Shown here one piece after another: positions 1 to 64,000 of a DNA stretch of 64,000 bases. The position numbers and the translations under genes are program-made. The DNA comes from Candidatus Gastranaerophilales bacterium. GTDB lineage: Bacteria > Cyanobacteriota > Vampirovibrionia > Gastranaerophilales > Gastranaerophilaceae. Numbering within the stretch: the first letter of the stretch is position 1; every line of letters starts with the position of its first letter. The stretch spans positions 1 to 64,000 of the forward strand of contig JAFQHZ010000033.1 of the NCBI GenBank assembly GCA_017415185.1. The letters are read 5' to 3'. The notes beneath the pieces were generated by a model that did no database searches, was not told the DNA's origin, and saw nothing but the letters and a program-made list of their open reading frames with translations.

Positions 1-150
1 ATGGGGCTCGGGCTAGATTATAATGAACGCTTCATGTCTGAAATTAGGGCTGTGAGCGCAAATGATGTATCTGATATGGCTAAAATGTTATTATCTATGC
101 CTAAATTGATTACGATTATTGCTCCAAAAGAAGCGATGGAAGAAATATAA
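1..150 (+). CDS. C-terminal fragment of an M16-like (pitrilysin-type) peptidase
   Basis: Frame 1 is open from the window edge and stops with TAA at 148-150, giving about 49 residues. The text LDYNERFMSEIRAVSANDV followed by a helix and a TIIAPKEA ending resembles the C-terminal helix and last strand of M16 zinc peptidases or mitochondrial-processing-peptidase-like proteins. In that family a segment such as 'I..VT..DV...A..YL' precedes the end. The catalytic HxxEH half would lie upstream, outside the window. The ATG at position 1 is probably internal, not a start. It converges with the glycosyltransferase gene, with only two bases between the stop codons. The family call rests on a short tail and is tentative. 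Confidence 0.5.
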   Translation: MGLGLDYNERFMSEIRAVSANDVSDMAKMLLSMPKLITIIAPKEAMEEI

Positions 151-152
151 AA

Positions 153-2042
153 TTATTCTATTTTCCAAATGCACAAATCAAGAGCAGAGTTAAAATAGCA
201 AGTGTAGCTATTGTTTTCTTGTGTGTTTTTGTCGTGTTTTAAAAGCGTTGTGAAAAATATTACGTTTTTGTTTTTGTTTTTAATTTCTTCGATTTTTTCG
301 CTTGAAATTTCATAAGAATCTTTATGTTTGACTGTAATTGTTTCAATATCATTAATTTTATTTAATTTTTTAACAGGAGAATCAGAAGGTTTTATGATTA
401 GGATGATTTTCTTTTTTGTGTGTTTTTGGAATTCTTTTGCAATTTTAAAAATATTATAGCTTTGAGAATTTTTCATTCTAATGTTGTTCAAGGAATTTTT
501 TGAATAATTTTGCGCCAAAATAACGCAAAGAATTACGAATAAAAAGCTTAATTTGTTTTTATATTCGAAAGTAAAAATAATTGAAAGATTAATTATGACA
601 AAAGGAATTAAAAACAAAAGATATCTTTGCACAAGCATTGGTCTAATTAAAAGAGAAAGGATAATTCCAAGAAGGATTATAGAATAAATAATCCAAGTGG
701 TATAAATAAAAAGAGTTTTTTCTTTTTGTTTGAAATTGTTTTTGAGCAAAAAGAAAATCGAAACAATAAAAGGAATAAAACCGCCAAAAATATAAAAAAT
801 ACATTTTTTAATTAAATCAAAACTAATTTGTGGTAGTTGCGTATTAAAATTTGAATCTAATAGAGCTTTGTTGTGCGCTGTTGAAAGATAATAAGGTAAA
901 AAGCTTAAAAACGCCAGAAAAGTTATTGATATAAGGAAAATTAAGTCATTTTTTCTTTTGTTTTTTATGAAAATAAAAGAAAGATAAACAAAGTTTGCAA
1001 TTAAAAATAAAACTTGATAATAATGGGTGTTTATTGCAATTATTGCTAAAATCCCATAAAGAATCCAGTTCTTAGCGTTTGATTTTTCTATTAATTTAAA
1101 TGTGTAAATTAAAATTAAAATTCCTAATAATACTTGAAGGCTATAATTTCTTATTTCTTGAGAAAAATAAATTAATGGTAAATTAATGGCATATAGAGCA
1201 AGGGCAAGATTTGCAAGTTTTTTTGAATAATTTTTATATAGAAATTGAAATAAAAATATTGCGCCCAATATTGAAAAAAGAACGCTTGAGAGTCTAAAAA
1301 TTAAAATTGAATCGCTAAAATATTGAATAATTTTTAAAATTAAATAATAAAAAGGTGGATTTCCTGGGTCGCTGAATAATTCGCAAAACGGCAAATTTGG
1401 CTTAGTGATTAAAATTGAATAACATTCATCGCCCCAAGGTTTGTATAGAATTATGTTATTTAATCTGAAAATTATTCCTAAAAATAAAATCGAAATTGGC
1501 AAGAGAAATTTGTTTTGAAATTTATTTTTAAAACCATAAAAAATTGTAATCATCAAGAAAAGATAAAAAGCAAAAAAGCTTTTATCAAAAGAAACCAAAG
1601 AATCCAAAAAAGACGATATTTTTGTTTTTTGAGGTTTTAATAATTCGCTTTTGAATTTGTAGCTGTTGTATTCTTTGCAATTTTTGTTGTTGCAAAGGCT
1701 TTCTTTTGATTTTTCAAATTCTGAAAAATCGCTGAAATAGTTCATTTCGCTATTGTTATATAAAACGATGCTTTTAATTTTGTTTGGAAATTTTTTATTA
1801 ATTAAAAGTTCAAGAGAATTAATTTCTTTGTCGATAGTTTGATTTAAAACATTTTTAAATTGAGAAAAGGTAAAATATTCTTTGTTGATTTTTAATAAAA
1901 CATCATCTTTTTTTTTTAAATTTGTTTCAACAATAACGTTGATGAGGTTTTTTGTTTTGTGATTTTTCCAAGCGAAAGCAAGACAAAACATTGTCAAAAA
2001 AAGTAACAAACAAAAAATGATAATTTTTTTTATATTTTTCAT
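153..2042 (-). CDS. ArnT/PMT-like membrane glycosyltransferase (GT39-type)
   Basis: This 629-residue polytopic membrane protein probably transfers a sugar from a polyprenyl-phosphate donor on the outer face of the inner membrane. Evidence for the family is the acidic pair in KPWGDECYS on the first external loop after a membrane segment, the later FSQEIRNYSLQ motif, and about ten hydrophobic segments, as in ArnT/PMT_2 proteins. Unusually, a single N-terminal membrane helix is followed by roughly 100 polar residues before the main bundle begins near residue 155. A short soluble tail follows the last helix. It sits 8 bases downstream of ribBA on the same strand and is probably co-transcribed. 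The acceptor is unknown. Confidence 0.75.
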   Translation of the reverse strand: MKNIKKIIIFCLLLFLTMFCLAFAWKNHKTKNLINVIVETNLKKKDDVLLKINKEYFTFSQFKNVLNQTIDKEINSLELLINKKFPNKIKSIVLYNNSEMNYFSDFSEFEKSKESLCNNKNCKEYNSYKFKSELLKPQKTKISSFLDSLVSFDKSFFAFYLFLMITIFYGFKNKFQNKFLLPISILFLGIIFRLNNIILYKPWGDECYSILITKPNLPFCELFSDPGNPPFYYLILKIIQYFSDSILIFRLSSVLFSILGAIFLFQFLYKNYSKKLANLALALYAINLPLIYFSQEIRNYSLQVLLGILILIYTFKLIEKSNAKNWILYGILAIIAINTHYYQVLFLIANFVYLSFIFIKNKRKNDLIFLISITFLAFLSFLPYYLSTAHNKALLDSNFNTQLPQISFDLIKKCIFYIFGGFIPFIVSIFFLLKNNFKQKEKTLFIYTTWIIYSIILLGIILSLLIRPMLVQRYLLFLIPFVIINLSIIFTFEYKNKLSFLFVILCVILAQNYSKNSLNNIRMKNSQSYNIFKIAKEFQKHTKKKIILIIKPSDSPVKKLNKINDIETITVKHKDSYEISSEKIEEIKNKNKNVIFFTTLLKHDKNTQENNSYTCYFNSALDLCIWKIE

Positions 2043-2050
2043 TAATTCTC

Positions 2051-3250
2051 TTATTTGATTAAATGGTGCATTTTTTCGATTTTGGTTTTGATATATCTTT
2101 CGTTGTATTCGTTAATTATAGGCTCAATTGGGATTCTTTCGTTAATTTCAAGACCATAACCTTCTAAGCCAATAATTTTTGTTGGATTATTTGTTAAAAG
2201 ATTGAATTTGTTATATCCAAGATGCCTTATAATCTGTGCTCCAATGCCGTAATCTCTTAAATCAGGAGCAAAGCCAAGGCTAACGTTTGCTTGTACTGTG
2301 TCTTGTCCTTGGTCTTGGAGAGCATAAGCTTTGATTTTGTTGATTAATCCAATGCCTCTGCCTTCATGTCCAATCATATAAACCAAAGCACCACGTCCAT
2401 ATTCATTAATCATTTTTAGAGCGCTGTGAAGTTGATAATTGCAATCGCAACGAAGCGAATGGAAAATATCCCCTGTTAAACATTCGCTATGCACTCTTAT
2501 CATCGGAATTTTATTGGAAAAATCTTCTTTAACAAGAGCAACATATTCTCTATTATTTAAAAGATTTCTATATCCTTTGATTTCAAAGTCGCCAAATTGT
2601 GTTGGGAGTTTTGCGCTTGCTTCCATTTTGATTAATGTTTCTTTTTGAATTCGATATTTAACCAAATCCGCAACAGTAACAACTTTTATATTTTCTTTTT
2701 TTGCAAATTCTAAAATATAATCACGACGAGCCATGTGTCCGTCTTTTGTCATGATTTCGCACATTACGCCTGCTGGATTTAAATTTGACAATTTTGCTAA
2801 ATCGACAGCTGCTTCTGTGTGTCCGATTCTTTCTAAAACACCGCCTTCACGAGCAACGCAAGGGAACAAATGCCCAGGGCGTCTTAAATCATGAGGTTTT
2901 GAATTTTTATTGATTAAAATTTCAATTGTTTTGGCTCTATCATAGGCAGAAATTCCCGTTGTAACGCCATATTTTTCGTCTGCATCGATTGAAACAGTGA
3001 ACGCTGTTTTCATAGATTCAGTGTTTTGTTCAACCATTTGATTAAGTTCAAGCCTTGTTGCAATAGATTTATCAATCGCAACGCAAATTAATCCACGGGC
3101 GTTTTGCGCCATATAGTTAATGTTTTCAGGAGTTGCATAATCGCAAGCGCATATCATGTCGCCTTCGTTTTCACGATTTTCATCATCAACTACTATGACA
3201 ATTTTTCCATTTTTATAATCTAATAAAGCTTCTTCAATTGTATTAAACAT
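2051..3250 (-). CDS. ribBA: Bifunctional DHBP synthase / GTP cyclohydrolase II
   Basis: This enzyme starts both branches of riboflavin synthesis: ribulose-5-phosphate to 3,4-dihydroxy-2-butanone 4-phosphate, and GTP to the pyrimidine precursor. Residues 1-200 are RibB, with [10 protein letters not shown] and [19 protein letters not shown]. Residues 205-399 are RibA, with the zinc cysteines in [18 protein letters not shown] and the GHEGRGIGL loop. Its 399 residues are normal for the fusion. It lies 12 bases after ribE and before the glycosyltransferase. ribD and ribH are not in the window. No FMN riboswitch-like sequence is visible upstream of the pair. Confidence 0.95.
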
Positions 3251-3262
3251 TTATTTTCCTAT

Positions 3263-3883
3263 CTAAAAGCCGTTTTCTTTTAAAAATTCAAAAGTTAATT
3301 TTGGCTCTTTTTTTGTTTGGCTAAATTTTTGAATATATTTTGCAAACAAATCGTATTCAATATTAACCAAATCTCCTGTTTTTAAATTTTTTAAATTTGT
3401 GTTTTTGATTGTTTCAGGAATCAAAGACACTTCAAAAAAATCATTTCCAACTTCGCAAACTGTTAAGCTTACGCCATTTATTGCAATTGACCCTTTTTTG
3501 ATGATTAAATCTGTATTGCAAAAGAAGGAAATTCTTTTTGAAAAACCGTCTTGAATAATGTTTTTAACTTTTGCAGTGCAATCAATATGCCCTGAAACAA
3601 TATGTCCATCTAGTCTGTCGGATAATTTCATTGCACGCTCAAGGTTTATTTCATCCCCTGTTTTTAAATTTTTCAAGTTTGAAATGTTTAGCGTTTCTTT
3701 CATGATGTCTGCACTAAAGAGATTATCATTAATTGAAGTCATGGTTAAGCAAACGCCATTAATTGCAATGGAATCGCCAATTTTAACATTATCAAAATCG
3801 GTTTCAAAAAATATTTTTGCACCCATTGAATCAAGCGCTATATTTTTAACTGTTGCAATTTTTTCAATTAAACCTGTGAACAT
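3263..3883 (-). CDS. ribE: Riboflavin synthase, alpha subunit
   Basis: This enzyme dismutates two 6,7-dimethyl-8-ribityllumazine molecules to riboflavin. The start at 3883 gives the canonical MFTGLIEK opening and 206 residues. The frame is open a further 26 codons upstream, but that extension is hydrophobic, unlike the family, and runs into an inverted repeat. Two lumazine-binding repeats are visible, each with an AINGVCLT or AINGVSLTV motif (near residues 40 and 140), and SGHIDCTAKV marks the second repeat. It is the first gene of the ribE-ribBA-glycosyltransferase run and diverges from fliM across about 230 bases rich in hairpins. Confidence 0.93.
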   Translation of the reverse strand: MFTGLIEKIATVKNIALDSMGAKIFFETDFDNVKIGDSIAINGVCLTMTSINDNLFSADIMKETLNISNLKNLKTGDEINLERAMKLSDRLDGHIVSGHIDCTAKVKNIIQDGFSKRISFFCNTDLIIKKGSIAINGVSLTVCEVGNDFFEVSLIPETIKNTNLKNLKTGDLVNIEYDLFAKYIQKFSQTKKEPKLTFEFLKENGF

Positions 3884-3907
3884 AATATAAAAATAGCACA
3901 AAAACGA

Positions 3908-3955
3908 GGAGGTGAAAAAGCCAAAAATGACAAATTTTTGAGTTTTTTCACCTCC
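3908..3955. repeat. Long hairpin: 12-bp perfect inverted repeat with inner stem
   Basis: GGAGGTGAAAAA at 3908-3919 pairs with TTTTTCACCTCC at 3944-3955. Inside it CAAAAAT (3922-3928) pairs with ATTTTTG (3934-3940). Part of the text (GGTGAA...GCC...AAATGACAAATTTT) resembles the element between flgG and flgA, so it may be a member of the dispersed intergenic element family. It lies between divergent ribE and fliM and could act in either transcript. Confidence 0.6.
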
Positions 3956-3971
3956 GAGCAAAGGTGTGTGA

Positions 3972-4009
3972 AAATAATGCTATATGCGAGATAACATATA
4001 GCATTATTT
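3972..4009. repeat. 15-bp perfect inverted repeat upstream of fliM
   Basis: AAATAATGCTATATG (3972-3986) and CATATAGCATTATTT (3995-4009) are exact reverse complements separated by 8 bases. It could be an operator for a dimeric regulator or an RNA hairpin. It is flanked by GGTGTGTGAA and ACCGTACCAAA, two strings also found in the element at 11119-11310. Function is not determined. Confidence 0.6.
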
Positions 4010-4041
4010 GAAACCGTACCAAAAAGGTGAAAAGCCAAAAT

Positions 4042-4072
4042 ATATCCTCTTTGGATATGATAGACAAAGAGG
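4042..4072 (+). promoter_or_regulatory. Overlapping alternative hairpins in the fliM leader
   Basis: CCTCTTTG (4046-4053) pairs with CAAAGAGG (4065-4072). ATATCC (4042-4047) pairs with GGATAT (4053-4058). The two stems share bases and cannot both form, an arrangement seen in leader switches. It lies 45-75 bases upstream of the fliM start. No known riboswitch consensus was recognised and the role is speculative. Confidence 0.3.
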
Positions 4073-4116
4073 CTTTCAAATAGTATTATTTTTAAGAGAA
4101 AGCATGCTTATTTAAG

Positions 4117-5088
4117 ATGGAAAATCAGAATTTAGAAAACGACAACATATTTGAAGAAGAGAGCTTCGAAATAGATGCTTCGGTGTCTGATGAGTTTAGA
4201 AGGGGCTGTAAACTATATAATTTCAGGCGTCCTGACAAATTTTCAAAAGAACACTTAAAAGCTCTTCAAGATATTCATAGAGATTTTGTTAGACATCTTG
4301 CAACGATTTTAACAGCTTATCTTCGTATGGAAGTTGAAATCGATGTCATTTCGGTTGACCAATTAACCTATGAAGAATATATCTGTTCTATGCCATCTCA
4401 TGTTCAAAACATGATTTTCAAATTAAATCCTTTATCTGGCGAAATTTCAATGGGGATGAGCCCTGAGGTCTTGGCGGTTGTGTTGGATAGAATGCTTGGT
4501 GGTTCGGGCGTAATTAATGACCATGGAAAAGAATTAACGCAAATTGAAGAACTTTTGACAATTAAATTTGTTGAAAAAATAATCAAAATTTTAGAAGAAG
4601 CTTGGAGTACAATTCTTCCTGTTAAATCTGAATTTGTTACTCTTGCAAATGGCTATCATTCTGTTCCAATCACAACAAGTGGTGAAATTGTTACTCTTAT
4701 TTCTTTTGAAGTGAGATTAGGACAAAAGAATTTTGGTCTAATGAACATTTGCTTCCCATATCCTGTATTAGAAACAGTTTTGCCTAAATTAACCCCTCAA
4801 TATATTTATCAGCACACAAGTGTCAGCGCTAATGAAATTGGCAAAAACGAAACTTTGGAAAAAATTAAAACTGCAGAACTTGAAATGCAAGTAATTTTGG
4901 GAAATACAAAAATTGAAATAAATGATGTATTGGATTTGAAAGTTGATGATGTTATTAAATTAGACCAAAAATTAAACCAAGAGCTCGTTGCTTGCATTAA
5001 TAAAAAAGAAAAGTTTTATGTTGTTCCGGGCTTAATGCAGAACAAAGTTTGCGTAAAAATAACAAATCAATATTTTGAAAAGGAGTAG
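4117..5088 (+). CDS. fliM: Flagellar motor switch protein FliM
   Basis: FliM of the C-ring binds phospho-CheY and sets rotation direction. The protein has 323 residues. The middle domain (about 45-230) contains the FliM-type text LSGEISMGMSPEVLAVVLDRMLGG. Residues 250-320 form a C-terminal SPOA domain (EMQVILGNTKIEINDVLDL). An acidic N-terminal stretch is present, but I cannot clearly identify the usual CheY-binding peptide. fliN follows almost directly and the cluster continues into a receiver-domain protein. No strong Shine-Dalgarno sequence is seen close to the ATG. Confidence 0.92.
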   Translation: MENQNLENDNIFEEESFEIDASVSDEFRRGCKLYNFRRPDKFSKEHLKALQDIHRDFVRHLATILTAYLRMEVEIDVISVDQLTYEEYICSMPSHVQNMIFKLNPLSGEISMGMSPEVLAVVLDRMLGGSGVINDHGKELTQIEELLTIKFVEKIIKILEEAWSTILPVKSEFVTLANGYHSVPITTSGEIVTLISFEVRLGQKNFGLMNICFPYPVLETVLPKLTPQYIYQHTSVSANEIGKNETLEKIKTAELEMQVILGNTKIEINDVLDLKVDDVIKLDQKLNQELVACINKKEKFYVVPGLMQNKVCVKITNQYFEKE

Positions 5089-5092
5089 TTCT

Positions 5093-5416
5093 TTGGAAAA
5101 AGAGCCAAAAAATCTTGATATAACAAAGCTTGAAAGTTTTGAACGTCCTAAAAAAGTTGAAAAATCAAAAACATATAGTCTTTTGTTGGATGTTGAGCTT
5201 GAATTGTCTGCAATTTTGGGCGAAACAAATATTCCTTTGAAAAAAGTTTTGGATATTACAAAAGGTTCTGTTATTGAATTGGACAACAAAACAACAACCC
5301 CAATCAAACTTCTTGCCAATGGTTCGGAAGTTGCTAGGGGCGAAGTTGTGATTATTGAGGACAATTTTGGTTTAAGAATAACTGACATTTCAAAAAAAGA
5401 TTTAAGTGAGGAATGA
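5093..5416 (+). CDS. fliN: Flagellar motor switch protein FliN (TTG start)
   Basis: This is a 107-residue C-ring subunit dominated by one SPOA domain (DVELELSAILGETNIPLKKVLDI to the end GLRITDI). The chosen start is TTG at 5093: AGGAG at 5081-5085 lies 7 bases before it. An earlier TTG at 5075 falls before that ribosome-binding site and inside fliM. The gap to fliM is 4 bases, and the stop overlaps the next ATG (ATGA at 5413), implying translational coupling. A second FliN-like protein with a long acidic extension is encoded at 27924-28619. Confidence 0.9.
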   Translation: MEKEPKNLDITKLESFERPKKVEKSKTYSLLLDVELELSAILGETNIPLKKVLDITKGSVIELDNKTTTPIKLLANGSEVARGEVVIIEDNFGLRITDISKKDLSEE

Positions 5417-5973
5417 TGAGCGGACCCGAGAAAAAAGTTGAAGTAAATGCAGAAATTTTAAAAGAAATTTTTAAAATTGCAAAAGTTGCTCCACCAAAAG
5501 AAATTACTGATGAAGCGTTGCTTGATGCTGTGTTTAAAATTAAACAACCGCAGGCTGAAGCTGTTCAAGAAATTTCTTTTAATCCAAGCTCAAATAATAT
5601 TTTGGTAATTGACGATATCGGCGTTGTAACATATCAATTGAAAATTTTGTTAAGAAATCTTGGCTATAATGTGCAAGTTGCAAAAGATATTTTCAGTGGT
5701 TTAAATACTTTTATTAAGTCTAATTATGCTTTTGTTGTAATGGATTTGTTTGTTTCAACAGAACAAGAAGGTCTGACTCTTTTAAACGAAACAAAAAAGA
5801 TTATCACAAAAAATAATCTTGATACAAAAATTATTGTAATTACTGCTTCAAATAAAGCGGAAAACAGAGTTAAATGCTTAAATGGTGGAGCAGATATATT
5901 CCTTAAAAAGGATGCTGGCTGGCAAGATAAATTAATCGAGTTAATTGAAAATTTTGTTCCTGAAACATTATAA
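5413..5973 (+). CDS. CheY-like receiver protein with N-terminal extension
   Basis: The protein has 186 residues. Residues about 60-183 form a response-regulator receiver. The acidic pair is in LVIDD, the phosphoacceptor Asp in VVMDLF, the switch Thr in IVITAS and the conserved Lys in IFLKKD. There is no output domain, so it should act by protein-protein contact, most plausibly on the FliM/FliN switch encoded just upstream. The first 60 residues are Lys/Glu-rich and match nothing I know. It is coupled to fliN by an ATGA overlap. The associated kinase is not identifiable from position. Confidence 0.8.
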   Translation: MMSGPEKKVEVNAEILKEIFKIAKVAPPKEITDEALLDAVFKIKQPQAEAVQEISFNPSSNNILVIDDIGVVTYQLKILLRNLGYNVQVAKDIFSGLNTFIKSNYAFVVMDLFVSTEQEGLTLLNETKKIITKNNLDTKIIVITASNKAENRVKCLNGGADIFLKKDAGWQDKLIELIENFVPETL

Positions 5974-6057
5974 GAATTAATGGTTAATTTTTGTAAAAAA
6001 ATTGCGCCAATTAATAAAATTGCTAAAGAAAATTGGATATAAATTATTTTTTAATAC

Positions 6058-6063
6058 TATAAT
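6058..6063 (+). promoter_or_regulatory. TATAAT -10 box seven bases before coaD start (leaderless-type)
   Basis: A consensus TATAAT ends 7 bases before the ATG at 6071. The normal -10 to start-site distance would place transcription initiation at or next to the start codon, with no room for a ribosome-binding site. A weak TTGGAT lies 19 bases upstream. Confidence 0.45.
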
Positions 6064-6070
6064 ATTAGTT

Positions 6071-6583
6071 ATGAGAGATGTTTGCGCAACTGATAAAAAA
6101 ATAGCATTATATCCGGGCAGTTTTGATCCAATTACAAACGGGCATTTAGACGTGCTTGAAAGAGCAAGTGCAATGTTTGATAAGGTTGTTATTGCTGTTT
6201 TAAGACATCCTGAAAAGAAATCTTTTTTGTCGGTTGAACAAAGAGTTGAGCTCATCAAAGAAACAATTAAAAACATGGATAATGTTTCTGTGGATAGTTT
6301 TGATGGCTTAACTGTTGAATATGCAAGAAAAATTGGTGCAAAATTTTTAATTAGAGGATTAAGAACAATAACCGATTTTGAATATGAAGTTCAATTGTGT
6401 CAGACAAATCAGGTTATTGCTCCTGATATTGATACAGTTTTTCTTTCAACAAAACCTCAGCATAACTTTATCTCTTCAAGCATTGTGAGGGAATTATCTA
6501 GCCATAAAACAGATATTTCAAAATTTGTTCCAAAAAGTGTGGTAGAATATTTACAAAAGAATTGTAAAAAGGGAGAAGCTTAA
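6071..6583 (+). CDS. coaD: Phosphopantetheine adenylyltransferase
   Basis: CoaD makes dephospho-CoA from 4'-phosphopantetheine and ATP, the penultimate step of coenzyme A synthesis. The ATG at 6071 gives MRDVCATDKKIALYPGSFDP and 170 residues, near the family norm of about 160. A TTG at 6002 would add 23 residues of atypical sequence. The nucleotidyltransferase signature PGSFDPITNGHLD, the RGLRTITDFEYE loop and the C-terminal SSSIVREL motif are all present. Its stop overlaps the next gene (TAATG). Coupling of coaD with a small coiled-coil protein is also seen in some Clostridia. Confidence 0.92.
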   Translation: MRDVCATDKKIALYPGSFDPITNGHLDVLERASAMFDKVVIAVLRHPEKKSFLSVEQRVELIKETIKNMDNVSVDSFDGLTVEYARKIGAKFLIRGLRTITDFEYEVQLCQTNQVIAPDIDTVFLSTKPQHNFISSSIVRELSSHKTDISKFVPKSVVEYLQKNCKKGEA

Positions 6584-6840
6584 TGAAAGAAACCCTGCTT
6601 TATGATTTAATAGACGAGCTAGAATGCATTATTCAAGATTCGATTCCGGTTTTTCCTAATTATGCAATTGTGAATACAAAAAAAATTAATAAAATCATAA
6701 AAGGAATTCCGCTGGCGCTAACAAATGAAATAAGCGATATGCATAAATTAAAAAGAAAAAAAGAAAATATTTTAATTGAAGCTAGAGAAGAAGCAAACAG
6801 AATTATTAGAGAAGCAAAAAATAAAAAAGATTTATATTAA
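6583..6840 (+). CDS. Short coiled-coil protein, truncated paralogue of the next gene
   Basis: This 85-residue protein is highly charged. Its whole length aligns with the first half of the following 184-residue protein: LYDLIDELE / MFDLIDALE, then IPVFPNYAIVNTKK / IPVFPGRSIVDAKK, then EAREEANRIIREA / EAKLRAERIIQDA. It therefore looks like a tandem duplicate lacking the C-terminal coiled coil. Similar N-terminal text occurs in small proteins, often labelled ATPase or DivIVA-like, encoded beside coaD in Clostridia; I am recalling that family rather than matching it. Function is unknown. Confidence 0.7.
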   Translation: MKETLLYDLIDELECIIQDSIPVFPNYAIVNTKKINKIIKGIPLALTNEISDMHKLKRKKENILIEAREEANRIIREAKNKKDLY

Positions 6841-6873
6841 AATAAAGAAAAAGTAGAAAGGTCATAAAATAAA

Positions 6874-7428
6874 ATGGCAGAAACAGAAGCTAAAATGTTT
6901 GATTTAATAGACGCTTTGGAAGCATTATGCGAAGAATGCATTCCTGTTTTTCCTGGTCGTTCAATCGTTGATGCTAAAAAATTATATAGTATAACAAAAG
7001 CTTTTCCGGCATCAATTTCTAACGAAATTCATGACGCCAGAATAATTTTGAAGAAAAAAGACGAAATTCTTCAAGAAGCAAAACTTCGTGCAGAAAGAAT
7101 TATTCAAGATGCAGAAAACGAAAGATATAAGCTTCTTAATGAATCAAGTCTTAATAAAGCAATGGAAGAGCACGCTGAAAAATTCAGACAAACTGTTTTT
7201 GATGAGTGCCAACAAATCAAAATGGCTGCATTTAATGAAGCGCAAGAAATTCGCTTGAGCGCTAGAAACGAATCAATGAGAATGAAAGAAGATTCTCAAG
7301 AATATGCGCAACAACTTTTAAACAACTTAGAACAAGATTTAAATAGACTTTATCAAGTTGTTAAAAATGGTCAAACAAGCTTGCAAGAAATGAGAGCAGC
7401 TGATTCTATGCAACACATGGATAGATAA
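6874..7428 (+). CDS. Coiled-coil (ATP synthase B/H-like, DivIVA-like) protein
   Basis: The protein has 184 residues. An N-terminal segment (1-60) with the IPVFPGRSIVDAKKL motif is followed by a long heptad-rich helix (70-175) with alternating Ala/Glu/Arg, as in ATP synthase subunit B/H or DivIVA-like proteins. There is no membrane helix. Genes of this type beside coaD are widespread in Gram-positive genomes and may have a scaffold role, but no function is assigned. It ends 20 bases before an intrinsic terminator, so it closes the fliM-fliN-receiver-coaD run. Confidence 0.75.
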   Translation: MAETEAKMFDLIDALEALCEECIPVFPGRSIVDAKKLYSITKAFPASISNEIHDARIILKKKDEILQEAKLRAERIIQDAENERYKLLNESSLNKAMEEHAEKFRQTVFDECQQIKMAAFNEAQEIRLSARNESMRMKEDSQEYAQQLLNNLEQDLNRLYQVVKNGQTSLQEMRAADSMQHMDR

Positions 7429-7450
7429 ACAAATAATTATAAATACAAAA

Positions 7451-7477
7451 AACCTTCTGAGTTTCAGAAGGTTTTTT
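7451..7477 (+). terminator. Intrinsic terminator after the coaD cluster
   Basis: AACCTTCTGA (7451-7460) pairs perfectly with TCAGAAGGTT (7464-7473) over a 3-base loop. It is followed by a T run and preceded by an A run, so it may also work weakly for the minus-strand small ORF that converges here. Confidence 0.9.
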
Positions 7478-7478
7478 A

Positions 7479-7628
7479 TTACATTTTTTCTGGGCGATTA
7501 GAATTCGATAAAACTATTTCTTGATATTCGTTTTTGTCAAAATTTATTCCCCAATTTTTAGTGTTTAGCGTTTTATATTTGGGTTTTTTCTTTTTTGATT
7601 TATTTTCGTTTGGTTTATTGTTTTCCAT
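7479..7628 (-). CDS. Small hypothetical protein (49 residues), coupled to upstream gene
   Basis: ATG at 7628-7626 overlaps the TAA of the preceding gene (TAATG on the minus strand), suggesting reinitiation. The product starts MENNKPNENKSKKKKPKYK, is Lys/Asn-rich in its first half and contains NWGINFDKNEYQEIVLSNSN later. There is no signal or membrane segment. It is reported because the coupling, open frame and position before a terminator all fit a real gene. I recognise no family. Confidence 0.5.
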   Translation of the reverse strand: MENNKPNENKSKKKKPKYKTLNTKNWGINFDKNEYQEIVLSNSNRPEKM

Positions 7629-9238
7629 TATAACATTACTTCCACTGCCATTGAGCCTTTGTTCACTGCTACAAGCATTTTTGTGTCTACAATTTTAACG
7701 ATAAATCTTGCGGTTTTGTCGTCTTTTTCAGATAGTCTATATTTAATGTCGTAATTTTCTAGTTTTGGTTGTTTAAAGTTATATAGCGCAAAAACGTCGT
7801 CAAAAATATAGCCAAGTAATCTTATATTGTCGTTGTATGAAACAAGCATAAAGCCTCTTTGTGGCGCAATTTCAACACTTGATAGAACATTTGGCTCAAC
7901 TTCTTTTTGCTCTTCTTGTTGTTTTGGTTTTATTTCTTCTTTGTTTTGTTGAATTGGCGCTTCAATTTTAGCGCTAGGCTGTATATTTGGCGTTGTTTGA
8001 GGTTTAACTTGTTGTTCAAAAGTATTGGTTTGAATATCAATAAAGGAATCTTCCTTTAATATTTTTTGAATAATATCATATTCGCTTTCGTTGTTTTTCT
8101 TTAAGGAGGTATTTCTATTATATTTGTTTTTTAATTCTGGCTCATAGCTTGAAAGCTCATAGTTTCTTTGAATTGCAGAAGTTGCAGGGTCACAGAAGCC
8201 TGTTTGTTTAACATTTTTATCAAAAACAAAATATTGTCCGTCATTTTTAACTTTTTGATTTTCGTTTTCAACGTTTTCATTTTCATCGGAAATGGTGATT
8301 GTTTCTTGTTTTAAAGGTGCTTTTGTTTTTCTTTTTTTGGCATTGGCGATAATTAAAACTAATAAAAGAATTGCAAGAAGGAATGAAACAAAAACGAAAT
8401 CGGAATATTTTAAACCATATTGAGATAAAATTTTTGTGATTTTTTCCTCTAGTGGGCTTTTGCCGTCGTTTGCAATTTGTTCTATTTCTGAAAAATCGTC
8501 ATAAGGCAAAACTTCTTCATTGGTTTCTTCAAGCTGTACTGCTTCAAATTGTTCAAGATTGGCAAGCTCTTCGTTTACTTCTTGAAGTTTTTCTTCTCTT
8601 GCTTTTTCGATTTCTTCTCTAACAGCGTCTTCAATTTTTACAATTGGCTGTTCGATTTTTTGTATAACTTCTTGTTTTTTGGGAAGCTTTTGCGTTGCAG
8701 CTTTTTTAATGGATTCTATTTTTTTAGTTGGGGAAAAATCTGAATTTTTTTTTTGATTTTGAATCAAAGACTTTTTTTCGGTTGTTTTTTCCTCGCTTGA
8801 ATTAAGGGCTAAGTCTTCAATTTCTTTTGTGATTGTTGCTGCTGCAACATTATTTTTAACGTTAACATTAAACACGATTGGTTTTGTTGTGTTGATGTTA
8901 ATTTTCACATAGCCATTGCTAACGTCTTGACCAGCATAAGGATGAACATTTGCAGAAACTTCTCTTATTTCTGTGCCAACAGTTTTTGTTCTTGTGGATT
9001 CATTTTTTGTTTCTGGTAATAAAACATAATAATTAAAATCGCTTTTTTTAATTATTTTAACAGGCTCAAGAAATTGGTTTTTTGTGTATAAATCAAGATT
9101 ATATGTACTATCAGAGATTTTAATAATCTCAATTTTCATAAGCGAATTTTTAAATTCTGCTCCAATGCCAAAGGCAATATTATTCAAAAATAGTACCGCT
9201 AATACTCCATACAAAACTTTTGTTGCAAATTTATACAC
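7628..9238 (-). CDS. Exported, membrane-anchored protein of unknown function (GTG start)
   Basis: The start is GTG at 9238, with AAGGA 8 bases upstream. A signal peptide (MYKFATKVLYGVLAVLFL...) leads to a beta-rich domain (about 30-140) that vaguely recalls AMIN-type periplasmic domains. A long charged, coiled-coil stretch (150-260) follows, then a single membrane helix (near 278-300, ending ANAKKRK) and a 170-residue low-complexity linker. The final domain (about 440-536) is a compact beta-rich unit. With an N-terminal signal and an internal helix, the first half should be outside the cytoplasm and the C-terminal domain inside. No enzyme motif is visible. Confidence 0.65.
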   Translation of the reverse strand: MYKFATKVLYGVLAVLFLNNIAFGIGAEFKNSLMKIEIIKISDSTYNLDLYTKNQFLEPVKIIKKSDFNYYVLLPETKNESTRTKTVGTEIREVSANVHPYAGQDVSNGYVKININTTKPIVFNVNVKNNVAAATITKEIEDLALNSSEEKTTEKKSLIQNQKKNSDFSPTKKIESIKKAATQKLPKKQEVIQKIEQPIVKIEDAVREEIEKAREEKLQEVNEELANLEQFEAVQLEETNEEVLPYDDFSEIEQIANDGKSPLEEKITKILSQYGLKYSDFVFVSFLLAILLLVLIIANAKKRKTKAPLKQETITISDENENVENENQKVKNDGQYFVFDKNVKQTGFCDPATSAIQRNYELSSYEPELKNKYNRNTSLKKNNESEYDIIQKILKEDSFIDIQTNTFEQQVKPQTTPNIQPSAKIEAPIQQNKEEIKPKQQEEQKEVEPNVLSSVEIAPQRGFMLVSYNDNIRLLGYIFDDVFALYNFKQPKLENYDIKYRLSEKDDKTARFIVKIVDTKMLVAVNKGSMAVEVML

Positions 9239-9322
9239 TTTTACTATCCTTTTATCTTCGCAAGATTTATTTATTCATATTATAATATAAACAAGCTCTA
9301 ATGTAAAAATGGTAAAGATTTT

Positions 9323-10231
9323 ATGAACAAAATTAACGAAAAAAATTTTAAGTCTGGTTTAGCTACGATTGTTGCACGCCCAAATGTTGGTAAATCGACC
9401 CTTCTTAACAAAATTTTGGGTCAAAAAATTGCAATTGCAACTCCACTTCGTCAAACAACTAGAAAAAATTTAAAAGGAATATATACCGATTCGGATTCTC
9501 AAATTGTTTTAATTGACACTCCGGGTGTTCATAAACCATTGAATGAGCTTGGAAAATATCTTTCAAATCAATCTAAAGATGCGCTTGTTGATACAGATAT
9601 TATTTTGTTTATGGTTGATGCAACGCAACCTTGTGGCTTGGGAGATAAATGGATTTGGGACAACTATTTAAAAGATGCAAAAGCACCCATAATCCTTGTT
9701 TATAATAAAGTTGATTTAATTAAAAATATGGAAGAGCGTGAACTAAACGTTTTTTCTTATAAGAAAGCTTTTGAAAGAAATCTTGATTCTATTAAAATCA
9801 GCGCTAAAACAGGAAGAAATGTTGATGATTTAATTAAAAAAATCAAAGAATTCTTGCCCTATGGCGAAAAATTTTATGATGAAGATATGGTTTCAGATAC
9901 AAACATGAGAGAAATTGCCTCTGAAATTATAAGAGAAAAAATAATTTTAAATACAAAAGATGAAGTGCCTCATAGCGTTGCTGTTTTAATTGATAGTTAT
10001 AAAGAAGAAGAAAATATTGATAAAATTAGCGCAAAAATTATTGTCAACAATGATAGCCAAAAAGGCATTTTAATTGGAAAGCAGGGCGCAATGCTGAAAA
10101 AAATTGGCTCAAGCGCAAGAATAGAATTAGAAACAATTTTAGAAAAAAAAGTATTTTTAGAACTTTTTGTCAAGGTCCAAAAAAACTGGCTAAAAGACAA
10201 AAATGCAATTAAGGAGTTTGGCTTTGAATAG
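9323..10231 (+). CDS. era: GTPase Era
   Basis: This essential GTPase assists 16S rRNA maturation and 30S assembly. The GTPase domain covers about 1-175: P-loop ARPNVGKST (18-26, with Ala where Gly is usual at the first position), switch text LRQTTRKNLKGI, DTPGVHKP and NKVD. The KH RNA-binding domain follows, with GILIGKQGAMLKKIG. The 302 residues are standard. A TATAAT box lies at 9281-9286 in the gap shared with the divergent membrane-protein gene, leaving a leader of about 30 bases. It is the only gene in its transcription unit as far as I can see. Confidence 0.95.
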   Translation: MNKINEKNFKSGLATIVARPNVGKSTLLNKILGQKIAIATPLRQTTRKNLKGIYTDSDSQIVLIDTPGVHKPLNELGKYLSNQSKDALVDTDIILFMVDATQPCGLGDKWIWDNYLKDAKAPIILVYNKVDLIKNMEERELNVFSYKKAFERNLDSIKISAKTGRNVDDLIKKIKEFLPYGEKFYDEDMVSDTNMREIASEIIREKIILNTKDEVPHSVAVLIDSYKEEENIDKISAKIIVNNDSQKGILIGKQGAMLKKIGSSARIELETILEKKVFLELFVKVQKNWLKDKNAIKEFGFE

Positions 10232-10251
10232 AGCTAATTTCGAGCTTTCTC

Positions 10252-10263
10252 AATCTTAAGATT
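10252..10263. repeat. 12-bp palindrome AATCTTAAGATT (copy 1)
   Basis: A perfect palindrome in the 173-base gap between era and the response regulator. The identical 12-mer recurs at 26447-26458, between the large flagellar operon and glnA. The rest of the gap holds no gene and no recognisable terminator. Confidence 0.5.
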
Positions 10264-10404
10264 TAGATACAAAGAACCAATATAAATAGGGTAAATTTAA
10301 ACCTAACTATTGATGAATAAATCGCCCCTAAGAAGTATATTCGTAATGTAGAATAGTAGATTTGAATTAAATTTTACAAAAAAATATACTTTTTGGAGGG
10401 GTTA

Positions 10405-11118
10405 ATGAGAAGAACAGTAGATTTCAAAAGAAAGCAAAAAGTTATCGTTGTTGATGACAAGTATGAACACGCATCGGGCGTTCGTGAGTTGGTAAATTTG
10501 GAAAATGATTATGAAGTTATTGCAAATGCTGGAAATGCAAATGTTGCAATTTCATTAATCAAAAAATATCAACCAGATATCGTTTTAATGGATATTAATA
10601 TGCCTGAAATGGATGGTATCAACGCAATTGCAGAAATTCAAAAATTAAACTTGAAAACAAGAGTGATTGTTTTAACTGCTTATGATGATGCTGATTTAAT
10701 TTATCGTGCTATGAAGGTTGGAGCTTGTGGCTATGTTTTAAAAACAATGGTTTCAGCACAATTAATCAAGGCATTGGATGAAGTTTCAATGGGCAAAATT
10801 TATCTTCCAACAGTTCTTTGCTCTAAATTCTTTGAATATTTCCAAGATTTTGAAAAGAATGGACAAGCAAATCAAGAAGAAGAAGGCGAAGAAAACTTAT
10901 TGCATTATTTAACAAACAGAGAAGAAGAAGTTCTTTCTTTATTGTTAGAAGGCGCAACTTATAAAGACGTTGCTCGTGAATTATTCATTTCTGAAACAAC
11001 AGTTAAAACTCATGTGAATAATATTTTCCAAAAACTTCAAGTTAAAGAAAAAACACAAGCCGTACTTTATGCAATCAATAAAGGATTTAAACCTAAAGCG
11101 AAAAAGATTGCTGTTTAG
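10405..11118 (+). CDS. NarL/FixJ-family response regulator
   Basis: This is a 237-residue two-component regulator. The receiver (about 12-130) has VIVVDD, the phosphoacceptor in VLMDINMPEMDG, Thr in VLTAYDD and Lys in GYVLKTM. A LuxR-type helix-turn-helix (about 165-230) has LTNREEEVLSLLLEGATYKD and ETTVKTHVNNIFQKL. The ATG at 10405 is chosen because GGAGG at 10395-10399 precedes it; an upstream TTG at 10393 would overlap that site. The next gene, 190 bases on, encodes a cytoplasmic kinase, and flgB-flgC-fliE follow, so this pair probably controls flagellar genes. Confidence 0.88.
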   Translation: MRRTVDFKRKQKVIVVDDKYEHASGVRELVNLENDYEVIANAGNANVAISLIKKYQPDIVLMDINMPEMDGINAIAEIQKLNLKTRVIVLTAYDDADLIYRAMKVGACGYVLKTMVSAQLIKALDEVSMGKIYLPTVLCSKFFEYFQDFEKNGQANQEEEGEENLLHYLTNREEEVLSLLLEGATYKDVARELFISETTVKTHVNNIFQKLQVKEKTQAVLYAINKGFKPKAKKIAV

Positions 11119-11310
11119 CCGAATCGAGCGAACCTAGCTTTGCTAAGCTTGGTGAGCAAAGATGAGGTCAGAGGTGTGTGAAGCACCTGAACGGCGCTGA
11201 TGAAGCGGCGGACTGGTGCGGATACCGTACCAAAGCGACGTGCGACGAAGTCGCTCAGGAGCATTGTGCACACACAAATAATAAAGGTAGTAAGTAAAAC
11301 AAGAAACTAA
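11119..11310. repeat. GC-richer intergenic element (family copy A) between regulator and kinase
   Basis: About 190 non-coding bases are clearly richer in GC than their surroundings. They contain GAGCAAAG, GGTGTGTGAAGCACC, GGCGGACTGGTGCGG and ACCGTACCAAAG. The order and text of AATC-AGCGA, TAGC, GAGC, GTGTGAAGCAC, CGGCGCTGA and GCGGA match the tandem element at 54054-54250. GAGCAAAG...ACCRTACCAAA also matches the flgH-flgI gap and the fliM upstream region. Several short inverted repeats such as AGCTTTGCTAAGCT suggest a folded RNA or a mobile repeat. There is no ORF. Confidence 0.6.
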
Positions 11311-12525
11311 ATGCAAAAAACTAAAAAAAATCTTAATATCTACTTTGAAAACAAAGACTTAACGCAAAATGAAATCTACTCACCAACCATTGTTAAGTCT
11401 TTGATTCGAAGTGTTTTAGAACCAATTGTTGGTAATAATTCTAAAGCACTTATTTTTATACATTTGAAAGATTATCCTGAAATCCAAGGTGTTATAAAAA
11501 GACTTGAATATAATGCTAATATTAATTTGAGAAAAATTAGCGATTTTGAATTTTCAAAGTTTGATGTTGAAGAAGTTGGTTTTATTGTTTTAACTTCTCA
11601 AAGATACAACGCTGCGTTGTTGTTCAGAGAAGTTGAAGAAAATAAATTTGAGATTTATTTAAAATTAAATTCAAAATTAGTTAATGATGTATATGAAACA
11701 TTGAAAGCAACTTTTTTAATTGATTTTGATGAAGAATTTTATTCACACAAACCAGAGCGTCGTGACAATCTTTTGATGAATGATGCGGTTGAAAATATGA
11801 TTAAATATTTCGAAGAAACAATCAAAGAAAGCGAATATAATTCAAAAATTCAAGAAAGTTATAGAACAGTAAACGAAACAAATACAACTTTCAGAAATGA
11901 AATTTATCAAAATGTTAAACAAATTGCTCACGAAATAAAAAATCAATTAAGTATTTTGGATATTTATACAAGAATTTTCGAAAAGAAAACAGGAGACACT
12001 CAAATAACAGAGCCGATAAGAAAATCTGTTAGTTTGATTAAAGCTCAAATAGAACAATTCAAAAATATTGATGTTGTTAATCTTCAAGAAAAAAATATTA
12101 AAACAATTATTCAAGATTCAATCAAAATTTATAGTGGCTTATTGAAAGAAAAAAATAATAAGTTGATTTTAATTGACGAAATGGCGGCTCTTGAGGCGAA
12201 TTGCTTTGTGGACGAAGAAAAATTTTCAATTGTAATTAATAACATAATTAAAAATGCACATGATTCAACGCAAAACGATGAAATAGTTGTTCGATTGGCG
12301 CAAGTAGAAGAAAGTGTCCAAATTTCAATTGCAAATCATGGCGAAATGATTGCTCAAGAAGAGCAAGACAAAATTTTCGAACAAGGTTACACAACCAAAA
12401 AAGATGGATGGGGAATTGGTTTGTCTGTTTGTAAAAAGTTCATTGGTTCGCAGTTTGGAACTTTTGAATTAACTAAAAGCGATGAAAAAGAAACGATTTT
12501 CACTTTGACTTTGCCTTTAGTATAA
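11311..12525 (+). CDS. Cytoplasmic sensor histidine kinase
   Basis: This 404-residue kinase lacks membrane segments. The phosphoacceptor is His in KQIAHEIKNQLSIL (about residue 211). The ATPase domain has NNIIKNAHDS (N box), DGWGIGLSVCKKF (G box) and a C-terminal beta strand. Residues 1-130 form a separate input domain containing QRYNAALLFREVEENKFE, which loosely recalls the DICT sensory domain of cyanobacterial kinases; I do not press that match. It pairs by position with the upstream LuxR-type regulator. It ends 32 bases before flgB, so kinase and rod genes may share a transcript. Confidence 0.85.
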   Translation: MQKTKKNLNIYFENKDLTQNEIYSPTIVKSLIRSVLEPIVGNNSKALIFIHLKDYPEIQGVIKRLEYNANINLRKISDFEFSKFDVEEVGFIVLTSQRYNAALLFREVEENKFEIYLKLNSKLVNDVYETLKATFLIDFDEEFYSHKPERRDNLLMNDAVENMIKYFEETIKESEYNSKIQESYRTVNETNTTFRNEIYQNVKQIAHEIKNQLSILDIYTRIFEKKTGDTQITEPIRKSVSLIKAQIEQFKNIDVVNLQEKNIKTIIQDSIKIYSGLLKEKNNKLILIDEMAALEANCFVDEEKFSIVINNIIKNAHDSTQNDEIVVRLAQVEESVQISIANHGEMIAQEEQDKIFEQGYTTKKDGWGIGLSVCKKFIGSQFGTFELTKSDEKETIFTLTLPLV

Positions 12526-12557
12526 ACAAGATAAACAATAATAATAAGGATAGAATT

Positions 12558-13025
12558 ATGGATTTCATAGACAACAGAACAAGAGCAATAGGCGCTATGG
12601 CGCTTGATGGCTTGCAAGAGAGGGCAAAGGCAATCTCTGCAAACACTGTTAATGTTTTAACTCCGCACTATCAAAGAAAAGAAGTTTCTTTTGAAGAAAG
12701 TTTGCAAAATATTATTCAAAGGGAAGACGAAAAAGAGCAAATTAAGCTTCAAAATACTGCAATGTATGATAAAAATCCAAAAAGTGTTTTAACAGGACAA
12801 AGCCCAGCGCAAATTGCCTTTTTGAACACTGCTTTTGAAGAAGGATATTCGATTGATGTTGAATCTGATACATCAGAGCCTCTTGGTCTTGATGGTAACA
12901 ATGTTAATCTAGAATCGGAAATGATGGACGAAGCTAAAAACGGTATGAAATATCAAGTTGTAGCTTCTTTGTTATCGAAATCTTATGCAATGATGAACAC
13001 AATCATCAAAGGTCAAAATCAGTAA
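12558..13025 (+). CDS. flgB: Flagellar basal-body rod protein FlgB
   Basis: This proximal rod subunit has 155 residues. The N-terminal rod helix IGAMALDGLQERAKAISANTVNV resembles the family pattern but reads NTVNVLTPHYQRKEVSFEE where NIANADTPGY is usual, so it is somewhat divergent. The C-terminal helix (YQVVASLLSKSYAMMNTII) fits rod proteins. AAGGAT precedes the ATG. Together with flgC and fliE it forms the standard proximal rod cluster. Confidence 0.88.
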   Translation: MDFIDNRTRAIGAMALDGLQERAKAISANTVNVLTPHYQRKEVSFEESLQNIIQREDEKEQIKLQNTAMYDKNPKSVLTGQSPAQIAFLNTAFEEGYSIDVESDTSEPLGLDGNNVNLESEMMDEAKNGMKYQVVASLLSKSYAMMNTIIKGQNQ

Positions 13026-13041
13026 TTTAGGAGAGAATTAG

Positions 13042-13533
13042 ATGAGTTTTAATGTTTTTGATATAGCAGCGACAGGAATGCATGCGCAACGTATTAAAAT
13101 GGACACTGTTTCATCAAATATTGCAAACGTTAATACAACTCGAAATGAATTTGGTGAAAAACAGGTTTATCATAAAAAACAAGTTAATTTTAAAGAAATG
13201 GCTTTAAAAAACAACTATCATTTTCCAAAAGGAAATGTTAATGTTGCTTTTGAGCCTCCAAATGAGCCTTATTTGACTGGGGGAGTTTCAATTGGTCAAG
13301 ATTCAATTTCAAAAGGTGTTATGGTTGAATCAATAACCGATGCTGATAATCCGACTAAAATTGTTTATGACCCATCCCACCCTGATGCGGATGAAAATGG
13401 ATATGTTGAACTTCCAAATGTGAATGTTGTTGAAGAAATGGTTAATATGGTTAATGCTTCAAGAGCTTATGAAGCAAATATCACCATTGCGCAGACAACA
13501 AAAACAATGATTCAAAGTGCAATTAATATTTAA
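13042..13533 (+). CDS. flgC: Flagellar basal-body rod protein FlgC
   Basis: This 163-residue proximal rod protein begins FNVFDIAATGMHAQRIKMDT and has SSNIANVNTTR, the signature of rod/hook proteins. The C-terminal helix VEEMVNMVNASRAYEANIT is the strongly conserved FlgC/FlgG ending. It follows flgB by 16 bases, with GGAGA as the ribosome-binding site. It is exported by the flagellar type III apparatus without a cleaved signal. Confidence 0.95.
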   Translation: MSFNVFDIAATGMHAQRIKMDTVSSNIANVNTTRNEFGEKQVYHKKQVNFKEMALKNNYHFPKGNVNVAFEPPNEPYLTGGVSIGQDSISKGVMVESITDADNPTKIVYDPSHPDADENGYVELPNVNVVEEMVNMVNASRAYEANITIAQTTKTMIQSAINI

Positions 13534-13543
13534 GGGCTAATTT

Positions 13544-14023
13544 ATGTCAGAAAGTTTTAATATAAATACAAATTTTAATATGGGAAGCTTTGATAATTCT
13601 ATTAATGAATTTAACAAAGTATTTTCAAATTCATTAAACCAAACAAATCAAAATATTGCTTCAGCTCAATCTTTTGATGAAATTTTTAATTCGTTTAATG
13701 CAAATCAAATTGCGCCAATCCAAGCGAGCGCAACAATGCAAGTTGGGATGGATTCAATTAGTGCTTCAAAAATTGAAAACCTTTCTCCAACTGCAAAAAT
13801 GGCTTCTGATATCGGCGCTGGCTTTAAAAATGGTTTAAGTCAAGTTAGCACACTTGGAAAAGAGGCGGAAGAAGCTTTTGAAACATTTGCTTCTGGAGGA
13901 GATATAAGTGTTCATGATGTAATGATTGCTTCTCAAAAATCAGGACTTGCAATGCAAATGGCAATACAATTAAGAAACCAAATGGTTAATGCATATAATG
14001 AATTTAAGGGTATGAGCATATAA
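13544..14023 (+). CDS. fliE: Hook-basal body complex protein FliE
   Basis: FliE joins the MS-ring to the rod. The C-terminal 80 residues carry the family text: FKNGLSQVSTLGKEAEEAF, then GDISVHDVMIASQKSGLAMQ and a final helix with VNAYNEF. The 159 residues exceed the usual 100-110 because of an Asn/Ser-rich N-terminal 70 residues that look disordered. It lies 10 bases after flgC. An intergenic element with a GCCGT/ACGGC hairpin begins at its stop codon. Confidence 0.9.
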   Translation: MSESFNINTNFNMGSFDNSINEFNKVFSNSLNQTNQNIASAQSFDEIFNSFNANQIAPIQASATMQVGMDSISASKIENLSPTAKMASDIGAGFKNGLSQVSTLGKEAEEAFETFASGGDISVHDVMIASQKSGLAMQMAIQLRNQMVNAYNEFKGMSI

Positions 14024-14074
14024 CAGGGTGGAGCCGTAAAGAAAACGGCAAAATAAGAAAATAAGGAAACAATA
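14024..14074 (+). repeat. Short form of the GCCGT-hairpin intergenic element
   Basis: The first 35 bases after the fliE stop (CAGGGTGGAGCCGTAAAG...ACGGCAAAAT) match, with two substitutions, the start of the flgG-flgA spacer read on the minus strand. Both spacers also end with ATAAGGAAACAA just before the next ATG. This copy lacks the roughly 100-base centre present there. The hairpin GCCGT-N7-ACGGC is conserved. Confidence 0.6.
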
Positions 14075-15817
14075 ATGCAATATAATTTTGGACTAGATAT
14101 AAAAGAATTAGAAAAAAGAACACATAAAGACTATCTTGTGACAAAGAAAATGCTTGATAAAGATGCGCCTGAATTTCTTGCCCTTGCTGAAGGGGATAAA
14201 ATTGCTCTTTCGTATCTTGTTAAGGCAGCTCGCATTATTGAAAAAATAAATATGCAACTTGATTCTCATCATAATTTGCCTTTCAAAGCTTTTTTAGAAG
14301 AAGAAATCAAAAAAGGTTCAAAACAAGCAAAATTAACCAAAATTCTTTTTGATGCGCAAAAGGGAATTTTTGCTCTTGATTGCGAATCAAATCTTGTTAA
14401 ATTGGCTGCTGGTTTAGAAAAAAAAGCAGGCAGGGGCTTGTATCCTGAAGATTTGGAAAAAGTTGATTTTCATGCAATTTTAATTTACATGCTTCAAATT
14501 GGAAAAATTGAAGAAGTGAGAAAAATTTTAAATCAAAGAAGCGTAGTTGAAAAAATTTCACCAAAAGAGCTTGTTGCAATTGATTATGTTGACAAATTTA
14601 AGGATGATTTTGCTCTTGTAGCAAAATATTTATTGAAGGCAAGTTGCGTTTCAACAAATGCTGATTTTAATGAATATTTAAGATTGCAAGCAGACGCTTT
14701 TTTGAAAGCAGACCCAATGCTTGACGCTTATGCTGATAAAAAATGGGCAACTTTGCAAGATACGCCTTTGGAATTTACAATTACTCGTGAGAATTATACT
14801 GATGAAATGACTGAAACAGTTTTAGAAAATGAAGAACTTGTTGAATTATTAAAAAAACACAATATTGAAGTAATTTCCAAAGATTATTTAGGCGCTCGTG
14901 TGGGGATTGTTAATAAAGAAGGAACGGATTATATTTTAAAAGTTAAAGATTTTCTTCCTTTGATGGCAAAAAATATGCCTTATTGCGATAAATATGAACA
15001 AGTTATTTCTGATGATTGCGAAATTTCTCAAACAATGGTTGATGTTGATTTAATTGAAGTTGCAGGAGATGTTGGCGCATTTAGAGCAGGAATAACATTA
15101 GCAGAAAATCTTCCAAACAACGACAAGCTTTCTTTGAGCATTGGAGGAGGAAGAAGAAACGTTTACCATAGGCAAATTCGTTTTGTAACAAGCGAAGATG
15201 CCAAGAAAAAAATTCAAGAAAGATTGGATGCAATTTTAGATAAAACTTTGCATAAATTTTATGATGATAAAATGGATCACCCTTTTACAATTGGGCATGA
15301 AAATGGGCATTCTCTTGGTCCAAAAGAGGGCTGCGAGGTATTGGGAAAATATAAATCTATAATTGAAGAAAACAAGGCGGATATGGTTGCGCTTTCAATG
15401 CTTGATGTTTTGTGTGAGGCGTCTTTATATTCTCAAGAAGAAAAAGAGCGTATTATCGTAACTTATGCAACAGATAACATGTTAAAATCAAAACCAACAT
15501 TATCTCAAGCGCATAGGGTTCGCTCTGTTATGCAAAATTATTATTTTATAAAACATGGTGCAATTGAAATTTCAAAAGATGGGGTTTTGTTTGTTAATAT
15601 TGATAAAATGATTCCAACTGCGAAAAAAATGTTGAGTGAAATCGTCAATGTTCAATTGTCGGGCGATTTTAAAAAAGGCGAGAAATATGTTTTGGATAAT
15701 TTTATTTGGACAAATGAAATGGAAGTTGTGTCTGAAAAATTGAAAAAGATTTCCAAAAGATTAAATGGCAAAACAGAACAAAAGCTTGCAGACATGTTGT
15801 TTGAACAAGCAGAATAA
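14075..15817 (+). CDS. M49-like (dipeptidyl-peptidase III-type) zinc peptidase
   Basis: This is a 580-residue cytoplasmic protein. The zinc-site candidates are GHENGHSLGP (near residue 408, an HExxH motif) and EENKADMVAL about 30 residues on, resembling the HExxGH + EExxAE pair of M49 peptidases. The first motif is one residue shorter than classical M49; I recall that a pentapeptide variant exists in Caldithrix. The upstream beta-rich region (IEVAGDVGAFRAGITLAENLPN) also fits the family's C-terminal lobe. The predicted activity is release of dipeptides from short peptides. It follows fliE by 51 bases and may simply share its transcript. Confidence 0.65.
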   Translation: MQYNFGLDIKELEKRTHKDYLVTKKMLDKDAPEFLALAEGDKIALSYLVKAARIIEKINMQLDSHHNLPFKAFLEEEIKKGSKQAKLTKILFDAQKGIFALDCESNLVKLAAGLEKKAGRGLYPEDLEKVDFHAILIYMLQIGKIEEVRKILNQRSVVEKISPKELVAIDYVDKFKDDFALVAKYLLKASCVSTNADFNEYLRLQADAFLKADPMLDAYADKKWATLQDTPLEFTITRENYTDEMTETVLENEELVELLKKHNIEVISKDYLGARVGIVNKEGTDYILKVKDFLPLMAKNMPYCDKYEQVISDDCEISQTMVDVDLIEVAGDVGAFRAGITLAENLPNNDKLSLSIGGGRRNVYHRQIRFVTSEDAKKKIQERLDAILDKTLHKFYDDKMDHPFTIGHENGHSLGPKEGCEVLGKYKSIIEENKADMVALSMLDVLCEASLYSQEEKERIIVTYATDNMLKSKPTLSQAHRVRSVMQNYYFIKHGAIEISKDGVLFVNIDKMIPTAKKMLSEIVNVQLSGDFKKGEKYVLDNFIWTNEMEVVSEKLKKISKRLNGKTEQKLADMLFEQAE

Positions 15818-15830
15818 AATATTTTTGCTT

Positions 15831-15861
15831 TTGCGCTAAAAACTTATATTTGTGCGATAAT
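15831..15861 (+). promoter_or_regulatory. Putative extended -10 promoter for pfp
   Basis: TG-C-GATAAT at 15853-15861 forms an extended -10, with TTGCGC at 15831-15836 (19-base spacing). AAAGGAG precedes the ATG at 15894. Confidence 0.35.
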
Positions 15862-15893
15862 TAAATCAAGTTAAATTTTAAAGGAGATTTAAG

Positions 15894-17573
15894 ATGAGAG
15901 AAATTTCACCTCTTCAAAAAGAAAGATTGAATTATCAACCAAAGCTTGCTGGCGCTTTAGCAAACGGTATTAATTCAGTTAAATTATCATTAGGCGAAGC
16001 AACAAGCGCAGTTGCTGATAAAGAAGATATTAAAGAATTATTTCCAAATGTTTATGGAAAACCAATTGCAAAATTTACTACAACTGGCGATGATTTATCA
16101 ACAGAAATGAAAAACGTTGGCGTAATTTTATCAGGCGGTCAAGCTCCTGGTGGACATAACGTTATTGCTGGTTTGTATGACGCACTAAAAGCTGCTAATA
16201 AAGAAAATAAATTGTTCGGTTTCTTGGGTGGTCCATCAGGTATTGTTGATGGAAAATATATCGAATTGACTGATGAAATTATGGATAAATACAGAAACAC
16301 AGGTGGTTTTGATATTATTGGCTCAGGCAGAACAAAACTTGAAACAGAATCTCAATTTGAAAAAGCTCTTCAAGTATGCAAAAAATTGAATATTGGCGCT
16401 ATTGTTATCATTGGCGGTGATGATTCTAATACAAACGCTTGTTTATTGGCTGAATGGATGGCTGCAAATAATACTGGAATCAATGTTATTGGCTGCCCTA
16501 AAACAATTGATGGTGACTTAAAAAATGACCAAATCGAAATTTCATTTGGTTTTGATACAGCTACAAAAACTTATGCTGAACTTATCGGAAACATTCAAAG
16601 AGACGCAAATTCTGCTAAAAAATATTGGCACTTTATTAAATTAATGGGTCGTAGCGCTTCTCATGTTTGTTTAGAAGTTGCACTTCAAACTCAACCAAAT
16701 ATCACACTAATTGGCGAAGAAGTTGAAGCTAAAAAACAATCTTTAGAAGAAATTGTTAATTATATGGCAAATATTATTGCTGCTCGTGGAAATCAAGGCA
16801 AAAACTTCGGTATTGCTTTAATTCCAGAAGGTTTAATTGAATTTATTCCTGAAATGAAAGTAATGATTTCTGAATTAAACGATTTAATGGCTAATTTAGA
16901 ACATGATGGAGCTTATCAAGACGCAACTCAAGCTCAAAAATATGAAATTATTACTTCTGAATTAAATCCTGCAAGTGCAAAATTGTTCAATTCTCTTCCA
17001 AGCGCAATTAAAGCTCAATTGTTAATGGATAGAGACCCTCACGGAAACGTTCAAGTTTCAAAAATTGAAACAGAAAAATTATTAATTGAAATGATTGCTC
17101 GTCGTTTAGAAGAAATGAAAGCTCAAGGCTCATACACAGGCAAATTTGCTGACCAAGCTCACTTCTTTGGATACGAAGGAAGATGTGCAATGCCTTCAAA
17201 CTTTGACGCAGACTATTGCTATTCATTAGGCTACAACGCATTTGCTCTTATTCAATCAGGCTTAACTGGTTACTTGTCATCAATTAAAAATACAACTAAA
17301 CCTGCTGCTGAATGGGTTGCAGGCGGCGTTCCTTTAACTATGATGATGAATATGGAAAGACGTCATGGCGCAATGAAGCCAGTAATTAAAAAAGCATTAG
17401 TTGAGCTTGATGGTCCAGTATTCAAAGCATTAGAAGCAAATAGAGACAAATGGGCAATCAACGATTGTTATGTGTTCCCTGGCGCTGTTCAATATTTTGG
17501 ACCTTCTTGCGTATGTGATGTTACAACAATTACATTGCAATTAGAACAAGAAAAATCTTTAGTTAATGTTTAA
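15894..17573 (+). CDS. pfp: Pyrophosphate-dependent phosphofructokinase (long type)
   Basis: The enzyme phosphorylates fructose-6-phosphate using PPi, reversibly, in glycolysis. Its 559 residues match the long PFP class of plants, Chlamydia and spirochaetes. Motifs are GVILSGGQAPGGHNVIAG, then GGDDSNTNA (the second Asp is the PPi-specificity residue that replaces Gly of ATP enzymes), CPKTIDGDLKND and KLMGRSASHV. AAAGGAG is an excellent ribosome-binding site 7 bases before the ATG. It stands alone between a weak promoter and a strong terminator. Confidence 0.93.
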   Translation: MREISPLQKERLNYQPKLAGALANGINSVKLSLGEATSAVADKEDIKELFPNVYGKPIAKFTTTGDDLSTEMKNVGVILSGGQAPGGHNVIAGLYDALKAANKENKLFGFLGGPSGIVDGKYIELTDEIMDKYRNTGGFDIIGSGRTKLETESQFEKALQVCKKLNIGAIVIIGGDDSNTNACLLAEWMAANNTGINVIGCPKTIDGDLKNDQIEISFGFDTATKTYAELIGNIQRDANSAKKYWHFIKLMGRSASHVCLEVALQTQPNITLIGEEVEAKKQSLEEIVNYMANIIAARGNQGKNFGIALIPEGLIEFIPEMKVMISELNDLMANLEHDGAYQDATQAQKYEIITSELNPASAKLFNSLPSAIKAQLLMDRDPHGNVQVSKIETEKLLIEMIARRLEEMKAQGSYTGKFADQAHFFGYEGRCAMPSNFDADYCYSLGYNAFALIQSGLTGYLSSIKNTTKPAAEWVAGGVPLTMMMNMERRHGAMKPVIKKALVELDGPVFKALEANRDKWAINDCYVFPGAVQYFGPSCVCDVTTITLQLEQEKSLVNV

Positions 17574-17592
17574 TTAATTAAAAAAAGAATTG

Positions 17593-17619
17593 ACCGCCCT
17601 TAATTAAGGGCGGTTTTTC
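17593..17619 (+). terminator. Intrinsic terminator after pfp
   Basis: ACCGCCCTTAA / TTAAGGGCGGT (17593-17614) is a perfect palindrome that folds as a GC-rich hairpin. It is followed by TTTTTCT. Confidence 0.92.
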
Positions 17620-17670
17620 TATATCATTTGGTGTATTTTGTAGAAAAAATAAATCTTTGGATTTATAATA

Positions 17671-17696
17671 TAAAAAAAGACCTCTTAAAAAGAGGC
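17671..17696 (-). terminator. Intrinsic terminator after flgL
   Basis: Read on the minus strand, CCTCTT-TTT-AAGAGG is followed by TCTTTTTTT. It closes the minus-strand flagellar operon, 37 bases after the flgL stop, and faces the pfp terminator. Confidence 0.85.
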
Positions 17697-17732
17697 TATA
17701 AATGGTAAGTAAGTAAATTTGTTTTTGTCTTT

Positions 17733-18644
17733 TTAAATATAATCAAGAAGTGATACGCTTCCAAGAACAGTTGTGCCTATTGCATAGCTTGCTTGAAGCG
17801 CAGTTTGAGCGTTGGCTAAATCGGTTGCTGCTTTTGTGATATCAACCTCTTCGAGGTCAACTTTGTCCTCGGTTAATTTTAAAATAGCGTCTTCGTTAAT
17901 TCCTTTTGTGGTTTCAAGTTTTGCAACTTTGGCGCTGACTTTTCCTTGTGTTTGGGTGATGTTGTTTGCGGCTTTGTCTAAAACGCCAAGTTTTTCTCTT
18001 ATTTTGTCGTAATCAAGAGTGTCTGCATTTAAAAGTTCATCCAATTCTCTCATTTGAGAAAAGAAATCAGTTACGCCATCTTGTTCGCCAAGAATTTCTT
18101 CGCCTGTGAAATTGTATGTGAATGTTGTGTTTTCTGAAATTGTGAGGTTTCTTTCCCCTGCTTTTTCGCTGCTGCCTTTATAGACAATGTTTCCATCAAC
18201 ATCATTAACATAAGGCTCTTGTTGTGTATATGTTCCAGAAAAAACATAATTATCAAGATATTTCACATTCATTTTGTCTTTGATTGTTGCAACTCTTTCT
18301 TTAATTTCCATTGCAATTGCTTTTGCGCTATCTGGCACAGTTGTTGCATTAGAAGCTTCAACAACAAGCGCACTGATTGCGCTAAGTTCGTCGGTTACGG
18401 CGCCCAGAGTATCATAAGCTAAATCCATTTCGTTTATTGCAGCTTGAATATTGCTTTGATATATGTCTAATTGCGCTAATTGGTCGTTAAGCTTTAATAC
18501 TTTTGTTGCATCAACAACATTTTCAGACACTTTAGTAAAATTCTTATTTGAAGCAATTTTGTTCATTATATCTAAATAGGTTTGATAAGAATTACCCATT
18601 GAATTTGTTGCCATATTTGTGATTGTTGAAGTTGATACGCGCAT
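17733..18644 (-). CDS. flgL: Hook-filament junction protein FlgL (HAP3)
   Basis: This 303-residue junction protein between hook and filament has the flagellin-fold N-terminus: MRVSTSTITNMATNSMGNS followed by KVSENVVDATKVLKLNDQLA. The C-terminal helix (TDLANAQTALQASYAIGTTV) corresponds to the flagellin/HAP3 ending. It is the last gene of the operon, 21 bases after flgK, with AAGGAT before the ATG, and is followed by a terminator. It is secreted by the flagellar apparatus, probably with FlgN as chaperone. Confidence 0.93.
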   Translation of the reverse strand: MRVSTSTITNMATNSMGNSYQTYLDIMNKIASNKNFTKVSENVVDATKVLKLNDQLAQLDIYQSNIQAAINEMDLAYDTLGAVTDELSAISALVVEASNATTVPDSAKAIAMEIKERVATIKDKMNVKYLDNYVFSGTYTQQEPYVNDVDGNIVYKGSSEKAGERNLTISENTTFTYNFTGEEILGEQDGVTDFFSQMRELDELLNADTLDYDKIREKLGVLDKAANNITQTQGKVSAKVAKLETTKGINEDAILKLTEDKVDLEEVDITKAATDLANAQTALQASYAIGTTVLGSVSLLDYI

Positions 18645-18665
18645 AATAAAAATCCTTTTTTATTT

Positions 18666-20213
18666 TTATACCATACCGATAATTGTACCCATAAGGTCGT
18701 TTATTGTTGAAAACATTTTTGCTGAAGCTTCGTATGCTCTTTGATATTTAATCATGTCGGCAAGTTCTTCATCCAAATTTACGCCAACAATATTAGCGTA
18801 GTTTACAACGTCTGCGTCTGCAATGTCTTGTGCTGTGTCGGCTTTGCTTTGAATACTTGCAATATCCATACCCATTTGTGCAGCATTATTTGTTAAAAAG
18901 TCTGATAATGTGCATTTGTTTTTGCCATTGTTATAAACGCAAATTTTTTCGTTTTGCAATGCACTGATTTTTGTTGCATTGTCTGAATTTCCGATTGATT
19001 TTATCCAGTTTGGATCGATATTTCCATCTTCGTCTGTATAATTAGCCAAATCTATTCTTGCAGCTGAAACTAAAAATGGGTCATCCATTATCGCTGAATT
19101 GATTTGAATATTTCCTGCGTTAATCGCTGCGCCATCTTTTGAATTAAACATTGGCTCATTTGCTTCAATTAAAATCATGTTTCCATTTGCATCTGCTCCA
19201 ATTGCCGCTGCAAAAACGCCTTCATCGTAACTTCCGAACGTTTGAATATCATTTAATGCTGTTGCAAAAGAGCTTGCTGCGCTATCGATTGCATTTTTAA
19301 AGTCGTTAATTGCTGTGAAGTTTTCGCTTCCGTTTAAAAATTCAACATAGGCTTTCATTGAGCCAGAATTAAATGCATCTGTTACTCCGTTTTCAATGAT
19401 ATAATCAGGATTTTCAACTGATTTTAGTGAAAATTTAACTGAACCATCTGGATTTGTTGAATCGAAGTCTGCTTCGATAGTATATTTTAATTCTCCGCCT
19501 TGAACAAGCGCAACATCGCCAAGCATAACATTCACAGTGCCGTTTGCGTTTGTTTCCGTTTTGATATCCATATAATTGGATAATTCTTTTAAAATATTAT
19601 TAATTTCTGTTTGGGTTGAAGTTCCTTGGTTGTTTTTGACATGAGCTTCATTTGCGCTTGCAAGATTGTCTAATAAATCATTAATAAATACAACATTGTT
19701 GCTTACTGTTTGAAATTTATCTTCTTGAATTGAATTGCATTTTGTTGAAATTTCGTTAAATTTTTCGCAAACATTTTGTGCAGCAAGAACATATTGCTGG
19801 CGAATTGATAAATCTGTTGGAAATTGTTCAAGATTTGCTGCGGCTGCATAAAATTCATTTAATAAGCCATTTAAGCCATTGTCGCCTAATTCGTCCGCTA
19901 TTCCTTCAAGTTCGCCTAGCGCATCCGCTAGAGTGTTGTAATAGTTTGTATCGGCGTTTGAATCTAATAAATTTTTAAATGCAGCATCATCAATATAATC
20001 AGAAAGAGAAGATATTGAAGCGCCATTCATTCCTTTTATTGTTGAAATTACATTTTCGCAATTTGTTGTATAGTCGTTTGTGACAAAATTAACTCTTTGT
20101 CTATGATATCCATCAACATGAAGATTGGCAATGTTTTGGGAAACAACAGTCAGCGCATACTGGTTGTTTTTCATTGAACCTATGGAAATATTCATACTTT
20201 GATTAAGCGACAT
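18666..20213 (-). CDS. flgK: Hook-filament junction protein FlgK (HAP1)
   Basis: The protein has 515 residues. The N-terminus SIGSMKNNQYALTVVSQNIA and NLHVDGYHRQRV match the rod/hook family helix. The C-terminus VNLDEELADMIKYQRAYEAS and FSTINDLMGTIIGMV is the diagnostic FlgK ending. The middle is variable and beta-rich, as usual. flgN is directly upstream (26 bases) and flgL downstream (21 bases), the classical flgN-flgK-flgL order. Confidence 0.95.
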   Translation of the reverse strand: MSLNQSMNISIGSMKNNQYALTVVSQNIANLHVDGYHRQRVNFVTNDYTTNCENVISTIKGMNGASISSLSDYIDDAAFKNLLDSNADTNYYNTLADALGELEGIADELGDNGLNGLLNEFYAAAANLEQFPTDLSIRQQYVLAAQNVCEKFNEISTKCNSIQEDKFQTVSNNVVFINDLLDNLASANEAHVKNNQGTSTQTEINNILKELSNYMDIKTETNANGTVNVMLGDVALVQGGELKYTIEADFDSTNPDGSVKFSLKSVENPDYIIENGVTDAFNSGSMKAYVEFLNGSENFTAINDFKNAIDSAASSFATALNDIQTFGSYDEGVFAAAIGADANGNMILIEANEPMFNSKDGAAINAGNIQINSAIMDDPFLVSAARIDLANYTDEDGNIDPNWIKSIGNSDNATKISALQNEKICVYNNGKNKCTLSDFLTNNAAQMGMDIASIQSKADTAQDIADADVVNYANIVGVNLDEELADMIKYQRAYEASAKMFSTINDLMGTIIGMV

Positions 20214-20239
20214 AATTAAATCCTTTTAAATCCTTTATT

Positions 20240-20629
20240 TTAGGCTTCTTCCGTGATTGATGAAATATCCAAACTTTCGCTATCTTGGCAACAAGCGCCT
20301 TTTGCGTTGTAAGAGGTTTTTTCGTTTTGTGCTATATTTAAAATACCAGAAAGTATGTTGTTTATAACACCGAGCGAATGTTTTATTAATATTTCGTTAT
20401 TTTCTTGAATAACCTTAATTTCTTCACCAAGTTTTTTTAGATTTTCTTTTTCGTTTTCAGAGAAAGAATTGTTTTTTAGGTTGAATTTTTTGATTTTTTC
20501 GCCAACAACAATTATTGCTTCATCGGTTTGGTTTAAAGCTTCTAAGTTTTTTTTGATTATTGCTTCTTTTTTTTCAAGCAAAATTTCTTTTAATTCTAAA
20601 AAAGAATTATAAACTTCATTGTAATTCAT
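20240..20629 (-). CDS. flgN: FlgN-like chaperone for FlgK/FlgL
   Basis: This 129-residue all-helical protein has heptad patterning throughout (LELKEILLEKKEAIIKKNLE, LNQTDEAIIVVGEKIKKFNL) and matches the helical hairpin layout of FlgN export chaperones. The position immediately before flgK is the strongest evidence. The C-terminal 25 residues contain two adjacent Cys and look flexible, as expected for a substrate-binding tail. It is preceded after 9 bases by the unknown 108-residue gene. Confidence 0.75.
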   Translation of the reverse strand: MNYNEVYNSFLELKEILLEKKEAIIKKNLEALNQTDEAIIVVGEKIKKFNLKNNSFSENEKENLKKLGEEIKVIQENNEILIKHSLGVINNILSGILNIAQNEKTSYNAKGACCQDSESLDISSITEEA

Positions 20630-20638
20630 TACTTACCC

Positions 20639-20965
20639 TTATACGCAGAAATCTGCGATTACGCTTCTCCCATACATCAAACCATAATTAATGTCGTCAA
20701 TTGTTAAACTCTCTCCCATTGAAGACGCATATTGTTGAATTTCTGCAACATCAATGCCATTGTTGTTTGATTTTTTTGCGGTTTGTTGTATTTTTTTCTC
20801 GTCTATTAATTGAATATCATCTTTTTTTATTTCTTGCAATTCAGTATTTGGTGTATTTTCTTCGCTTTTTTGAACTTCAAAAGCTCGACGTGCAGTATTT
20901 AAGTTCAATTTTGAAATAGAATTTGCAATTTGCGATGAAATATTTGTGTTGTTGTTGATATCCAT
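20639..20965 (-). CDS. Unknown flagellar-operon protein at the usual flgM position
   Basis: The protein has 108 residues. The N-terminal two thirds is polar (Asn, Gln, Lys, Glu) and probably disordered. The last 40 residues (DVAEIQQYASSMGESLTIDD then NYGLMYGRSVIADFCV) could form helices. It sits between flgJ and flgN, where flgM (anti-sigma-28) lies in many genomes, and its length and disorder fit. I do not see the FlgM core pattern (R...I..IK..I..G.Y), so it could equally be an unrelated lineage-specific protein. Its stop is followed after 9 bases by flgN, and its ATG abuts the flgJ stop. Confidence 0.45.
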   Translation of the reverse strand: MDINNNTNISSQIANSISKLNLNTARRAFEVQKSEENTPNTELQEIKKDDIQLIDEKKIQQTAKKSNNNGIDVAEIQQYASSMGESLTIDDINYGLMYGRSVIADFCV

Positions 20966-21297
20966 TATTTAACTTGTCTTTCTAATTGTGTGTATAATTG
21001 TTTTGCAACGCCAATGCTAGTGTTAGGATTGGAAGAAATTTCACGGGCGATTTGGTTATACATAAACGATTTTAAATTGTCCATGTATTTTGATTCTTGA
21101 AAAAGTGAATTTTCTTTATCGATTGTTTTATCCATTTCTGTCATCATTTTAGCTACAAAAATAGATTCAAATTCGCTTGCTACTTTTTGAAGCTGTTCTT
21201 TTTCTGATTTAGAATTTCCTTTAATATTTTCAATTGCTGATAAATCAGAACTGTTTGACATATATGCTGAGCCCATTGAAGAAATATAATTATTCAT
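20965..21297 (-). CDS. flgJ: FlgJ-type rod-binding protein (no muramidase domain)
   Basis: The 110 residues correspond to the N-terminal rod-capping domain of FlgJ only: ASEFESIFVAKMMTEMDKTI, SKYMDNLKSFMYNQIAREIS, and a closing GVAKQLYTQLE. The peptidoglycan hydrolase half of gammaproteobacterial FlgJ is missing. The transglycosylase encoded at the head of this operon (25653-26318) may supply that activity. It overlaps flgI by one base (TAATG). Confidence 0.9.
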   Translation of the reverse strand: MNNYISSMGSAYMSNSSDLSAIENIKGNSKSEKEQLQKVASEFESIFVAKMMTEMDKTIDKENSLFQESKYMDNLKSFMYNQIAREISSNPNTSIGVAKQLYTQLERQVK

Positions 21298-22409
21298 TAG
21301 ATTATCTCCAATTCTGCTTGTAGGCTTCCTGCCGTTGCTAATGCTTGCAAAATCGCAATTAAATCAATCGGAGTTACGCCGATGTTGTTTAGTGCGCTAA
21401 CAAGGTCTGAAAGGCTTGAATTTGCTTGCATTTCGATTAAGGAACCTTGTTTTTCGTTGATTTGAACAGCAGCATTTTGGATAATTCCTGCTTGAGCAGG
21501 GGCAACGGGCACAACTTCGTTTTCAACTTGAATTGTAACTGTTATTCCGCCGTGCGCAATTGCTGCGGGCATTAATTTTGTATTTCCGCCAATTACGATT
21601 GTTCCAGTTCTTTCGTTTACGATTACTTTTGCTTTTTCTGAAACAGCGCCAACGATTTGATTTTCGATTAATGATAAAAATGTTACTCTGTCGTCTCTAT
21701 ATTTTTGTGGAATTGTTACCTCAACAGCTCCACCATCAAGTGCTTTAGCTGGTGCAATTCGAGTTGAAATTGTTTTAGAGATTCTTGAAGCCATTGTGTA
21801 GTCAGCTTTGTCTAAAAGCAAAGTCAAGGTTGTTTCATCGCCAATTGTGGATAAAATATCCCTTTCAACAATTGCTCCGTTTGGCACACGTCCTGTTGTT
21901 GTAACGCCTTTTGAAGCGCTTGCTCCGCCTTGCGCTGCTCTAATTCCGCCTGTTGAAACGGGACCTTGCGCAACGGCGACGATTTCACCGTTTGGCGCTC
22001 TTAGCTGAGTTTGTACTAAAACACCGCCAGATAAACTTTTAGCATCAGCCATTGCTGAAACTGTGACATCCAGTTTATCGCCTTCTTTAGCGAATGGTGG
22101 AATGGTCGCAGTTACGATAACTGCTGCTGATGTACCTTTTTGAATATAGTTTGATTGGTCAATTACTGTTCCTAGCGATAATAGCATTTGTTGGCTTGTC
22201 ATTTGGGTATGACGTGAGTTATCACCTGTGTTTTGTAAACCAACAACTAAGCCATAACCTACAACTTGGTTTTCTCTTATTCCTTTGATATGGGTTATGT
22301 CTTTAATTCTTAATGTTTGCTCGGAAATCGCTTCTACTTGCGCTATATTTCCAAGAATCATAAAACTTAAAAGAATTAATGCTATTAATTTTTTAATTTT
22401 CATTGTCAT
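21297..22409 (-). CDS. flgI: Flagellar P-ring protein FlgI
   Basis: The P-ring forms a bushing in the peptidoglycan layer. The 370 residues begin with a signal peptide (KLIALILLSFMILGNIAQVEA) and continue with RIKDITHIKGIRENQVVGYG, GLQNTGDNS and the family C-terminus (SDLVSALNNIGVTPIDLIAI). All family landmarks are present. It follows the element-containing gap after flgH and overlaps flgJ by one base. Its presence with flgH implies an outer membrane. Confidence 0.96.
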   Translation of the reverse strand: MTMKIKKLIALILLSFMILGNIAQVEAISEQTLRIKDITHIKGIRENQVVGYGLVVGLQNTGDNSRHTQMTSQQMLLSLGTVIDQSNYIQKGTSAAVIVTATIPPFAKEGDKLDVTVSAMADAKSLSGGVLVQTQLRAPNGEIVAVAQGPVSTGGIRAAQGGASASKGVTTTGRVPNGAIVERDILSTIGDETTLTLLLDKADYTMASRISKTISTRIAPAKALDGGAVEVTIPQKYRDDRVTFLSLIENQIVGAVSEKAKVIVNERTGTIVIGGNTKLMPAAIAHGGITVTIQVENEVVPVAPAQAGIIQNAAVQINEKQGSLIEMQANSSLSDLVSALNNIGVTPIDLIAILQALATAGSLQAELEII

Positions 22410-22516
22410 TACCTTACTTACCTTATCTTTATTTGGTATGGTTTTTGCTCTTTTTGCTTACGAGCTTTTTATCTATTTCCCTTAACTTTGCTCATTAGGC
22501 TTGTTTGTTTCGGGTT
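22410..22516 (-). repeat. Intergenic element (family copy) between flgH and flgI
   Basis: On the minus strand this 107-base gap contains ATGAGCAAAG and, further on, ACCATACCAAA followed by AAGATAAGGTAAGTAAGG just before flgI. The same GAGCAAAG ... ACCRTACCAAA pair occurs at 11119-11310, and in part at 3956-4025. There is no ORF or terminator; it is inside an operon. Confidence 0.45.
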
Positions 22517-23125
22517 TTAGAAAATTGTACGAATTGCTTTATCCAATATGCCTTCGTTTTGACCACGAGAAACTGTGCCTGCGCCATTCATTGCGAATTG
22601 CAAGTTTGCAACTTGGCTTGATAAAATTTCTCCTGATTGATTTATCCATTTTGGATCAACAATTCCTGATATGATTAAGTCTAGTCTTTCGTTTTGGTTT
22701 ACTAGACTTTTTTTGCCTTGAACTAATAAATTTCCATTTGGAAGCACTTGAACAACTTGAGCAACAACTGTGTCAGTCAAAGTCATAACTCTTGAAAGCT
22801 GTGTTTCTCCAGTCACGCTCAAATTGCCTTCTGTTCCGTTTAGTGCATCTTTAAAGCTTGTGTTGAAAATTGAGTTAAATGCTTTTGTTAGGTTTTCTGC
22901 TAATGAGCTTTGTTTTTGTGTTGAATATGTTCCTGTGTCGCTCATTGCAGGAGCTTCATCAATTACAATTGAAACTAAATCTCCAATTCCTCTTGCTCGA
23001 ACTGACGAAAACAATGCTTTTGGCTCAATTGTCGAACTTTGAGAAGCATTTAAAGAAAACAAACTTTCCGCATTTGTTATTAGAGTTGTGCTTAATATTA
23101 AAGATAGAATTAAAAACTTTTTCAT
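22517..23125 (-). CDS. flgH: Flagellar L-ring protein FlgH (no lipobox)
   Basis: This outer-membrane ring subunit has 202 residues. Family text is SSVRARGIGDLVSIVIDE, LTDTVVAQVVQVLPNGNLLV, GKKSLVNQNERLDLIISGIV and the SRGQNEGILDKAIRTIF ending. Classical FlgH is a lipoprotein; here the signal peptide (MKKFLILSLILSTTLITNAES) contains no cysteine, so lipidation is not expected. Its ATG lies immediately after the flgA stop. Confidence 0.93.
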   Translation of the reverse strand: MKKFLILSLILSTTLITNAESLFSLNASQSSTIEPKALFSSVRARGIGDLVSIVIDEAPAMSDTGTYSTQKQSSLAENLTKAFNSIFNTSFKDALNGTEGNLSVTGETQLSRVMTLTDTVVAQVVQVLPNGNLLVQGKKSLVNQNERLDLIISGIVDPKWINQSGEILSSQVANLQFAMNGAGTVSRGQNEGILDKAIRTIF

Positions 23126-23126
23126 T

Positions 23127-23846
23127 TTATATCCTTACTATTACTTCGTTTTCAGATTTTATAATTCCATTATAGGTTTTGTTATATTTATCGGATTTCA
23201 CGAGAATTCTTTCCCCGATTGCTCCGTCTTTTAAGGCTTTACCTCTTAGTTTGATATTCATATTCTTTGATTCAAAAACTATATCTATGCTTGAATTTTT
23301 GAGCATTACAGCTTTTTGTTTTGCGTATGTTTCAAGAATTACACTTCCTTTTGGATAATTCCTTGTAGATATTAAATTTGAAACTTGATTAGAATATGTT
23401 TTTCCTAAGTATTTTGAAATTTCTCTTTTTTCTAGTTTTGTGTTTGTTTGATTGATTGTTTGGTTATATGCTATTGTTTCTGAGGCTACTAAAACAGGAG
23501 CATACACTTGAGTTTGCACGTTAATTGGAAAAGCTTTAATTATTGTTCCATTTGAGTTTTTAACAAGAATTCTTTTGTATGAATTTTGAGAAAAATTGTT
23601 GTTTTGAGAAATTATTTCGATTTTTGGTTTAGTTGTTTCGTTTGTGATGATTGATTGGTTTGAAATTCCTAAGATATTAATTTTAAAATCATTACTATAT
23701 TCTGCTAGTTGAGCTTTAATTTCTGGTGTGATTTTAGATAATATATCTTCTTTTAATTCTGAATGAGTTAAAGTGTAGCAAAATGAAGCATTTGAGCTGA
23801 ATGCTAAAATTAAAAATAGTATTAAATTTTTAATTTGTTTTTTCAT
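23127..23846 (-). CDS. flgA: P-ring assembly chaperone FlgA
   Basis: The 239 residues begin with a signal peptide (NLILFLILAFSSNASFCYT). The C-terminal 130 residues match the SAF-containing chaperone: REISKYLGKTYSNQVSNLIS, then GSVILETYAKQKAVMLKNSS, then GKALKDGAIGERILVKS and the final NGIIKSENEVIVRI. It acts in the periplasm on FlgI. Just upstream on the same strand is a 157-base GCCGT-hairpin element; downstream is flgH with a one-base gap. Confidence 0.9.
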   Translation of the reverse strand: MKKQIKNLILFLILAFSSNASFCYTLTHSELKEDILSKITPEIKAQLAEYSNDFKINILGISNQSIITNETTKPKIEIISQNNNFSQNSYKRILVKNSNGTIIKAFPINVQTQVYAPVLVASETIAYNQTINQTNTKLEKREISKYLGKTYSNQVSNLISTRNYPKGSVILETYAKQKAVMLKNSSIDIVFESKNMNIKLRGKALKDGAIGERILVKSDKYNKTYNGIIKSENEVIVRI

Positions 23847-24003
23847 TTTGTTTCCTTATCTTTCCCGCCTGTGGGTACTTCGTCATACTCGCTATCACTT
23901 TGTTGTCGCTCGTTGCCTCAATTATCCTACGGCGGCTATCAATAGTTGCGCCTAAAGCGTCAAAATTTGTCATTTTGCCGTTTTATTTACGGCTTCACCC
24001 TGT
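23847..24003 (-). repeat. Long form of the GCCGT-hairpin intergenic element between flgG and flgA
   Basis: On the minus strand the gap begins CAGGGTGAAGCCGTAAAT...ACGGCAAAATGAC and ends ATAAGGAAACAAA-ATG. It shares both ends with the 51-base spacer after fliE (14024-14074) but has about 100 extra, GC-richer bases in the middle (including GGCAACGAGCGACAAC and ATGACGAAGTACCC). It looks like an insertion or deletion polymorphism of one repeat type. There is no coding potential. Confidence 0.6.
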
Positions 24004-24789
24004 TTATACTATTTGATTAGTTTGTTGAAGAATATCAGAACCTGCTGTAATTACTTTTGAATTCGATTCATAGGCTCTTTCTGTTTTAATTAGTCCGATT
24101 AATTCTTCTACAATTTGAACATTTGACCCTTCAATGAAACATTGTTCAATTGTTCCATAGCCTTCTTCGCCGGCAGTTCCTTGAAGAGGTGTTCCTGACG
24201 CTTGTGTTTCACGGTATAAATTGTGTCCGATTGCCATTAAGCCTGAAGGATTTTGAAATTTTGTCAATTGAATTTGTCCAAGTTGGGTTTGTTCGGAATT
24301 TGTTCCTGTTGTGCAAGAAACAATCCCTGCTTGAGAAATTGTGATTTCTTTGGCATTGATTGGAATTGTGATTGGTGGTTGTAATTGGTAACCATCAGTT
24401 GTTACGATTGAACCATTTGAATCCATTTTCCAAGCGCCATCACGAGTGTAAGCAATAGAGCCATCATCAAGTGTTACTTGGAAAAAGCCATCGCCAGCAA
24501 TAGCAACATCGAGTTGTCTATCTGTTGATTGAAGGTGACCAGTTGAAAAAATTCTTGTTGTTGCAGCGGTTTTAACACCAAGACCAACTTCAATCCCCAC
24601 TGGTTGATATGTTCCTTGACCCATTTGTGCGCCTGGAGTTCTGTGGATTTGGCTTAAAAGGTCTTGGAATTCTGCTCTAACTTTTTTATAACCATAAGTT
24701 GATAAGTTTGCTACGTTGTTTGATATTACATCTAAGTTGTTTTGTTGTGCAATCATCCCTGTTGCTGCTGTTGTAAGCGCTCTTAACAT
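24004..24789 (-). CDS. flgG: Distal rod protein FlgG
   Basis: The protein has 261 residues. MLRALTTAATGMIAQQNNLD and VISNNVANLSTYGYKKVRAE give the rod-protein N-terminus. LQSTDRQLDVAIAGDGFFQV and AYTRDGAWKMDSNGSIVTTD are core FlgG motifs. EELIGLIKTERAYESNSKVI is the C-terminal helix. The length is canonical. It follows the FlgF-like gene by 9 bases. Confidence 0.96.
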   Translation of the reverse strand: MLRALTTAATGMIAQQNNLDVISNNVANLSTYGYKKVRAEFQDLLSQIHRTPGAQMGQGTYQPVGIEVGLGVKTAATTRIFSTGHLQSTDRQLDVAIAGDGFFQVTLDDGSIAYTRDGAWKMDSNGSIVTTDGYQLQPPITIPINAKEITISQAGIVSCTTGTNSEQTQLGQIQLTKFQNPSGLMAIGHNLYRETQASGTPLQGTAGEEGYGTIEQCFIEGSNVQIVEELIGLIKTERAYESNSKVITAGSDILQQTNQIV

Positions 24790-24798
24790 TTTTTACCC

Positions 24799-25656
24799 CT
24801 ATCTAGAAATATTGCCTAGTGAAATGGCTTGTTGTACTGTATCGCTTTGGTTTTTTAGAATCTTGCTCATAGATTCATAACCCCTTGAAACGTTGATTGA
24901 ATTCAACATTTCAGTTATTGTGTTGGCATTCGACATTTCAACCATTCCTTGTTGAAGGCTGAATGTTCCGTCTGCTTTTGTATATAATTTTGGATTTTGT
25001 CCATAAATTGGCAAGTATTTTGCTTGCCCAATTCCTGAGATTTTGGTTTTGTCTTCAAAATCGCAAATTTGGATTTTTTGAAGAGCGATATTATAGTTTG
25101 GATTGCATAAAGAAATTTGACCGTTTTCGCCAATTACCAAATCTCTCATGATGTCCAATCTATTCATTTCGTTGATTTCTTCGGCGTCTGGGTCTCTTGT
25201 GATTCTAATTTTTCGATTTTCCATATCCATAATGAAATCGCCATCTTTATTTACTAAATAATTTAAATTATCAAGTGCAAAATTGCCCGTTCTTTGGTAA
25301 TAATAATCTCTTTCGTCATAGGCTTTGTTTTCAGGGATATCTTGATATCTTACTTTGAAAAAGCCATCCCCATGGAAAGCAACATCCATTTTGTTTCCCG
25401 ATTCTGCTAAACCGCCTTGAGAAAAATCAATGTAAGTTCTATCGGCACGAGCGCCATTGCTCAAAGAGCCTATTTCAACTTTTTTTCCTTGAATATTTTG
25501 AGCTTGAACTTTTGATTGCATAACGTCTTGAAACGTCATGTTTGTTCTTTTATATCCATTTGTGGTCACGTTTGCTAAATTGTGCGCAGTTACGTCTTCA
25601 AAGTCGATAAGCGCTTGCATACCTTTTGCAACGGTTCCAATGCCTCTTGTTATCAT
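24799..25656 (-). CDS. flgF: Rod protein FlgF (FlgG paralogue)
   Basis: This 285-residue proximal rod protein is paralogous to FlgG. It starts MITRGIGTVAKGMQALIDFE with HNLANVTTNGYKRTNMTFQD. It then has GNKMDVAFHGDGFFKV and TRDPDAEEINEMNRLD, and ends in a helix with INVSRGYESMSKILKNQSDT. It is called FlgF because it sits directly before FlgG and is longer and more divergent. Its ATG overlaps the stop of the transglycosylase gene (ATGA). Confidence 0.85.
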   Translation of the reverse strand: MITRGIGTVAKGMQALIDFEDVTAHNLANVTTNGYKRTNMTFQDVMQSKVQAQNIQGKKVEIGSLSNGARADRTYIDFSQGGLAESGNKMDVAFHGDGFFKVRYQDIPENKAYDERDYYYQRTGNFALDNLNYLVNKDGDFIMDMENRKIRITRDPDAEEINEMNRLDIMRDLVIGENGQISLCNPNYNIALQKIQICDFEDKTKISGIGQAKYLPIYGQNPKLYTKADGTFSLQQGMVEMSNANTITEMLNSINVSRGYESMSKILKNQSDTVQQAISLGNISR

Positions 25657-26318
25657 AATAGCTCCGCACCTTTCACTTTGTTATATGTGCCCATAATTGC
25701 ATTAATATAATTTTGAGTTTCTTTATATGGCGGAATTCCGCCATATTTTTTAACAGCAGTCGGTCCTGCATTATATGCTGCAAGAGCCATTTCTTTATTG
25801 TTGTCGTATTTTTCTAATAAACCTTTTAAATATTTAACCCCACCTTCGATATTTTGATTTGGGTCATAAGCGTCAATAACCCCTAGAGATTCTGCGGTTT
25901 TTGGCATTAATTGCATTAAGCCCATTGCGCCTTTTTTGCTTGTTGCTTTGGTATTAAAGCCGGATTCTTGTTTAATGATTGCTTTTATAAAATCGCTGTC
26001 TATATCGTATTTTTGCGCAAAAGTTTCAACAATTTCGTCGATATTTGTGCTTTGCGCTTTTAAATCGATTTTAGATTTTAATTCTATTGCTTCTTTTAAT
26101 TCTGGTTCAATATCTTTTGTGTTTGGTGTTGACTCTGGTTTATTTTCAATGGTATCAATGGTTTTTGCTTTTGTATCTAAGATATTTTTAAAATCAGATT
26201 CAATGGTTGAGATAGCTTGAGATTGCCCTGAAATTTTTTCAAGAGCAGAAAAGCTATTTTCAATATAGCTAATGCGCGCAAGCGCCAAATTAAGGCTTGA
26301 TGAAATGCCTTGTGTCAT
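25653..26318 (-). CDS. Lytic transglycosylase (SLT domain) of the flagellar operon
   Basis: The protein has 221 residues. The C-terminal 120 form an SLT goose-lysozyme fold with catalytic Glu in IIKQESGFNTKATSKKGAMG, plus GLMQLMPKTAESLG, GGVKYLKGLLEKY and ALAAYNAGPTAVKKYGG. The N-terminal 100 residues are helical and have no signal peptide, so it may leave through the flagellar exporter. It probably cuts peptidoglycan for the rod, since the FlgJ here lacks an enzymatic domain. It is the first gene of the operon and overlaps flgF. Confidence 0.85.
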   Translation of the reverse strand: MTQGISSSLNLALARISYIENSFSALEKISGQSQAISTIESDFKNILDTKAKTIDTIENKPESTPNTKDIEPELKEAIELKSKIDLKAQSTNIDEIVETFAQKYDIDSDFIKAIIKQESGFNTKATSKKGAMGLMQLMPKTAESLGVIDAYDPNQNIEGGVKYLKGLLEKYDNNKEMALAAYNAGPTAVKKYGGIPPYKETQNYINAIMGTYNKVKGAELL

Positions 26319-26354
26319 CCTTACTAATTCTACCTCTTACCATTGTCTAGTTTT

Positions 26355-26379
26355 TGTGGAGTATTTTTTAACCTCCACA
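26355..26379 (-). promoter_or_regulatory. Hairpin in the leader of the long flagellar operon
   Basis: TGTGGAG / CTCCACA arms (26355-26361 and 26373-26379) flank 11 mostly A/T bases. It lies 37-61 bases upstream of the first ATG, with TATATT further upstream as a possible -10. It has no T run, so it is more likely a leader structure or operator than a terminator. Confidence 0.35.
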
Positions 26380-26446
26380 TCAATAATATAGACTAATTCA
26401 TACTTAAAGCTCATCAATCAAAAGATGTATTTTGTGCTAAAAAATT

Positions 26447-26458
26447 AATCTTAAGATT
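26447..26458. repeat. 12-bp palindrome AATCTTAAGATT (copy 2)
   Basis: Identical to the palindrome at 10252-10263. It lies between the start of the flagellar operon and the glnA terminator. The spacing from the operon start (about 130 bases) would suit an operator or activator site. Confidence 0.5.
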
Positions 26459-26470
26459 GATTTATAAAAA

Positions 26471-26489
26471 AGAGGGTTTAAAACCCTCT
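26471..26489 (-). terminator. Intrinsic terminator after glnA
   Basis: AGAGGGTTT/AAACCCTCT, read on the minus strand, is followed by a run of T (26465-26470 on the plus strand is A). The hairpin directly abuts the glnA stop codon at 26490-26492. Confidence 0.9.
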
Positions 26490-27830
26490 TTAATATGCGT
26501 TTAAATATTTATCCAATTCCCATTGAGTTACATAGGTTCGATATTTATCCCATTCAATTTCCTTTGCTGTAACAAATTCGTTAAGGATGTGTTCTCCTAG
26601 GGAATCTTTAACAACATTGTCTCCTTTTAATAGTTCAACAGCGTCTGCTAAATTGTTTGGAAGAGATTCAATTCCTGATTCTTTTCTTTCTTCTTTTGAC
26701 ATTTCATAAATATTTTTTTCAGCAGGAATTGGCGGTTCAATTTTGTTTTCAATGCCGTCTAAAATTGCGCCTAATAATACCGCCATTGCTAAATATGGAT
26801 TGCAAGAAGGGTCTGGAGAGCGCAATTCAATTCTTGTTGCGCTGCCACGTTTTGCAGGAACTCTTATTAATGCTGAGCGGTTTGCAATGCTCCAAGCTTT
26901 ATAAACAGGAGCTTCATACCCTGGAACAAGGCGTTTGTAGCTGTTTACGATTGGGTTTGTGATTGCAGTAAAAGCGCCAACATGAGCTAATGCTCCGCCG
27001 ATTGAATAAATCGCTTCTTTAGATAGCTGATGTGGTTCATCGGGAGCGAAGAATGCGTTTTTGCCATTTTTAAATAATGATAAATTGCAATGCATGCCAG
27101 AGCCTGCTATTCCATAAATTGGTTTTGGCATAAAAGTTGCATGAACGCCGTATTCGTTTGCAATACTTTTAACAGCATATTTAAAAGTAATGATATTATC
27201 TGCTGCTCTAAGTGCGTCTGCATATTTAAAATCGATTTCATGTTGACCATCGGCGCCTTCATGGTGTGAGGCTTCGATTTCAAAGCCCATTGCTTCAAGG
27301 GTTGTTACGATATCACGTCTGATATCTTCTGCCATATCTGTTGGCGCTGCGTCATAATATCCGCCTTTGTCGTTTGGAATTGTTGTTGCTTCGCCGAATT
27401 CATCTCTTTCGAAAATGAAAAATTCGGCTTCTGGTCCAACATTCATTTTGTAGCCTAAGCTTTCTGCACGAGCTAACATTCTTTTTAAATTACATCTTGG
27501 GCAACCTTCAAAAGGTGTTCCATCGGCATTATGAATATCGCAAATTATGCGTGCAACATTTTCGCCATCTCTTTCGCACCAAGGCAAAATCACAAAAGTA
27601 TCAAGGTCTGGATAAAAATACATATCAGAAGTTTCAATGCTTCTAAAGCCTTTAATTGAAGAGCCATCCAGCATAATTTCATTGTTTAATACTTTGTCTA
27701 GTTGACTGATTGGTAATGATAAATTTTTGATTGTTCCGTTAATATCGCAAAATTGTAATCTTATGAAACGAACATTGTTATCTTCGCAAGCGTTTTTTAT
27801 AAGGGTTATTTTTGCTTGTGTATCTTCCAT
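26490..27830 (-). CDS. glnA: Glutamine synthetase, type I (alpha-like)
   Basis: The enzyme makes glutamine from glutamate, ammonia and ATP. The 446 residues match the shorter GSI-alpha class of Bacillus. Visible motifs are [19 protein letters not shown], the substrate loop [14 protein letters not shown], the ATP/active-site block [35 protein letters not shown], and the C-terminal [19 protein letters not shown]. The tyrosine adenylylation segment of beta-type enzymes is not evident. It has its own promoter and terminator, between two flagellar transcription units. AAGGAG precedes the ATG. Confidence 0.96.
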
Positions 27831-27860
27831 TTACTTTCTCCTTAAAGCAGTTTATTTTCT

Positions 27861-27889
27861 ATTTTCTTACTTTTGGGGGATTTTGTCAA
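27861..27889 (-). promoter_or_regulatory. Sigma-70-type promoter for glnA
   Basis: On the minus strand a consensus TTGACA (27884-27889) is followed after exactly 17 bases by GAAAAT (27861-27866). It lies about 30 bases before the glnA ATG. Confidence 0.65.
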
Positions 27890-27900
27890 AATAAATATTG

Positions 27901-27926
27901 TAAAAGCCCGTTTTTGCGGGCTTTTA
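27901..27926 (-). terminator. Intrinsic terminator after the FliN-like gene
   Basis: TAAAAGCCCG (27901-27910) and CGGGCTTTTA (27917-27926) form a perfect 10-bp stem that includes the stop codon of the FliN-like gene on the minus strand. It separates that operon from glnA. Confidence 0.75.
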
Positions 27927-28619
27927 CTGAATTTGTTTTTGAATATTTGTGCTTGTTATTCGAACTCCAAACCTGTCTTCGATAACTATAACTTCCCCTT
28001 TTGCAACAAGTTTTTCATTTACGAAAATTTCAACTTGTTCCCCTGCGACTTTTTCTAATTCAACAATAGAACCTTCTTCCATTTCCATAACTTCTCTTAT
28101 GGAGGATTTTGTTCTTCCTAATTCAACGCTAACATGCATTGAAACATCTTGCATAATATCAAGATTTTTCTTAATTGTGCGGTTTGGAGGAGTTTGCTCA
28201 AATTGTTGAAATTTTACAGGTCTAACAGTTATTAATTCATTGTTTTCTTCTTCAACTTCTTCAAATTCTTCAATAACAGGAGAAAAATCTTGAGCTTGGG
28301 TTGGAATTTCTTCTTTTTTTTCTTCGATAATTTCTTCACTATCGTCTGAAATTGCGTCCAGGAAGGAAAATTCGTCTTGAGCATTAAGCTTTTCTTCTAA
28401 TGTTTCTTCTTGTTCGATTTTTGTTTCGAATTCTTCATTTTGTATAGACTCTTCAGTTTCTTCTGCTTGCGAAATTTCTTCAACTTGCTCTTCAAGTTCT
28501 TTGATTTCTTCAACTTGTTCTTTAAAGTCTTCTATTTGTTCAAACTTGCTTAATTCTTGAGAAAAATCAAGTTTGTTTTCTTCTTGGATATTTTCTATAT
28601 TTTTTTCTTCGTTTTCCAT
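27924..28619 (-). CDS. FliN-like SPOA protein with long acidic N-terminus
   Basis: The protein has 231 residues. Residues 150-225 form a SPOA domain (MHVSVELGRTKSSIREVMEM, GSIVELEKVAGEQVEIFVNE, VIVIEDRFGVRITS) typical of FliN. The first 140 residues are extraordinarily acidic (many EE, QVEE and EEI tracts) and probably disordered. It may be a second C-ring subunit alongside the short FliN at 5093, a FliY-like variant or a FliH-docking partner. It is encoded 9 bases after fliL, as fliN often is. Which of the two is the main C-ring FliN cannot be decided here. Confidence 0.8.
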   Translation of the reverse strand: MENEEKNIENIQEENKLDFSQELSKFEQIEDFKEQVEEIKELEEQVEEISQAEETEESIQNEEFETKIEQEETLEEKLNAQDEFSFLDAISDDSEEIIEEKKEEIPTQAQDFSPVIEEFEEVEEENNELITVRPVKFQQFEQTPPNRTIKKNLDIMQDVSMHVSVELGRTKSSIREVMEMEEGSIVELEKVAGEQVEIFVNEKLVAKGEVIVIEDRFGVRITSTNIQKQIQ

Positions 28620-28628
28620 TATAGCCTT

Positions 28629-29255
28629 CTATTGAATAATGAATTGACCAAAGCTAACTCTCATAACTTCTCTTTGTCCTTCAAAGATATTGTTCACCAT
28701 TTCAAGAATTTCTTCTTTGGCAATTTCTTTTCCTGTTGGTGTTGATAATTCGTCTGAAGTTTTGTTTGAAAGAACGGAAATGATAGCATCTCTTATTGCA
28801 GGTTTATATCTTTCCATCACTGCTGCAATATCTGCATTAGGGTCAGCAGCAGGCGCTGCACCGTGTCCGTGTCCGCCTGATGGTTTTGCTGTTGCTGCTG
28901 CATGAGCTGCATCAATTTCTTCTTGTGTTTTAGACAATTCCATTGCAATTCCAACTTTTAAATATCTGCGATGAGCTGTGTCTGCAAGGTTTAAAATAAA
29001 GTCGCCTAAATCAAGCAAAATTCCTTCTTGTCTAACTTCGCCATCTTCTTCAATTTCGCCTTGTTCATTTTGCGGCACAAGCTGGGCTAGTTTTTTGTTC
29101 ATAGAAGAATCAATCAACATATACATAATGAACAAAGAAACAATGATAACAATTAGCATAATACCGTTTGATATCATCATCATTAAACTTGGGCTCATTT
29201 CAAGAGCTTTTTTGTTTGGATTTTTGTCGTCTTTATTTTCTGTTGGTCTTGCCAT
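28629..29255 (-). CDS. fliL: Flagellar basal-body-associated protein FliL
   Basis: This 208-residue inner-membrane protein is associated with stator units. It has a cytoplasmic N-terminus and one membrane helix (about 25-48, GIMLIVIIVSLFIMYMLI). The periplasmic domain has the family strand GILLDLGDFILNLAD and RRYLKVGIAMELS, and ends RVSFGQFIIQ. A Gly/His/Ala-rich loop (SGGHGHGAAPAADPNAD) interrupts the domain and is unusual. GGAGG precedes the ATG. It overlaps the upstream gene by 23 bases. Confidence 0.88.
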   Translation of the reverse strand: MARPTENKDDKNPNKKALEMSPSLMMMISNGIMLIVIIVSLFIMYMLIDSSMNKKLAQLVPQNEQGEIEEDGEVRQEGILLDLGDFILNLADTAHRRYLKVGIAMELSKTQEEIDAAHAAATAKPSGGHGHGAAPAADPNADIAAVMERYKPAIRDAIISVLSNKTSDELSTPTGKEIAKEEILEMVNNIFEGQREVMRVSFGQFIIQ

Positions 29256-30216
29256 TTTTCCTCCAATTTTTATTTTTTTTAGATAATTTTTCTTTCCATT
29301 TTGAGAATTTTGATTTTGTTTTGTTTGTTACTTCAACAACTCCGTCTTTTGTTTTATTGGAAACAGTAACAATATTTTCTTTTGTGTTGTTTGTGAATTC
29401 TCTTATGTTTTCTTTTGTGTCATTTCTGAATTTTTCAGTGTCCCATTTTTGTCTTTCGATTTCAGATAATTCTTTCTTTGAACCGATATTGTGTCTGTCT
29501 TTTGCATATTGTGCAATGTTTTCACGAGTTATATATGTTGGTGGTTCAACAAAATATGGATTCAACATTTTCATTTTAACATTATATGCAACATCAGGGC
29601 TTATATATTTAGAGTATTCTTTTAATCGAAGCATTCCTTCATAGTTGTTTGAAATTGTCGTATCAAGATTTTTTAATTTATTGTTTCTGATGTTTTTTGC
29701 ATAAATTGATTCCCAAAGGACTGTTTCATTTTTAACATCAACAAAACCAACATAGACGCTTACTCTATGAGTTGGGTTTACAACGTCCATGCCAGAAATA
29801 TTTGCTATATTCCAAACTGTGTTTTTAAGGAAATCTCTTTGAACGTCCATCCCCATTGTGATAATCACAAGTTTTTCAACGCCAATATTTTTTGCGATTT
29901 TGTTTAAAAGCGGAAATTCGAGGTTATAGCCTTGTTGTAGCCCTTGAAGTGCTTCAAGGTCGTTTTGGGTTATGCCTGCTTTTTTTAAAGCTTTTGAAGC
30001 TTCGTTAATGCTTATTACTTCAACATTTCTGTCTAAAAGTTCGCCTCTAATATCGACAGCAAAAAATTCTGGTGTTTTGAAATATGCATTATAGTAGTTT
30101 ACAGGGGTTAAGAGGGTGTCTGTAATTACGCCAATTTTTTCCAGTGCAAATGAAGAATTGCAGCTGAAAAACAATAAGCTAAACACAAATATAACTTTAA
30201 ATACTAATCCCCTCAT
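29233..30216 (-). CDS. Exported protein of unknown function upstream of fliL
   Basis: The start at 30216 gives a clean signal peptide (MRGLVFKVIFVFSLLFFSCN) and 327 residues; the frame stays open to 30309. The mature part starts EKIGVITDTLLTPVNYYNAY, then a mixed alpha/beta region with EKLVIITMGMDVQRDFLKNT and NETVLWESIYAKNIR. From about residue 245 it becomes a long charged helix with repeated NKTKENI/NKTKDGV-type units and a basic tail. No enzymatic motif is seen. Its 3' end overlaps fliL, so it is probably made with the motor genes and may be a periplasmic motility factor. Confidence 0.55.
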   Translation of the reverse strand: MRGLVFKVIFVFSLLFFSCNSSFALEKIGVITDTLLTPVNYYNAYFKTPEFFAVDIRGELLDRNVEVISINEASKALKKAGITQNDLEALQGLQQGYNLEFPLLNKIAKNIGVEKLVIITMGMDVQRDFLKNTVWNIANISGMDVVNPTHRVSVYVGFVDVKNETVLWESIYAKNIRNNKLKNLDTTISNNYEGMLRLKEYSKYISPDVAYNVKMKMLNPYFVEPPTYITRENIAQYAKDRHNIGSKKELSEIERQKWDTEKFRNDTKENIREFTNNTKENIVTVSNKTKDGVVEVTNKTKSKFSKWKEKLSKKNKNWRKNGKTNRK

Positions 30217-30297
30217 AATAATTAAATTATCAGCCATCTTTTTGTTATTTAAAATCATATATTTAATTGATTTTTTTGACATAATCAAAATTTTTAT

Positions 30298-30325
30298 TAA
30301 ACAAAACATGTTAATAGTCGAAAAC
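30298..30325 (+). promoter_or_regulatory. Sigma-28-like promoter before fliJ (TAAA-N15-GTCGA)
   Basis: TAAA at 30298-30301, 15 bases, then GTCGAAAA at 30317-30324. The same TAAA-N15-GTCGA spacing recurs at 49145 and 53389. It resembles the FliA consensus TAAAGTTT-N11-GCCGATAA in layout and lies 37 bases before the fliJ ATG. Confidence 0.45.
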
Positions 30326-30357
30326 GATTATAGGAAAGTATATTTTATGGACTTACT

Positions 30358-30846
30358 ATGCCCTTTCGATATAGATTACAAAAAATTCTTGAAATAAGAA
30401 TAAGAAAAAAAGAAGAGCAATTACAAGTTGTAATCAAAGCGCAAGAAGAAGTTAATAGAATAGAACTTTTAATAATTCAAAATCTTGACGAAATTAAAAG
30501 GCTAACTCAAGAAATGCGAAGCGCAAACCCTATGATGTATGAGCAATATGACAAATTTATCAAACATCTTTGGGAAGAAGACAAAAAGCTTCAAATTCAA
30601 AAGCAACAGGCAATTGAAGCTTTAAATCGAGAAAAAGAGATTTTGAAAATTAAAGAACAAGAAGTTAATGTATTAGAAAAACACAAGGAACATCAAAAAG
30701 AAGACTATATTAAAGAACAAAAAGCCCTTGAATTAAAAGAATTGAACGAAATTGGCTCACAAAAATTCTTTATAAAAAATAGAGAAAAAATCGAAGAACA
30801 AGAACTACAAGATTATTTGGAAAACCAACAATACAATGGAACTTAG
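30358..30846 (+). CDS. fliJ: FliJ-like flagellar export chaperone
   Basis: This 162-residue protein is almost entirely coiled coil. It begins MPFRYRLQKILEIRIRKKEE, the FliJ pattern F.Y.L...L..R..KE. FliJ connects the export ATPase to the gate. The rest is Lys/Glu/Gln-rich heptads. It overlaps the next gene by 11 bases; the FliK-like and hook/rod genes that follow reproduce the common fliJ-fliK-flgD-flgE order without flgD. Confidence 0.82.
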   Translation: MPFRYRLQKILEIRIRKKEEQLQVVIKAQEEVNRIELLIIQNLDEIKRLTQEMRSANPMMYEQYDKFIKHLWEEDKKLQIQKQQAIEALNREKEILKIKEQEVNVLEKHKEHQKEDYIKEQKALELKELNEIGSQKFFIKNREKIEEQELQDYLENQQYNGT

Positions 30847-31501
30847 CGCAACAATTACAAAACAAGAATATTATCAAGACATGGTTCAATCAAATTTAAG
30901 AGATATATTTGAACCTGATTCTTATATTGTTTCAAAACCGCAAGCGATGGGTTTTGACGATATAAGAACACGCATTAGTGAAATGATAGAAAGTATTATT
31001 TCTCCTTGCGAATTAAGTTTTAGCGAGCAAATTAATGAAAAATTTTTAGAATTGGATTTTGGTTCTGAATTTACAATTGACGCTTCTAAAATTGGAATTA
31101 ATGATGCAATATTTTTTGTGAATTTATTAAATCGTGATGGCTTGATTAATTATAAGCTTGAAGGCGGTAGCCTTAGTGTTTCAGATGTTAATGACAAAAA
31201 AATTAACGCAACAACTTCGCTTTTGAATATGCTTCATACTTCTTTTGAATCGAAAAAACCAATTAGATTAGATTTTGATAATAATATTACGGTTATTTTG
31301 AAATTAGATAAAGAAGGCAAAATACAAGCACATTTTATCCCTGGAACAAGCGAAGTTGAGACATATTTGAAAAATAATATTGCTTGTTTGAAGCAAAATT
31401 TTGATGAAGAAGAAATAAATTATTCATATCTTGGCTATTCGAAATATAAAAATAGCAAAGAAGAACAAAATTCTAAAAATAAAAAAAGGAGCAATCAATG
31501 A
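30836..31501 (+). CDS. Short FliK-like (hook-length control) candidate
   Basis: The protein has 221 residues with no signal peptide. The region from about 145 (KKPIRLDFDNNITVILKLDK, then GKIQAHFIPGTSEVETYLKN and NIACLKQNFDEEEINYSYLG) follows the FliK C-terminal hook domain layout: beta strand, R/Q-containing strand, 'E...L...L..L...L' helix, final strand. The Lys/Ser-rich tail also fits. Classical FliK is longer because of a Pro/Gln-rich ruler, largely absent here. The position between fliJ and a hook gene supports it. Both ends overlap neighbours (11 bases with fliJ, ATGA with the next). Confidence 0.5.
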   Translation: MELSATITKQEYYQDMVQSNLRDIFEPDSYIVSKPQAMGFDDIRTRISEMIESIISPCELSFSEQINEKFLELDFGSEFTIDASKIGINDAIFFVNLLNRDGLINYKLEGGSLSVSDVNDKKINATTSLLNMLHTSFESKKPIRLDFDNNITVILKLDKEGKIQAHFIPGTSEVETYLKNNIACLKQNFDEEEINYSYLGYSKYKNSKEEQNSKNKKRSNQ

Positions 31502-32331
31502 GAGATTCCTATATTAATGCAATGAATATCCAAAAAACCACAGTTCACTGGATGAATGCGATATCAGAGAACTTGGTTAATTTATATACTCCTGGGTATC
31601 GTGAAAATATGGTCACTTTTAAGACATATTTAGACGCTGCTGTGCCTGATATGGTTATGAAAAACACAGGACAAGGCAAGGCGATTCCAGGAACTTCTCC
31701 TGAGAACGTTTTTTTAGAAGGTAATGGCTATTTTGTTTTAAGAAATGACGAAGGAGGCATTGCCTATACTCGTCTTGGCGAATTTAAATTTGACGGCGAA
31801 GGCGTATATAGGGCGACTGACGGGTCTAAAGTTCAAGGATATATTTTAAATGACAAAGGCGAAATTATGTCTGGAACAAAATCTTTAAGTGATGATGTTT
31901 TTGAAGACACAATAGCTTCAGGCGGTGCTTTGGCTGTTCCTACGACCGAAATTAAGCTTTGGATTGATCCTGATAATGGAAAATATCTTGGTAAATATGA
32001 TGAATTTGAAATCAAAGGCGATGGGATATTGTATGGCAAAGCAAACAATGGCAAAGACACAACTCCTTTGTATAAACTTGCTTTGATGAATTTTCATAAT
32101 CCTCAGGAGCTTTTTGAATATAAGCAAGGTCAATATTTAGAAACTGCTTATTCGGGCAAGCCAGTAATTGGCAAAGGCGAAGTTAGAAGCGGTTTGTTGG
32201 AGTTATCAAATATTGATTTCAAAGCTAATGCGACATATTGGCAAGAAGCAAATACTCAATTGGATTTGTCAGGCAAAATTATGTCGCAATATAAGCAACT
32301 TTTGCAATCTGCAATGGAGCTATTGAGTTAG
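31498..32331 (+). CDS. Flagellar hook/rod protein (FlgE/FlgF/FlgG family)
   Basis: The protein has 277 residues. The N-terminal helix (YINAMNIQKTTVHWMNAISE) and NLVNLYTPGYRENMVTF fit the family but are more divergent than FlgG. FLEGNGYFVLRNDEGGIAYT and RLGEFKFDGEGVYRATDGSK are core motifs. The C-terminus has GEVRSGLLELSNIDFK and a helix ending SAMELLS. In context it could be the hook protein FlgE, although short for one, or an extra rod protein; no longer FlgE is in the window. Confidence 0.75.
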   Translation: MRDSYINAMNIQKTTVHWMNAISENLVNLYTPGYRENMVTFKTYLDAAVPDMVMKNTGQGKAIPGTSPENVFLEGNGYFVLRNDEGGIAYTRLGEFKFDGEGVYRATDGSKVQGYILNDKGEIMSGTKSLSDDVFEDTIASGGALAVPTTEIKLWIDPDNGKYLGKYDEFEIKGDGILYGKANNGKDTTPLYKLALMNFHNPQELFEYKQGQYLETAYSGKPVIGKGEVRSGLLELSNIDFKANATYWQEANTQLDLSGKIMSQYKQLLQSAMELLS

Positions 32332-32341
32332 CCTGAACAAA

Positions 32342-33133
32342 ATGAATCGTATGAAAAAAACTTTTATCTCTCTTATTTTAATATTTTTGGCTCACTTCTT
32401 CACAATAAATTCCGCTTATTGTGAAGAAGATTTTTTCATTGATGGCAATTTTTCGGAAGCAAAAAACAAAATGAAGCTTCCAACTTCAAAAATTGAAAAT
32501 GCTGTTAAAAAAGCAAAAAATACAAAATTTAAAAAGAAAACAAAATTTAATTATCAAACAAATAAAGAAGAAGAAATTCCGCAAGGATATTATGGCGTTT
32601 TGCCGGATATTGAAAAAGATTTTCAATATAAAAAACAAGCTATGCCAACAAGTGCTCAAATTGATATGAAAATTCCTGATAGCGATGAATTACCTCCGGA
32701 GGAAACGTTAAAAAAAGCTCCTTTTGATGATGCTTTGTTTTTGGATATGGTTATTAAAAAAGAGCCTGATAGTCAGTATTTGAATGATGTTCAAAAGATT
32801 AAATTTGCTTTAAGAAATATAAAAAAATGCATTGAAGAAAATGGAGATATTCAGCGTTTTAATGCTTGCGTGAATGGCTTAGATTTATATGTTCAAAATT
32901 TGAAAAAGAAATATGAAAATAAGTCTGAATCATTAAAAGAAAGCTATATGGACGTTCTTAATACAAATTATTATGCAAAATTGCTTGGCAATTTAAAATA
33001 TGACGCAAATTATTATGCTCGTTATATTCCAACAAACGAAGGCAAATATAGCAAGGAAAATATTGCTTTGCAAGAAGAAGACTTATTAAATCGAATAAAT
33101 AAGACTATATTTTTATTGAATAATGAATCTTAA
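32342..33133 (+). CDS. Exported protein of unknown function
   Basis: The 263 residues begin with a signal peptide ending near Ala-Tyr-Cys (MKKTFISLILIFLAHFFTIN). A Lys-rich segment follows, then a Pro/Asp/Glu-rich linker. The C-terminal 120 residues are helical (DVQKIKFALRNIKKCIEENG and a conserved-looking ADYNAC-type cysteine pair at KKCIEE / FNACVNG). It follows the hook/rod gene by 10 bases and is likely part of the fliJ unit. No family is recognised. It could be a periplasmic or surface motility factor. Confidence 0.55.
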   Translation: MNRMKKTFISLILIFLAHFFTINSAYCEEDFFIDGNFSEAKNKMKLPTSKIENAVKKAKNTKFKKKTKFNYQTNKEEEIPQGYYGVLPDIEKDFQYKKQAMPTSAQIDMKIPDSDELPPEETLKKAPFDDALFLDMVIKKEPDSQYLNDVQKIKFALRNIKKCIEENGDIQRFNACVNGLDLYVQNLKKKYENKSESLKESYMDVLNTNYYAKLLGNLKYDANYYARYIPTNEGKYSKENIALQEEDLLNRINKTIFLLNNES

Positions 33134-33134
33134 A

Positions 33135-33773
33135 TTATTTTACGATACCAAATTCGCCAAGACCATAAACAAAAACGTCTTGCCCTTCGGTGTCGGGTCC
33201 TTTTGTGCCGTTTACATCAATATAAACTTTTCCCCAACATTGCACTGGGCTTTGAGTGTTTGTTAGAGGGTTATATTTTTGTGGTGCGCTAATTTTTGTT
33301 GCTTCTCCAGGGGTGAAATAATCAGGGCAATCGTCAACTTCGCTGAATTTTTCAAAGCCTATGTAAATTCCGCCTGCGATTCTTGCGCCTTTAATATCGC
33401 TATCATTGCAGAATCCTGTAAAATCGCAGAAATTTAGCGAATCGGCTTCATATTTTATATGGTTGCCAAATAATGCAACAATATCTTCGACTTCTGCTTC
33501 GCTGCTTCCGCTTGATTTTAAAATTGCAAATTCAACATCTGTTTTTCCTGGTAGTTTATATGTGAATGTTCCTGTTGGGCATTGCGTTGGTTCAGAACTT
33601 GTTATTTGAGTTGTTGCCTGATTTATAATTTCAACGGCTTTGTATGCATTTGCAAGATTTGTTTGCTCATAATATTTTTGAGGTTTTAAGGTTTGAATTA
33701 AAACAAGGGCAATAATTGAAATGATTACCATTGTGATTAAAATTTCTGCCAAAGTGAACGCTTTTTTAAACAT
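33135..33773 (-). CDS. Type IV pilin-like / pseudopilin protein
   Basis: The protein has 212 residues. The class III signal MFKKAFTLAEILITMVIISI has Ala before Phe at the predicted prepilin-peptidase cut and the conserved Glu five residues into the mature protein. A long N-terminal helix and a globular head with several Cys follow. The end contains YIDVNGTKGPDTEGQDVFVY, a motif I associate with pilin-like proteins of Gastranaerophilales. No pilus machinery is nearby, so it may be a minor pilin or part of a T2SS-like system elsewhere. The start overlaps no other gene. Confidence 0.78.
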   Translation of the reverse strand: MFKKAFTLAEILITMVIISIIALVLIQTLKPQKYYEQTNLANAYKAVEIINQATTQITSSEPTQCPTGTFTYKLPGKTDVEFAILKSSGSSEAEVEDIVALFGNHIKYEADSLNFCDFTGFCNDSDIKGARIAGGIYIGFEKFSEVDDCPDYFTPGEATKISAPQKYNPLTNTQSPVQCWGKVYIDVNGTKGPDTEGQDVFVYGLGEFGIVK

Positions 33774-33830
33774 CTTATAAACTCCTTATGATGAATTATA
33801 AGATTTAATTCAGTTTAATGCAAATAAAAA

Positions 33831-33858
33831 AGAGTGACTTTTAATCACTCTTTTTTTA
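33831..33858 (-). terminator. Intrinsic terminator after the 834-residue repeat protein
   Basis: AGAGTGA (33831-33837) pairs with TCACTCT (33845-33851), flanked by A and T runs on either side, so it may be bidirectional. It lies 14 bases after the stop of the 834-residue gene on the minus strand. Confidence 0.8.
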
Positions 33859-33871
33859 CTGCTTTATTTTT

Positions 33872-36376
33872 TTATTCTAGATCTGTTGGTTCAAATTCAA
33901 TGGTCACTTCGCCTTGCGGTGTTTCAACTTCATAAGTTATGGTTGTTGTTTGAGCTTCAGGTTGTGCCGCAGGTTGTGCTGCAGGTTGTGCTTGAGCTGC
34001 AGGTTGAGCAGCAGGTTGTGCTTCAGGTTGAGCTTGAGCTTCAGGTTGTGCTGCAGGTTGAGCTTGAGCTGCAGGTTGAGCAGCTGGTTGAGCTTGAGCT
34101 GCTGAATCTAGATTTACCGACGAATCGTTGCTATTATTGTTTTCGTTTCCTGTGCCACCTTCTGTGCCAACAGGCGGACATTCGGTTGGAGGTGGGTTAT
34201 CGTTTCCGTTACCACCTTGTTGATTATCGTCACCGTCTTCGCCTTCACCTAGGTCAACGCCTGAGTCGCCGCTATCATTTTCATCGGTTCCTGTGCCGCC
34301 TTCTGTGCCAACAGGTGGACAGGTTGTGCCTTCTGGCGGATTTGTCTGCTCAGGAGGATTTGTTTGTTCCGGTGGATTTGTTTGTTCAGGAGGTGTTGTT
34401 TCCTCTGGAGGATTTGTTTCCTCTGGCGGTAAATCCGGTCTACTAGGAGTTGTTTCTTCGCTTGGTTCAATCTCTGGAAGAGTTTCACAAGGAGGAGGAG
34501 TTGTAGTTTCCTCAGGAGGAGGTGTTGTGGTTTCTTCCGGAGGTGGAGTTGTGGTTTCCTCAGGAGGAGGTGTTGTAGTTTCCTCAGGAGGAGGAGTTGT
34601 AGTTTCCTCTGGAGGTGGAGTTGTAGTTTCCTCTGGAGGTGGAGTTGTGGTTTCTTCTGGAGGTGGAGTTGTGGTTTCTTCAGGAGGTGGGGTTGTAGTT
34701 TCCTCTGGAGGTGGAGTTGTGGTTTCCTCAGGAGGTGGAGTTGTGGTTTCCTCAGGAGTTGGGGCTGGCGCAACATCTGGAGCGCTTGCAAGTATAGGTC
34801 CTTTGCTAACAATATATTCAACATTTTCAAGAGGGAATTCGCCATTATTTGCTCTTGCAATGTTAGCATAATCAGCATTAAATACTTTATCCATATATGC
34901 TTGTTGGTCAAATGAGCCATCAACAGTGCATTCTTGTTTATATGTATCTAGTTGAGCTCGCATAGCAGGATTATTTGAAGCTATTTGCTCAATTGCACTT
35001 AAAGCTAATGCTTGGTCGTCTGCGTTGTCGCTTAATGCCATTTCGCCAAGTTTTTTGTCGTTAAGTTGATAATTATTTAAGATGTCTGCTCCTGTTAGAG
35101 TATCACCTTCTCCAACAAAAATAGAATCAGATTGGGCGTGGATATAAGTTACTTCTCCGCCGCTTCTTTCTGCCGCAAAGAATGCTCGTTCATATTCTTC
35201 AGAAATTTTTCCATTAGAAGAATCATATAATGCATTGATTTCAACATTTGGACAATAAATTGTTTCGCCATTAATTGCAGCTTGATACATCGCATTTAAT
35301 ACAGCATCATTTGATTCGTCTTGTCCTTGCATATAGGCATTGTTGCCTTCTTCTTTTCCGATAGCAGAAAGAATAGCGATGCCTGCGTAACTTGCCGATA
35401 AATCAACTTGTCCATTGTGATTTGCATCGCAGCCTTCTGTTTTGATGAATTCGTTTTGGTCGTTATATGTACCATATTCGAATTGACCATCTTCATTAAT
35501 TCTGCCAAGACCATAGTTTTCGGCGATTTTGTTTTGAATGAATTGTTTTGCTTCGTCTTCGCTCATTCCTTTTAAGGCAGCTTGCTCTTCTTCAGAGAAA
35601 GTAACCCCTTTATTATCAGAATTAAAGTTTACTGTTGTGCTTAGTTCTTCGCTATATTGAGATTCACCTTTTTGATTTAGAGTATTAATATCTGGTACAA
35701 ATATTGTTTTGACGCCTTCTGGAGGGTCTAATTCAGTTGCTTCAATTATTTCAGGAGGAATTTGGTCAGCTCTTATATTTGCATCGTATTGTTCGTATTC
35801 ATTTCCTGAAACTTTTTGTATAACTGAAGCATAGGTTGTTTTTTCTTCTTCGCTTAGTGAATCAGGGTTTGATACAATTTTTTCCATTATATCAACAACG
35901 CTATCTTCATCAGCATCTTGCGGAATTCCGTTTGGATACATAATATCGATAACATCTTCTGTTACTTGGGCTTTTAGATATGTTGTATTGATGTTGTCAA
36001 TCATCCATCTATTGTTGTCAACAATTGACCACATAGCAGAATTTCTTTCGCCTTCCGTCATGTTACTTGCAGGATTTTGCAAGAAACCATAATTGATAAC
36101 GCAATTAATATCTTTTTCATGAAGAGCGTTATACCAAACTTCGTTATTATGAGAATTTGTGTCATCATTGTTATAGTCTCCTGAAATGATGACCGTTGTT
36201 GAGGCGGTGTTATTATAATTTGGATTTAATCCATCATCCATAAAAACACTCGCACCTTGCTCAACATTGCTTTGTCCTGCTGTTTGCATAGCGCTTTGAG
36301 CAGCAGTCGGGGCAGCAGGTTGTTCGGGGGTTCCTGCTGGTGCAACGAGATTTTTAATAAAATCAACTAATGCCAT
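33872..36376 (-). CDS. 834-residue Pro/Thr- and Ala/Gln-repeat protein of unknown function
   Basis: There is no signal peptide (MALVDFIKNLVAPAG...). Residues 1-530 are a largely polar, acidic region with two EF-hand-like loops: near 155 (D-A-D-E-D-S-V-V-D-I-M-E) and near 320 (D-A-N-H-N-G-Q-V-D). About eleven 8-residue ETTTPPPE repeats follow, then PPEQTN repeats. Next come two copies of CPPVGTEGGTG with an acidic Asn/Asp/Gly stretch, then an AQPAAQPEAQ tract and a short beta-like tail. The Pro-rich stalk suggests a surface or secreted protein. It shares the MAL start and lack of signal with the 1021-residue protein at 49212. AAGGAAGG precedes the ATG. Confidence 0.6.
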   Translation of the reverse strand: MALVDFIKNLVAPAGTPEQPAAPTAAQSAMQTAGQSNVEQGASVFMDDGLNPNYNNTASTTVIISGDYNNDDTNSHNNEVWYNALHEKDINCVINYGFLQNPASNMTEGERNSAMWSIVDNNRWMIDNINTTYLKAQVTEDVIDIMYPNGIPQDADEDSVVDIMEKIVSNPDSLSEEEKTTYASVIQKVSGNEYEQYDANIRADQIPPEIIEATELDPPEGVKTIFVPDINTLNQKGESQYSEELSTTVNFNSDNKGVTFSEEEQAALKGMSEDEAKQFIQNKIAENYGLGRINEDGQFEYGTYNDQNEFIKTEGCDANHNGQVDLSASYAGIAILSAIGKEEGNNAYMQGQDESNDAVLNAMYQAAINGETIYCPNVEINALYDSSNGKISEEYERAFFAAERSGGEVTYIHAQSDSIFVGEGDTLTGADILNNYQLNDKKLGEMALSDNADDQALALSAIEQIASNNPAMRAQLDTYKQECTVDGSFDQQAYMDKVFNADYANIARANNGEFPLENVEYIVSKGPILASAPDVAPAPTPEETTTPPPEETTTPPPEETTTPPPEETTTPPPEETTTPPPEETTTPPPEETTTPPPEETTTPPPEETTTPPPEETTTPPPEETTTPPPCETLPEIEPSEETTPSRPDLPPEETNPPEETTPPEQTNPPEQTNPPEQTNPPEGTTCPPVGTEGGTGTDENDSGDSGVDLGEGEDGDDNQQGGNGNDNPPPTECPPVGTEGGTGNENNNSNDSSVNLDSAAQAQPAAQPAAQAQPAAQPEAQAQPEAQPAAQPAAQAQPAAQPAAQPEAQTTTITYEVETPQGEVTIEFEPTDLE
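34497..34762. repeat. About eleven tandem 24-bp coding repeats (ETTTPPPE)
   Basis: Near-identical 24-base units differ mainly at synonymous positions (GTTGTGG/GTTGTAG, CCTCAGG/CCTCTGG/CTTCTGG). They lie within the 834-residue gene. Copy number is expected to vary by slippage or recombination. A second, imperfect repeat tract encoding AQPAAQPEAQ lies at about 33955-34105. Confidence 0.85.
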
Positions 36377-36479
36377 GGTTACTAACCTTCCTTTTTAAAT
36401 GCATAATTATTAAAATAAATCCACGAATAATCACGCCTTAAACAAGGAAAGCTATGAATGCTTTACAAAAAGTTACAAA

Positions 36480-37199
36480 TTATTTAAAGAATTTTTTTAT
36501 TTCAACAATTGCTTCTTCTTGATTGTATCCGTCTAAATTTGGTTGTGAATTTCCCCAAAGAGCAAGAATTTGCTTGATATTTGAATATTTATCGCAAGTT
36601 TTTAAATTATTATTATTGTCATCAACAAAAATTGCTTCTTCGAAGTTGTTTTTTCTCATATATTCAATCATAAATTCGCCTTTTGTTGAATATTTGTCAA
36701 GAATTTCTCTTGCAAACACTTTGTCAGCAGGAAGATTGAAGCCGTATGAAGCAAATCTTTGTAAAATCGATGTTTTATTTTTCTTTGAAACAACAACGAT
36801 TTCAATTTGTTTTTCTTCAAATATTTTTTTTATTTCAAAGAAAAAGTTATATGGAGTTTCAAGGCTATTCCAAAAATCATAATTGTTTTTAACTAGGTCT
36901 GCTCTAATTTTTAAAAATTCAGCACAAAACTCTTCTTCTTTTTTAATGTTGCGATTTAAAAGTGCGTTTGAAAATTTTTTTTCAATTTCTTTGCAATCAT
37001 CAAAAAGCAAAGGGTTGTAGTAGTAAAACATCCAAATATTATAAACAAGATATTTAAATTTTGAATAAAGCTGATAATTTTTTTCATCAACCTCATCAAA
37101 TAAGCTAATTCCTTTATAAAGACAACGATTAACAAGATACACTTCTTTTAGCGTATCAAACAAAACTCCGTCGAAATCTAAAAACAAAATCTTTTTCAT
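36480..37199 (-). CDS. HAD-superfamily hydrolase
   Basis: The start at 37199 gives MKKILFLDFDGVLFDT and 239 residues; an earlier in-frame start adds six residues before the canonical motif. Motif I is DFDGVLFDT with both Asp, motif II Ser lies in IVVVSKKNK, the Lys of KYSTKGEF may be the motif III lysine, and the acidic pair is in AIFVDDNNNN. A helical cap lies between motifs I and II. It is probably a phosphatase; the substrate is unknown. It is the last gene of the minus-strand run that begins with the pyrimidine operon, but linkage that far is uncertain. Confidence 0.75.
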   Translation of the reverse strand: MKKILFLDFDGVLFDTLKEVYLVNRCLYKGISLFDEVDEKNYQLYSKFKYLVYNIWMFYYYNPLLFDDCKEIEKKFSNALLNRNIKKEEEFCAEFLKIRADLVKNNYDFWNSLETPYNFFFEIKKIFEEKQIEIVVVSKKNKTSILQRFASYGFNLPADKVFAREILDKYSTKGEFMIEYMRKNNFEEAIFVDDNNNNLKTCDKYSNIKQILALWGNSQPNLDGYNQEEAIVEIKKFFK

Positions 37200-37220
37200 T
37201 AAACCAAGATAACACAAAAG

Positions 37221-37382
37221 TTATAAATATAACATCTTGGGTTTTGGTCGATATGTTTGCATTTTAATTTTCTGCGCAAGCGCTTCTAAATTAAAATTGT
37301 GATAGTCTGCTAAAGAATCGCTTTCGAGCTCCTTTAGAAAAACATCAATATCAGTTTTTAGTTTTTTATCGTTCTTTTCCAT
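37221..37382 (-). CDS. Small hypothetical protein (53 residues)
   Basis: ATG at 37382 (GGATAG upstream) to TAA at 37221-37223. The product starts MEKNDKKLKTDIDVFLKELE and ends TYRPKPKMLYL; an amphipathic helix is likely in the first 40 residues. It occupies an otherwise empty gap between the DUF4145-like gene and the HAD gene, on the same strand. No family is recognised. Confidence 0.45.
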   Translation of the reverse strand: MEKNDKKLKTDIDVFLKELESDSLADYHNFNLEALAQKIKMQTYRPKPKMLYL

Positions 37383-37455
37383 AATATTCTATCCGTTATT
37401 CATGCAAATAACATCCAATAATATAAAGTATTTTTTAAACAGCGAATTTCAAGGA

Positions 37456-38301
37456 TTAGAAGAAAAATAACATTTTTGTAATAAAAATTAACGAAATTGT
37501 AACAAAAATTATAAAAAGAATATATTTTTGTAGTTTATTGTTTTTCTTTTTATTTTTTTTGGGTTTTTGAGTTTGTTTTTTTGGTTTTGTTGGAGTTTTT
37601 GTTATAGGTTTTTTTGTTTTTTTATTTTCTTCGAAATTAATATTTTGTTTAAGATTTTTCCTTGCTTCTTTAATTTTGTTTTTAATTTTTTCTTTTTTAG
37701 GGTTTATTTTCTTTTCTTTATATTTTTTAGGATTGCTAACATAGCTTTCGTTTCTGATACCTTCTTCATTTTTATCGACTGAATTGTTAAATTCTCCTTG
37801 TTTTGCGTTTAGGAGTTCTTCTTTTTGTTCTGTTGCAAGTTGGATATATTTATCAACAAGCTTGATTTCTTGTTGTTTTTTTCCTGTTATCAATAAAGTG
37901 TCATCAAAGTGTAATTTTAAAATCGATTCGTCTTTTTTTCTTGAATATGCGTAATTTATTGCCGCTTCGAACGCTCTTTTTACTGACTCAAGAGCTTCTG
38001 ACACTAAAACATCCTCTCCATGGGCACATTTATTTCCCATTTTTTTAATGAAAAATAAATCGTCAATAAATTCACGCTCTGTTTCTGATTTAATTTTATC
38101 TTTTAAACAATTAAGAGTGTCGTCAAAAGTTAAATTTTCAGCTTGAGAACCGAGAACACGCTTCGCCATTTTTTCGGCAAAAATTCTCAATTGAACTGCG
38201 CATTGGTTAAAATACTCGTCTTGAAACAATTTTTGAGCATCTTTAATGGCGTTATATAATTCTTTGTCAATTTCCTCTAAAAACTCAAAATTATCAGCCA
38301 A
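37456..38301 (-). CDS. DUF4145-like domain protein with C-terminal membrane anchor
   Basis: The protein has 281 residues. The N-terminal 120 (EYFNQCAVQLRIFAEKMAKR, IKKMGNKCAHGEDVLVSEAL) resemble the DUF4145 helical domain found with restriction and defence-like proteins. A very basic linker (Lys about one third, 165-255) leads to a single hydrophobic segment at the extreme C-terminus (YILFIIFVTISLIFITKMLFFF), a tail anchor. The domain should face the cytoplasm. Its role is unknown. It sits directly after the Clp-N repeat gene (one-base gap), so the two may work together. Confidence 0.6.
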   Translation of the reverse strand: MADNFEFLEEIDKELYNAIKDAQKLFQDEYFNQCAVQLRIFAEKMAKRVLGSQAENLTFDDTLNCLKDKIKSETEREFIDDLFFIKKMGNKCAHGEDVLVSEALESVKRAFEAAINYAYSRKKDESILKLHFDDTLLITGKKQQEIKLVDKYIQLATEQKEELLNAKQGEFNNSVDKNEEGIRNESYVSNPKKYKEKKINPKKEKIKNKIKEARKNLKQNINFEENKKTKKPITKTPTKPKKQTQKPKKNKKKNNKLQKYILFIIFVTISLIFITKMLFFF

Positions 38302-38302
38302 A

Positions 38303-39667
38303 TTATAAATCCATTCCGCCTAGTAATTCTTGTTTTATGCCTTGTTGAATTTCAAGCACATCTGTTCCTAAATTCGATAATACTTGCATTGCAAGACAGT
38401 TAGGCATTTTTGTAATGCCATATAATATGTTTTCTGATTTTATTTTATTTCTTTTGTGTTCGTGCGCTGTCTTGTAGGCAACTTCTAACATTTTTTTTGC
38501 TCTTGGACTATAACTTAAAGTTTTAACTTCTTTTTGTGGTTTAATTAATTTTTCAACTTCTTTTCGTGCGTCTTTCAAGTTGATTCCAAGGCGCCTTAGA
38601 GTGTCTGAAGCAATTCCTGCGCCATAAGATAAAATTCCAAGAAGAATCATTTCAGTTCCAACTGTTTCGCAATTTAGGCTTCTTGCTTCTTCTTTTGCTA
38701 ATTTTAAAATAGCAAGTGTTTCGGGAATTTTGTCGTTTAATTTTTTCAAAACAATATCTTCAAAATCAACTGCGTTTGAAATTGCTTGCGATAAAATTTT
38801 GTAAGCAATTCCTTTTTTTGCTTTTAGTATTCCTAAAATAACGTGTTCCGGTTGAATTCCAACGCTTCCTGATTCTTTAGCATAATCAAGGGCTAAAAGC
38901 AATGATGAAAAAGCATTTGGTGTGAAAATAATTTGTTTTTCGGAATTTTCAAATTCTGCTGTTCTTGAATTAAATTGAGATAGTTTTTCATTGAAATTTT
39001 CAGAATTTATGTCGAATTTGTTTAATATTTCAACAATTTTATAGTCTTTATTTTCCAAAATTGATTGCAAAAGTTGTTCGCTTCCAAGAATTTCATATCC
39101 TGAAGCGGAAACTTTGGACTGGGCATTTGCTAAAATTTCAGACATTATTTTTTCTTTAAAGAAATCATTAATGTTTGAAAGTTGAGTGTTTTCGTTTTCT
39201 GTTTCAGGATGAAGCGAAGTTATATCAGAACTTTTGTCTAACATTCTTTTTAAATTTGGAATTATGCGCTCTTCGTCTATATCAAATTTTTTGATAATTT
39301 TGTACGCTCCACAATTTTTGTTTTGAAAAATAGCAAGTGCGATATGCTGAGGCATAATAAATTTTGAATTTAATTCGTTAGACAATTCAACCGCAGATTT
39401 TAAAATATCTCTTGCTTCTGAAGAAAAGAAGATGTTATCGTTATTTTTTTTGTCAGGATATGTTTGAGTGCTTTGGTGAACCTCGATAGTTAATTCGCCA
39501 AAGTGGATTTTATCAAAGTTTAAAATTTTTGCTTGCACGCCTTTTGATTGCGCAACAAGTCCAAGTAAAAGATGTTGCGATAATACTCTTGTGTGACAAA
39601 ATTCTTGCGCATAATTTTGCGCTGCTTGCACTACATCTATTGCTTTTTGGGTAAATTTTTCAAACAT
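38303..39667 (-). CDS. Stand-alone protein of three Clp-N domains (six repeats)
   Basis: The 454 residues consist almost only of Clp repeats. Repeat starts lie near 2 (FTQKAIDVVQAAQNYAQEF), 84 (FSSEARDILKSAVELSNELN), 166, 245 (FTPNAFSSLLLALDYAKESG), 315 (TLAILKLAKEEARSLNCETV) and 382 (YSPRAKKMLEVAYKTAHEHK). Each continues with the 'E.HILLGIL' type helix. No AAA+ module, Walker motif or membrane segment is present. ClpC/ClpA carry just one such pair to bind adaptors and substrates, so this could be an adaptor or a competitor. It follows carB by 24 bases and precedes the DUF4145-like gene. Confidence 0.75.
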   Translation of the reverse strand: MFEKFTQKAIDVVQAAQNYAQEFCHTRVLSQHLLLGLVAQSKGVQAKILNFDKIHFGELTIEVHQSTQTYPDKKNNDNIFFSSEARDILKSAVELSNELNSKFIMPQHIALAIFQNKNCGAYKIIKKFDIDEERIIPNLKRMLDKSSDITSLHPETENENTQLSNINDFFKEKIMSEILANAQSKVSASGYEILGSEQLLQSILENKDYKIVEILNKFDINSENFNEKLSQFNSRTAEFENSEKQIIFTPNAFSSLLLALDYAKESGSVGIQPEHVILGILKAKKGIAYKILSQAISNAVDFEDIVLKKLNDKIPETLAILKLAKEEARSLNCETVGTEMILLGILSYGAGIASDTLRRLGINLKDARKEVEKLIKPQKEVKTLSYSPRAKKMLEVAYKTAHEHKRNKIKSENILYGITKMPNCLAMQVLSNLGTDVLEIQQGIKQELLGGMDL

Positions 39668-39691
39668 ATTTTGATAAAATCCTAATCTTTA

Positions 39692-42600
39692 TTATTTAAA
39701 CATTTCTAAAAATTTTTTCTTGCGGTAATTGGTTATTGTATCATACGTCAAAATTGTATTTTTATCGAATACTTTGTAAGCAGTTAAAAATGCATTTGCC
39801 GTATCGAGCGATGTAAAGCTTGGAACGCCATACATTTGTGCAATTGTTCTTATTTGGAATCCTGAATTTTGAGAATTTTTACCTGTTGTAGGTGTGTTTA
39901 TGATGAAGCTTAAACGCCCGTTTTTCATACGTTTTTGGAGTTTATCTATCATAAATTTTTCAATCATTTTTGATGGAATTCCATTTTTTTCAAGATATTT
40001 ATGAGTGCCCCAAGTTGCCATAATAAAGAAGCCTTGTTTAAATAGCTTTTTAACTACTGGAAGAGCAACTTTTTTATTATGGTCATTAAGAGAAACCAAC
40101 ACCCTTTGTTTTGCTTTTGAAAATTTATGACCGCCTGCTAAAAATGCTTTGTATAAAGCTTTTTTATATGTTGTGTCGATTCCTAAAACTTCGCCTGTCG
40201 ATTTCATTTCGGGAGCAAGCGCTGGGTCGATTCTGTTTAATTTTTGCCAAGAAAAAATTGGCATTTTAACGCAAACAAGGTTTGATTTTTTATATAAACC
40301 AACTCCAAAACCTGCACGTCTAATTGATTTGCCTAATATTGCACTAACTGCAATATTGGTCATTGGTATTCCTGTCACTTTTGACATAATTGGAACAGTT
40401 CTTGAAGCTCTTGGATTAACTTCAATTACATAAACTTTGTCGTCTTTAATGATAAATTGAATATTCATTAATCCTTTGATATTCAATTTTCGAGCAATTT
40501 TTGTTGCGTATTTTACGAGAATTTTTTCATTTTTCTTTGAGATATTTTGACTCGGATAAATACTCATTGAATCGCCCGAATGAACCCCAGCTCGTTCAAT
40601 ATGTTCGCAAATTCCAGGGATTAAGATGTCTCGACCGTCTGAAATTGCGTCAAGTTCAACTTCTTGACCTTCGATATATTGATCAATTAAAACAGGATGC
40701 TCATTTGAGAATTTGAAAGCTTCAGTAATATAAGTTAAAAGCTCTTCATCATTATAAACAACCTGCATTCCACGTCCGCCAATAACATAGCTTGGACGAA
40801 CTAATACAGGATAGCCAAGTTCTTTAACTGCGTTAAGTGCTGCTGTTGTTGAGGTTACGGCGCATCCTTTTGGTTGTGCGATTTCAAGTTCTCTCATTAA
40901 TTTTTCGAAAACTTTTCTATCTTCAACAGCATTAATGCTTTCAAGGCTTGTGCCAAGAATTTTAATACCTTCTTGGTTTAATTTTTCGGCTAGATTGATT
41001 GCGGTTTGTCCGCCAAATTGAACCAATACTCCTTTAGGATTTTCTTTTCGAATGATATTCATAATATATTCAATATTCATTGGTTCAAAATATAATCTTG
41101 TAGCAACGTCAAAATCGGTTGATAGCGTTTCTGGGTTTGAATTAACCATTATAGATTCATAACCGTTTTTGATAAGCTCCATCGAAGCATGGACTGAACA
41201 ATAATCGAATTCGATACCTTGACCGATACGAATTGGACCAGAGCCTAAAACCATAATATTTTCTTTTGGTTTTTTATAGTTTTCTTGAGCACGCTCTTTA
41301 AATTCTTCAACTTCGTCTATTTCACCATAAGTTGAATAAAAATATGGAACATTTGCGCTGAATTCGCCTGCGCAAGTGTCAACCGCTCTAAAACATGCGT
41401 CAACATTGAAATTTCTAAGTGTTTCGTATGTGCTTTGGGTTAATTGCGCAATTTCTTCATCCAAAAATCCAAATTGCTTAGCTTTAAGATAAAGCGAGCG
41501 AGTAAGGGTTGTTTTCTTTAGTTCTTTTTCGATTTCAACAATTTCTTTGATTTTTGCGATAAACCATTTATCAATTTTTGTAATTGCGCAAAGTCTATTG
41601 ATGTCGTTTCCATTATACAAAGCCTGAGCAAGTCTAAATATTCTTCTATCGTCTTGAACGTATAATTCTGCTAATAATGCATCATTAGACATTTCTTCAA
41701 AACCACGGTATAAAAGCCCTGTATATCTTTCTTCTAGCGAAGTTACAGCTTTTTTAAATGAAGAAGCAAAAGTTCTTCCAATTGCCATAATTTCGCCTGT
41801 TGCTTTCATTTTTGTTCCAAGCATTCTATCGCCTGTTGAAAATTTATCAAAAGGCCATTTTGGAATTTTTGTAACAACATAATCAATAGCAGGTTCAAAA
41901 GCTGCGCATTTGCCAGTTATTGGGTTTTTGATTTCATGAAGATGATAACCCATAGCGATTTTTGTGGCGATTTTTGCAATAGGATATCCTGTTGCTTTGC
42001 TAGCAAGCGCTGATGAACGAGAAACCCTTGGATTAACTTCTATTATGTAATATTGATTTGAAACGGTATCAAGGGCAAATTGAACGTTGCAGGAACCTTC
42101 AATTTTCAATGCTTTAACAATGTTAATTGCGCTTGTTCTAAGCATTTGAGCCTCTGAATCGACAAGCGTTTGGCTTGGCGCTACAACAAAGCTGTCGCCT
42201 GTATGAATGCCAATTGGGTCAATATTTTCCATATTACAAATGATTATACAAGTATCATTTGCATCTCTTATAACTTCATATTCAATTTCTTTGTAGCCTG
42301 CGATTGATTTTTCAACCAATACTTGGTTGATTGGGGATTGCGCTAAGCCAGAATGAACAATTTCTTCGTATTCTCTTTCGTTTTTAGCGATACCGCCTCC
42401 TGCTCCTCCTAGCGTGAAAGCAGGACGAATGATTATTGGGAAGCCAATTTTTTGATAGAATTTATACGCTTCTTCATAGCTTGAAACGATTTCGCTTTGT
42501 GGGGTTGGAACGCCAATTTCTTGCATTAAATTTTTGAATTGTTCTCTATCCTCTGCGTGTTGAATGGATTCGATGTTTGTTCCTAATATTTTAACTTTGT

Positions 42601-42928
42601 TTTCTTCTAAAACCCCAGCTTTGTCTAATTCGCAAGCTAGATTTAGCGCAGTTTGTCCGCCAAGCGTTGCAATCAAGCCTTGTGGACGTTCTTTTTTTAT
42701 AATTTCAGTCAAAGATTCAACAGTCAAAGGCTCGATATAGACTTTGTCTGCGATTTCTTCGTCTGTCATAATTGTTGCAGGATTTGAATTAACAAGGACA
42801 ATTTCGATTTTTTCTTCTTTTAATGCTCGACATGCTTGAACGCCTGCATAGTCAAATTCGGCAGCTTGTCCGATTACAATTGGACCAGAACCGATTACAA
42901 GTACTTTTTTAAGAGATTTATCTTTCAT
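39692..42928 (-). CDS. carB: Carbamoyl-phosphate synthase large subunit
   Basis: The 1078 residues match full-length CarB. It uses two ATP to make carbamoyl phosphate from bicarbonate and ammonia. Both ATP-grasp halves are present: [20 protein letters not shown] at the start and [20 protein letters not shown] at about 555, [12 protein letters not shown] / [13 protein letters not shown], and [20 protein letters not shown]. A C-terminal allosteric MGS-like domain ends the protein. It overlaps carA by 11 bases. Its ammonia would normally come through CarA, whose glutaminase site here is degenerate. Confidence 0.97.
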   Translation of the reverse strand: [1078 protein letters not shown]

Positions 42929-44024
42929 TTTTTACCTCGTTAAGTCTATCAATGTCTTTTTGAGCAATATTTATCCATTCGTCAAATATTATTTTGCCGT
43001 CTTGAGAGCCCGCTGCGCCTTCTGGATTGAATTGAACAGCATAAACGCTTAAACTATTTATTTCAAAACCTTCGATTGAATTATCGTTCAAGTTTTTGTG
43101 AGTTGGGCGCATAAATTTTGTCATATTTTCGCTATCAATAACGTATCCGTGGTTTTGTGCTGTCATTATGACTTTATTGTTTTCAAGATTAATTACAGGA
43201 TAGCTTCCTCCACGATGTCCGTGTCTCAATTTTGAAACAGAAGCGCCAGAGGCGAGTGCTAGTAATTCGCAACCCAAAGAAATTCCAAAGATTGGAAGTT
43301 TGCCCATCATTTGTCTGATTTGAGCTATTTGGAATGTATAGTTGTTTGGGTTTCCTGGTCCGCTTGATAAAAATACTGCATCGAAATCGTTTTCCAAAAT
43401 TTCTTTTGCTTCAATTGTTGCAGGATAAACTGTTATTCTGCAATTTCTTTTTGCAAGTTCAGTTAAAACGCTTTTTTTAGTTCCATAATCAATGAAAGCA
43501 ACGTTAATTTTTCCTTGCGGATTGTAGACATATCTGCTTGTTGGGCTAACATCTAACAAGACATCTTCTTTGATTTTGAACATTTGAATGTCTCTTATTT
43601 TATCTCTTGCAAATTCGCTATCAACATCGTTTGAAGTTATAAAAGCGGTCATTGTACCGAATTCTGTTAATTTTTTAACAAGGCTTCTTGTGTCAATATT
43701 TTCAAGAGCAACGACATTATTTTTTTTCAAATAGCTTGATAGGGTTTCTTTTGATTTATAATGGCTTTCTTGTTTTGAATAGTTTTTTACAACTAAACCG
43801 GCAAGATGTGTTGCATCAGATTCAAAATCAAAATCATTAATTCCGCAATTGCCAATTTCAGGATACGCCATAACGACAATTTGTTTTGCATTGGCAGGGT
43901 CTGAGATTACTTCTTGATAGCCCGAGGAAAGTGTATTGAAAACAACTTCTCCTTCGTATCCTCCCAAAGCTCCAAAGGAATCTCCTTTTAAAACAGTTCC
44001 ATCTTGAAGAATTAATGTACCCAT
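42918..44024 (-). CDS. carA: Carbamoyl-phosphate synthase small subunit with lost glutaminase triad
   Basis: The 368 residues give the full CarA architecture: N-terminal domain (LILQDGTVLKGDSFGALGGY) and a GATase domain from about 172. The nucleophile motif GICLGHQ of active enzymes reads GISLGCE: Ser249 (codon TCT at 43278-43280) replaces Cys. The catalytic His motif HPE reads NPE: Asn333 replaces His, while Glu335 remains. The surrounding text (MTAQNHGYVID, LNDNSIEGF) is well conserved, so the gene is not decaying. The expected result is no glutamine hydrolysis and use of free ammonia, as in mammalian CPS I, which also has Ser at the nucleophile. The ATG overlaps the pyrF stop (TAATG). Confidence 0.93.
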   Translation of the reverse strand: MGTLILQDGTVLKGDSFGALGGYEGEVVFNTLSSGYQEVISDPANAKQIVVMAYPEIGNCGINDFDFESDATHLAGLVVKNYSKQESHYKSKETLSSYLKKNNVVALENIDTRSLVKKLTEFGTMTAFITSNDVDSEFARDKIRDIQMFKIKEDVLLDVSPTSRYVYNPQGKINVAFIDYGTKKSVLTELAKRNCRITVYPATIEAKEILENDFDAVFLSSGPGNPNNYTFQIAQIRQMMGKLPIFGISLGCELLALASGASVSKLRHGHRGGSYPVINLENNKVIMTAQNHGYVIDSENMTKFMRPTHKNLNDNSIEGFEINSLSVYAVQFNPEGAAGSQDGKIIFDEWINIAQKDIDRLNEVKNER

Positions 44025-44758
44025 TATATGTTTTCTCCTTGAATTTCTTTGTAAATTTTTTCGATTGCTTCAATTTTGTTTTCAGCCGAAGTTACTGCTC
44101 TTCCAAGAACGATAAAATCAGCTCCATCTTTAATTGCGCCAGATGGTGTAGCTATTCTTTGTTGGTCATTAGTAGCAGACCATGCTGGTCTTATTCCTGG
44201 AGTTAGAACAATAAAATCTTCTCCAAGTTCTTTTTTGATTGCTTTTAATTCTTTTGCACTTGCAACGACGCCATCAAGCCCTGCTAACTTAGCATTTTTT
44301 GCTAATTGTATAACAAAATCTTCAACAGATTTTGTGTTTGACAATTCGTTTGTTAGGGTTTGTTGATTAATGCTTGTTAAAACAGTTACAGCCAGAACTA
44401 ACGGCTTTTTCTTTCCATATTTTTGTGCAGCTTCAAGTGCTCCTTTTTTTGCTGCCTTCATCATTTCAATTCCGCCAGTAGCATGAACATTGAAAAAATT
44501 TGCGCCATTTTTAATAACGTTATATGAAGCTTTTTCAACTGTGTTTGGAATATCGTGCAATTTGACGTCTAAAAAGAAATCAGAATTTTTTTCTTTAATA
44601 TAATTAACTATTTCTAAGCCATATCCGCAAAACAATTGCAAGCCAACTTTGAATGTACCAATATATGGACTTAATTCGTCAACCAATTTTTTAGCAACTT
44701 CAATATCTTCTACATCAAGCGCCAAAACAAGCTTTTTCTTAATTTCTTCGTTAATCAT
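44024..44758 (-). CDS. pyrF: Orotidine-5'-phosphate decarboxylase
   Basis: This enzyme catalyses the last step to UMP. The 244 residues carry the catalytic D-K-H-D block FLDVKLHDIPNTVEKA, with LALDVEDIEVAKKLVDELS at the start and LTPGIRPAW near the phosphate site. GRAVTSAENKIEAIEKIYKE closes the barrel. It overlaps pyrC by 8 bases and carA by one base. Confidence 0.96.
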   Translation of the reverse strand: MINEEIKKKLVLALDVEDIEVAKKLVDELSPYIGTFKVGLQLFCGYGLEIVNYIKEKNSDFFLDVKLHDIPNTVEKASYNVIKNGANFFNVHATGGIEMMKAAKKGALEAAQKYGKKKPLVLAVTVLTSINQQTLTNELSNTKSVEDFVIQLAKNAKLAGLDGVVASAKELKAIKKELGEDFIVLTPGIRPAWSATNDQQRIATPSGAIKDGADFIVLGRAVTSAENKIEAIEKIYKEIQGENI

Positions 44759-45743
44759 TGATGATTATTCCTTTCAGTTTCATTCCTTTGTAAGGTGAAA
44801 TTTTGCATTTTGTTTTAAATTGAGAAGGTGCAACAATCCATTCTTCTTCTAGGGCAACTTTTATCATTTTTTTGTTGTTTATTCCTAGGATTCGTCTTGG
44901 ATTGTATGCCATTTTTTCTAATGTTTTTTCTAATCCTAATAATTCATAAGATAGAGAAAAGGCTGTTTCTAGCCCTGTTATTCCGTTTGGAGATTCTAAA
45001 TATGGTTTTAGTTTTTCTTCGTCGCTATGGGGTGCGTGATCTGTTGCAATTACGTCAATTGTTCCATCCAAAAGTCCTGCCATTACTGCCCTTTTGTCTA
45101 TTTCAGAACCAAGTGCAGGATTCATTTTGTATCTTCCTGTTGTATCGATATCATCCCTTGTGAACGTGAAATAATGCGGAGCTGTTTCTGCTGTGATTTT
45201 TAGACCTTGTTTTTTAGCATTTCTTATTAAATCAATGCTTTCTTTTTTTGAAATATGACAAAAATGCAAACGAGGCTTAAAACCTTCTTCTTTTGCTTTG
45301 GCGAACATTTCAATTTGCCAAGAAACTTCTGAAGATTCGTTTTCACAATGTGACAAAATTAATTCTTCGCTTTTTAAAGCTTTCAAAAAAACATCTTTGT
45401 CTAATAAAGGCAAGCCGTCATTGGAAAAGCCAATTGCTCCAGCTGTTTTTAATTCTTTAAAATCGACAAGTTCAAGACTATCAAGATTTTTCGTGATTGC
45501 AGCAATTGGATAAATTTCAAATTTGTATTTTTTTGCTTTTTCTAAAATTTGTTTGATTACATTTGGATTATCAGTTACAGGAGAAGTGTTTGGCATTGTG
45601 CAAACGCCAGCGAAACCGCCTGCACGAGCAGAGGCTATTCCTGTTTCGATTGTTTCTTTGTATGTGAATCCTGGTTCTCTAAAATGCACATGCATATCTA
45701 TTAAAGAAGGAATTTGTGTGATTTTATAGTCTTTTTTAGCCAT
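44751..45743 (-). CDS. pyrC: Dihydroorotase (compact type I-like)
   Basis: The enzyme cyclises carbamoyl aspartate. Metal-site residues are present: IDMHVHFREPG (H18, H20), GFSNDGLPLL (Asp), LILSHCEN (His), LHFCHISKKES (His) and IDVIATDHAPHS (Asp). At 330 residues it is about 100 shorter than usual type I enzymes. It begins almost directly at the HxH strand, lacking the N-terminal beta domain, and the loop between HCE and HFCH is trimmed. The catalytic set appears intact. It lies one base after pyrB and overlaps pyrF. Confidence 0.9.
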   Translation of the reverse strand: MAKKDYKITQIPSLIDMHVHFREPGFTYKETIETGIASARAGGFAGVCTMPNTSPVTDNPNVIKQILEKAKKYKFEIYPIAAITKNLDSLELVDFKELKTAGAIGFSNDGLPLLDKDVFLKALKSEELILSHCENESSEVSWQIEMFAKAKEEGFKPRLHFCHISKKESIDLIRNAKKQGLKITAETAPHYFTFTRDDIDTTGRYKMNPALGSEIDKRAVMAGLLDGTIDVIATDHAPHSDEEKLKPYLESPNGITGLETAFSLSYELLGLEKTLEKMAYNPRRILGINNKKMIKVALEEEWIVAPSQFKTKCKISPYKGMKLKGIIIND

Positions 45744-45744
45744 T

Positions 45745-46635
45745 TTAAAGCCCTTGTGCAGACAATAGCATGTCTAAAATTGCCATTCTGACGAAAACGC
45801 CGTTTTTTGCTTGGTGCAAAATTGTTCTTGCGTTTTGCATTTCTAAAACATCAGAAGCAATTTCAATATTTTTATTAATTGGACCAGGGTGCATCAAAAA
45901 CGCCGCATAAGGCAGATTGTCTTTTGTAATTTGATAGTTTTTAATGTAGCTTTCAATATCAATATGTTCTTGTATTCTTTCTTTTTGAATGCGAAGAGCC
46001 ATTATGATATCAGCTTCGTTAAATGCTTCCTTTAAATTTGTATGATATTCAACGCCTTCAATTTTTTCGCCAATAAGGTTTTCAGGTGCTAGACATCTAA
46101 TTTTTACATTGAATTTTTTTAATAATGCAATATTAGACATTGCAACTCGAGAATGAGCAATATCGCCAACAATTGTGAGTGTTATATTGCTCAAAGTTAA
46201 AAAATGTTTTTTTATTGTGTAAAAGTCTAATAATGCTTGAGTTGGATGGGAATTAGTTCCAGAACCTGCATTTATAAAGGAAATATCTTGGTAATATTTT
46301 TTTGAAGCTAATTCTTTTATTAAATTATTGTCGCTATGTCGCATAACAATTGCATTTATGCCAATTGCACAAAGATTGTTAATTGTGTCATATAAGTCTT
46401 CGCCTTTGTTTAGCGAAGAAGTGTCTGCACAAAAATCATATTTATTTGCGTTTAGTTTATTTATCGCCATTTCAAATGACATTTTTGTTCTTGTTGAATT
46501 TTCAAAAAACATTGTAGCAACATGTGCATTTAAATGATTTGATTTTCTGATTCCTTTTTCAAATTCGGATGCTCTTGTATAAATTTGATTTATTTCTTCT
46601 GCTGTTAGGTTGTTAATATCTAATAAATGTTTCAT
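45745..46635 (-). CDS. pyrB: Aspartate carbamoyltransferase catalytic subunit
   Basis: This enzyme makes carbamoyl aspartate. The 296 residues include the carbamoyl-phosphate loop FFENSTRTKMSFE (Asn where Pro is usual), KGEDLYDT, VMRHSDN, SHPTQALLDFYTI, GDIAHSRVAMSN, ALRIQKERI and LMHPGPINKNIEI. All recognised active-site positions are present. No regulatory subunit gene (pyrI) is near. It is separated from pyrE by an 82-base spacer related to the dispersed elements. Confidence 0.95.
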   Translation of the reverse strand: MKHLLDINNLTAEEINQIYTRASEFEKGIRKSNHLNAHVATMFFENSTRTKMSFEMAINKLNANKYDFCADTSSLNKGEDLYDTINNLCAIGINAIVMRHSDNNLIKELASKKYYQDISFINAGSGTNSHPTQALLDFYTIKKHFLTLSNITLTIVGDIAHSRVAMSNIALLKKFNVKIRCLAPENLIGEKIEGVEYHTNLKEAFNEADIIMALRIQKERIQEHIDIESYIKNYQITKDNLPYAAFLMHPGPINKNIEIASDVLEMQNARTILHQAKNGVFVRMAILDMLLSAQGL

Positions 46636-46717
46636 TCTCTTTTCCTTTTGTGATATGGTCTTCGTGCTTGTTGCCTATTTGGTGTAGCCGTTTTATATAT
46701 TACCCAATTTGTTTGGG
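46636..46717 (-). repeat. Intergenic spacer with hairpin between pyrE and pyrB (possible element)
   Basis: ACCCAA (46702-46707) pairs with TTGGGT (46713-46718, touching the pyrE stop). On the minus strand AAACGGC, GGCAACAAGCACGAAG and CCATATCACAAA follow, which partly resemble GGCAACGAGCGAC...ATGACGAAG in the flgG-flgA element. Every other junction in this operon is tight, so the gap stands out. Membership in the element family is tentative. Confidence 0.35.
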
Positions 46718-47296
46718 TTATTTTCCTGTGCGGCTTCCTGGTTTAACTAGCTCTATTCCTTCTTTGCATAGTGGGCAATTTTCTGGCTCATAAGTCACAG
46801 GAGAAGATTGAAGGAGTGAATAAATTTTAAATTTATCATCCATTTTTCCTTGAGTTCTATCAACAATGCAGCCAACTCCAACAACTTCGCATTCAAATTC
46901 TTTGATTGCGTCCATTGTTTCAAAAATTGTTCGAGCAGTTGTGATAACATCTTCAATGATTACTACTTTTTCGCCTTTTTTGAGTTGATATCCTCGTCTT
47001 AATTGCATTTCGCCATCTTTTCTTTCAACGAAAAGGTTTCTTTTTTTGCATTGTTTTGCTGTTTCATATCCAAAAATTACAGCACCAATTGCAGGAGCAA
47101 CAATTGTATCGAATTCGATATTTTTTAATTTATCCGCTAAAACACTAGCCAAAGCTTCAACGATATCTGGGTATTGATATAGCTTTGCGCATTGGAAATA
47201 TGTGTCTGAATGAAGTCCGCTTGTAAGGCAGAAATGTCCTGATAATAGGCCTTCGGCACGCAAAAGAAGTTCTTTAACATCAACATTATTAGTCAT
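46718..47296 (-). CDS. pyrE: Orotate phosphoribosyltransferase
   Basis: This enzyme attaches PRPP to orotate to give OMP. The 192 residues include ERKDGEMQLRRGYQL (flexible catalytic loop), VVIIEDVITTARTIFE (the PRPP loop, which reads TTARTI where TTGGS is usual) and VGCIVDRTQGK. A short C-terminal extension with CPLC and KPGSRTGK is present, as in several PyrE lineages. It overlaps pyrD by 8 bases. Confidence 0.93.
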   Translation of the reverse strand: MTNNVDVKELLLRAEGLLSGHFCLTSGLHSDTYFQCAKLYQYPDIVEALASVLADKLKNIEFDTIVAPAIGAVIFGYETAKQCKKRNLFVERKDGEMQLRRGYQLKKGEKVVIIEDVITTARTIFETMDAIKEFECEVVGVGCIVDRTQGKMDDKFKIYSLLQSSPVTYEPENCPLCKEGIELVKPGSRTGK

Positions 47297-48230
47297 TTTG
47301 TATTGCTCCTTTAAGTTCGTTAAAATCTTTAAAATTGTTTTTTGTCATAAATTCGCTTAATTCTTGAGCTAAATTTGTGCAAATTCCTGGGTCTATGAAG
47401 TTTGCTGTTCCAATTTGGAATGCGTCAGCGCCAACAGCCAAAAATTCAAGCAAATCTTGAAATTTTGTAATTCCGCCCATTGCAATAACAGGGATTTTTA
47501 CCACCTGTTTAATTTGAGAAATCATATATAGCGCAACAGGCTTTATGCAAGAGCCTGAAAGACCGCCTTGAACTGTCTTTTTGATAAATTTATTTCCAAC
47601 ATAATTGACGTCTACTCCAAGACCTCGAAGTGTGTTTATTGCGCTAATGCAATCTGCTCCAGCTTGCTCTACTGCTGTTGCCAGAGGTTTTATATCCTGA
47701 GTGTTTGGAGAGAGTTTGACAATTAAAAAGCCATCGTAATTTTTTCTTATTTTTTTGGTTAATTCAAATAATGCGTTTGGGTTTAAACCAAATTCTAAGC
47801 ATCCTTGTTTAACATTAGGACAAGAAACGTTTACTTCAAGAGCTTTGATTTCGTATTCGTTTGCAATTGCTGCAAGTCTTTCGTAGTCTTCAGTTGTTGA
47901 GCCTGCAATATTTAATAAAAAATCGATATTTTTTTGTTTTAATTTTGGCAGTTTTTCTAATAAAAAAGTTTGAATGCCAACATTTTCAAGCCCTATGCGG
48001 TTAATCATTCCGCCTTGTACTTCAAAGATTCTATCTCCTGAATTTCCAGGGCGTTTTTCAAGGGTTATTCCTTTTGTTGAAATTGCCCCAAGGCAATTAA
48101 GGTCTATAAAGCTTTCGTATTCGTCAACATATCCATAAGTTCCAGAAGCTCCGATTATTGGTGTTTTAAGGATTAGGGATTTATCGTTTTTGGAATTTAA
48201 TAGCGTTGTTTTTAAATTTTCTAATCCCAT
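47289..48230 (-). CDS. pyrD: Dihydroorotate dehydrogenase, class 1B catalytic subunit
   Basis: This enzyme oxidises dihydroorotate to orotate using FMN and, through PyrK, NAD. The start at 48230 (GAGG before it) gives MGLENLKTTLLNSK and 313 residues; the 13 extra codons upstream lie in pyrK. It has GASGTYGYVDEYESF, ALEVNVSCPNVKQGC with the class 1 catalytic Cys, INTLRGLGVDV, GGLSGSCIKPVAL and IPVIAMGGI. The presence of PyrK assigns class 1B. It overlaps pyrK by 10 bases and pyrE by 8. Confidence 0.95.
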   Translation of the reverse strand: MGLENLKTTLLNSKNDKSLILKTPIIGASGTYGYVDEYESFIDLNCLGAISTKGITLEKRPGNSGDRIFEVQGGMINRIGLENVGIQTFLLEKLPKLKQKNIDFLLNIAGSTTEDYERLAAIANEYEIKALEVNVSCPNVKQGCLEFGLNPNALFELTKKIRKNYDGFLIVKLSPNTQDIKPLATAVEQAGADCISAINTLRGLGVDVNYVGNKFIKKTVQGGLSGSCIKPVALYMISQIKQVVKIPVIAMGGITKFQDLLEFLAVGADAFQIGTANFIDPGICTNLAQELSEFMTKNNFKDFNELKGAIQND

Positions 48231-48943
48231 ACAACCTCGCTTCCTTTGAAAACTGGTCCATCTTGGCATACAGACCCATAAACAATTCCGTTATCTTTGT
48301 GTAATCTTATAACGCAACCTCTGCAAACGCCAATTGAACAAGCCATTGTTTTTTCCATCGCAACATAGCTTTTGATTTTTAAATCTTTTGCTAATTGTGC
48401 AATTTTTTTCAAGACTATTGTTGGACCGCAAGAATATATTAAGTCTATATTTTTTTCTTTAATCAATTTTTCGAGATTATCCAAAACGCTTCCGCCGATG
48501 ATATTTTCATCGCTTCCTTGGATTACTTCGTTGTTTTCTTTGAAACCAGAGATTAAATAGTTATTTATTCCTTCTTTGTTTAATTCTTTTTTTAGAAATA
48601 GCATTGGCGCTATTCCAATTCCTGCGCCAACAAGAAGGCAATTTTTGTTTTCTAAACTGAAGCGATTTCCATTTGGACCGAGGAATTTAATTTTGTCTCC
48701 AGTATTTAAATTTTTTAAATATTGCGTGCCTTCGCCTTTTAATTTGAAAAGTATGGTTAGGATTTTTGTTTCTTCATCAAAATCGCTAATTGAAAAAGGT
48801 CTTCGAAGGGTTTTGTTTGGACAAAGAATTGAAATAAATTGCCCAGAATGTGCATTTTTGAGCTTTGATTCAATTTTCATTTCAAAGGTGTTTAGTGCAA
48901 TATTTTTTATTGATTTAATTGTTCCAGTATAATCTTTTTTCAT
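48221..48943 (-). CDS. pyrK: Dihydroorotate dehydrogenase electron-transfer subunit
   Basis: PyrK passes electrons from PyrD to NAD through FAD and a 2Fe-2S cluster. The start at 48943 gives MKKDYTGTIKSIKN and 240 residues; the longer in-frame version would begin inside the leader hairpin. The FAD site is RRPFSISDFDEETK, the NAD-binding region GAGIGIAPMLFLKKEL, and the cluster ligands are in MACSIGVCRGCVIRLH with a fourth Cys in VYGSVCQDGPVF. It is the first gene of the pyrimidine operon. Its ATG overlaps the stop of a 7-codon leader ORF (ATGA). Confidence 0.94.
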   Translation of the reverse strand: MKKDYTGTIKSIKNIALNTFEMKIESKLKNAHSGQFISILCPNKTLRRPFSISDFDEETKILTILFKLKGEGTQYLKNLNTGDKIKFLGPNGNRFSLENKNCLLVGAGIGIAPMLFLKKELNKEGINNYLISGFKENNEVIQGSDENIIGGSVLDNLEKLIKEKNIDLIYSCGPTIVLKKIAQLAKDLKIKSYVAMEKTMACSIGVCRGCVIRLHKDNGIVYGSVCQDGPVFKGSEVVWD

Positions 48944-49063
48944 TTTATTTTCCGTTTTTTCATAAAAAAAAGAAGGCAAAAACCTTCCTTTTCATACTTC
49001 ATTTTATATTTATTTTTTTAATTAAAACTGCTCTCATATTCATACCAATTTTTCTAAATTATA
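48940..49063 (-). promoter_or_regulatory. Pyrimidine-operon leader: promoter, mini-ORFs and terminator before pyrK
   Basis: On the minus strand a TATAAT (49063-49058) has TTTATA 17 bases upstream. A 14-codon ORF runs 49043-48999. An 11-codon ORF (MKRKVFAFFFL, 48995-48960) runs straight through a terminator hairpin (AAAAGGAAGG / CCTTCTTTTT, one G-U pair) and its T8 tract at 48964-48971. A 7-codon ORF (48963-48940) then overlaps both its predecessor and pyrK. A terminator 20 bases before the first structural gene suggests attenuation. The small ORFs lack good ribosome-binding sites. Confidence 0.5.
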
Positions 49064-49144
49064 CTTCAAGAAAATAAATTTATAAACAATTTTTTTAAAA
49101 AATATAAAATATGTAAATATTTGTTAAGAATAGGGTTAGATTCC

Positions 49145-49171
49145 TAAAGAATAAGAATATTAAGTCGATGG
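49145..49171 (+). promoter_or_regulatory. Sigma-28-like promoter before the 1021-residue gene
   Basis: TAAA (49145-49148), 15 bases, then GTCGATGG (49164-49171). The TAAAG at the -35 position and the 11-base inner spacing fit the FliA pattern. It lies 44 bases upstream of the ATG. It is one of three TAAA-N15-GTCGA sites in the window. Confidence 0.45.
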
Positions 49172-49211
49172 CTTATTTACATATATTTATTAAAAAGGTG
49201 TGGGTATTATT

Positions 49212-52200
49212 ATGGCTTTAATTAACAACAATTGTGTAAATGATGGTGGAACTGGTAGTGGATTAATTCCTCAAAAACCGCTTGAAATCGAAGTTTATGG
49301 AGCTGATACCCAAGCTATAATTAATGATATTGTTTCAGGAACATATTCTGATACTACTCAGGTAAGTAATGCTCTTGGAACATTGGCTGCTTATGGTCAA
49401 ATTGATGAATTAAATACGCAACTTGAAGAAGCAGGGATTGATTTGGTTGAAATGTATGGCGGCGAAGACACTGACGCTGGGCTTTTGGTTAAAACAATGC
49501 TTGATACATCAGACGACGAACAAATTGAAGATTTTGATGCGCAAGATTTGGCTGATAGTTTGTTTGAAGCAATGGATGGATTAGCTTATACAGACGAAGC
49601 TCAATTGATTCAAATTTTAGGAAATGCTTCTTATTCTCCTGAACAAATTCAAGAAATTTGTGATGCTTATAAAACAAAATATGGCTCTGAACTTTCAAGC
49701 GTTATTTCGGGCGACACTTCAGGCCAATTTAACACTCTTTTAAACGCGAGACTTTTAGGCGCAAATGATTATATAGAAGATACAATTAGGGATGATATAG
49801 AATTTAATCGTGATAATCCTAATAATGTTCAAGCTGGTGATGCTGAAACCACCACAGCTTCAGCTTCGTTTGGGGAAGTTGAAATCACAAAAATTTACAA
49901 TGCAAACGGCGACGTTATAGGGCAGGTTGCCGTAAATTATGATTTTGGCGGGAATATTATTTCTAAAACTACAAGCAATTATGCTTATGATGAAAATGGG
50001 AATTTAAGAGAACAGGTTGATGTTTTGAGTGATAAAAATGGAAATGAGCTTTCAACAACTGTGAATCGCTTGGATGAAAATCAAAATATTGTTCAGCAAT
50101 ATATGAGATATCAAAATGAAGATGGAACTGTTCAGGAAAGAAGTACAGAGTATTTGTATAATGATAAGGCTAATCCAAATTTAACTACTTGCATGAGAGA
50201 GACTGATGTGCTTTTTGATCAGAATGGAAATGTAATATACAAAACAGAAAAGAACGATGATGTTATGCAGTCGCTAAAGGATGATTATAGCAATTATATA
50301 GTCTCCGAAAACGATTATATTGAAATTAGTAAGTGCAAGACTCCACAGGAACTTGTTAATTTTTTAAATGAGAAAATTGACAATGGCACAAAAATTGACT
50401 TAAACGAATACACGCAAAATTGGCAAAAAGAGTTTGATGAGCAGGCTTTTAAAATTACAGAGATGAGCGATGAAGCAGTTGCACTTGTTTCTGAAGAAAT
50501 TTTAGCCAAAATTGATTTGATGGCTGAAGATAAGACCCTTTGGGCAAACTTTGTAGAAGGTTGGACGCAAATGGGCTTAACTGCCGAAGATTGGAATGAA
50601 CATGAAAGAAGTAAATTTAGAGACAAGTTGCAAGATGCTGTTAATGATGGAAAATTCGATACTATTAATAGTTTATATAATGAAATTAATGCAAAATTAT
50701 ATCCTGAAGGAAGCCAAGGCTCTTTGATTGATAACATTCGCTCAATGTATTCTGCTCAAGATTATTATGATTCTTTGAATCCTGCAGAAGTGAGTCAACA
50801 AATGTCTATTAGACAAGATTTCGATCCAATTTCGATGAAACCTGAAACTTATGGTGAAATGTTGCTGTGTCAGCTTCAGGAAGTGAAAAATCAATTTGAA
50901 CTTTACAAAGACAACATGGGATTTTTAGATACTTCGATATCATTTATGAATAGACTTTTTGATGTTGGAACCAGTGAAGATGATGTCGAAGCTATTTTTG
51001 CTCAATATGAAAAAGAATTAAAAGAACTCTCAAGTCTTGAAGGTGCTGAATTCTGCGCTTCTTTTAAGGCTTTAACTGGCGATGAGTTTTCAGAGGGCAC
51101 GCTAAGTGAAATCAGTATGGCAGCTCAGATGTGCGCCGATATTGAAAACATGTCAGAAGAAGAACTGTTATTACAGGCTCGAGGTTGGGCAAATATAGGT
51201 GCTTTGAATATTGAAAATGCATATGATCCTGACCCATTTAAAAGAGACGAATATGGCAATATTTTATATGAAATTAACGAAGAAGAAAGCACCGAAGATT
51301 GTATTATATATAAACATGATGAACATGGTAATATGATTCCTATTCGAAAAACTGAAGAAGAAAGGATTGATTATAACAAGTTAAAGACTGTATTAAAAGA
51401 AACTTATATTGAAGTTACCCATGGATTGGATGAGAAGTGTAATGATCCAAATGGTATTGTTGCGGGTGCATCAAATTCTTCTCCAGGTAATGCGCTTGAT
51501 GATTATAAGGATACCGTAGAAGAACAAAGAGAATTTGCAATTGACCTTGCGAGAACTGCTCTTGTTGTTGCTATGGCCCCAAGTGGAGCAATAGGCGCAG
51601 GCTTGGGATTGAGTTTTTGGGGTGCAGTAGGTTTAAGTGGTTTTACTGGCGCAGCAGTTGAAGCAATTGGACATGCATTTAATTCGAATGCAATTGGTGA
51701 CCAAAAAGCAGAACCGCACGAAGTTGTTTCTGATATTGTTGCAGGTTTTACTTCTTCGATATTCCAAGCGATGGGTTCGGATATGGCCAAGGGTATAACC
51801 AATACAAAAGCACTTAAGTTTATGGCTGAAAAATTTAATGTAAGTACAGATGTAATAAAAAATGTTATAGAAAAAGTAGGCTTAAAGGGCGTTTCTTCTA
51901 ATGTTATAAAATCATTAGTTAAGGATTCTTGTGAATATTTGTTTAATCCTAATTTAACACAAGAAGAAAAGGATAATTATATTCATGAAATGATAGAAAA
52001 TGCGAAAAATGCCGCAGATAAGGGTGCAATCATTGGTATTTTATTGATTGCCTCTGATTTTCTTGGGACTAAAACAAAAGGTTGGGCTTCTGAAACATTG
52101 AATAATGGCAGAGATGACGGTTGGATGGATGATGTTGCAAAGATAATTAAATCAACTTATGATTCTACGGCAAGAACCGTTGGCGGGTATCTGGCAGACG

Positions 52201-52277
52201 GCGAATATGATCCGGCAAAAATTACTCAAACAACTTGGAAAGAATTTGCGAAAAATTATTTAAAAGCACCAAAATAG
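49212..52277 (+). CDS. 1021-residue protein with YD-like repeats and a glycine-zipper segment
   Basis: The ATG at 49212 (MALINNNCVND) is chosen with AGGTG upstream; a GTG at 49200 would add four residues. There is no signal peptide. Residues about 205-350 carry YD/RHS-like units (VNYDFGGNIISKTTSNYAYD, ENGNLREQVDVLSDKNGNEL, FDQNGNVIYKTEKND), and another lies near 680. A hydrophobic Gly/Ala-rich stretch (about 785-825, SGAIGAGLGLSFWGAVGLSG) precedes a helical C-terminal region. The design recalls large secreted or toxin-like proteins, but no catalytic domain is recognised. It ends 22 bases inside the convergent subtilase gene. Confidence 0.6.
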   Translation: MALINNNCVNDGGTGSGLIPQKPLEIEVYGADTQAIINDIVSGTYSDTTQVSNALGTLAAYGQIDELNTQLEEAGIDLVEMYGGEDTDAGLLVKTMLDTSDDEQIEDFDAQDLADSLFEAMDGLAYTDEAQLIQILGNASYSPEQIQEICDAYKTKYGSELSSVISGDTSGQFNTLLNARLLGANDYIEDTIRDDIEFNRDNPNNVQAGDAETTTASASFGEVEITKIYNANGDVIGQVAVNYDFGGNIISKTTSNYAYDENGNLREQVDVLSDKNGNELSTTVNRLDENQNIVQQYMRYQNEDGTVQERSTEYLYNDKANPNLTTCMRETDVLFDQNGNVIYKTEKNDDVMQSLKDDYSNYIVSENDYIEISKCKTPQELVNFLNEKIDNGTKIDLNEYTQNWQKEFDEQAFKITEMSDEAVALVSEEILAKIDLMAEDKTLWANFVEGWTQMGLTAEDWNEHERSKFRDKLQDAVNDGKFDTINSLYNEINAKLYPEGSQGSLIDNIRSMYSAQDYYDSLNPAEVSQQMSIRQDFDPISMKPETYGEMLLCQLQEVKNQFELYKDNMGFLDTSISFMNRLFDVGTSEDDVEAIFAQYEKELKELSSLEGAEFCASFKALTGDEFSEGTLSEISMAAQMCADIENMSEEELLLQARGWANIGALNIENAYDPDPFKRDEYGNILYEINEEESTEDCIIYKHDEHGNMIPIRKTEEERIDYNKLKTVLKETYIEVTHGLDEKCNDPNGIVAGASNSSPGNALDDYKDTVEEQREFAIDLARTALVVAMAPSGAIGAGLGLSFWGAVGLSGFTGAAVEAIGHAFNSNAIGDQKAEPHEVVSDIVAGFTSSIFQAMGSDMAKGITNTKALKFMAEKFNVSTDVIKNVIEKVGLKGVSSNVIKSLVKDSCEYLFNPNLTQEEKDNYIHEMIENAKNAADKGAIIGILLIASDFLGTKTKGWASETLNNGRDDGWMDDVAKIIKSTYDSTARTVGGYLADGEYDPAKITQTTWKEFAKNYLKAPK

Positions 52278-53296
52278 TAAACTAAATCTTTATTTAGTTT
52301 ATTTGGTGTTGAATATGAAGTTCCCATTATTTTAAAAGCGTCTTGTGAAGCTTGGCGAGAAAAAAGTTTTCTTTTTGTCGCTACTTCGTCTGGTTTAAAG
52401 TTAATCACACCGTCAGTTGTTTTTATTAAATTCCCTTTTTCGTCGTAATAACTTGTAAATTTATGGATGCCATTTGTTGAATATGTTGTGCTTAAGGCCT
52501 TGTCTGCTTTTGAATAATCGTCGGCAGAAACAATATTCTGTGCTTTTGACAATGAGAATAAATTAAGGCAAGTATCTCCAGTATTTCCGGAAGACGAATA
52601 AACTTTGACACCGTTGTCAACTAAACTATTTATTGATTGGATGGAGTCAAAAATATATTCATGTTTTGCATCTTTGCTTGCGCTCAAATGGTTTAATAAA
52701 ACGTTTTTTTGATCTTGTATATTTTCGGGTGATAAATTTAATCCAAATTCCCTATTCAATTCTTCGTAAGTATAACTTTCTCCAAGTGATAAATTTAGTG
52801 CAGTTATATTGCCATTTTCTTTTTGAATTCTAGCTAAATCTCTTAGAGCATCTCTGATTGATTTATGTTCGCAAGCTAGTGAGTTTGACGGTGTTGCATC
52901 AAATGCCAATACACCAACTTTATCTTCTAATCCTTTAACTGCATATTTTGTTACAATATCTCCGTGGTGAGCTTTTGTTCTGGAACCAATTTTCACATTC
53001 CCAAAGTCACTAAAAACATCCACAATCGCCACGGTTGGGACTTTTTTGTTTACTACAAATCCATCTTTTACTATTTCCATCCCTTTTGGAAGAGAAACAA
53101 CCCTGTATCCTTTATTTGGAAATCTATGTGAAACTTCTTGTGATAATTTTGTGAACCCTTTTGTAATTGCGTTTGCGCTAAAAGAAATAGTATCGGTTGC
53201 CAATGTTTGAAGAATTGGCTTTGTAACCACTTTTGCAATTTCTGTTGCGCAATTCGTTTTTGCTAATTTATTTAAATTAACTGCATTTATACACAT
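52256..53296 (-). CDS. Divergent subtilisin-like (S8) serine peptidase
   Basis: The protein has 346 residues. The predicted triad is Asp93 in VAIVDVF, His111 in HHGDIV and Ser327 in GTSYSTP, with the oxyanion Asn238 in SSSGNTG; order and spacing fit S8 subtilases. There is no obvious signal peptide. The N-terminal 60 residues (CATEIAKVV..., with DTISFSANAITKGF) could be a propeptide or targeting segment. It overlaps the 3' end of the 1021-residue gene, tail to tail, by 22 bases, so it might process that protein, though this is only positional. AGGACG precedes the ATG. Confidence 0.72.
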   Translation of the reverse strand: MCINAVNLNKLAKTNCATEIAKVVTKPILQTLATDTISFSANAITKGFTKLSQEVSHRFPNKGYRVVSLPKGMEIVKDGFVVNKKVPTVAIVDVFSDFGNVKIGSRTKAHHGDIVTKYAVKGLEDKVGVLAFDATPSNSLACEHKSIRDALRDLARIQKENGNITALNLSLGESYTYEELNREFGLNLSPENIQDQKNVLLNHLSASKDAKHEYIFDSIQSINSLVDNGVKVYSSSGNTGDTCLNLFSLSKAQNIVSADDYSKADKALSTTYSTNGIHKFTSYYDEKGNLIKTTDGVINFKPDEVATKRKLFSRQASQDAFKIMGTSYSTPNKLNKDLVYYFGAFK

Positions 53297-53388
53297 AAAA
53301 ATCGTCCTATTTATTTAATAAAAAAATAAACTAAAATAAATTTGCTAAAAATTTTGTAAATAAATGTAACAAGTATGTTATAAAAACC

Positions 53389-53415
53389 TAAAGTTCAAGG
53401 GTTAAATGTCGAATA
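53389..53415 (+). promoter_or_regulatory. Sigma-28-like promoter before the 167-residue gene
   Basis: TAAAGTTC (53389-53396), 11 bases, then GTCGAATA (53408-53415). The first half matches 7 of 8 bases of the FliA -35 consensus TAAAGTTT. It lies 55 bases before the ATG at 53467. Confidence 0.5.
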
Positions 53416-53466
53416 TTAAACCATAAGGAATAATTACTAGACAATAAAGTGGAGCAATTAAGGGCA

Positions 53467-53970
53467 ATGTTGAACGTAAATACAGCTATATATTCTGCGC
53501 AAGGAATTGACGTTAATAGCGTTGCTAAAGTTTCAGGCGAAATTTTAAAAGAAGCTTCAAACAATGCTCAACCTCAAGTTCAAGCGATTGATTATTCAAA
53601 ATTTAATAGAGCAACTTTAGGAATAGATTTATATTCTTCAAGAACAAATTCGCAATTGCAAAAACAAATTGCAATGACACAAGCTGGTTTATATGCTCAA
53701 GCAGTTGATGTTGCTCAATTAAATTCAGCAGCTGCAGCAAATTTATATTCAGCAGCAACTGTTGCAAAAAATGTTGAAATGGCACAATCTGTTCAAGCGA
53801 TGGAGCTTGTTGCGCCACAAAAAATTACACAAGAAACATCAAAAATCCAATTATTTGGAATTTCAGACAAAAATTCTCGTTCATCAAATGGTTTCAATCC
53901 ATTTAATGCTGATGAAGAAAATCTTAATAAAGAAGAAAGCGAAAAGGATCATTTTAACCTTTTTGCCTAA
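53467..53970 (+). CDS. Unknown Ala/Gln-rich protein, possibly in the flagellar regulon
   Basis: The ATG at 53467 gives 167 residues starting MLNVNTAIYSAQGIDVNSVA; a GTG 18 bases earlier is also possible. The first 120 residues are Ala/Gln/Ser-rich and helical (QKQIAMTQAGLYAQAVDVAQ, NSAAAANLYSAATVAKNVEM). The tail is Asn/Glu/Lys-rich and ends DHFNLFA. There is no signal or membrane segment. The composition resembles flagellar-exported axial or cap proteins, and a sigma-28-like promoter precedes it, but no family is recognised. A strong terminator follows. Confidence 0.6.
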   Translation: MLNVNTAIYSAQGIDVNSVAKVSGEILKEASNNAQPQVQAIDYSKFNRATLGIDLYSSRTNSQLQKQIAMTQAGLYAQAVDVAQLNSAAAANLYSAATVAKNVEMAQSVQAMELVAPQKITQETSKIQLFGISDKNSRSSNGFNPFNADEENLNKEESEKDHFNLFA

Positions 53971-54012
53971 ATCCAGTTTATTTTCTATACTTTTCCTTTC
54001 AATAACATCGGA

Positions 54013-54046
54013 GCTCTGAGAAACACGCTTTTTCAGAGCGTTTTCT
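54013..54046 (+). terminator. Intrinsic terminator after the 167-residue gene
   Basis: GCTCTGAGAAA (54013-54023) and TTTTTCAGAGC (54029-54039) pair with one mismatch, followed by G then TTTTCTT. It lies 43 bases after the stop. Confidence 0.85.
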
Positions 54047-54053
54047 TATCCTG

Positions 54054-54250
54054 AATCAAGCGAGTTTAGCCCGACTGGGCTTAACGAGCGCAGATTCAGG
54101 CATGAGGATGTGAAGCACGACGACGGCTGCGTTGAGCAGGCGGCGAGTGCGGACACTGGACTAAGAAATCAAGCGAGTTTAGCCCGACTGGGCTTAACGA
54201 GCGCAGATTCAGGCATGAGGATGTGAAGCACGACGACGGCTGCGTTGAGC
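54054..54250. repeat. Tandem GC-rich element: two identical 84-bp copies, period 113
   Basis: Copy 1 at 54054-54137 and copy 2 at 54167-54250 are identical over 84 bases. They are separated by 29 bases (AGGCGGCGAGTGCGGACAC...) that continue the homology seen in the 11119-11310 element. Internal inverted repeats include TAGCCCGACTGGGCTTA. GC content is far above the neighbouring genes. There is no ORF. It lies between two convergent genes, so it is not a promoter region. Confidence 0.85.
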
Positions 54251-54272
54251 CACTATTAATTCGACAAAGCGT

Positions 54273-56909
54273 TTATCTTCTTATCGGGCAAATAATGTTG
54301 CTAAAATTTTCATATAAGAAATCATAAGCTTTATCTAGCCCGTCTTGACCTGCGTCTAAGTATAATGCGCCAATAAAAGCTTCAAATAAATCGGCGTCAA
54401 ATTTTGAATTCGTGCTTTTTCTTTCTGTTGCAAGATATTCTCTTAAATTCATTTGTTTTGATATTCTTGCAAGAGAATCGTTTTTAGAAAAATCGATATA
54501 TCTATTGGAAATTTCGCCTTTTGAAGCGTTTTTATATCTTTCAATTAACATTCTATTAACGCAATAATTTAAAACGGCATCGCCAACATATTCTAAAAGT
54601 TGATAATTTTCATGATGTGAAATTGCAATGTCTTGCGATTTTTTATCCAAAAATGCTCTATTCAATAAAGAATAATTGTTAAATTCAAGTCCCCAATCGT
54701 CACCAAGTTCTTGAAGCAGTTCTAGTCTTTCACCTTGCGCTTTTCTTTTGTCTTTTGGTTTTGGAGTGTCTTTTATCTCGTTTTCAAAAATATCGCCATT
54801 TCTGATTATTTTTTGAATAGTTTTATATGCTTTATTTCTGCCTTCTTCTGCGTTATTTGCTGTAAATTCAGGACAAATCAATCTATTTTGATAATATATT
54901 TTTACGCTAAATTTTGAATCTTCGTCTTGAATTTCAATATACAACTCTTTTGGATTATAACCGGCACGTTTAAAGTTTTCATAAAACTCTTCAATATGAT
55001 TTTTTGGTGCTTTTGGCATTGTTGAAATAACAATAGGCTGAGCGTGTTTTTTCATAAAATCATTAAAGTTTTTATGCCCTTGTTTTCCTCCTTCTTCAAT
55101 GATTGCGCCTAAAAGTGCGTGGAAATATCTACTATGAGCTTTTTTTGCTGTTGCTCCAACGTTTGTAAACAAACCACCATCAAATAAAGTTGCCAAAATC
55201 GCAGCCTCTTGTTTTTTAACCCCAGCGGAAATAATTTGCGTAAAATCACCTTCTGTTTTATATGGATAATGTTTAAATAAAAGTGTTTTTAAATATAAAT
55301 TATATGCTTGAAGTCCAATTGTTTCATATTTTTGGAATTTGTCTTGTGATAAAGAATTAATATCAAAAACATATTCAAGGGTTTGAGGTTTCAATTTTAA
55401 ATTATATTGTTTCAAAGTATCATAAACTAATTTTTTCTTTGGTTTGTTGCTGAATTTCCAAGCGACGGGCGCTGCTTCATAAACAGGATTTTTTGAATCA
55501 TTCATAGAAAGAATCATTTCTTTTGGCAATTGTCCTAAAACAATCTTTCCTTGCGGTTTTGCAAAAGTTTGTGCTTGCTCTGTTGTGTTGAATTCTTCTA
55601 AAATTTTGTCAACAAAAATTTGAGCATTTTTTAAACCATCTTCCTTGCCATCGATAAAAATAGCGCCCAAAAGACCTTTAAACATGCTCACATGTTTTCT
55701 TATTCCTAAATCTTCGTCGATATTCATTGCAAAGTTTTCTTTTAATTTCAATTCTTTTGAAATTTTTGCAATATTTATATGATGAACAAAATTTTCCGCT
55801 TCTTTTTCAAGTTCCTTGTCTGTTAAATTCGGGTTTTTATTTGCTAAATTTTGCTTAGTGCAATAAATTAATACTTCATGACCAATGAACTCAAGGGGTT
55901 TGCAAGTTTTTGTGTGCGGAATAACGCTATGATCTTTCATTGTCCCAAACAAAAATGCTTGATGAAATAAATTAACATCATTTATTTTGATTCCAAAAGG
56001 ATTCATTAATTCATGCAGTGCTTGCGCTCTTTTTTCGTTTGGATGTTTGAAAATATCAAATCTTGAAGTGCCTTTTGCGCTTTTTAAAATGCTTTGGTCG
56101 TTTTTTAGCGCAGCAATCGCTCTTTCAATGCATTCTTCTCGTGCAGTTTTAGAATTATATCTGTCTATTTTTCTTGCTATAATTACATTTTTATAATAAA
56201 CAGAATAAGTTTTTCTATCTTTTAGCATTATTGTTTCAACATAAACATCGCCCCAATTGAGTCCTAGTTTGTCTGTTGCTTTTTTTAATTTTTCAAATGG
56301 ATTGTTTTTGACTTTAATATCCTCTGGAATTATCAAAGGCAAAACATGTTTATTCATGAAAGCGCCGAGATTTTCTTGTTCTTTGTCTGATACGCAAGCA
56401 AGCGCACCTAATAAAGCGAAAAATTCCCTTGATTTTGCGTCGTTTGATAATGTTACGCCTTTTTCTGATAATAAATTTTCATCAAATAAAGTTGTTAAAA
56501 TTCTTGCACCATTGTTTCTTGAATCTAATTCTTGAGCAATTTGTTCTAATTCTTCTTCATATTTTTCTGGAAATTTTTCTTTTAAAGCTTGATACAAATA
56601 AGGTTTATAAAGCTCAATTCCTCTTTTTTCATATTGAGCAAATCTTTCATCAAAAAAATTATTTGGATTTGTTATGTATTCAATCGTTTGAGATTTTAAG
56701 ACCACGCCGTATTCGTTTAATTCTTGTTTTAGAAATTTTTTTCTTGAAGAATTATCGCCCGTGAATAATATTTGGTTTTTTAATGCAATAGCTTCATTTT
56801 TGCTTATTAATTGTCTATCAAAATTTATGTTGTTATTTTGGTTGTTTTCTTTTTTTATAATTCTTTTTTGAAATGGTTTAAAATTTATTGGGGAAATAGT
56901 TAAATTCAT
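54273..56909 (-). CDS. 878-residue multi-module RNase III-like protein
   Basis: The start at 56909 (AAAGGAG five bases before the ATG) gives MNLTISPINFKPFQ. The protein appears to be a duplication of [degenerate RNase III-like A - dsRBD-like - RNase III-like B]. Copy 1: A1 about 70-190, dsRBD about 203-270, B1 about 295-435. Copy 2: A2 about 490-625, dsRBD about 638-702, B2 about 725-870. Only B2 keeps the catalytic set: LLEYVGDAVL (Glu773, Asp777) and DADLFEAFIGALYLD (Asp840, Glu843). In B1 the motifs read LEFIGHEVL and SMFKGLLGAIFID, losing Asp and the final acids. A processing or dsRNA-cutting role is likely; no separate rnc gene is in the window. Confidence 0.72.
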   Translation of the reverse strand: MNLTISPINFKPFQKRIIKKENNQNNNINFDRQLISKNEAIALKNQILFTGDNSSRKKFLKQELNEYGVVLKSQTIEYITNPNNFFDERFAQYEKRGIELYKPYLYQALKEKFPEKYEEELEQIAQELDSRNNGARILTTLFDENLLSEKGVTLSNDAKSREFFALLGALACVSDKEQENLGAFMNKHVLPLIIPEDIKVKNNPFEKLKKATDKLGLNWGDVYVETIMLKDRKTYSVYYKNVIIARKIDRYNSKTAREECIERAIAALKNDQSILKSAKGTSRFDIFKHPNEKRAQALHELMNPFGIKINDVNLFHQAFLFGTMKDHSVIPHTKTCKPLEFIGHEVLIYCTKQNLANKNPNLTDKELEKEAENFVHHINIAKISKELKLKENFAMNIDEDLGIRKHVSMFKGLLGAIFIDGKEDGLKNAQIFVDKILEEFNTTEQAQTFAKPQGKIVLGQLPKEMILSMNDSKNPVYEAAPVAWKFSNKPKKKLVYDTLKQYNLKLKPQTLEYVFDINSLSQDKFQKYETIGLQAYNLYLKTLLFKHYPYKTEGDFTQIISAGVKKQEAAILATLFDGGLFTNVGATAKKAHSRYFHALLGAIIEEGGKQGHKNFNDFMKKHAQPIVISTMPKAPKNHIEEFYENFKRAGYNPKELYIEIQDEDSKFSVKIYYQNRLICPEFTANNAEEGRNKAYKTIQKIIRNGDIFENEIKDTPKPKDKRKAQGERLELLQELGDDWGLEFNNYSLLNRAFLDKKSQDIAISHHENYQLLEYVGDAVLNYCVNRMLIERYKNASKGEISNRYIDFSKNDSLARISKQMNLREYLATERKSTNSKFDADLFEAFIGALYLDAGQDGLDKAYDFLYENFSNIICPIRR

Positions 56910-57012
56910 TTTGTCTCCTTTGCTAGTATTTAAAAACATCTGAAGAAAATTTTTATGGCTTTAATTTTGTTTTGTAACGAAATGTAACAAAAATAACAAG
57001 CTCTGAAATTAG

Positions 57013-57032
57013 ATAAAGTTTATATACTTTAT
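57013..57032. repeat. Inverted repeat ATAAAGT/ACTTTAT before the 57-residue gene
   Basis: ATAAAGT (57013-57019) and ACTTTAT (57026-57032) are perfect inverted copies 33 bases before the small gene's ATG at 57065. It could be an operator or part of a promoter. The 5' arm plus T (TAAAGTTT) equals the FliA -35 consensus, but no matching -10 follows. Confidence 0.35.
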
Positions 57033-57064
57033 ATATATGTAAGCAGTTACTAAAGGATTCAAGA

Positions 57065-57238
57065 ATGAAACTACAAATTACTGACAATTTCGATCAAAAA
57101 CTTGCAGAACTTTATTCTTCTAAAGTAACTGTAAACCTAGATAACAGGGAGTCTACGATAGATCCTAACAAATTTTGGAACTCAATGGAGTTAATCGCAG
57201 TAAACCATAAGGCAATGATTAACTACAAACTTAGATAA
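57065..57238 (+). CDS. Small hypothetical protein (57 residues)
   Basis: ATG at 57065 with AAAGGA seven bases upstream, TAA at 57236-57238. The product begins MKLQITDNFDQKLAELYSSK and contains DPNKFWNSMELIAVNHKAMI. It has a balanced composition and no signal peptide. The strong ribosome-binding site and isolated position between two minus-strand genes argue that it is real. It is followed by a structured non-coding stretch and a terminator. No family is recognised. Confidence 0.6.
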   Translation: MKLQITDNFDQKLAELYSSKVTVNLDNRESTIDPNKFWNSMELIAVNHKAMINYKLR

Positions 57239-57410
57239 GCTTTAGCTTATGTCTTAAATGAATAAGCAAGCATTTACGTCCAAGTGGAGTAAATAAATCT
57301 ACCCCCGTTTTGCGTCAGAGAAGAGCAAACACCCCAATTAAAAACAGCACTAAAATATGTGATAGAGGAAAAAAAATTAACCGCAGTCAGTAGATTGATG
57401 CGGTTTTTTG
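57235..57410 (+). ncRNA. Structured 3' region or small RNA candidate
   Basis: Four hairpins occur in series with no ORF: ATAAGC/GCTTAT (57235-57250), ATTTAC/GTAAAT (57272-57294), GTTTTGC/GCAAAC (57307-57330) and the terminator AACCGCA/TGCGGTT (57379-57405). About 170 bases between the small gene and its terminator is long for a plain 3' end. It does not match any RNA family I recognise. Confidence 0.35.
57379..57409 (+). terminator. Intrinsic terminator of the small-gene transcript
   Basis: AACCGCA (57379-57385) pairs with TGCGGTT (57399-57405), followed by TTTTG and TTTT. Confidence 0.75.
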
Positions 57411-57424
57411 TTTTATATTTGTTT

Positions 57425-57700
57425 TTAAACTTTTTCGATTTGGGTTTTTTCTTCCAAATATTTCATTAAGCCGCTCGCTAATTGGTCAGGGCAACTTGTT
57501 GCTTTTGCTCCACATCTTATTCCTTTTAGTTTTTCTATAACTTCGACAATTTTCATTCCACGAGCTAATACGCTAATTCCCTGAAGATTTCCTTGACATC
57601 CGCCAATAAATTCAATGTTTGAAATAATATCGTCTTCAATTTCAATAATAATTTGTTTTGAACAGGTTCCTGTTGTGTTGTAAATTAATTTTTCTTTCAT
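57425..57700 (-). CDS. TSCPD-domain protein (TIGR03905-like)
   Basis: This 91-residue protein carries the family signature KATSCPDQLASGL near the C-terminus. The N-terminal Cys region YNTTGTCSKQIIIEIEDD and GGCQGNLQGISVLARGM also fit. TSCPD domains also occur at the C-terminus of some B12-dependent ribonucleotide reductases; the free-standing version has no firmly known function. Four conserved Cys suggest metal or cluster binding. It is monocistronic and divergent from the pgeF-like gene. Confidence 0.85.
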   Translation of the reverse strand: MKEKLIYNTTGTCSKQIIIEIEDDIISNIEFIGGCQGNLQGISVLARGMKIVEVIEKLKGIRCGAKATSCPDQLASGLMKYLEEKTQIEKV

Positions 57701-57737
57701 AAATCCTCTTTTCTAAAAATATATTAACATATTATGC

Positions 57738-57743
57738 TATAAT
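57738..57743 (+). promoter_or_regulatory. Extended -10 (TG-C-TATAAT) seven bases before the pgeF-like start
   Basis: TG at 57735-57736, then C, then TATAAT. The ATG is at 57751, leaving 7 bases. Initiation at the expected distance would give a leaderless or near-leaderless mRNA. No Shine-Dalgarno sequence is present. Confidence 0.5.
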
Positions 57744-57750
57744 TTGACCT

Positions 57751-58422
57751 ATGTTTAAAATTAAAAAAATAGAAAATAAAACTGTTTATTATTCTGATAT
57801 CCTTCCTGTTGAGCATTTTTTCACAACAAGAGAATTGGAAATTAAAGAAAATATTGAATTAATTTCAAATTATCTTTCAATTGATTCTTCAAATTTAATT
57901 AAGCCTCAACAAGTCCATGGGGAAAATATTGAAATTGTCGACAATAGAAAAGAATATCCTTCTTGCGACGCTTTGATTTTGAAAGAAAAAAATAAAGCGA
58001 TATATTTAAATTTTGCCGATTGCACCCCTATTATTCTTTACGATGAAAAACAAAAAATTGGCGCAATTTCTCATGCTGGTTGGCGAGGAACTGCGCTTGG
58101 AATTGCTCCTAAAACCGTTATAAAAATGAAATCTAATCCAAAAGATATTATTGCGCTCATTGGTCCTTGCATTTCTTTTAAAAATTTTGAAACATCAAAC
58201 GAGGCAATTAAAAAATTAAAAACAACAATAAAAAATCAAAAAGATTTATTTAATTTTAATTATGCTGATTTGAAAGGAATTAACAAAAGGCAATTGGAAG
58301 AAATTGGGGTTGAAAGGTTTGATGTTTGTCCGTTTTGCACAATTGACGATAACGATAAATTTTTCTCGTATAGAAATGAAAATAAAACTTTAAAAAGACA
58401 TAGCGCTTTAATAAAATTATGA
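57751..58422 (+). CDS. pgeF: Multicopper-oxidase-like / purine nucleoside phosphorylase (YfiH/PgeF family)
   Basis: The 223 residues match this cytoplasmic family, once called laccase or polyphenol oxidase. Members act on purine nucleosides, and in E. coli a member edits peptidoglycan precursors. Zinc/active-site motifs are PQQVHGENI, LNFADCTPIILYD, AISHAGWRGTA and LIGPCIS, with VCPFCTIDDNDKFFSYR near the end. It overlaps the convergent TPR gene by 6 bases. The exact substrate cannot be told from sequence. Confidence 0.85.
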   Translation: MFKIKKIENKTVYYSDILPVEHFFTTRELEIKENIELISNYLSIDSSNLIKPQQVHGENIEIVDNRKEYPSCDALILKEKNKAIYLNFADCTPIILYDEKQKIGAISHAGWRGTALGIAPKTVIKMKSNPKDIIALIGPCISFKNFETSNEAIKKLKTTIKNQKDLFNFNYADLKGINKRQLEEIGVERFDVCPFCTIDDNDKFFSYRNENKTLKRHSALIKL

Positions 58423-59037
58423 ATTATGCTTTTTTTGTATTTCTTCTTTTAAAATTTGTTTAAATAAAATTGCAGGATAATAATCATCCACCATTGCATT
58501 AACTCGATTAATGCAATCAAGGGCTTCTCCTAAATCGCCAATTAAAAAATAACATTGTGACAAAATTAAAAAAGCTTCAGGATCGCAATAAAATAAACGC
58601 AAAGTTTTTCTGCAAAAAGTTATGGCTAAATCAAAATAGCCGTTTGAATAAAGCGCTCTTGCAATAAACTTATAGCTTTCGGGGTTTGCTTGATGCAACG
58701 TGTCGCACATGCTAACAAGATTTTGCGCCCATTCTATTAAACCATTTTCAATAAAAAGATTTATATAAATTTCAAGGTTTGCTCTTGTTTGAAAAAAGCT
58801 TGGCATTTTTTTGGGAATTTTCAAATTAATTAAGCTTAAAGCTGCTAATCCCCAATTTGCCGCAGGAGAATATCCTTTCGCTTTTAGCCAATATTCCTTT
58901 GCTTTTTTCTCGTCTTTTAAAAGAAGAGCGCAAAGCCCTGATGAATAATAATCTTTTAAATTATCAAAAATTATGAGAGCTTCTTGGTAATTTTTGTTGT
59001 AAAAATAATCTTTTGCAGTTTTAATTTGAAGAGTCAT
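58417..59037 (-). CDS. TPR-repeat protein downstream of csrA
   Basis: The 206 residues are made of helical pairs with tetratricopeptide spacing (AKDYFYNKNYQEALIIFDNL, KKAKEYWLKAKGYSPAANWG, ALYSNGYFDLAITFCRKTLR, SQCYFLIGDLGEALDCINRV). There is no signal peptide, so it is cytoplasmic. It overlaps csrA by 17 bases, indicating coupling; it may be a protein-interaction module in the same control circuit. No specific partner is identified. Confidence 0.75.
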   Translation of the reverse strand: MTLQIKTAKDYFYNKNYQEALIIFDNLKDYYSSGLCALLLKDEKKAKEYWLKAKGYSPAANWGLAALSLINLKIPKKMPSFFQTRANLEIYINLFIENGLIEWAQNLVSMCDTLHQANPESYKFIARALYSNGYFDLAITFCRKTLRLFYCDPEAFLILSQCYFLIGDLGEALDCINRVNAMVDDYYPAILFKQILKEEIQKKHNS

Positions 59038-59299
59038 TTTTTTTGATTTTGTTCATTAAATTAAAGCTTTGATTGCCATTTTGTAGTGGTTTAATGCTGC
59101 TAATTGCATCAACATCAAAATGGTGCGCTTGTTTGTTTGATTTTTTAATTTCGTTATAAACTTCTTCTCTGTAAATTTGAACGTTATTAGGAGCGTTGAC
59201 CCCGATTTTTACAGCATTTTTATAACTTTCTAGGATGACGACTTCAATATTGTCGTTTATTATTAGTTTTTGATTAACTTTTCTTGTTAAGATTAACAT
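59021..59299 (-). CDS. csrA: Carbon storage regulator CsrA
   Basis: This RNA-binding translational regulator recognises GGA motifs near ribosome-binding sites. MLILTRKVNQKLIINDNIEV and ILESYKNAVKIGVNAPNNVQ with IYREEVYNEIKKSN are the standard CsrA fold. The 92 residues exceed the usual 60-75 because of a polar C-terminal tail. It is encoded 3 bases after fliW, the classic antagonist pair: in Bacillus FliW binds CsrA until flagellin captures FliW, tying flagellin translation to assembly. Confidence 0.95.
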   Translation of the reverse strand: MLILTRKVNQKLIINDNIEVVILESYKNAVKIGVNAPNNVQIYREEVYNEIKKSNKQAHHFDVDAISSIKPLQNGNQSFNLMNKIKKNDSSN

Positions 59300-59302
59300 A
59301 AA

Positions 59303-59767
59303 TTATTCACCTTCGCTTTCTTCGTTGAATAATTTGTGTCTAACTTCAAAATCTGAATTTTTTAAAACTAATTGCATTGCTTTTTTGTTCACGATGTTAA
59401 TCACAATTGGAGCAAGCATATTAATTGTTGCGCCTTGAGGATTGCTTTGTGGAATGTTTGCAATATTGCAAACAAAAACGTCGTCTCCGCTTGAAATTTC
59501 TAGCTTTTGAGCTTCTTCATCAGGAATATCAAATTGGTAATCGATTCCAAAAAAGCTGCAAAGCGTGATTGGGAAAGCCAAACTCATATCTTCCATTGAT
59601 TGCAACCATTTAAATGGAGAATCAGGCTTATAATCAACAAGGGCATATTCTTTTAAATCGTTAAAGCCGATTATCGGCGAAATGAATTCAAATATTGAAT
59701 CTTTATTAATTTCTAGCTCACCAAATTTTGTAGTATTAATTTTGATTAATGCATTTTCTTGTGTCAT
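59303..59767 (-). CDS. fliW: Flagellar assembly factor FliW
   Basis: The 154 residues match FliW: TTKFGELEINKDSIFEFISP, IGFNDLKEYALVDYKPDSPF, WLQSMEDMSLAFPITLC and the later NMLAPIVINIVNKKAMQLVL. It should bind CsrA and flagellin. Its ATG comes one base after the stop of the TPR gene (TAAAATG), and csrA follows after 3 bases. Confidence 0.95.
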   Translation of the reverse strand: MTQENALIKINTTKFGELEINKDSIFEFISPIIGFNDLKEYALVDYKPDSPFKWLQSMEDMSLAFPITLCSFFGIDYQFDIPDEEAQKLEISSGDDVFVCNIANIPQSNPQGATINMLAPIVINIVNKKAMQLVLKNSDFEVRHKLFNEESEGE

Positions 59768-59768
59768 T

Positions 59769-60575
59769 TTATATTCCGTAATTTAACATATTGTTTTGTT
59801 GTGTCATTTGATTGTATAAATACATTTTTGCCATATCGGAATTTGAATTGTTCATCATAGCTCCGTATAACATTGGATTATTTAAGCCCATAGCGCCGTA
59901 TTGATTAAATTGTTGGGCTTGAGCTAGTGGATTAAATTGATATGGATTCATTCCGATTTTTGAAAGAGTATTTAAAGCAGAAGCGATTTCTTCATTTGTT
60001 GGTTGTTTGTATGATTGCAATTCGCCTCTTGCTGCTGCTTCTTGTTGTTGTTGAGTTCTAATATATTCCTCTTCAACCATTTTTCTTTCCATTCTTTCTT
60101 TGGTTATTTTGTCCATTGCAGCAGGGTGGATTTTTTTGCCAGACATTATAAACAAATCCATGTCGTCCAATTCTTCTTGTTCGCCTTCTTCAGCATTTTT
60201 TGGTTGTGGTTTGCAAATTGGATTTTCAGGATTTTCCAAACAATCGATTGCTTTTTGAGAATAATATGACAATACGATGTTTTCGTCTTTATTTACAACT
60301 TCTTGATAAACAATTTTTGCTTCTTCTTTATATCCTAATCTTGTATAGCACAAAGCAAGGTAATATTTTGCGTATGTGTTATTTTTTTCTTTTTTAACAA
60401 GTTCTTCTAAATCTTGCATTGAGCCAACATAATCGCCTTTTTTATATTTTGCGATAATTGGCTTTAAAGATTCGGTGATTTTAGGAGCTTTTGGCGTGAT
60501 TGTGTGCGTTGCAGCATTTGCACAAAGCCCTAATGATAGCATACCAATTACTATTAATGACAAAAGTTTTTTCAT
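59769..60575 (-). CDS. Exported TPR protein heading the fliW-csrA operon
   Basis: The 268 residues begin with a signal peptide (KKLLSLIVIGMLSLGLCANA). Two to three TPR-like helical pairs follow (AKYKKGDYVGSMQDLEELVK, TYAKYYLALCYTRLGYKEEA). The C-terminal half is Gln/Glu/Met-rich with an Asn/Gln/Met-rich tail. It is probably periplasmic. Its role with fliW and csrA is unknown; the tight spacing says it is co-expressed. AGAGGAT precedes the ATG. Confidence 0.7.
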   Translation of the reverse strand: MKKLLSLIVIGMLSLGLCANAATHTITPKAPKITESLKPIIAKYKKGDYVGSMQDLEELVKKEKNNTYAKYYLALCYTRLGYKEEAKIVYQEVVNKDENIVLSYYSQKAIDCLENPENPICKPQPKNAEEGEQEELDDMDLFIMSGKKIHPAAMDKITKERMERKMVEEEYIRTQQQQEAAARGELQSYKQPTNEEIASALNTLSKIGMNPYQFNPLAQAQQFNQYGAMGLNNPMLYGAMMNNSNSDMAKMYLYNQMTQQNNMLNYGI

Positions 60576-60731
60576 AATAATCCTCTGTTTTTATTTAATG
60601 TTTATAACATTAATGACAATATATTTTTATTATAACGTAACAAATGAAATATTATTTAATTTAAATCTGTTTTTTCCTCTAAACAGTTGAAAAAAAACTT
60701 TGTTTTGGTGGTGAATATTTTTAAATTACGC

Positions 60732-60737
60732 TATAAT
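60732..60737 (+). promoter_or_regulatory. TATAAT -10 six bases before the XRE-regulator start
   Basis: TATAAT ends 6 bases before the ATG at 60744, again a leaderless-type arrangement with no Shine-Dalgarno sequence. No convincing -35 is seen. Confidence 0.45.
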
Positions 60738-60743
60738 CGTTTT

Positions 60744-60959
60744 ATGAAAGTCAAAATAAAAGAAGTCGCAAAAGAAAAAAAGGGATATAGCTTATATAAA
60801 CTTGCTCAAATTATGAATTTGCCTCAGCAGACAATTTATTCTTGGGCAAAAGGCAGAACCCAGCCAACTTATTTAAATTTAGACAAATTGTGTGATGTTT
60901 TGGAATGTAGTGTCGGTGACATATTAGAAGCAGAACCAGTTCAAAATAAACTTTTTTAA
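60744..60959 (+). CDS. XRE-family DNA-binding protein
   Basis: The start at 60744 gives 71 residues, nearly all one Cro/C1-type helix-turn-helix: KKGYSLYKLAQIMNLPQQTI, YSWAKGRTQPTYLNLDKLCD, VLECSVGDILE. The frame is open 19 codons upstream, but that part overlaps the -10 box. There is no partner toxin or phage gene beside it, so it looks like a chromosomal regulator. It is followed directly by a terminator. Confidence 0.85.
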   Translation: MKVKIKEVAKEKKGYSLYKLAQIMNLPQQTIYSWAKGRTQPTYLNLDKLCDVLECSVGDILEAEPVQNKLF

Positions 60960-60963
60960 AAGG

Positions 60964-60986
60964 AAAGCGCTCGGTTGAGCGCTTTT
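60964..60986. terminator. Hairpin terminator between XRE gene and convergent gene
   Basis: AAAGCGCTC (60964-60972), loop GGTT, GAGCGCTTT (60977-60985) then T. The perfect 9-bp stem, with a T run on the plus side and TTTCC-TTTT on the minus side, could end both transcripts. Confidence 0.85.
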
Positions 60987-61008
60987 ATATTATATGAAAT
61001 TTACGGTT

Positions 61009-61665
61009 TTATACATGTCCTTGGTTTGTTTTGTGGTCAATATCTGCATTTTTGTCGTTTGCATTAATTTTGCCTTGAATTGTTCTGAAAGCTAAAGCGC
61101 AAAGACCGATTGCAGTTGCCGCTATTGCAACTTTTTTGTTTCCTTTTAGATAACCTGTTGCTTCTTTAACAATTTCTTCGCCGTTTAATACTGCTTTTGA
61201 GCCATAGAATTTTTTAGGCAATGTTAAAATTGTTTTTGCGTTTTCAAGTGGTGATTTTGTGATGATTGATGGAATGAATTTAATTGCTTTCCAAGCACCT
61301 TTAGCAAAATCGCCAATCGTTTGTCCTATAATATGGCTTAAAACTTTTAAGCCTTGCATATCTTTTGTTTCGCTAATTGCTTTTCCAATAACGCCAGCTG
61401 TTGCAGTTAAAGCAACGCCATCAACAGCGCCTCTTATAATGCCTGTACCAACATTTGTAATGGTGTTTACACCTTTAAAAATGTCTGTAACGCCTTTTTT
61501 TGCTTTGTTATATGTTTCAGTTACTGAAGCTTTCTTTTTTGGTTGTTCTTGGATTGCTGTTTCTTGCTTTTGAGCAGCATTGGCTTCAACTCTTGCTTTT
61601 AGTGCTGGGCTTAATTCAGCACCTTTGAAATGCAAAGAAGAATTAGATTGTAATCTTGAAATCAT
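61009..61665 (-). CDS. Unknown protein with FKG-type N-terminus and hydrophobic segments
   Basis: The start at 61665, with AAGGTGG upstream, gives 218 residues beginning MISRLQSNSSLHFKGAEL; the six codons further upstream would cross the ribosome-binding site. The N-terminal LHFKGAELS pattern is common in unknown proteins of Gastranaerophilales, as I recall it. Residues 65-135 are Gly/Ala-rich with moderately hydrophobic helices (GIIRGAVDGVALTATAGVIG), and another segment lies near 188 (VAIAATAIGLCALAFRTI). The tail is charged. It may associate with membranes. Function is unknown. Confidence 0.6.
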   Translation of the reverse strand: MISRLQSNSSLHFKGAELSPALKARVEANAAQKQETAIQEQPKKKASVTETYNKAKKGVTDIFKGVNTITNVGTGIIRGAVDGVALTATAGVIGKAISETKDMQGLKVLSHIIGQTIGDFAKGAWKAIKFIPSIITKSPLENAKTILTLPKKFYGSKAVLNGEEIVKEATGYLKGNKKVAIAATAIGLCALAFRTIQGKINANDKNADIDHKTNQGHV

Positions 61666-61772
61666 ATTACACCACCTTTTCAATTTTATTAAACACCTAA
61701 AGCTTGAAAATTGCCTGAACGACCTAATTTTATATTTTTATTTTACAAAAATTTACAAGAAAAATAAAGTGA

Positions 61773-62432
61773 TTAATAATAATTTTTAAGTAAAGGAATA
61801 ATAATTGTGCTCAATAGCCCAACTATTATTAAAGCAATTGTGCTTGCTGCTGTTTGTTTGTCTTTTTTTCTATCTGCGCAAGCGGCTGTTCCTATAACAT
61901 GGGAAGCGCTTCCAAGCGCTAAACCAATTGAAATATCGTTTTTTATTTTTAACAATTTTAAAATTTTATGTCCAAATGCTCCGCCAAAAACTCCGGTCAA
62001 AGCTACAACAACAGCTGTTAATTCGCTATAACCTTCAATTAATTTTGAAATTTCTAATGCGATTGGCATAGTGGTCGATTTTGGAAGCATTGATATAATC
62101 ACTTTGAAATCTGCTCCAAAAAATTTGGCGCAAAAATATGTTGAAATTATTGCAATAATTGTTGCCAAAAACAAAGAAGGATAAAGTGCTCGTTTGTTTG
62201 TTAATAAAATATGATAATTTTTATACATCGGATATGCAAGAGCAATTGTTGCAGGGGCAATCAAAAAAGATAAAATATTTGCCGATTCATTATATTTTGC
62301 ATAGTCGATGTTGAATATTTTTAAAATTAAAATTATAGAAACGCCTACGCTAATAATGATTGGAATTTTTAAATTGAAATGTTTAAAAATAAAAAATAGT
62401 ATAACAGTTAAAACTAGACCAAAAAGGTTCAT
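61773..62432 (-). CDS. lrgB: LrgB-family membrane protein
   Basis: The 219 residues contain about six membrane helices. Family text is AMLPKSTTMPIALEISKLI-type (here IISMLPKSTTMPIALEISKL), AVVVALTGVFGGAFGHKILK and IGLALGSASHVIGTAACADR. LrgB/CidB proteins work with the holin-like LrgA in autolysis control or, in plants and some bacteria, in organic acid export. It overlaps lrgA by 4 bases. Confidence 0.9.
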   Translation of the reverse strand: MNLFGLVLTVILFFIFKHFNLKIPIIISVGVSIILILKIFNIDYAKYNESANILSFLIAPATIALAYPMYKNYHILLTNKRALYPSLFLATIIAIISTYFCAKFFGADFKVIISMLPKSTTMPIALEISKLIEGYSELTAVVVALTGVFGGAFGHKILKLLKIKNDISIGLALGSASHVIGTAACADRKKDKQTAASTIALIIVGLLSTIIIPLLKNYY

Positions 62433-62797
62433 TTGCGCCTCCTTTTTAGTCTTTGAAATTTGATGATGTTATATGTGAACAAACCAACGCTTATTATAAC
62501 GAGACTTGTTGTTATAAAAATTGTCATAATTATTGCTAAAAAATTTTTTGAAATAATATCTGTATAATTAATTATTCCAACAAAAACGGGTATGAAAAAA
62601 AGAATCATATTTTGAAGCATAAAATTGCAAAAATCTTTAATCCATTCTTCTTTGACTAAGCTAGTTTTTAATAAAGAAAATAGGATAATAATTCCTAAAA
62701 TTGGCGCAGGTAGCGCAATTTTGGCTAAATCCAAAATAAAATTAGATAAATATAAAATTAAAAATATAATTCCAAGACCAATTGCAAAGTTTTTCAT
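62429..62797 (-). CDS. lrgA: LrgA/CidA-family holin-like protein
   Basis: The start at 62797 gives MKNFAIGLGIIFLILYLSNF and 122 residues with four helices. LPAPILGIIILFSLLKT corresponds to the family motif 'P.pG.iiGm.lLf.lL', and EEWIKDFCNFMLQNMILFFI to the following loop and helix. It overlaps lrgB (ATGA-type). A TATAAT lies 9 bases before the ATG (62807-62812 on the plus strand), so the mRNA leader would be very short. Confidence 0.85.
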   Translation of the reverse strand: MKNFAIGLGIIFLILYLSNFILDLAKIALPAPILGIIILFSLLKTSLVKEEWIKDFCNFMLQNMILFFIPVFVGIINYTDIISKNFLAIIMTIFITTSLVIISVGLFTYNIIKFQRLKRRRK

Positions 62798-62900
62798 AAC
62801 AAAAAAATTATACAACTAAAATAAATTTCCCCTTGATTCTAGTTTTTCTTTGATACAAAATTAAGTCGTAGATTGAATTTTACTTAAATTAAGAGGAAAT

Positions 62901-64000
62901 ATGAATTTTTATTTTATAGGGATAGCAATTTTGATTTTGGGTGCAATTTTTAGCTTAGCTGTTAAAAATCCAAATAATAAATTGAAAACAATTTCTGTTT
63001 TTTCTGTGATTGGGGCGTTAAATATTCTTGTTGCTTCAATTAAAACTTTTATATCAGGAGCAAATGATTTTGTTTTTAATCTTGGTTCGGTTTTTCAAAA
63101 TGTGAGATTTTCTCTTGATAATATAAGTGCATTTTTTGCAATTATTATTGCTGTTATGTCAACTTTGGCAATTATTTATTCAAATGGATATTTAAAACCA
63201 TATATCGAAAAAGGAAAAAATATCACTGCGCATTGTTTGTTTTTAATAATGCTTATGGCTTCAATGCTTGGCGTTGTTGTTTGTCAAAATGCGCTGATGT
63301 TTTTAATTATTTGGGAATTAATGTCTTTATCTTCATTTTTCTTGTGCTTATTTGAATATGAACAAAAAGAAGTTATATCATCAGGCATTAAATATCTTGT
63401 TTATATGCATTTGAGTGTGATTTTCATAATCATTTTCTTTGCGCTTTTGTCAATTCAAGCTCATAGTCTAGATTTTAATTATTTTTATGGGGTTGCAAAA
63501 GAAAATATCCAACTTGCAAATCTAATATTTATTTTTGGCTTTATTGGTTTTGGAATTAAGGCGGGTTTTGTTCCTTTTCATAATTGGTTGCCTGACGCTC
63601 ATCCAAAAGCGCCTTCCCATGTTAGCGCTATGATGAGTGGAGTTATGATTAAAACAGGAGTTTATGGAATAATCCGAGCTCTTGAAATTTGTTCAATTCC
63701 AACTTTAAGCACAATATATCTAGTTTTAATTTTGAGCATAATTACCGCTCTTTATGGAATATCTTATGCTTCTGTTCAAAAAGATATTAAAAAAATGCTT
63801 GCTTATTCTTCGATTGAAAATATGGGAATAATCGGTATTGGAATTGGAGTTTATTTGCTAGCTACTCATTATGAATATCCAACAGTTGCGCTAATTGCTC
63901 TTTGTGGTAGTTTTGCGCATATTTTAAACCATTCAATTTTTAAAGAACTTTTATTTTTATCAGCAGGAAGTGTTTATATTAAAACTCACACAAAAAATAT
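62901..64000 (+). CDS. Hydrogenase-4 / complex I-type membrane subunit (HyfB/NuoL-like), partial
   Basis: ATG at 62901 (AAGAGGAAAT upstream); the frame is open to the window end (366 codons). It is a polytopic antiporter-like subunit. FHNWLPDAHPKAPSHVSAMM and SGVMIKTGVYGIIRALEI are the conserved block of HyfB/HycC and NuoL/M/MrpD proteins; the SHVSALMSGVMIKTG wording favours the hydrogenase-4 type. YASVQKDIKKMLAYSSIENM is the following signature. It is probably the first gene of a group 4 hydrogenase or related complex that continues beyond the window. Confidence 0.85.
   Translation, partial: MNFYFIGIAILILGAIFSLAVKNPNNKLKTISVFSVIGALNILVASIKTFISGANDFVFNLGSVFQNVRFSLDNISAFFAIIIAVMSTLAIIYSNGYLKPYIEKGKNITAHCLFLIMLMASMLGVVVCQNALMFLIIWELMSLSSFFLCLFEYEQKEVISSGIKYLVYMHLSVIFIIIFFALLSIQAHSLDFNYFYGVAKENIQLANLIFIFGFIGFGIKAGFVPFHNWLPDAHPKAPSHVSAMMSGVMIKTGVYGIIRALEICSIPTLSTIYLVLILSIITALYGISYASVQKDIKKMLAYSSIENMGIIGIGIGVYLLATHYEYPTVALIALCGSFAHILNHSIFKELLFLSAGSVYIKTHTKN

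Follow-up and report, generated by a model that had tools for sequence, protein, structure and literature searches.

RNase III domains work only as pairs, and in Dicer and Drosha both RNase III domains are live, each cutting one strand. Pairs in which a single partner is live, engineered as well as natural, reportedly exist too (Conrad 2002 and Meng 2008, as cited in PMC9508840). In a 2021 review, class I and class II enzymes, all bacterial RNases III included, have a single domain per monomer, with two domains being found in Drosha and Dicer (PMC8708148). One domain per monomer is also how bacterial RNases III are described elsewhere (PMC10989914), and a further review finds Dicer orthologues in neither bacteria nor archaea (PMC5303251). 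A different type of example is provided by trypanosomes, where heterodimeric RNases III in which a single subunit is live have been modelled as cutting one strand (PMC9508840).

The gene considered here, from a gut Gastranaerophilales genome, encodes four RNase III-like modules in a single chain. The placement in that order comes from an rnc that is identical over 242 residues between a MAG of this name (L125) and G115 (L038), which belongs to the same family as the window. The initial annotation, made from the letters of the DNA, knew of no bacterial description of an internal pseudo-dimer with dead partners, and a full-text search of open-licence papers found no bacterial RNase III with two domains in one chain, reviews giving one per monomer. 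The protein is filed as a variant within the RNase III superfamily, and not as a Dicer.

Two fused units in one chain

The open reading frame lies on the minus strand at 54273-56909 of the window (the whole stretch of DNA analysed, 64,000 nucleotides), with the coding sequence at 54276..56909 and the stop codon at 54273-54275. An AAGGAG Shine-Dalgarno-like sequence is immediately 5′ of the ATG at 56909, and the ribosome-binding-like sequence before that ATG, at 56910..56923, reads GCAAAGGAGACAAA. The 878 residues form two fused units, each having a dead RNase III module (A), a dsRBD-like middle domain and a second RNase III module (B). Aligned with each other, the halves (residues 1-450 and 451-878) are 28% identical over 382 residues with E 3e-50, which puts the internal duplication well outside what chance would give, and the early reading of the protein as two copies of an A, dsRBD-like and B series is borne out. 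The landmark pairs listed with it, SQTIEYI/PQTLEYVF, YEKRGIELY/YETIGLQAY and FFALLGAL/YFHALLGAI among them, align between the halves.

All parts are on the minus strand, and catalytic residues are given in E. coli numbering. An N-terminal leader (residues 1-56, 56742..56909; MNLTISPINF...ALKNQILFTG), mostly of low model confidence and common to paralogues and unrelated proteins of the genus, is followed by module A1 (residues 57-202, 56304..56741), an RNase III fold that is dead through D45 to I, D114 to R and E117 to F, as seen from profile comparison, the catalytic table and the model. After dsRBD-like domain 1 (residues 203-290, 56040..56303; profile comparison and model) comes module B1 (residues 291-450, 55560..56039; Pfam, catalytic table and model), an RNase III domain with H, S and K at the same three positions and likewise dead. 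The inter-unit linker (residues 451-491, 55437..55559), of low confidence in the model, leads to module A2 (residues 492-636, 55002..55436; Pfam, profile comparison, catalytic table and model), again a dead RNase III fold, with L, R and H. Then follow dsRBD-like domain 2, modelled as alpha-beta-beta-beta-alpha (residues 637-724, 54738..55001), and module B2 (residues 725-878, 54276..54737), an RNase III domain in which E773, D777, D840 and E843, equivalent to E41, D45, D114 and E117, are intact (Pfam, PDB search, catalytic table and model).

Recognition of the modules at the level of single profiles is uneven. Against Pfam PF00636, B2 scores 68 bits and B1 29 bits, above the cut-off, A2 scores 22 bits, below it, and A1 is under the detection threshold. 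Profile-profile comparison with hhalign reaches further, a profile built from all eight A modules known matching canonical RNase III with 97.5% probability (E 6.5e-12, 139 columns) and the A modules matching the B modules with E 4e-13. For the middle region the match to canonical dsRBDs is weak (29% probability, E 6e-4). A profile of A plus middle matches canonical rnc collinearly through its RNase III and dsRBD parts, with best E 1.2e-16, so that A plus middle is the counterpart of the RNase III-dsRBD of rnc. (An hmmsearch match of that profile to histone PARylation factor 1, E 3.5e-4, is probably due to chance.) A PDB sequence search with the 878-residue protein brought up Drosha and Dicer besides RNases III of bacteria, and it was in B2 that the matching stretches were best.

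Structure prediction points the same way for each module, as had been proposed from the letters. With AlphaFold2, A1, B1, A2 and B2 are helical RNase III-like modules and the middle domains of both units are alpha-beta-beta-beta-alpha (C unit: pLDDT 75.4, pTM 0.46; N unit: pLDDT 73.3, pTM 0.44). Since the A and middle regions were covered in the underlying alignments by two rows only, both from the window, canonical sequences did not dictate the fold in those parts. In Foldseek the C unit has Drosha, DCL1 and Dicer as its best matches, over 366-436 columns, with Aquifex RNase III (2.1 A) next; for the N unit the matches are RNase III domains of bacteria together with RTL4, mL44 and Dicer. Matching the two domains jointly gives an rmsd of about 14 A, and in neither unit model is A packed confidently against B. 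An RNase III fold of the nuclease modules is supported by profile-profile comparison, structure prediction and Foldseek; predicted topology and collinearity suggest a dsRBD fold for the middle domains. RNA binding by the latter is uncertain, given the weakness of the dsRBD profile match and the absence from the middle domains of all eight units of the GPxH loop and KKxA-type helix start through which canonical domains contact RNA.

Catalytic residues, relatives and descent

That only the last module of the window protein retains the E..GD and D..E motifs, as first noted, is correct: E41, D45, D114 and E117 are present in B2 alone, with the small correction that B2 has Q at position 38, which is E in most RNases III. 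The catalytic table extends the pattern to a second species of the genus, represented by genome G146. All eight A modules are without D45 and E117. Module B1 has H45, S114 and K117 in the window gene and A45, G114 and R117 in its G146 orthologue, and each of the six other B modules has kept the full set. The canonical RNase III of the lineage (L001 1321-2082 and the rnc of the family) carries Cys in place of D114, a residue that thus varies even among enzymes presumed to be live.

The window gene has close relatives in its own genome. On contig C20, X1 (462 residues) and X2 (447 residues) have one unit each and lie end to end, with zero spacer between TAA and ATG. A separate short rnc, normal and in a cdsA-rnc-rpe cluster (C12), is also present, together with Mini-III, which rules out replacement of the housekeeping RNase III. 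When 28 genomes of the genus were searched with a four-unit profile, one other species, that of G146, proved to have units, in a fused gene of 888 residues and in two single-unit genes, Y and Z, that are neighbours of each other. There were none in the wider samples, where only canonical-length rnc was otherwise found: 146 genomes of the family (queried with the full protein), 383 of the order, 382 of the class and 386 of the phylum, overlapping and amounting to about 690 distinct genomes. The unit gene family is small and restricted to two of these roughly 690 related genomes. A scan of genome contigs with conserved peptides gave canonical rnc only, the conserved peptides being the catalytic ones.

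A Pfam census of the genus puts the units in the context of other departures from the standard complement. The majority, 23 of 28 genomes, have rnc and Mini-III only (one of these rnc alone). The extras are the units in G000 and G146, a dead RNase III-dsRBD protein also in G146, and one dead RNase III-like protein each in G155 and G156. A 488-residue protein of G163 (L155 5430-6896), in which a live RNase III domain is followed by a dead one and a dsRBD-like end, is possibly an independent two-domain fusion in the same genus. Stand-alone dead RNase III-like proteins of 215-298 residues, bearing the leader described above, occur in three species of the genus (L156 4697-5344, L157 5248-5928 and L158 4031-4927).

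In a maximum likelihood tree the A modules and the B modules each form a clade of their own (100/99 and 98/98, respectively), and the dead B1 module of one species groups with that of the other (99/92). It follows that the unit was assembled once and then multiplied, and that two copies were fused, with B1 dead, before the species split. Orthologous halves are about 32% identical and X2 and Z 57% identical; for the latter pair dN is 0.28 and dS 1.26, and dN is the smaller of the two in each of A, middle and B. Judged by that pair, the unit proteins evolve under purifying selection, their divergence being fast but constrained. An assembly artefact or chance reading frame is ruled out by the orthologous fused gene in G146 and the existence of units as separate genes, and a pseudogene by the lack of stops and frameshifts, by dN below dS and by B1 being dead yet B2 intact in both species.

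Carriage as phage or plasmid cargo was considered and rejected, there being no full-length match to the protein among 50,697 phage and 72,556 plasmid records. The same applies to a defence island, PADLOC having matched neither the 878-residue protein nor the six further window proteins included in the scan; no Rfam family was detected in the window. Just downstream of the gene are two identical 84-nucleotide copies (54054-54137 and 54167-54250) of a sequence with about 11 full or partial copies genome-wide. At 49218-52274 the window has a 1019-residue protein in which an annexin domain is recognised (PF00191, E 3.6e-12), a domain unusual among bacteria. An 834-residue protein at 33875-36376 matches nothing in Pfam and has long repeats of the PPPEETTT and QPAAQPAA types.

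Possible pairing of the one intact module

Because RNase III domains depend on pairing, association of B2 with a dead domain in the same chain, either A2 or B1, would be the likeliest mechanism, and the gene would then encode a single-chain, multi-domain RNase III that cuts one strand. The chances of this are put at slightly less than even. Each unit may be pictured as an rnc-like gene copied in tandem, in which the first, RNase III-dsRBD part (A plus middle) lost catalysis and the second, RNase III part (B) kept it, the unit then being copied to four and two copies fusing into the window gene, whose first B module died too. The resulting processing centre would have one live site and would cut a single strand of structured or duplex RNA, with the dead modules providing the partner for B2 and gripping and positioning the RNA, and with ordinary rnc and Mini-III covering housekeeping. 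A bolder version is held more tentatively, namely that a single-chain pseudo-dimer, acting as a strand-selective RNA nickase, arose in a single genus of gut Gastranaerophilales and arrived by convergence at the combination of dead and live domains used by the trypanosome editing endonucleases. Of the interpretation offered in the initial annotation, the layout of the domains, the duplicated halves and a single intact active site stand; the internal pseudo-dimer is putative, the models giving no confident A-B packing.

The residue at the position of the ball, F42, bears on pairing and can be read in two ways. It is F or Y in seven of eight B modules and K, T, S, N or L across all the A modules, a pattern of loss in A and retention in B that would fit asymmetric pairing. 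Just as well, the loss could be a sign that A forms no dimers. That the B modules retain the aromatic ball residue along with the full catalytic set, and that the models lack confident intramolecular pairing, would also suit a B2:B2 homodimer between chains making ordinary two-strand cuts, with A, the dsRBD-like domains and B1 as N-terminal accessories for targeting or substrate choice. This arrangement is nevertheless considered unlikely: the A modules of all eight units keep RNase III homology, and A is under purifying selection in X2 and Z, suggesting use as a partner, while in the fused gene B1 on the same chain would compete for pairing.

A somewhat more doubtful possibility is a regulatory or structural RNA binder which binds duplex RNA, or pairs with the RNase III of the cell, and has the protection or delivery of RNA as its main task, in the manner of rnc70, maize RNC1 or mL44. 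Three of the four modules are dead in both species, the N unit matches mL44 too in Foldseek, and the K at 117 in B1 is the very change of E. coli rnc70 (E117K), reported to abolish cleavage of dsRNA with binding retained (PMC8708148). Retention by B2 of all four catalytic residues in both species, and by the single-unit paralogues likewise, speaks against it, as does the lack of the canonical RNA-contact residues in the dsRBD-like domains.

The leader is relevant to a last proposal. It is lineage-specific and consists of M[KRN]I(N)xI, some 20-40 low-complexity residues and then [IV]xF[KSCT]G (also written M.I.PI ... KNQI.F.G). Besides the window gene, it is found at L008 6708-8240, L154 3692-5524, 6731-8062 and 9482-12145, L218 5265-8516, L223 1738-4023 and L226 12207-13190. 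That this leader sends all these RNase III-like proteins to a common location outside the cytosol, as exported or envelope-bound RNases acting on foreign RNA, is very improbable, since its presence on the unit proteins, on the dead RNase III-like proteins of relatives and on unrelated coiled-coil, membrane and HNH-type proteins is offset by the absence of a hydrophobic signal peptide and by only modest enrichment outside RNase III genes (Fisher p 0.018).

Comparison with known systems

Reviews treat two RNase III domains per chain as eukaryotic (Drosha, Dicer and RNC1) and the bacterial enzymes as homodimers of one-domain subunits (PMC8708148); here a bacterial lineage has fused them independently, and in several paralogues over two species has silenced some of the modules and kept one. 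Nature here offers a test case for the way in which an RNase III pair turns asymmetric, a step toward Dicer-like enzymes and strand-selective cutting.

With canonical bacterial RNase III (class I, rnc) the protein shares the E41, D45, D114 and E117 of B2 and the RNase III-dsRBD order of A plus middle. The canonical enzyme, however, which is active as a homodimer and makes a staggered cut through both strands, has one RNase III domain and a C-terminal dsRBD in about 230 residues, as against 878 residues with four RNase III modules, three of them dead, and dsRBD-like domains that are internal. Against the NCBIfam equivalog TIGR02191 the score is 155.3 bits, below the cut-off of 166.25.

The likeness to Dicer and Drosha (classes IV and III), whose logic the initial annotation invoked, is partial. 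Two RNase III domains per chain (here two per unit and four in total) are common to both, and these enzymes are the best Foldseek matches for the whole C unit. In Dicer and Drosha, however, both RNase III domains are intact and there are other domains, such as helicase and PAZ in Dicer, and a C-terminal dsRBD. Here there is one live site, the chain ends at B2, and above the Pfam cut-off the protein has RNase III-type families only, with no helicase or PAZ. The order seen in A plus middle, a dead RNase III domain and then a dsRBD, is shared with mL44 and further proteins whose RNase III domain is dead (Foldseek; Pfam RM44), and the difference is that mL44 is a mitoribosome component of a single unit.

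In the kinetoplastid editing pairs (KREN1-3 with KREPB6-8) a dead and a live RNase III domain give a single catalytic site, an arrangement which the residues of the window protein fit. Those pairs differ in being two separate eukaryotic proteins, with zinc fingers and RAM helices, in a large editing complex; the single chain of 878 residues has no zinc-finger Pfam match. Maize RNC1 has two dead RNase III domains in one chain, as in A1-B1 (PMC8708148), and differs in being a chloroplast protein without a live domain. By analogy, the dead-plus-live pair would be closer to the trypanosome editing endonucleases than to Dicer, and the all-dead first unit closer to maize RNC1.
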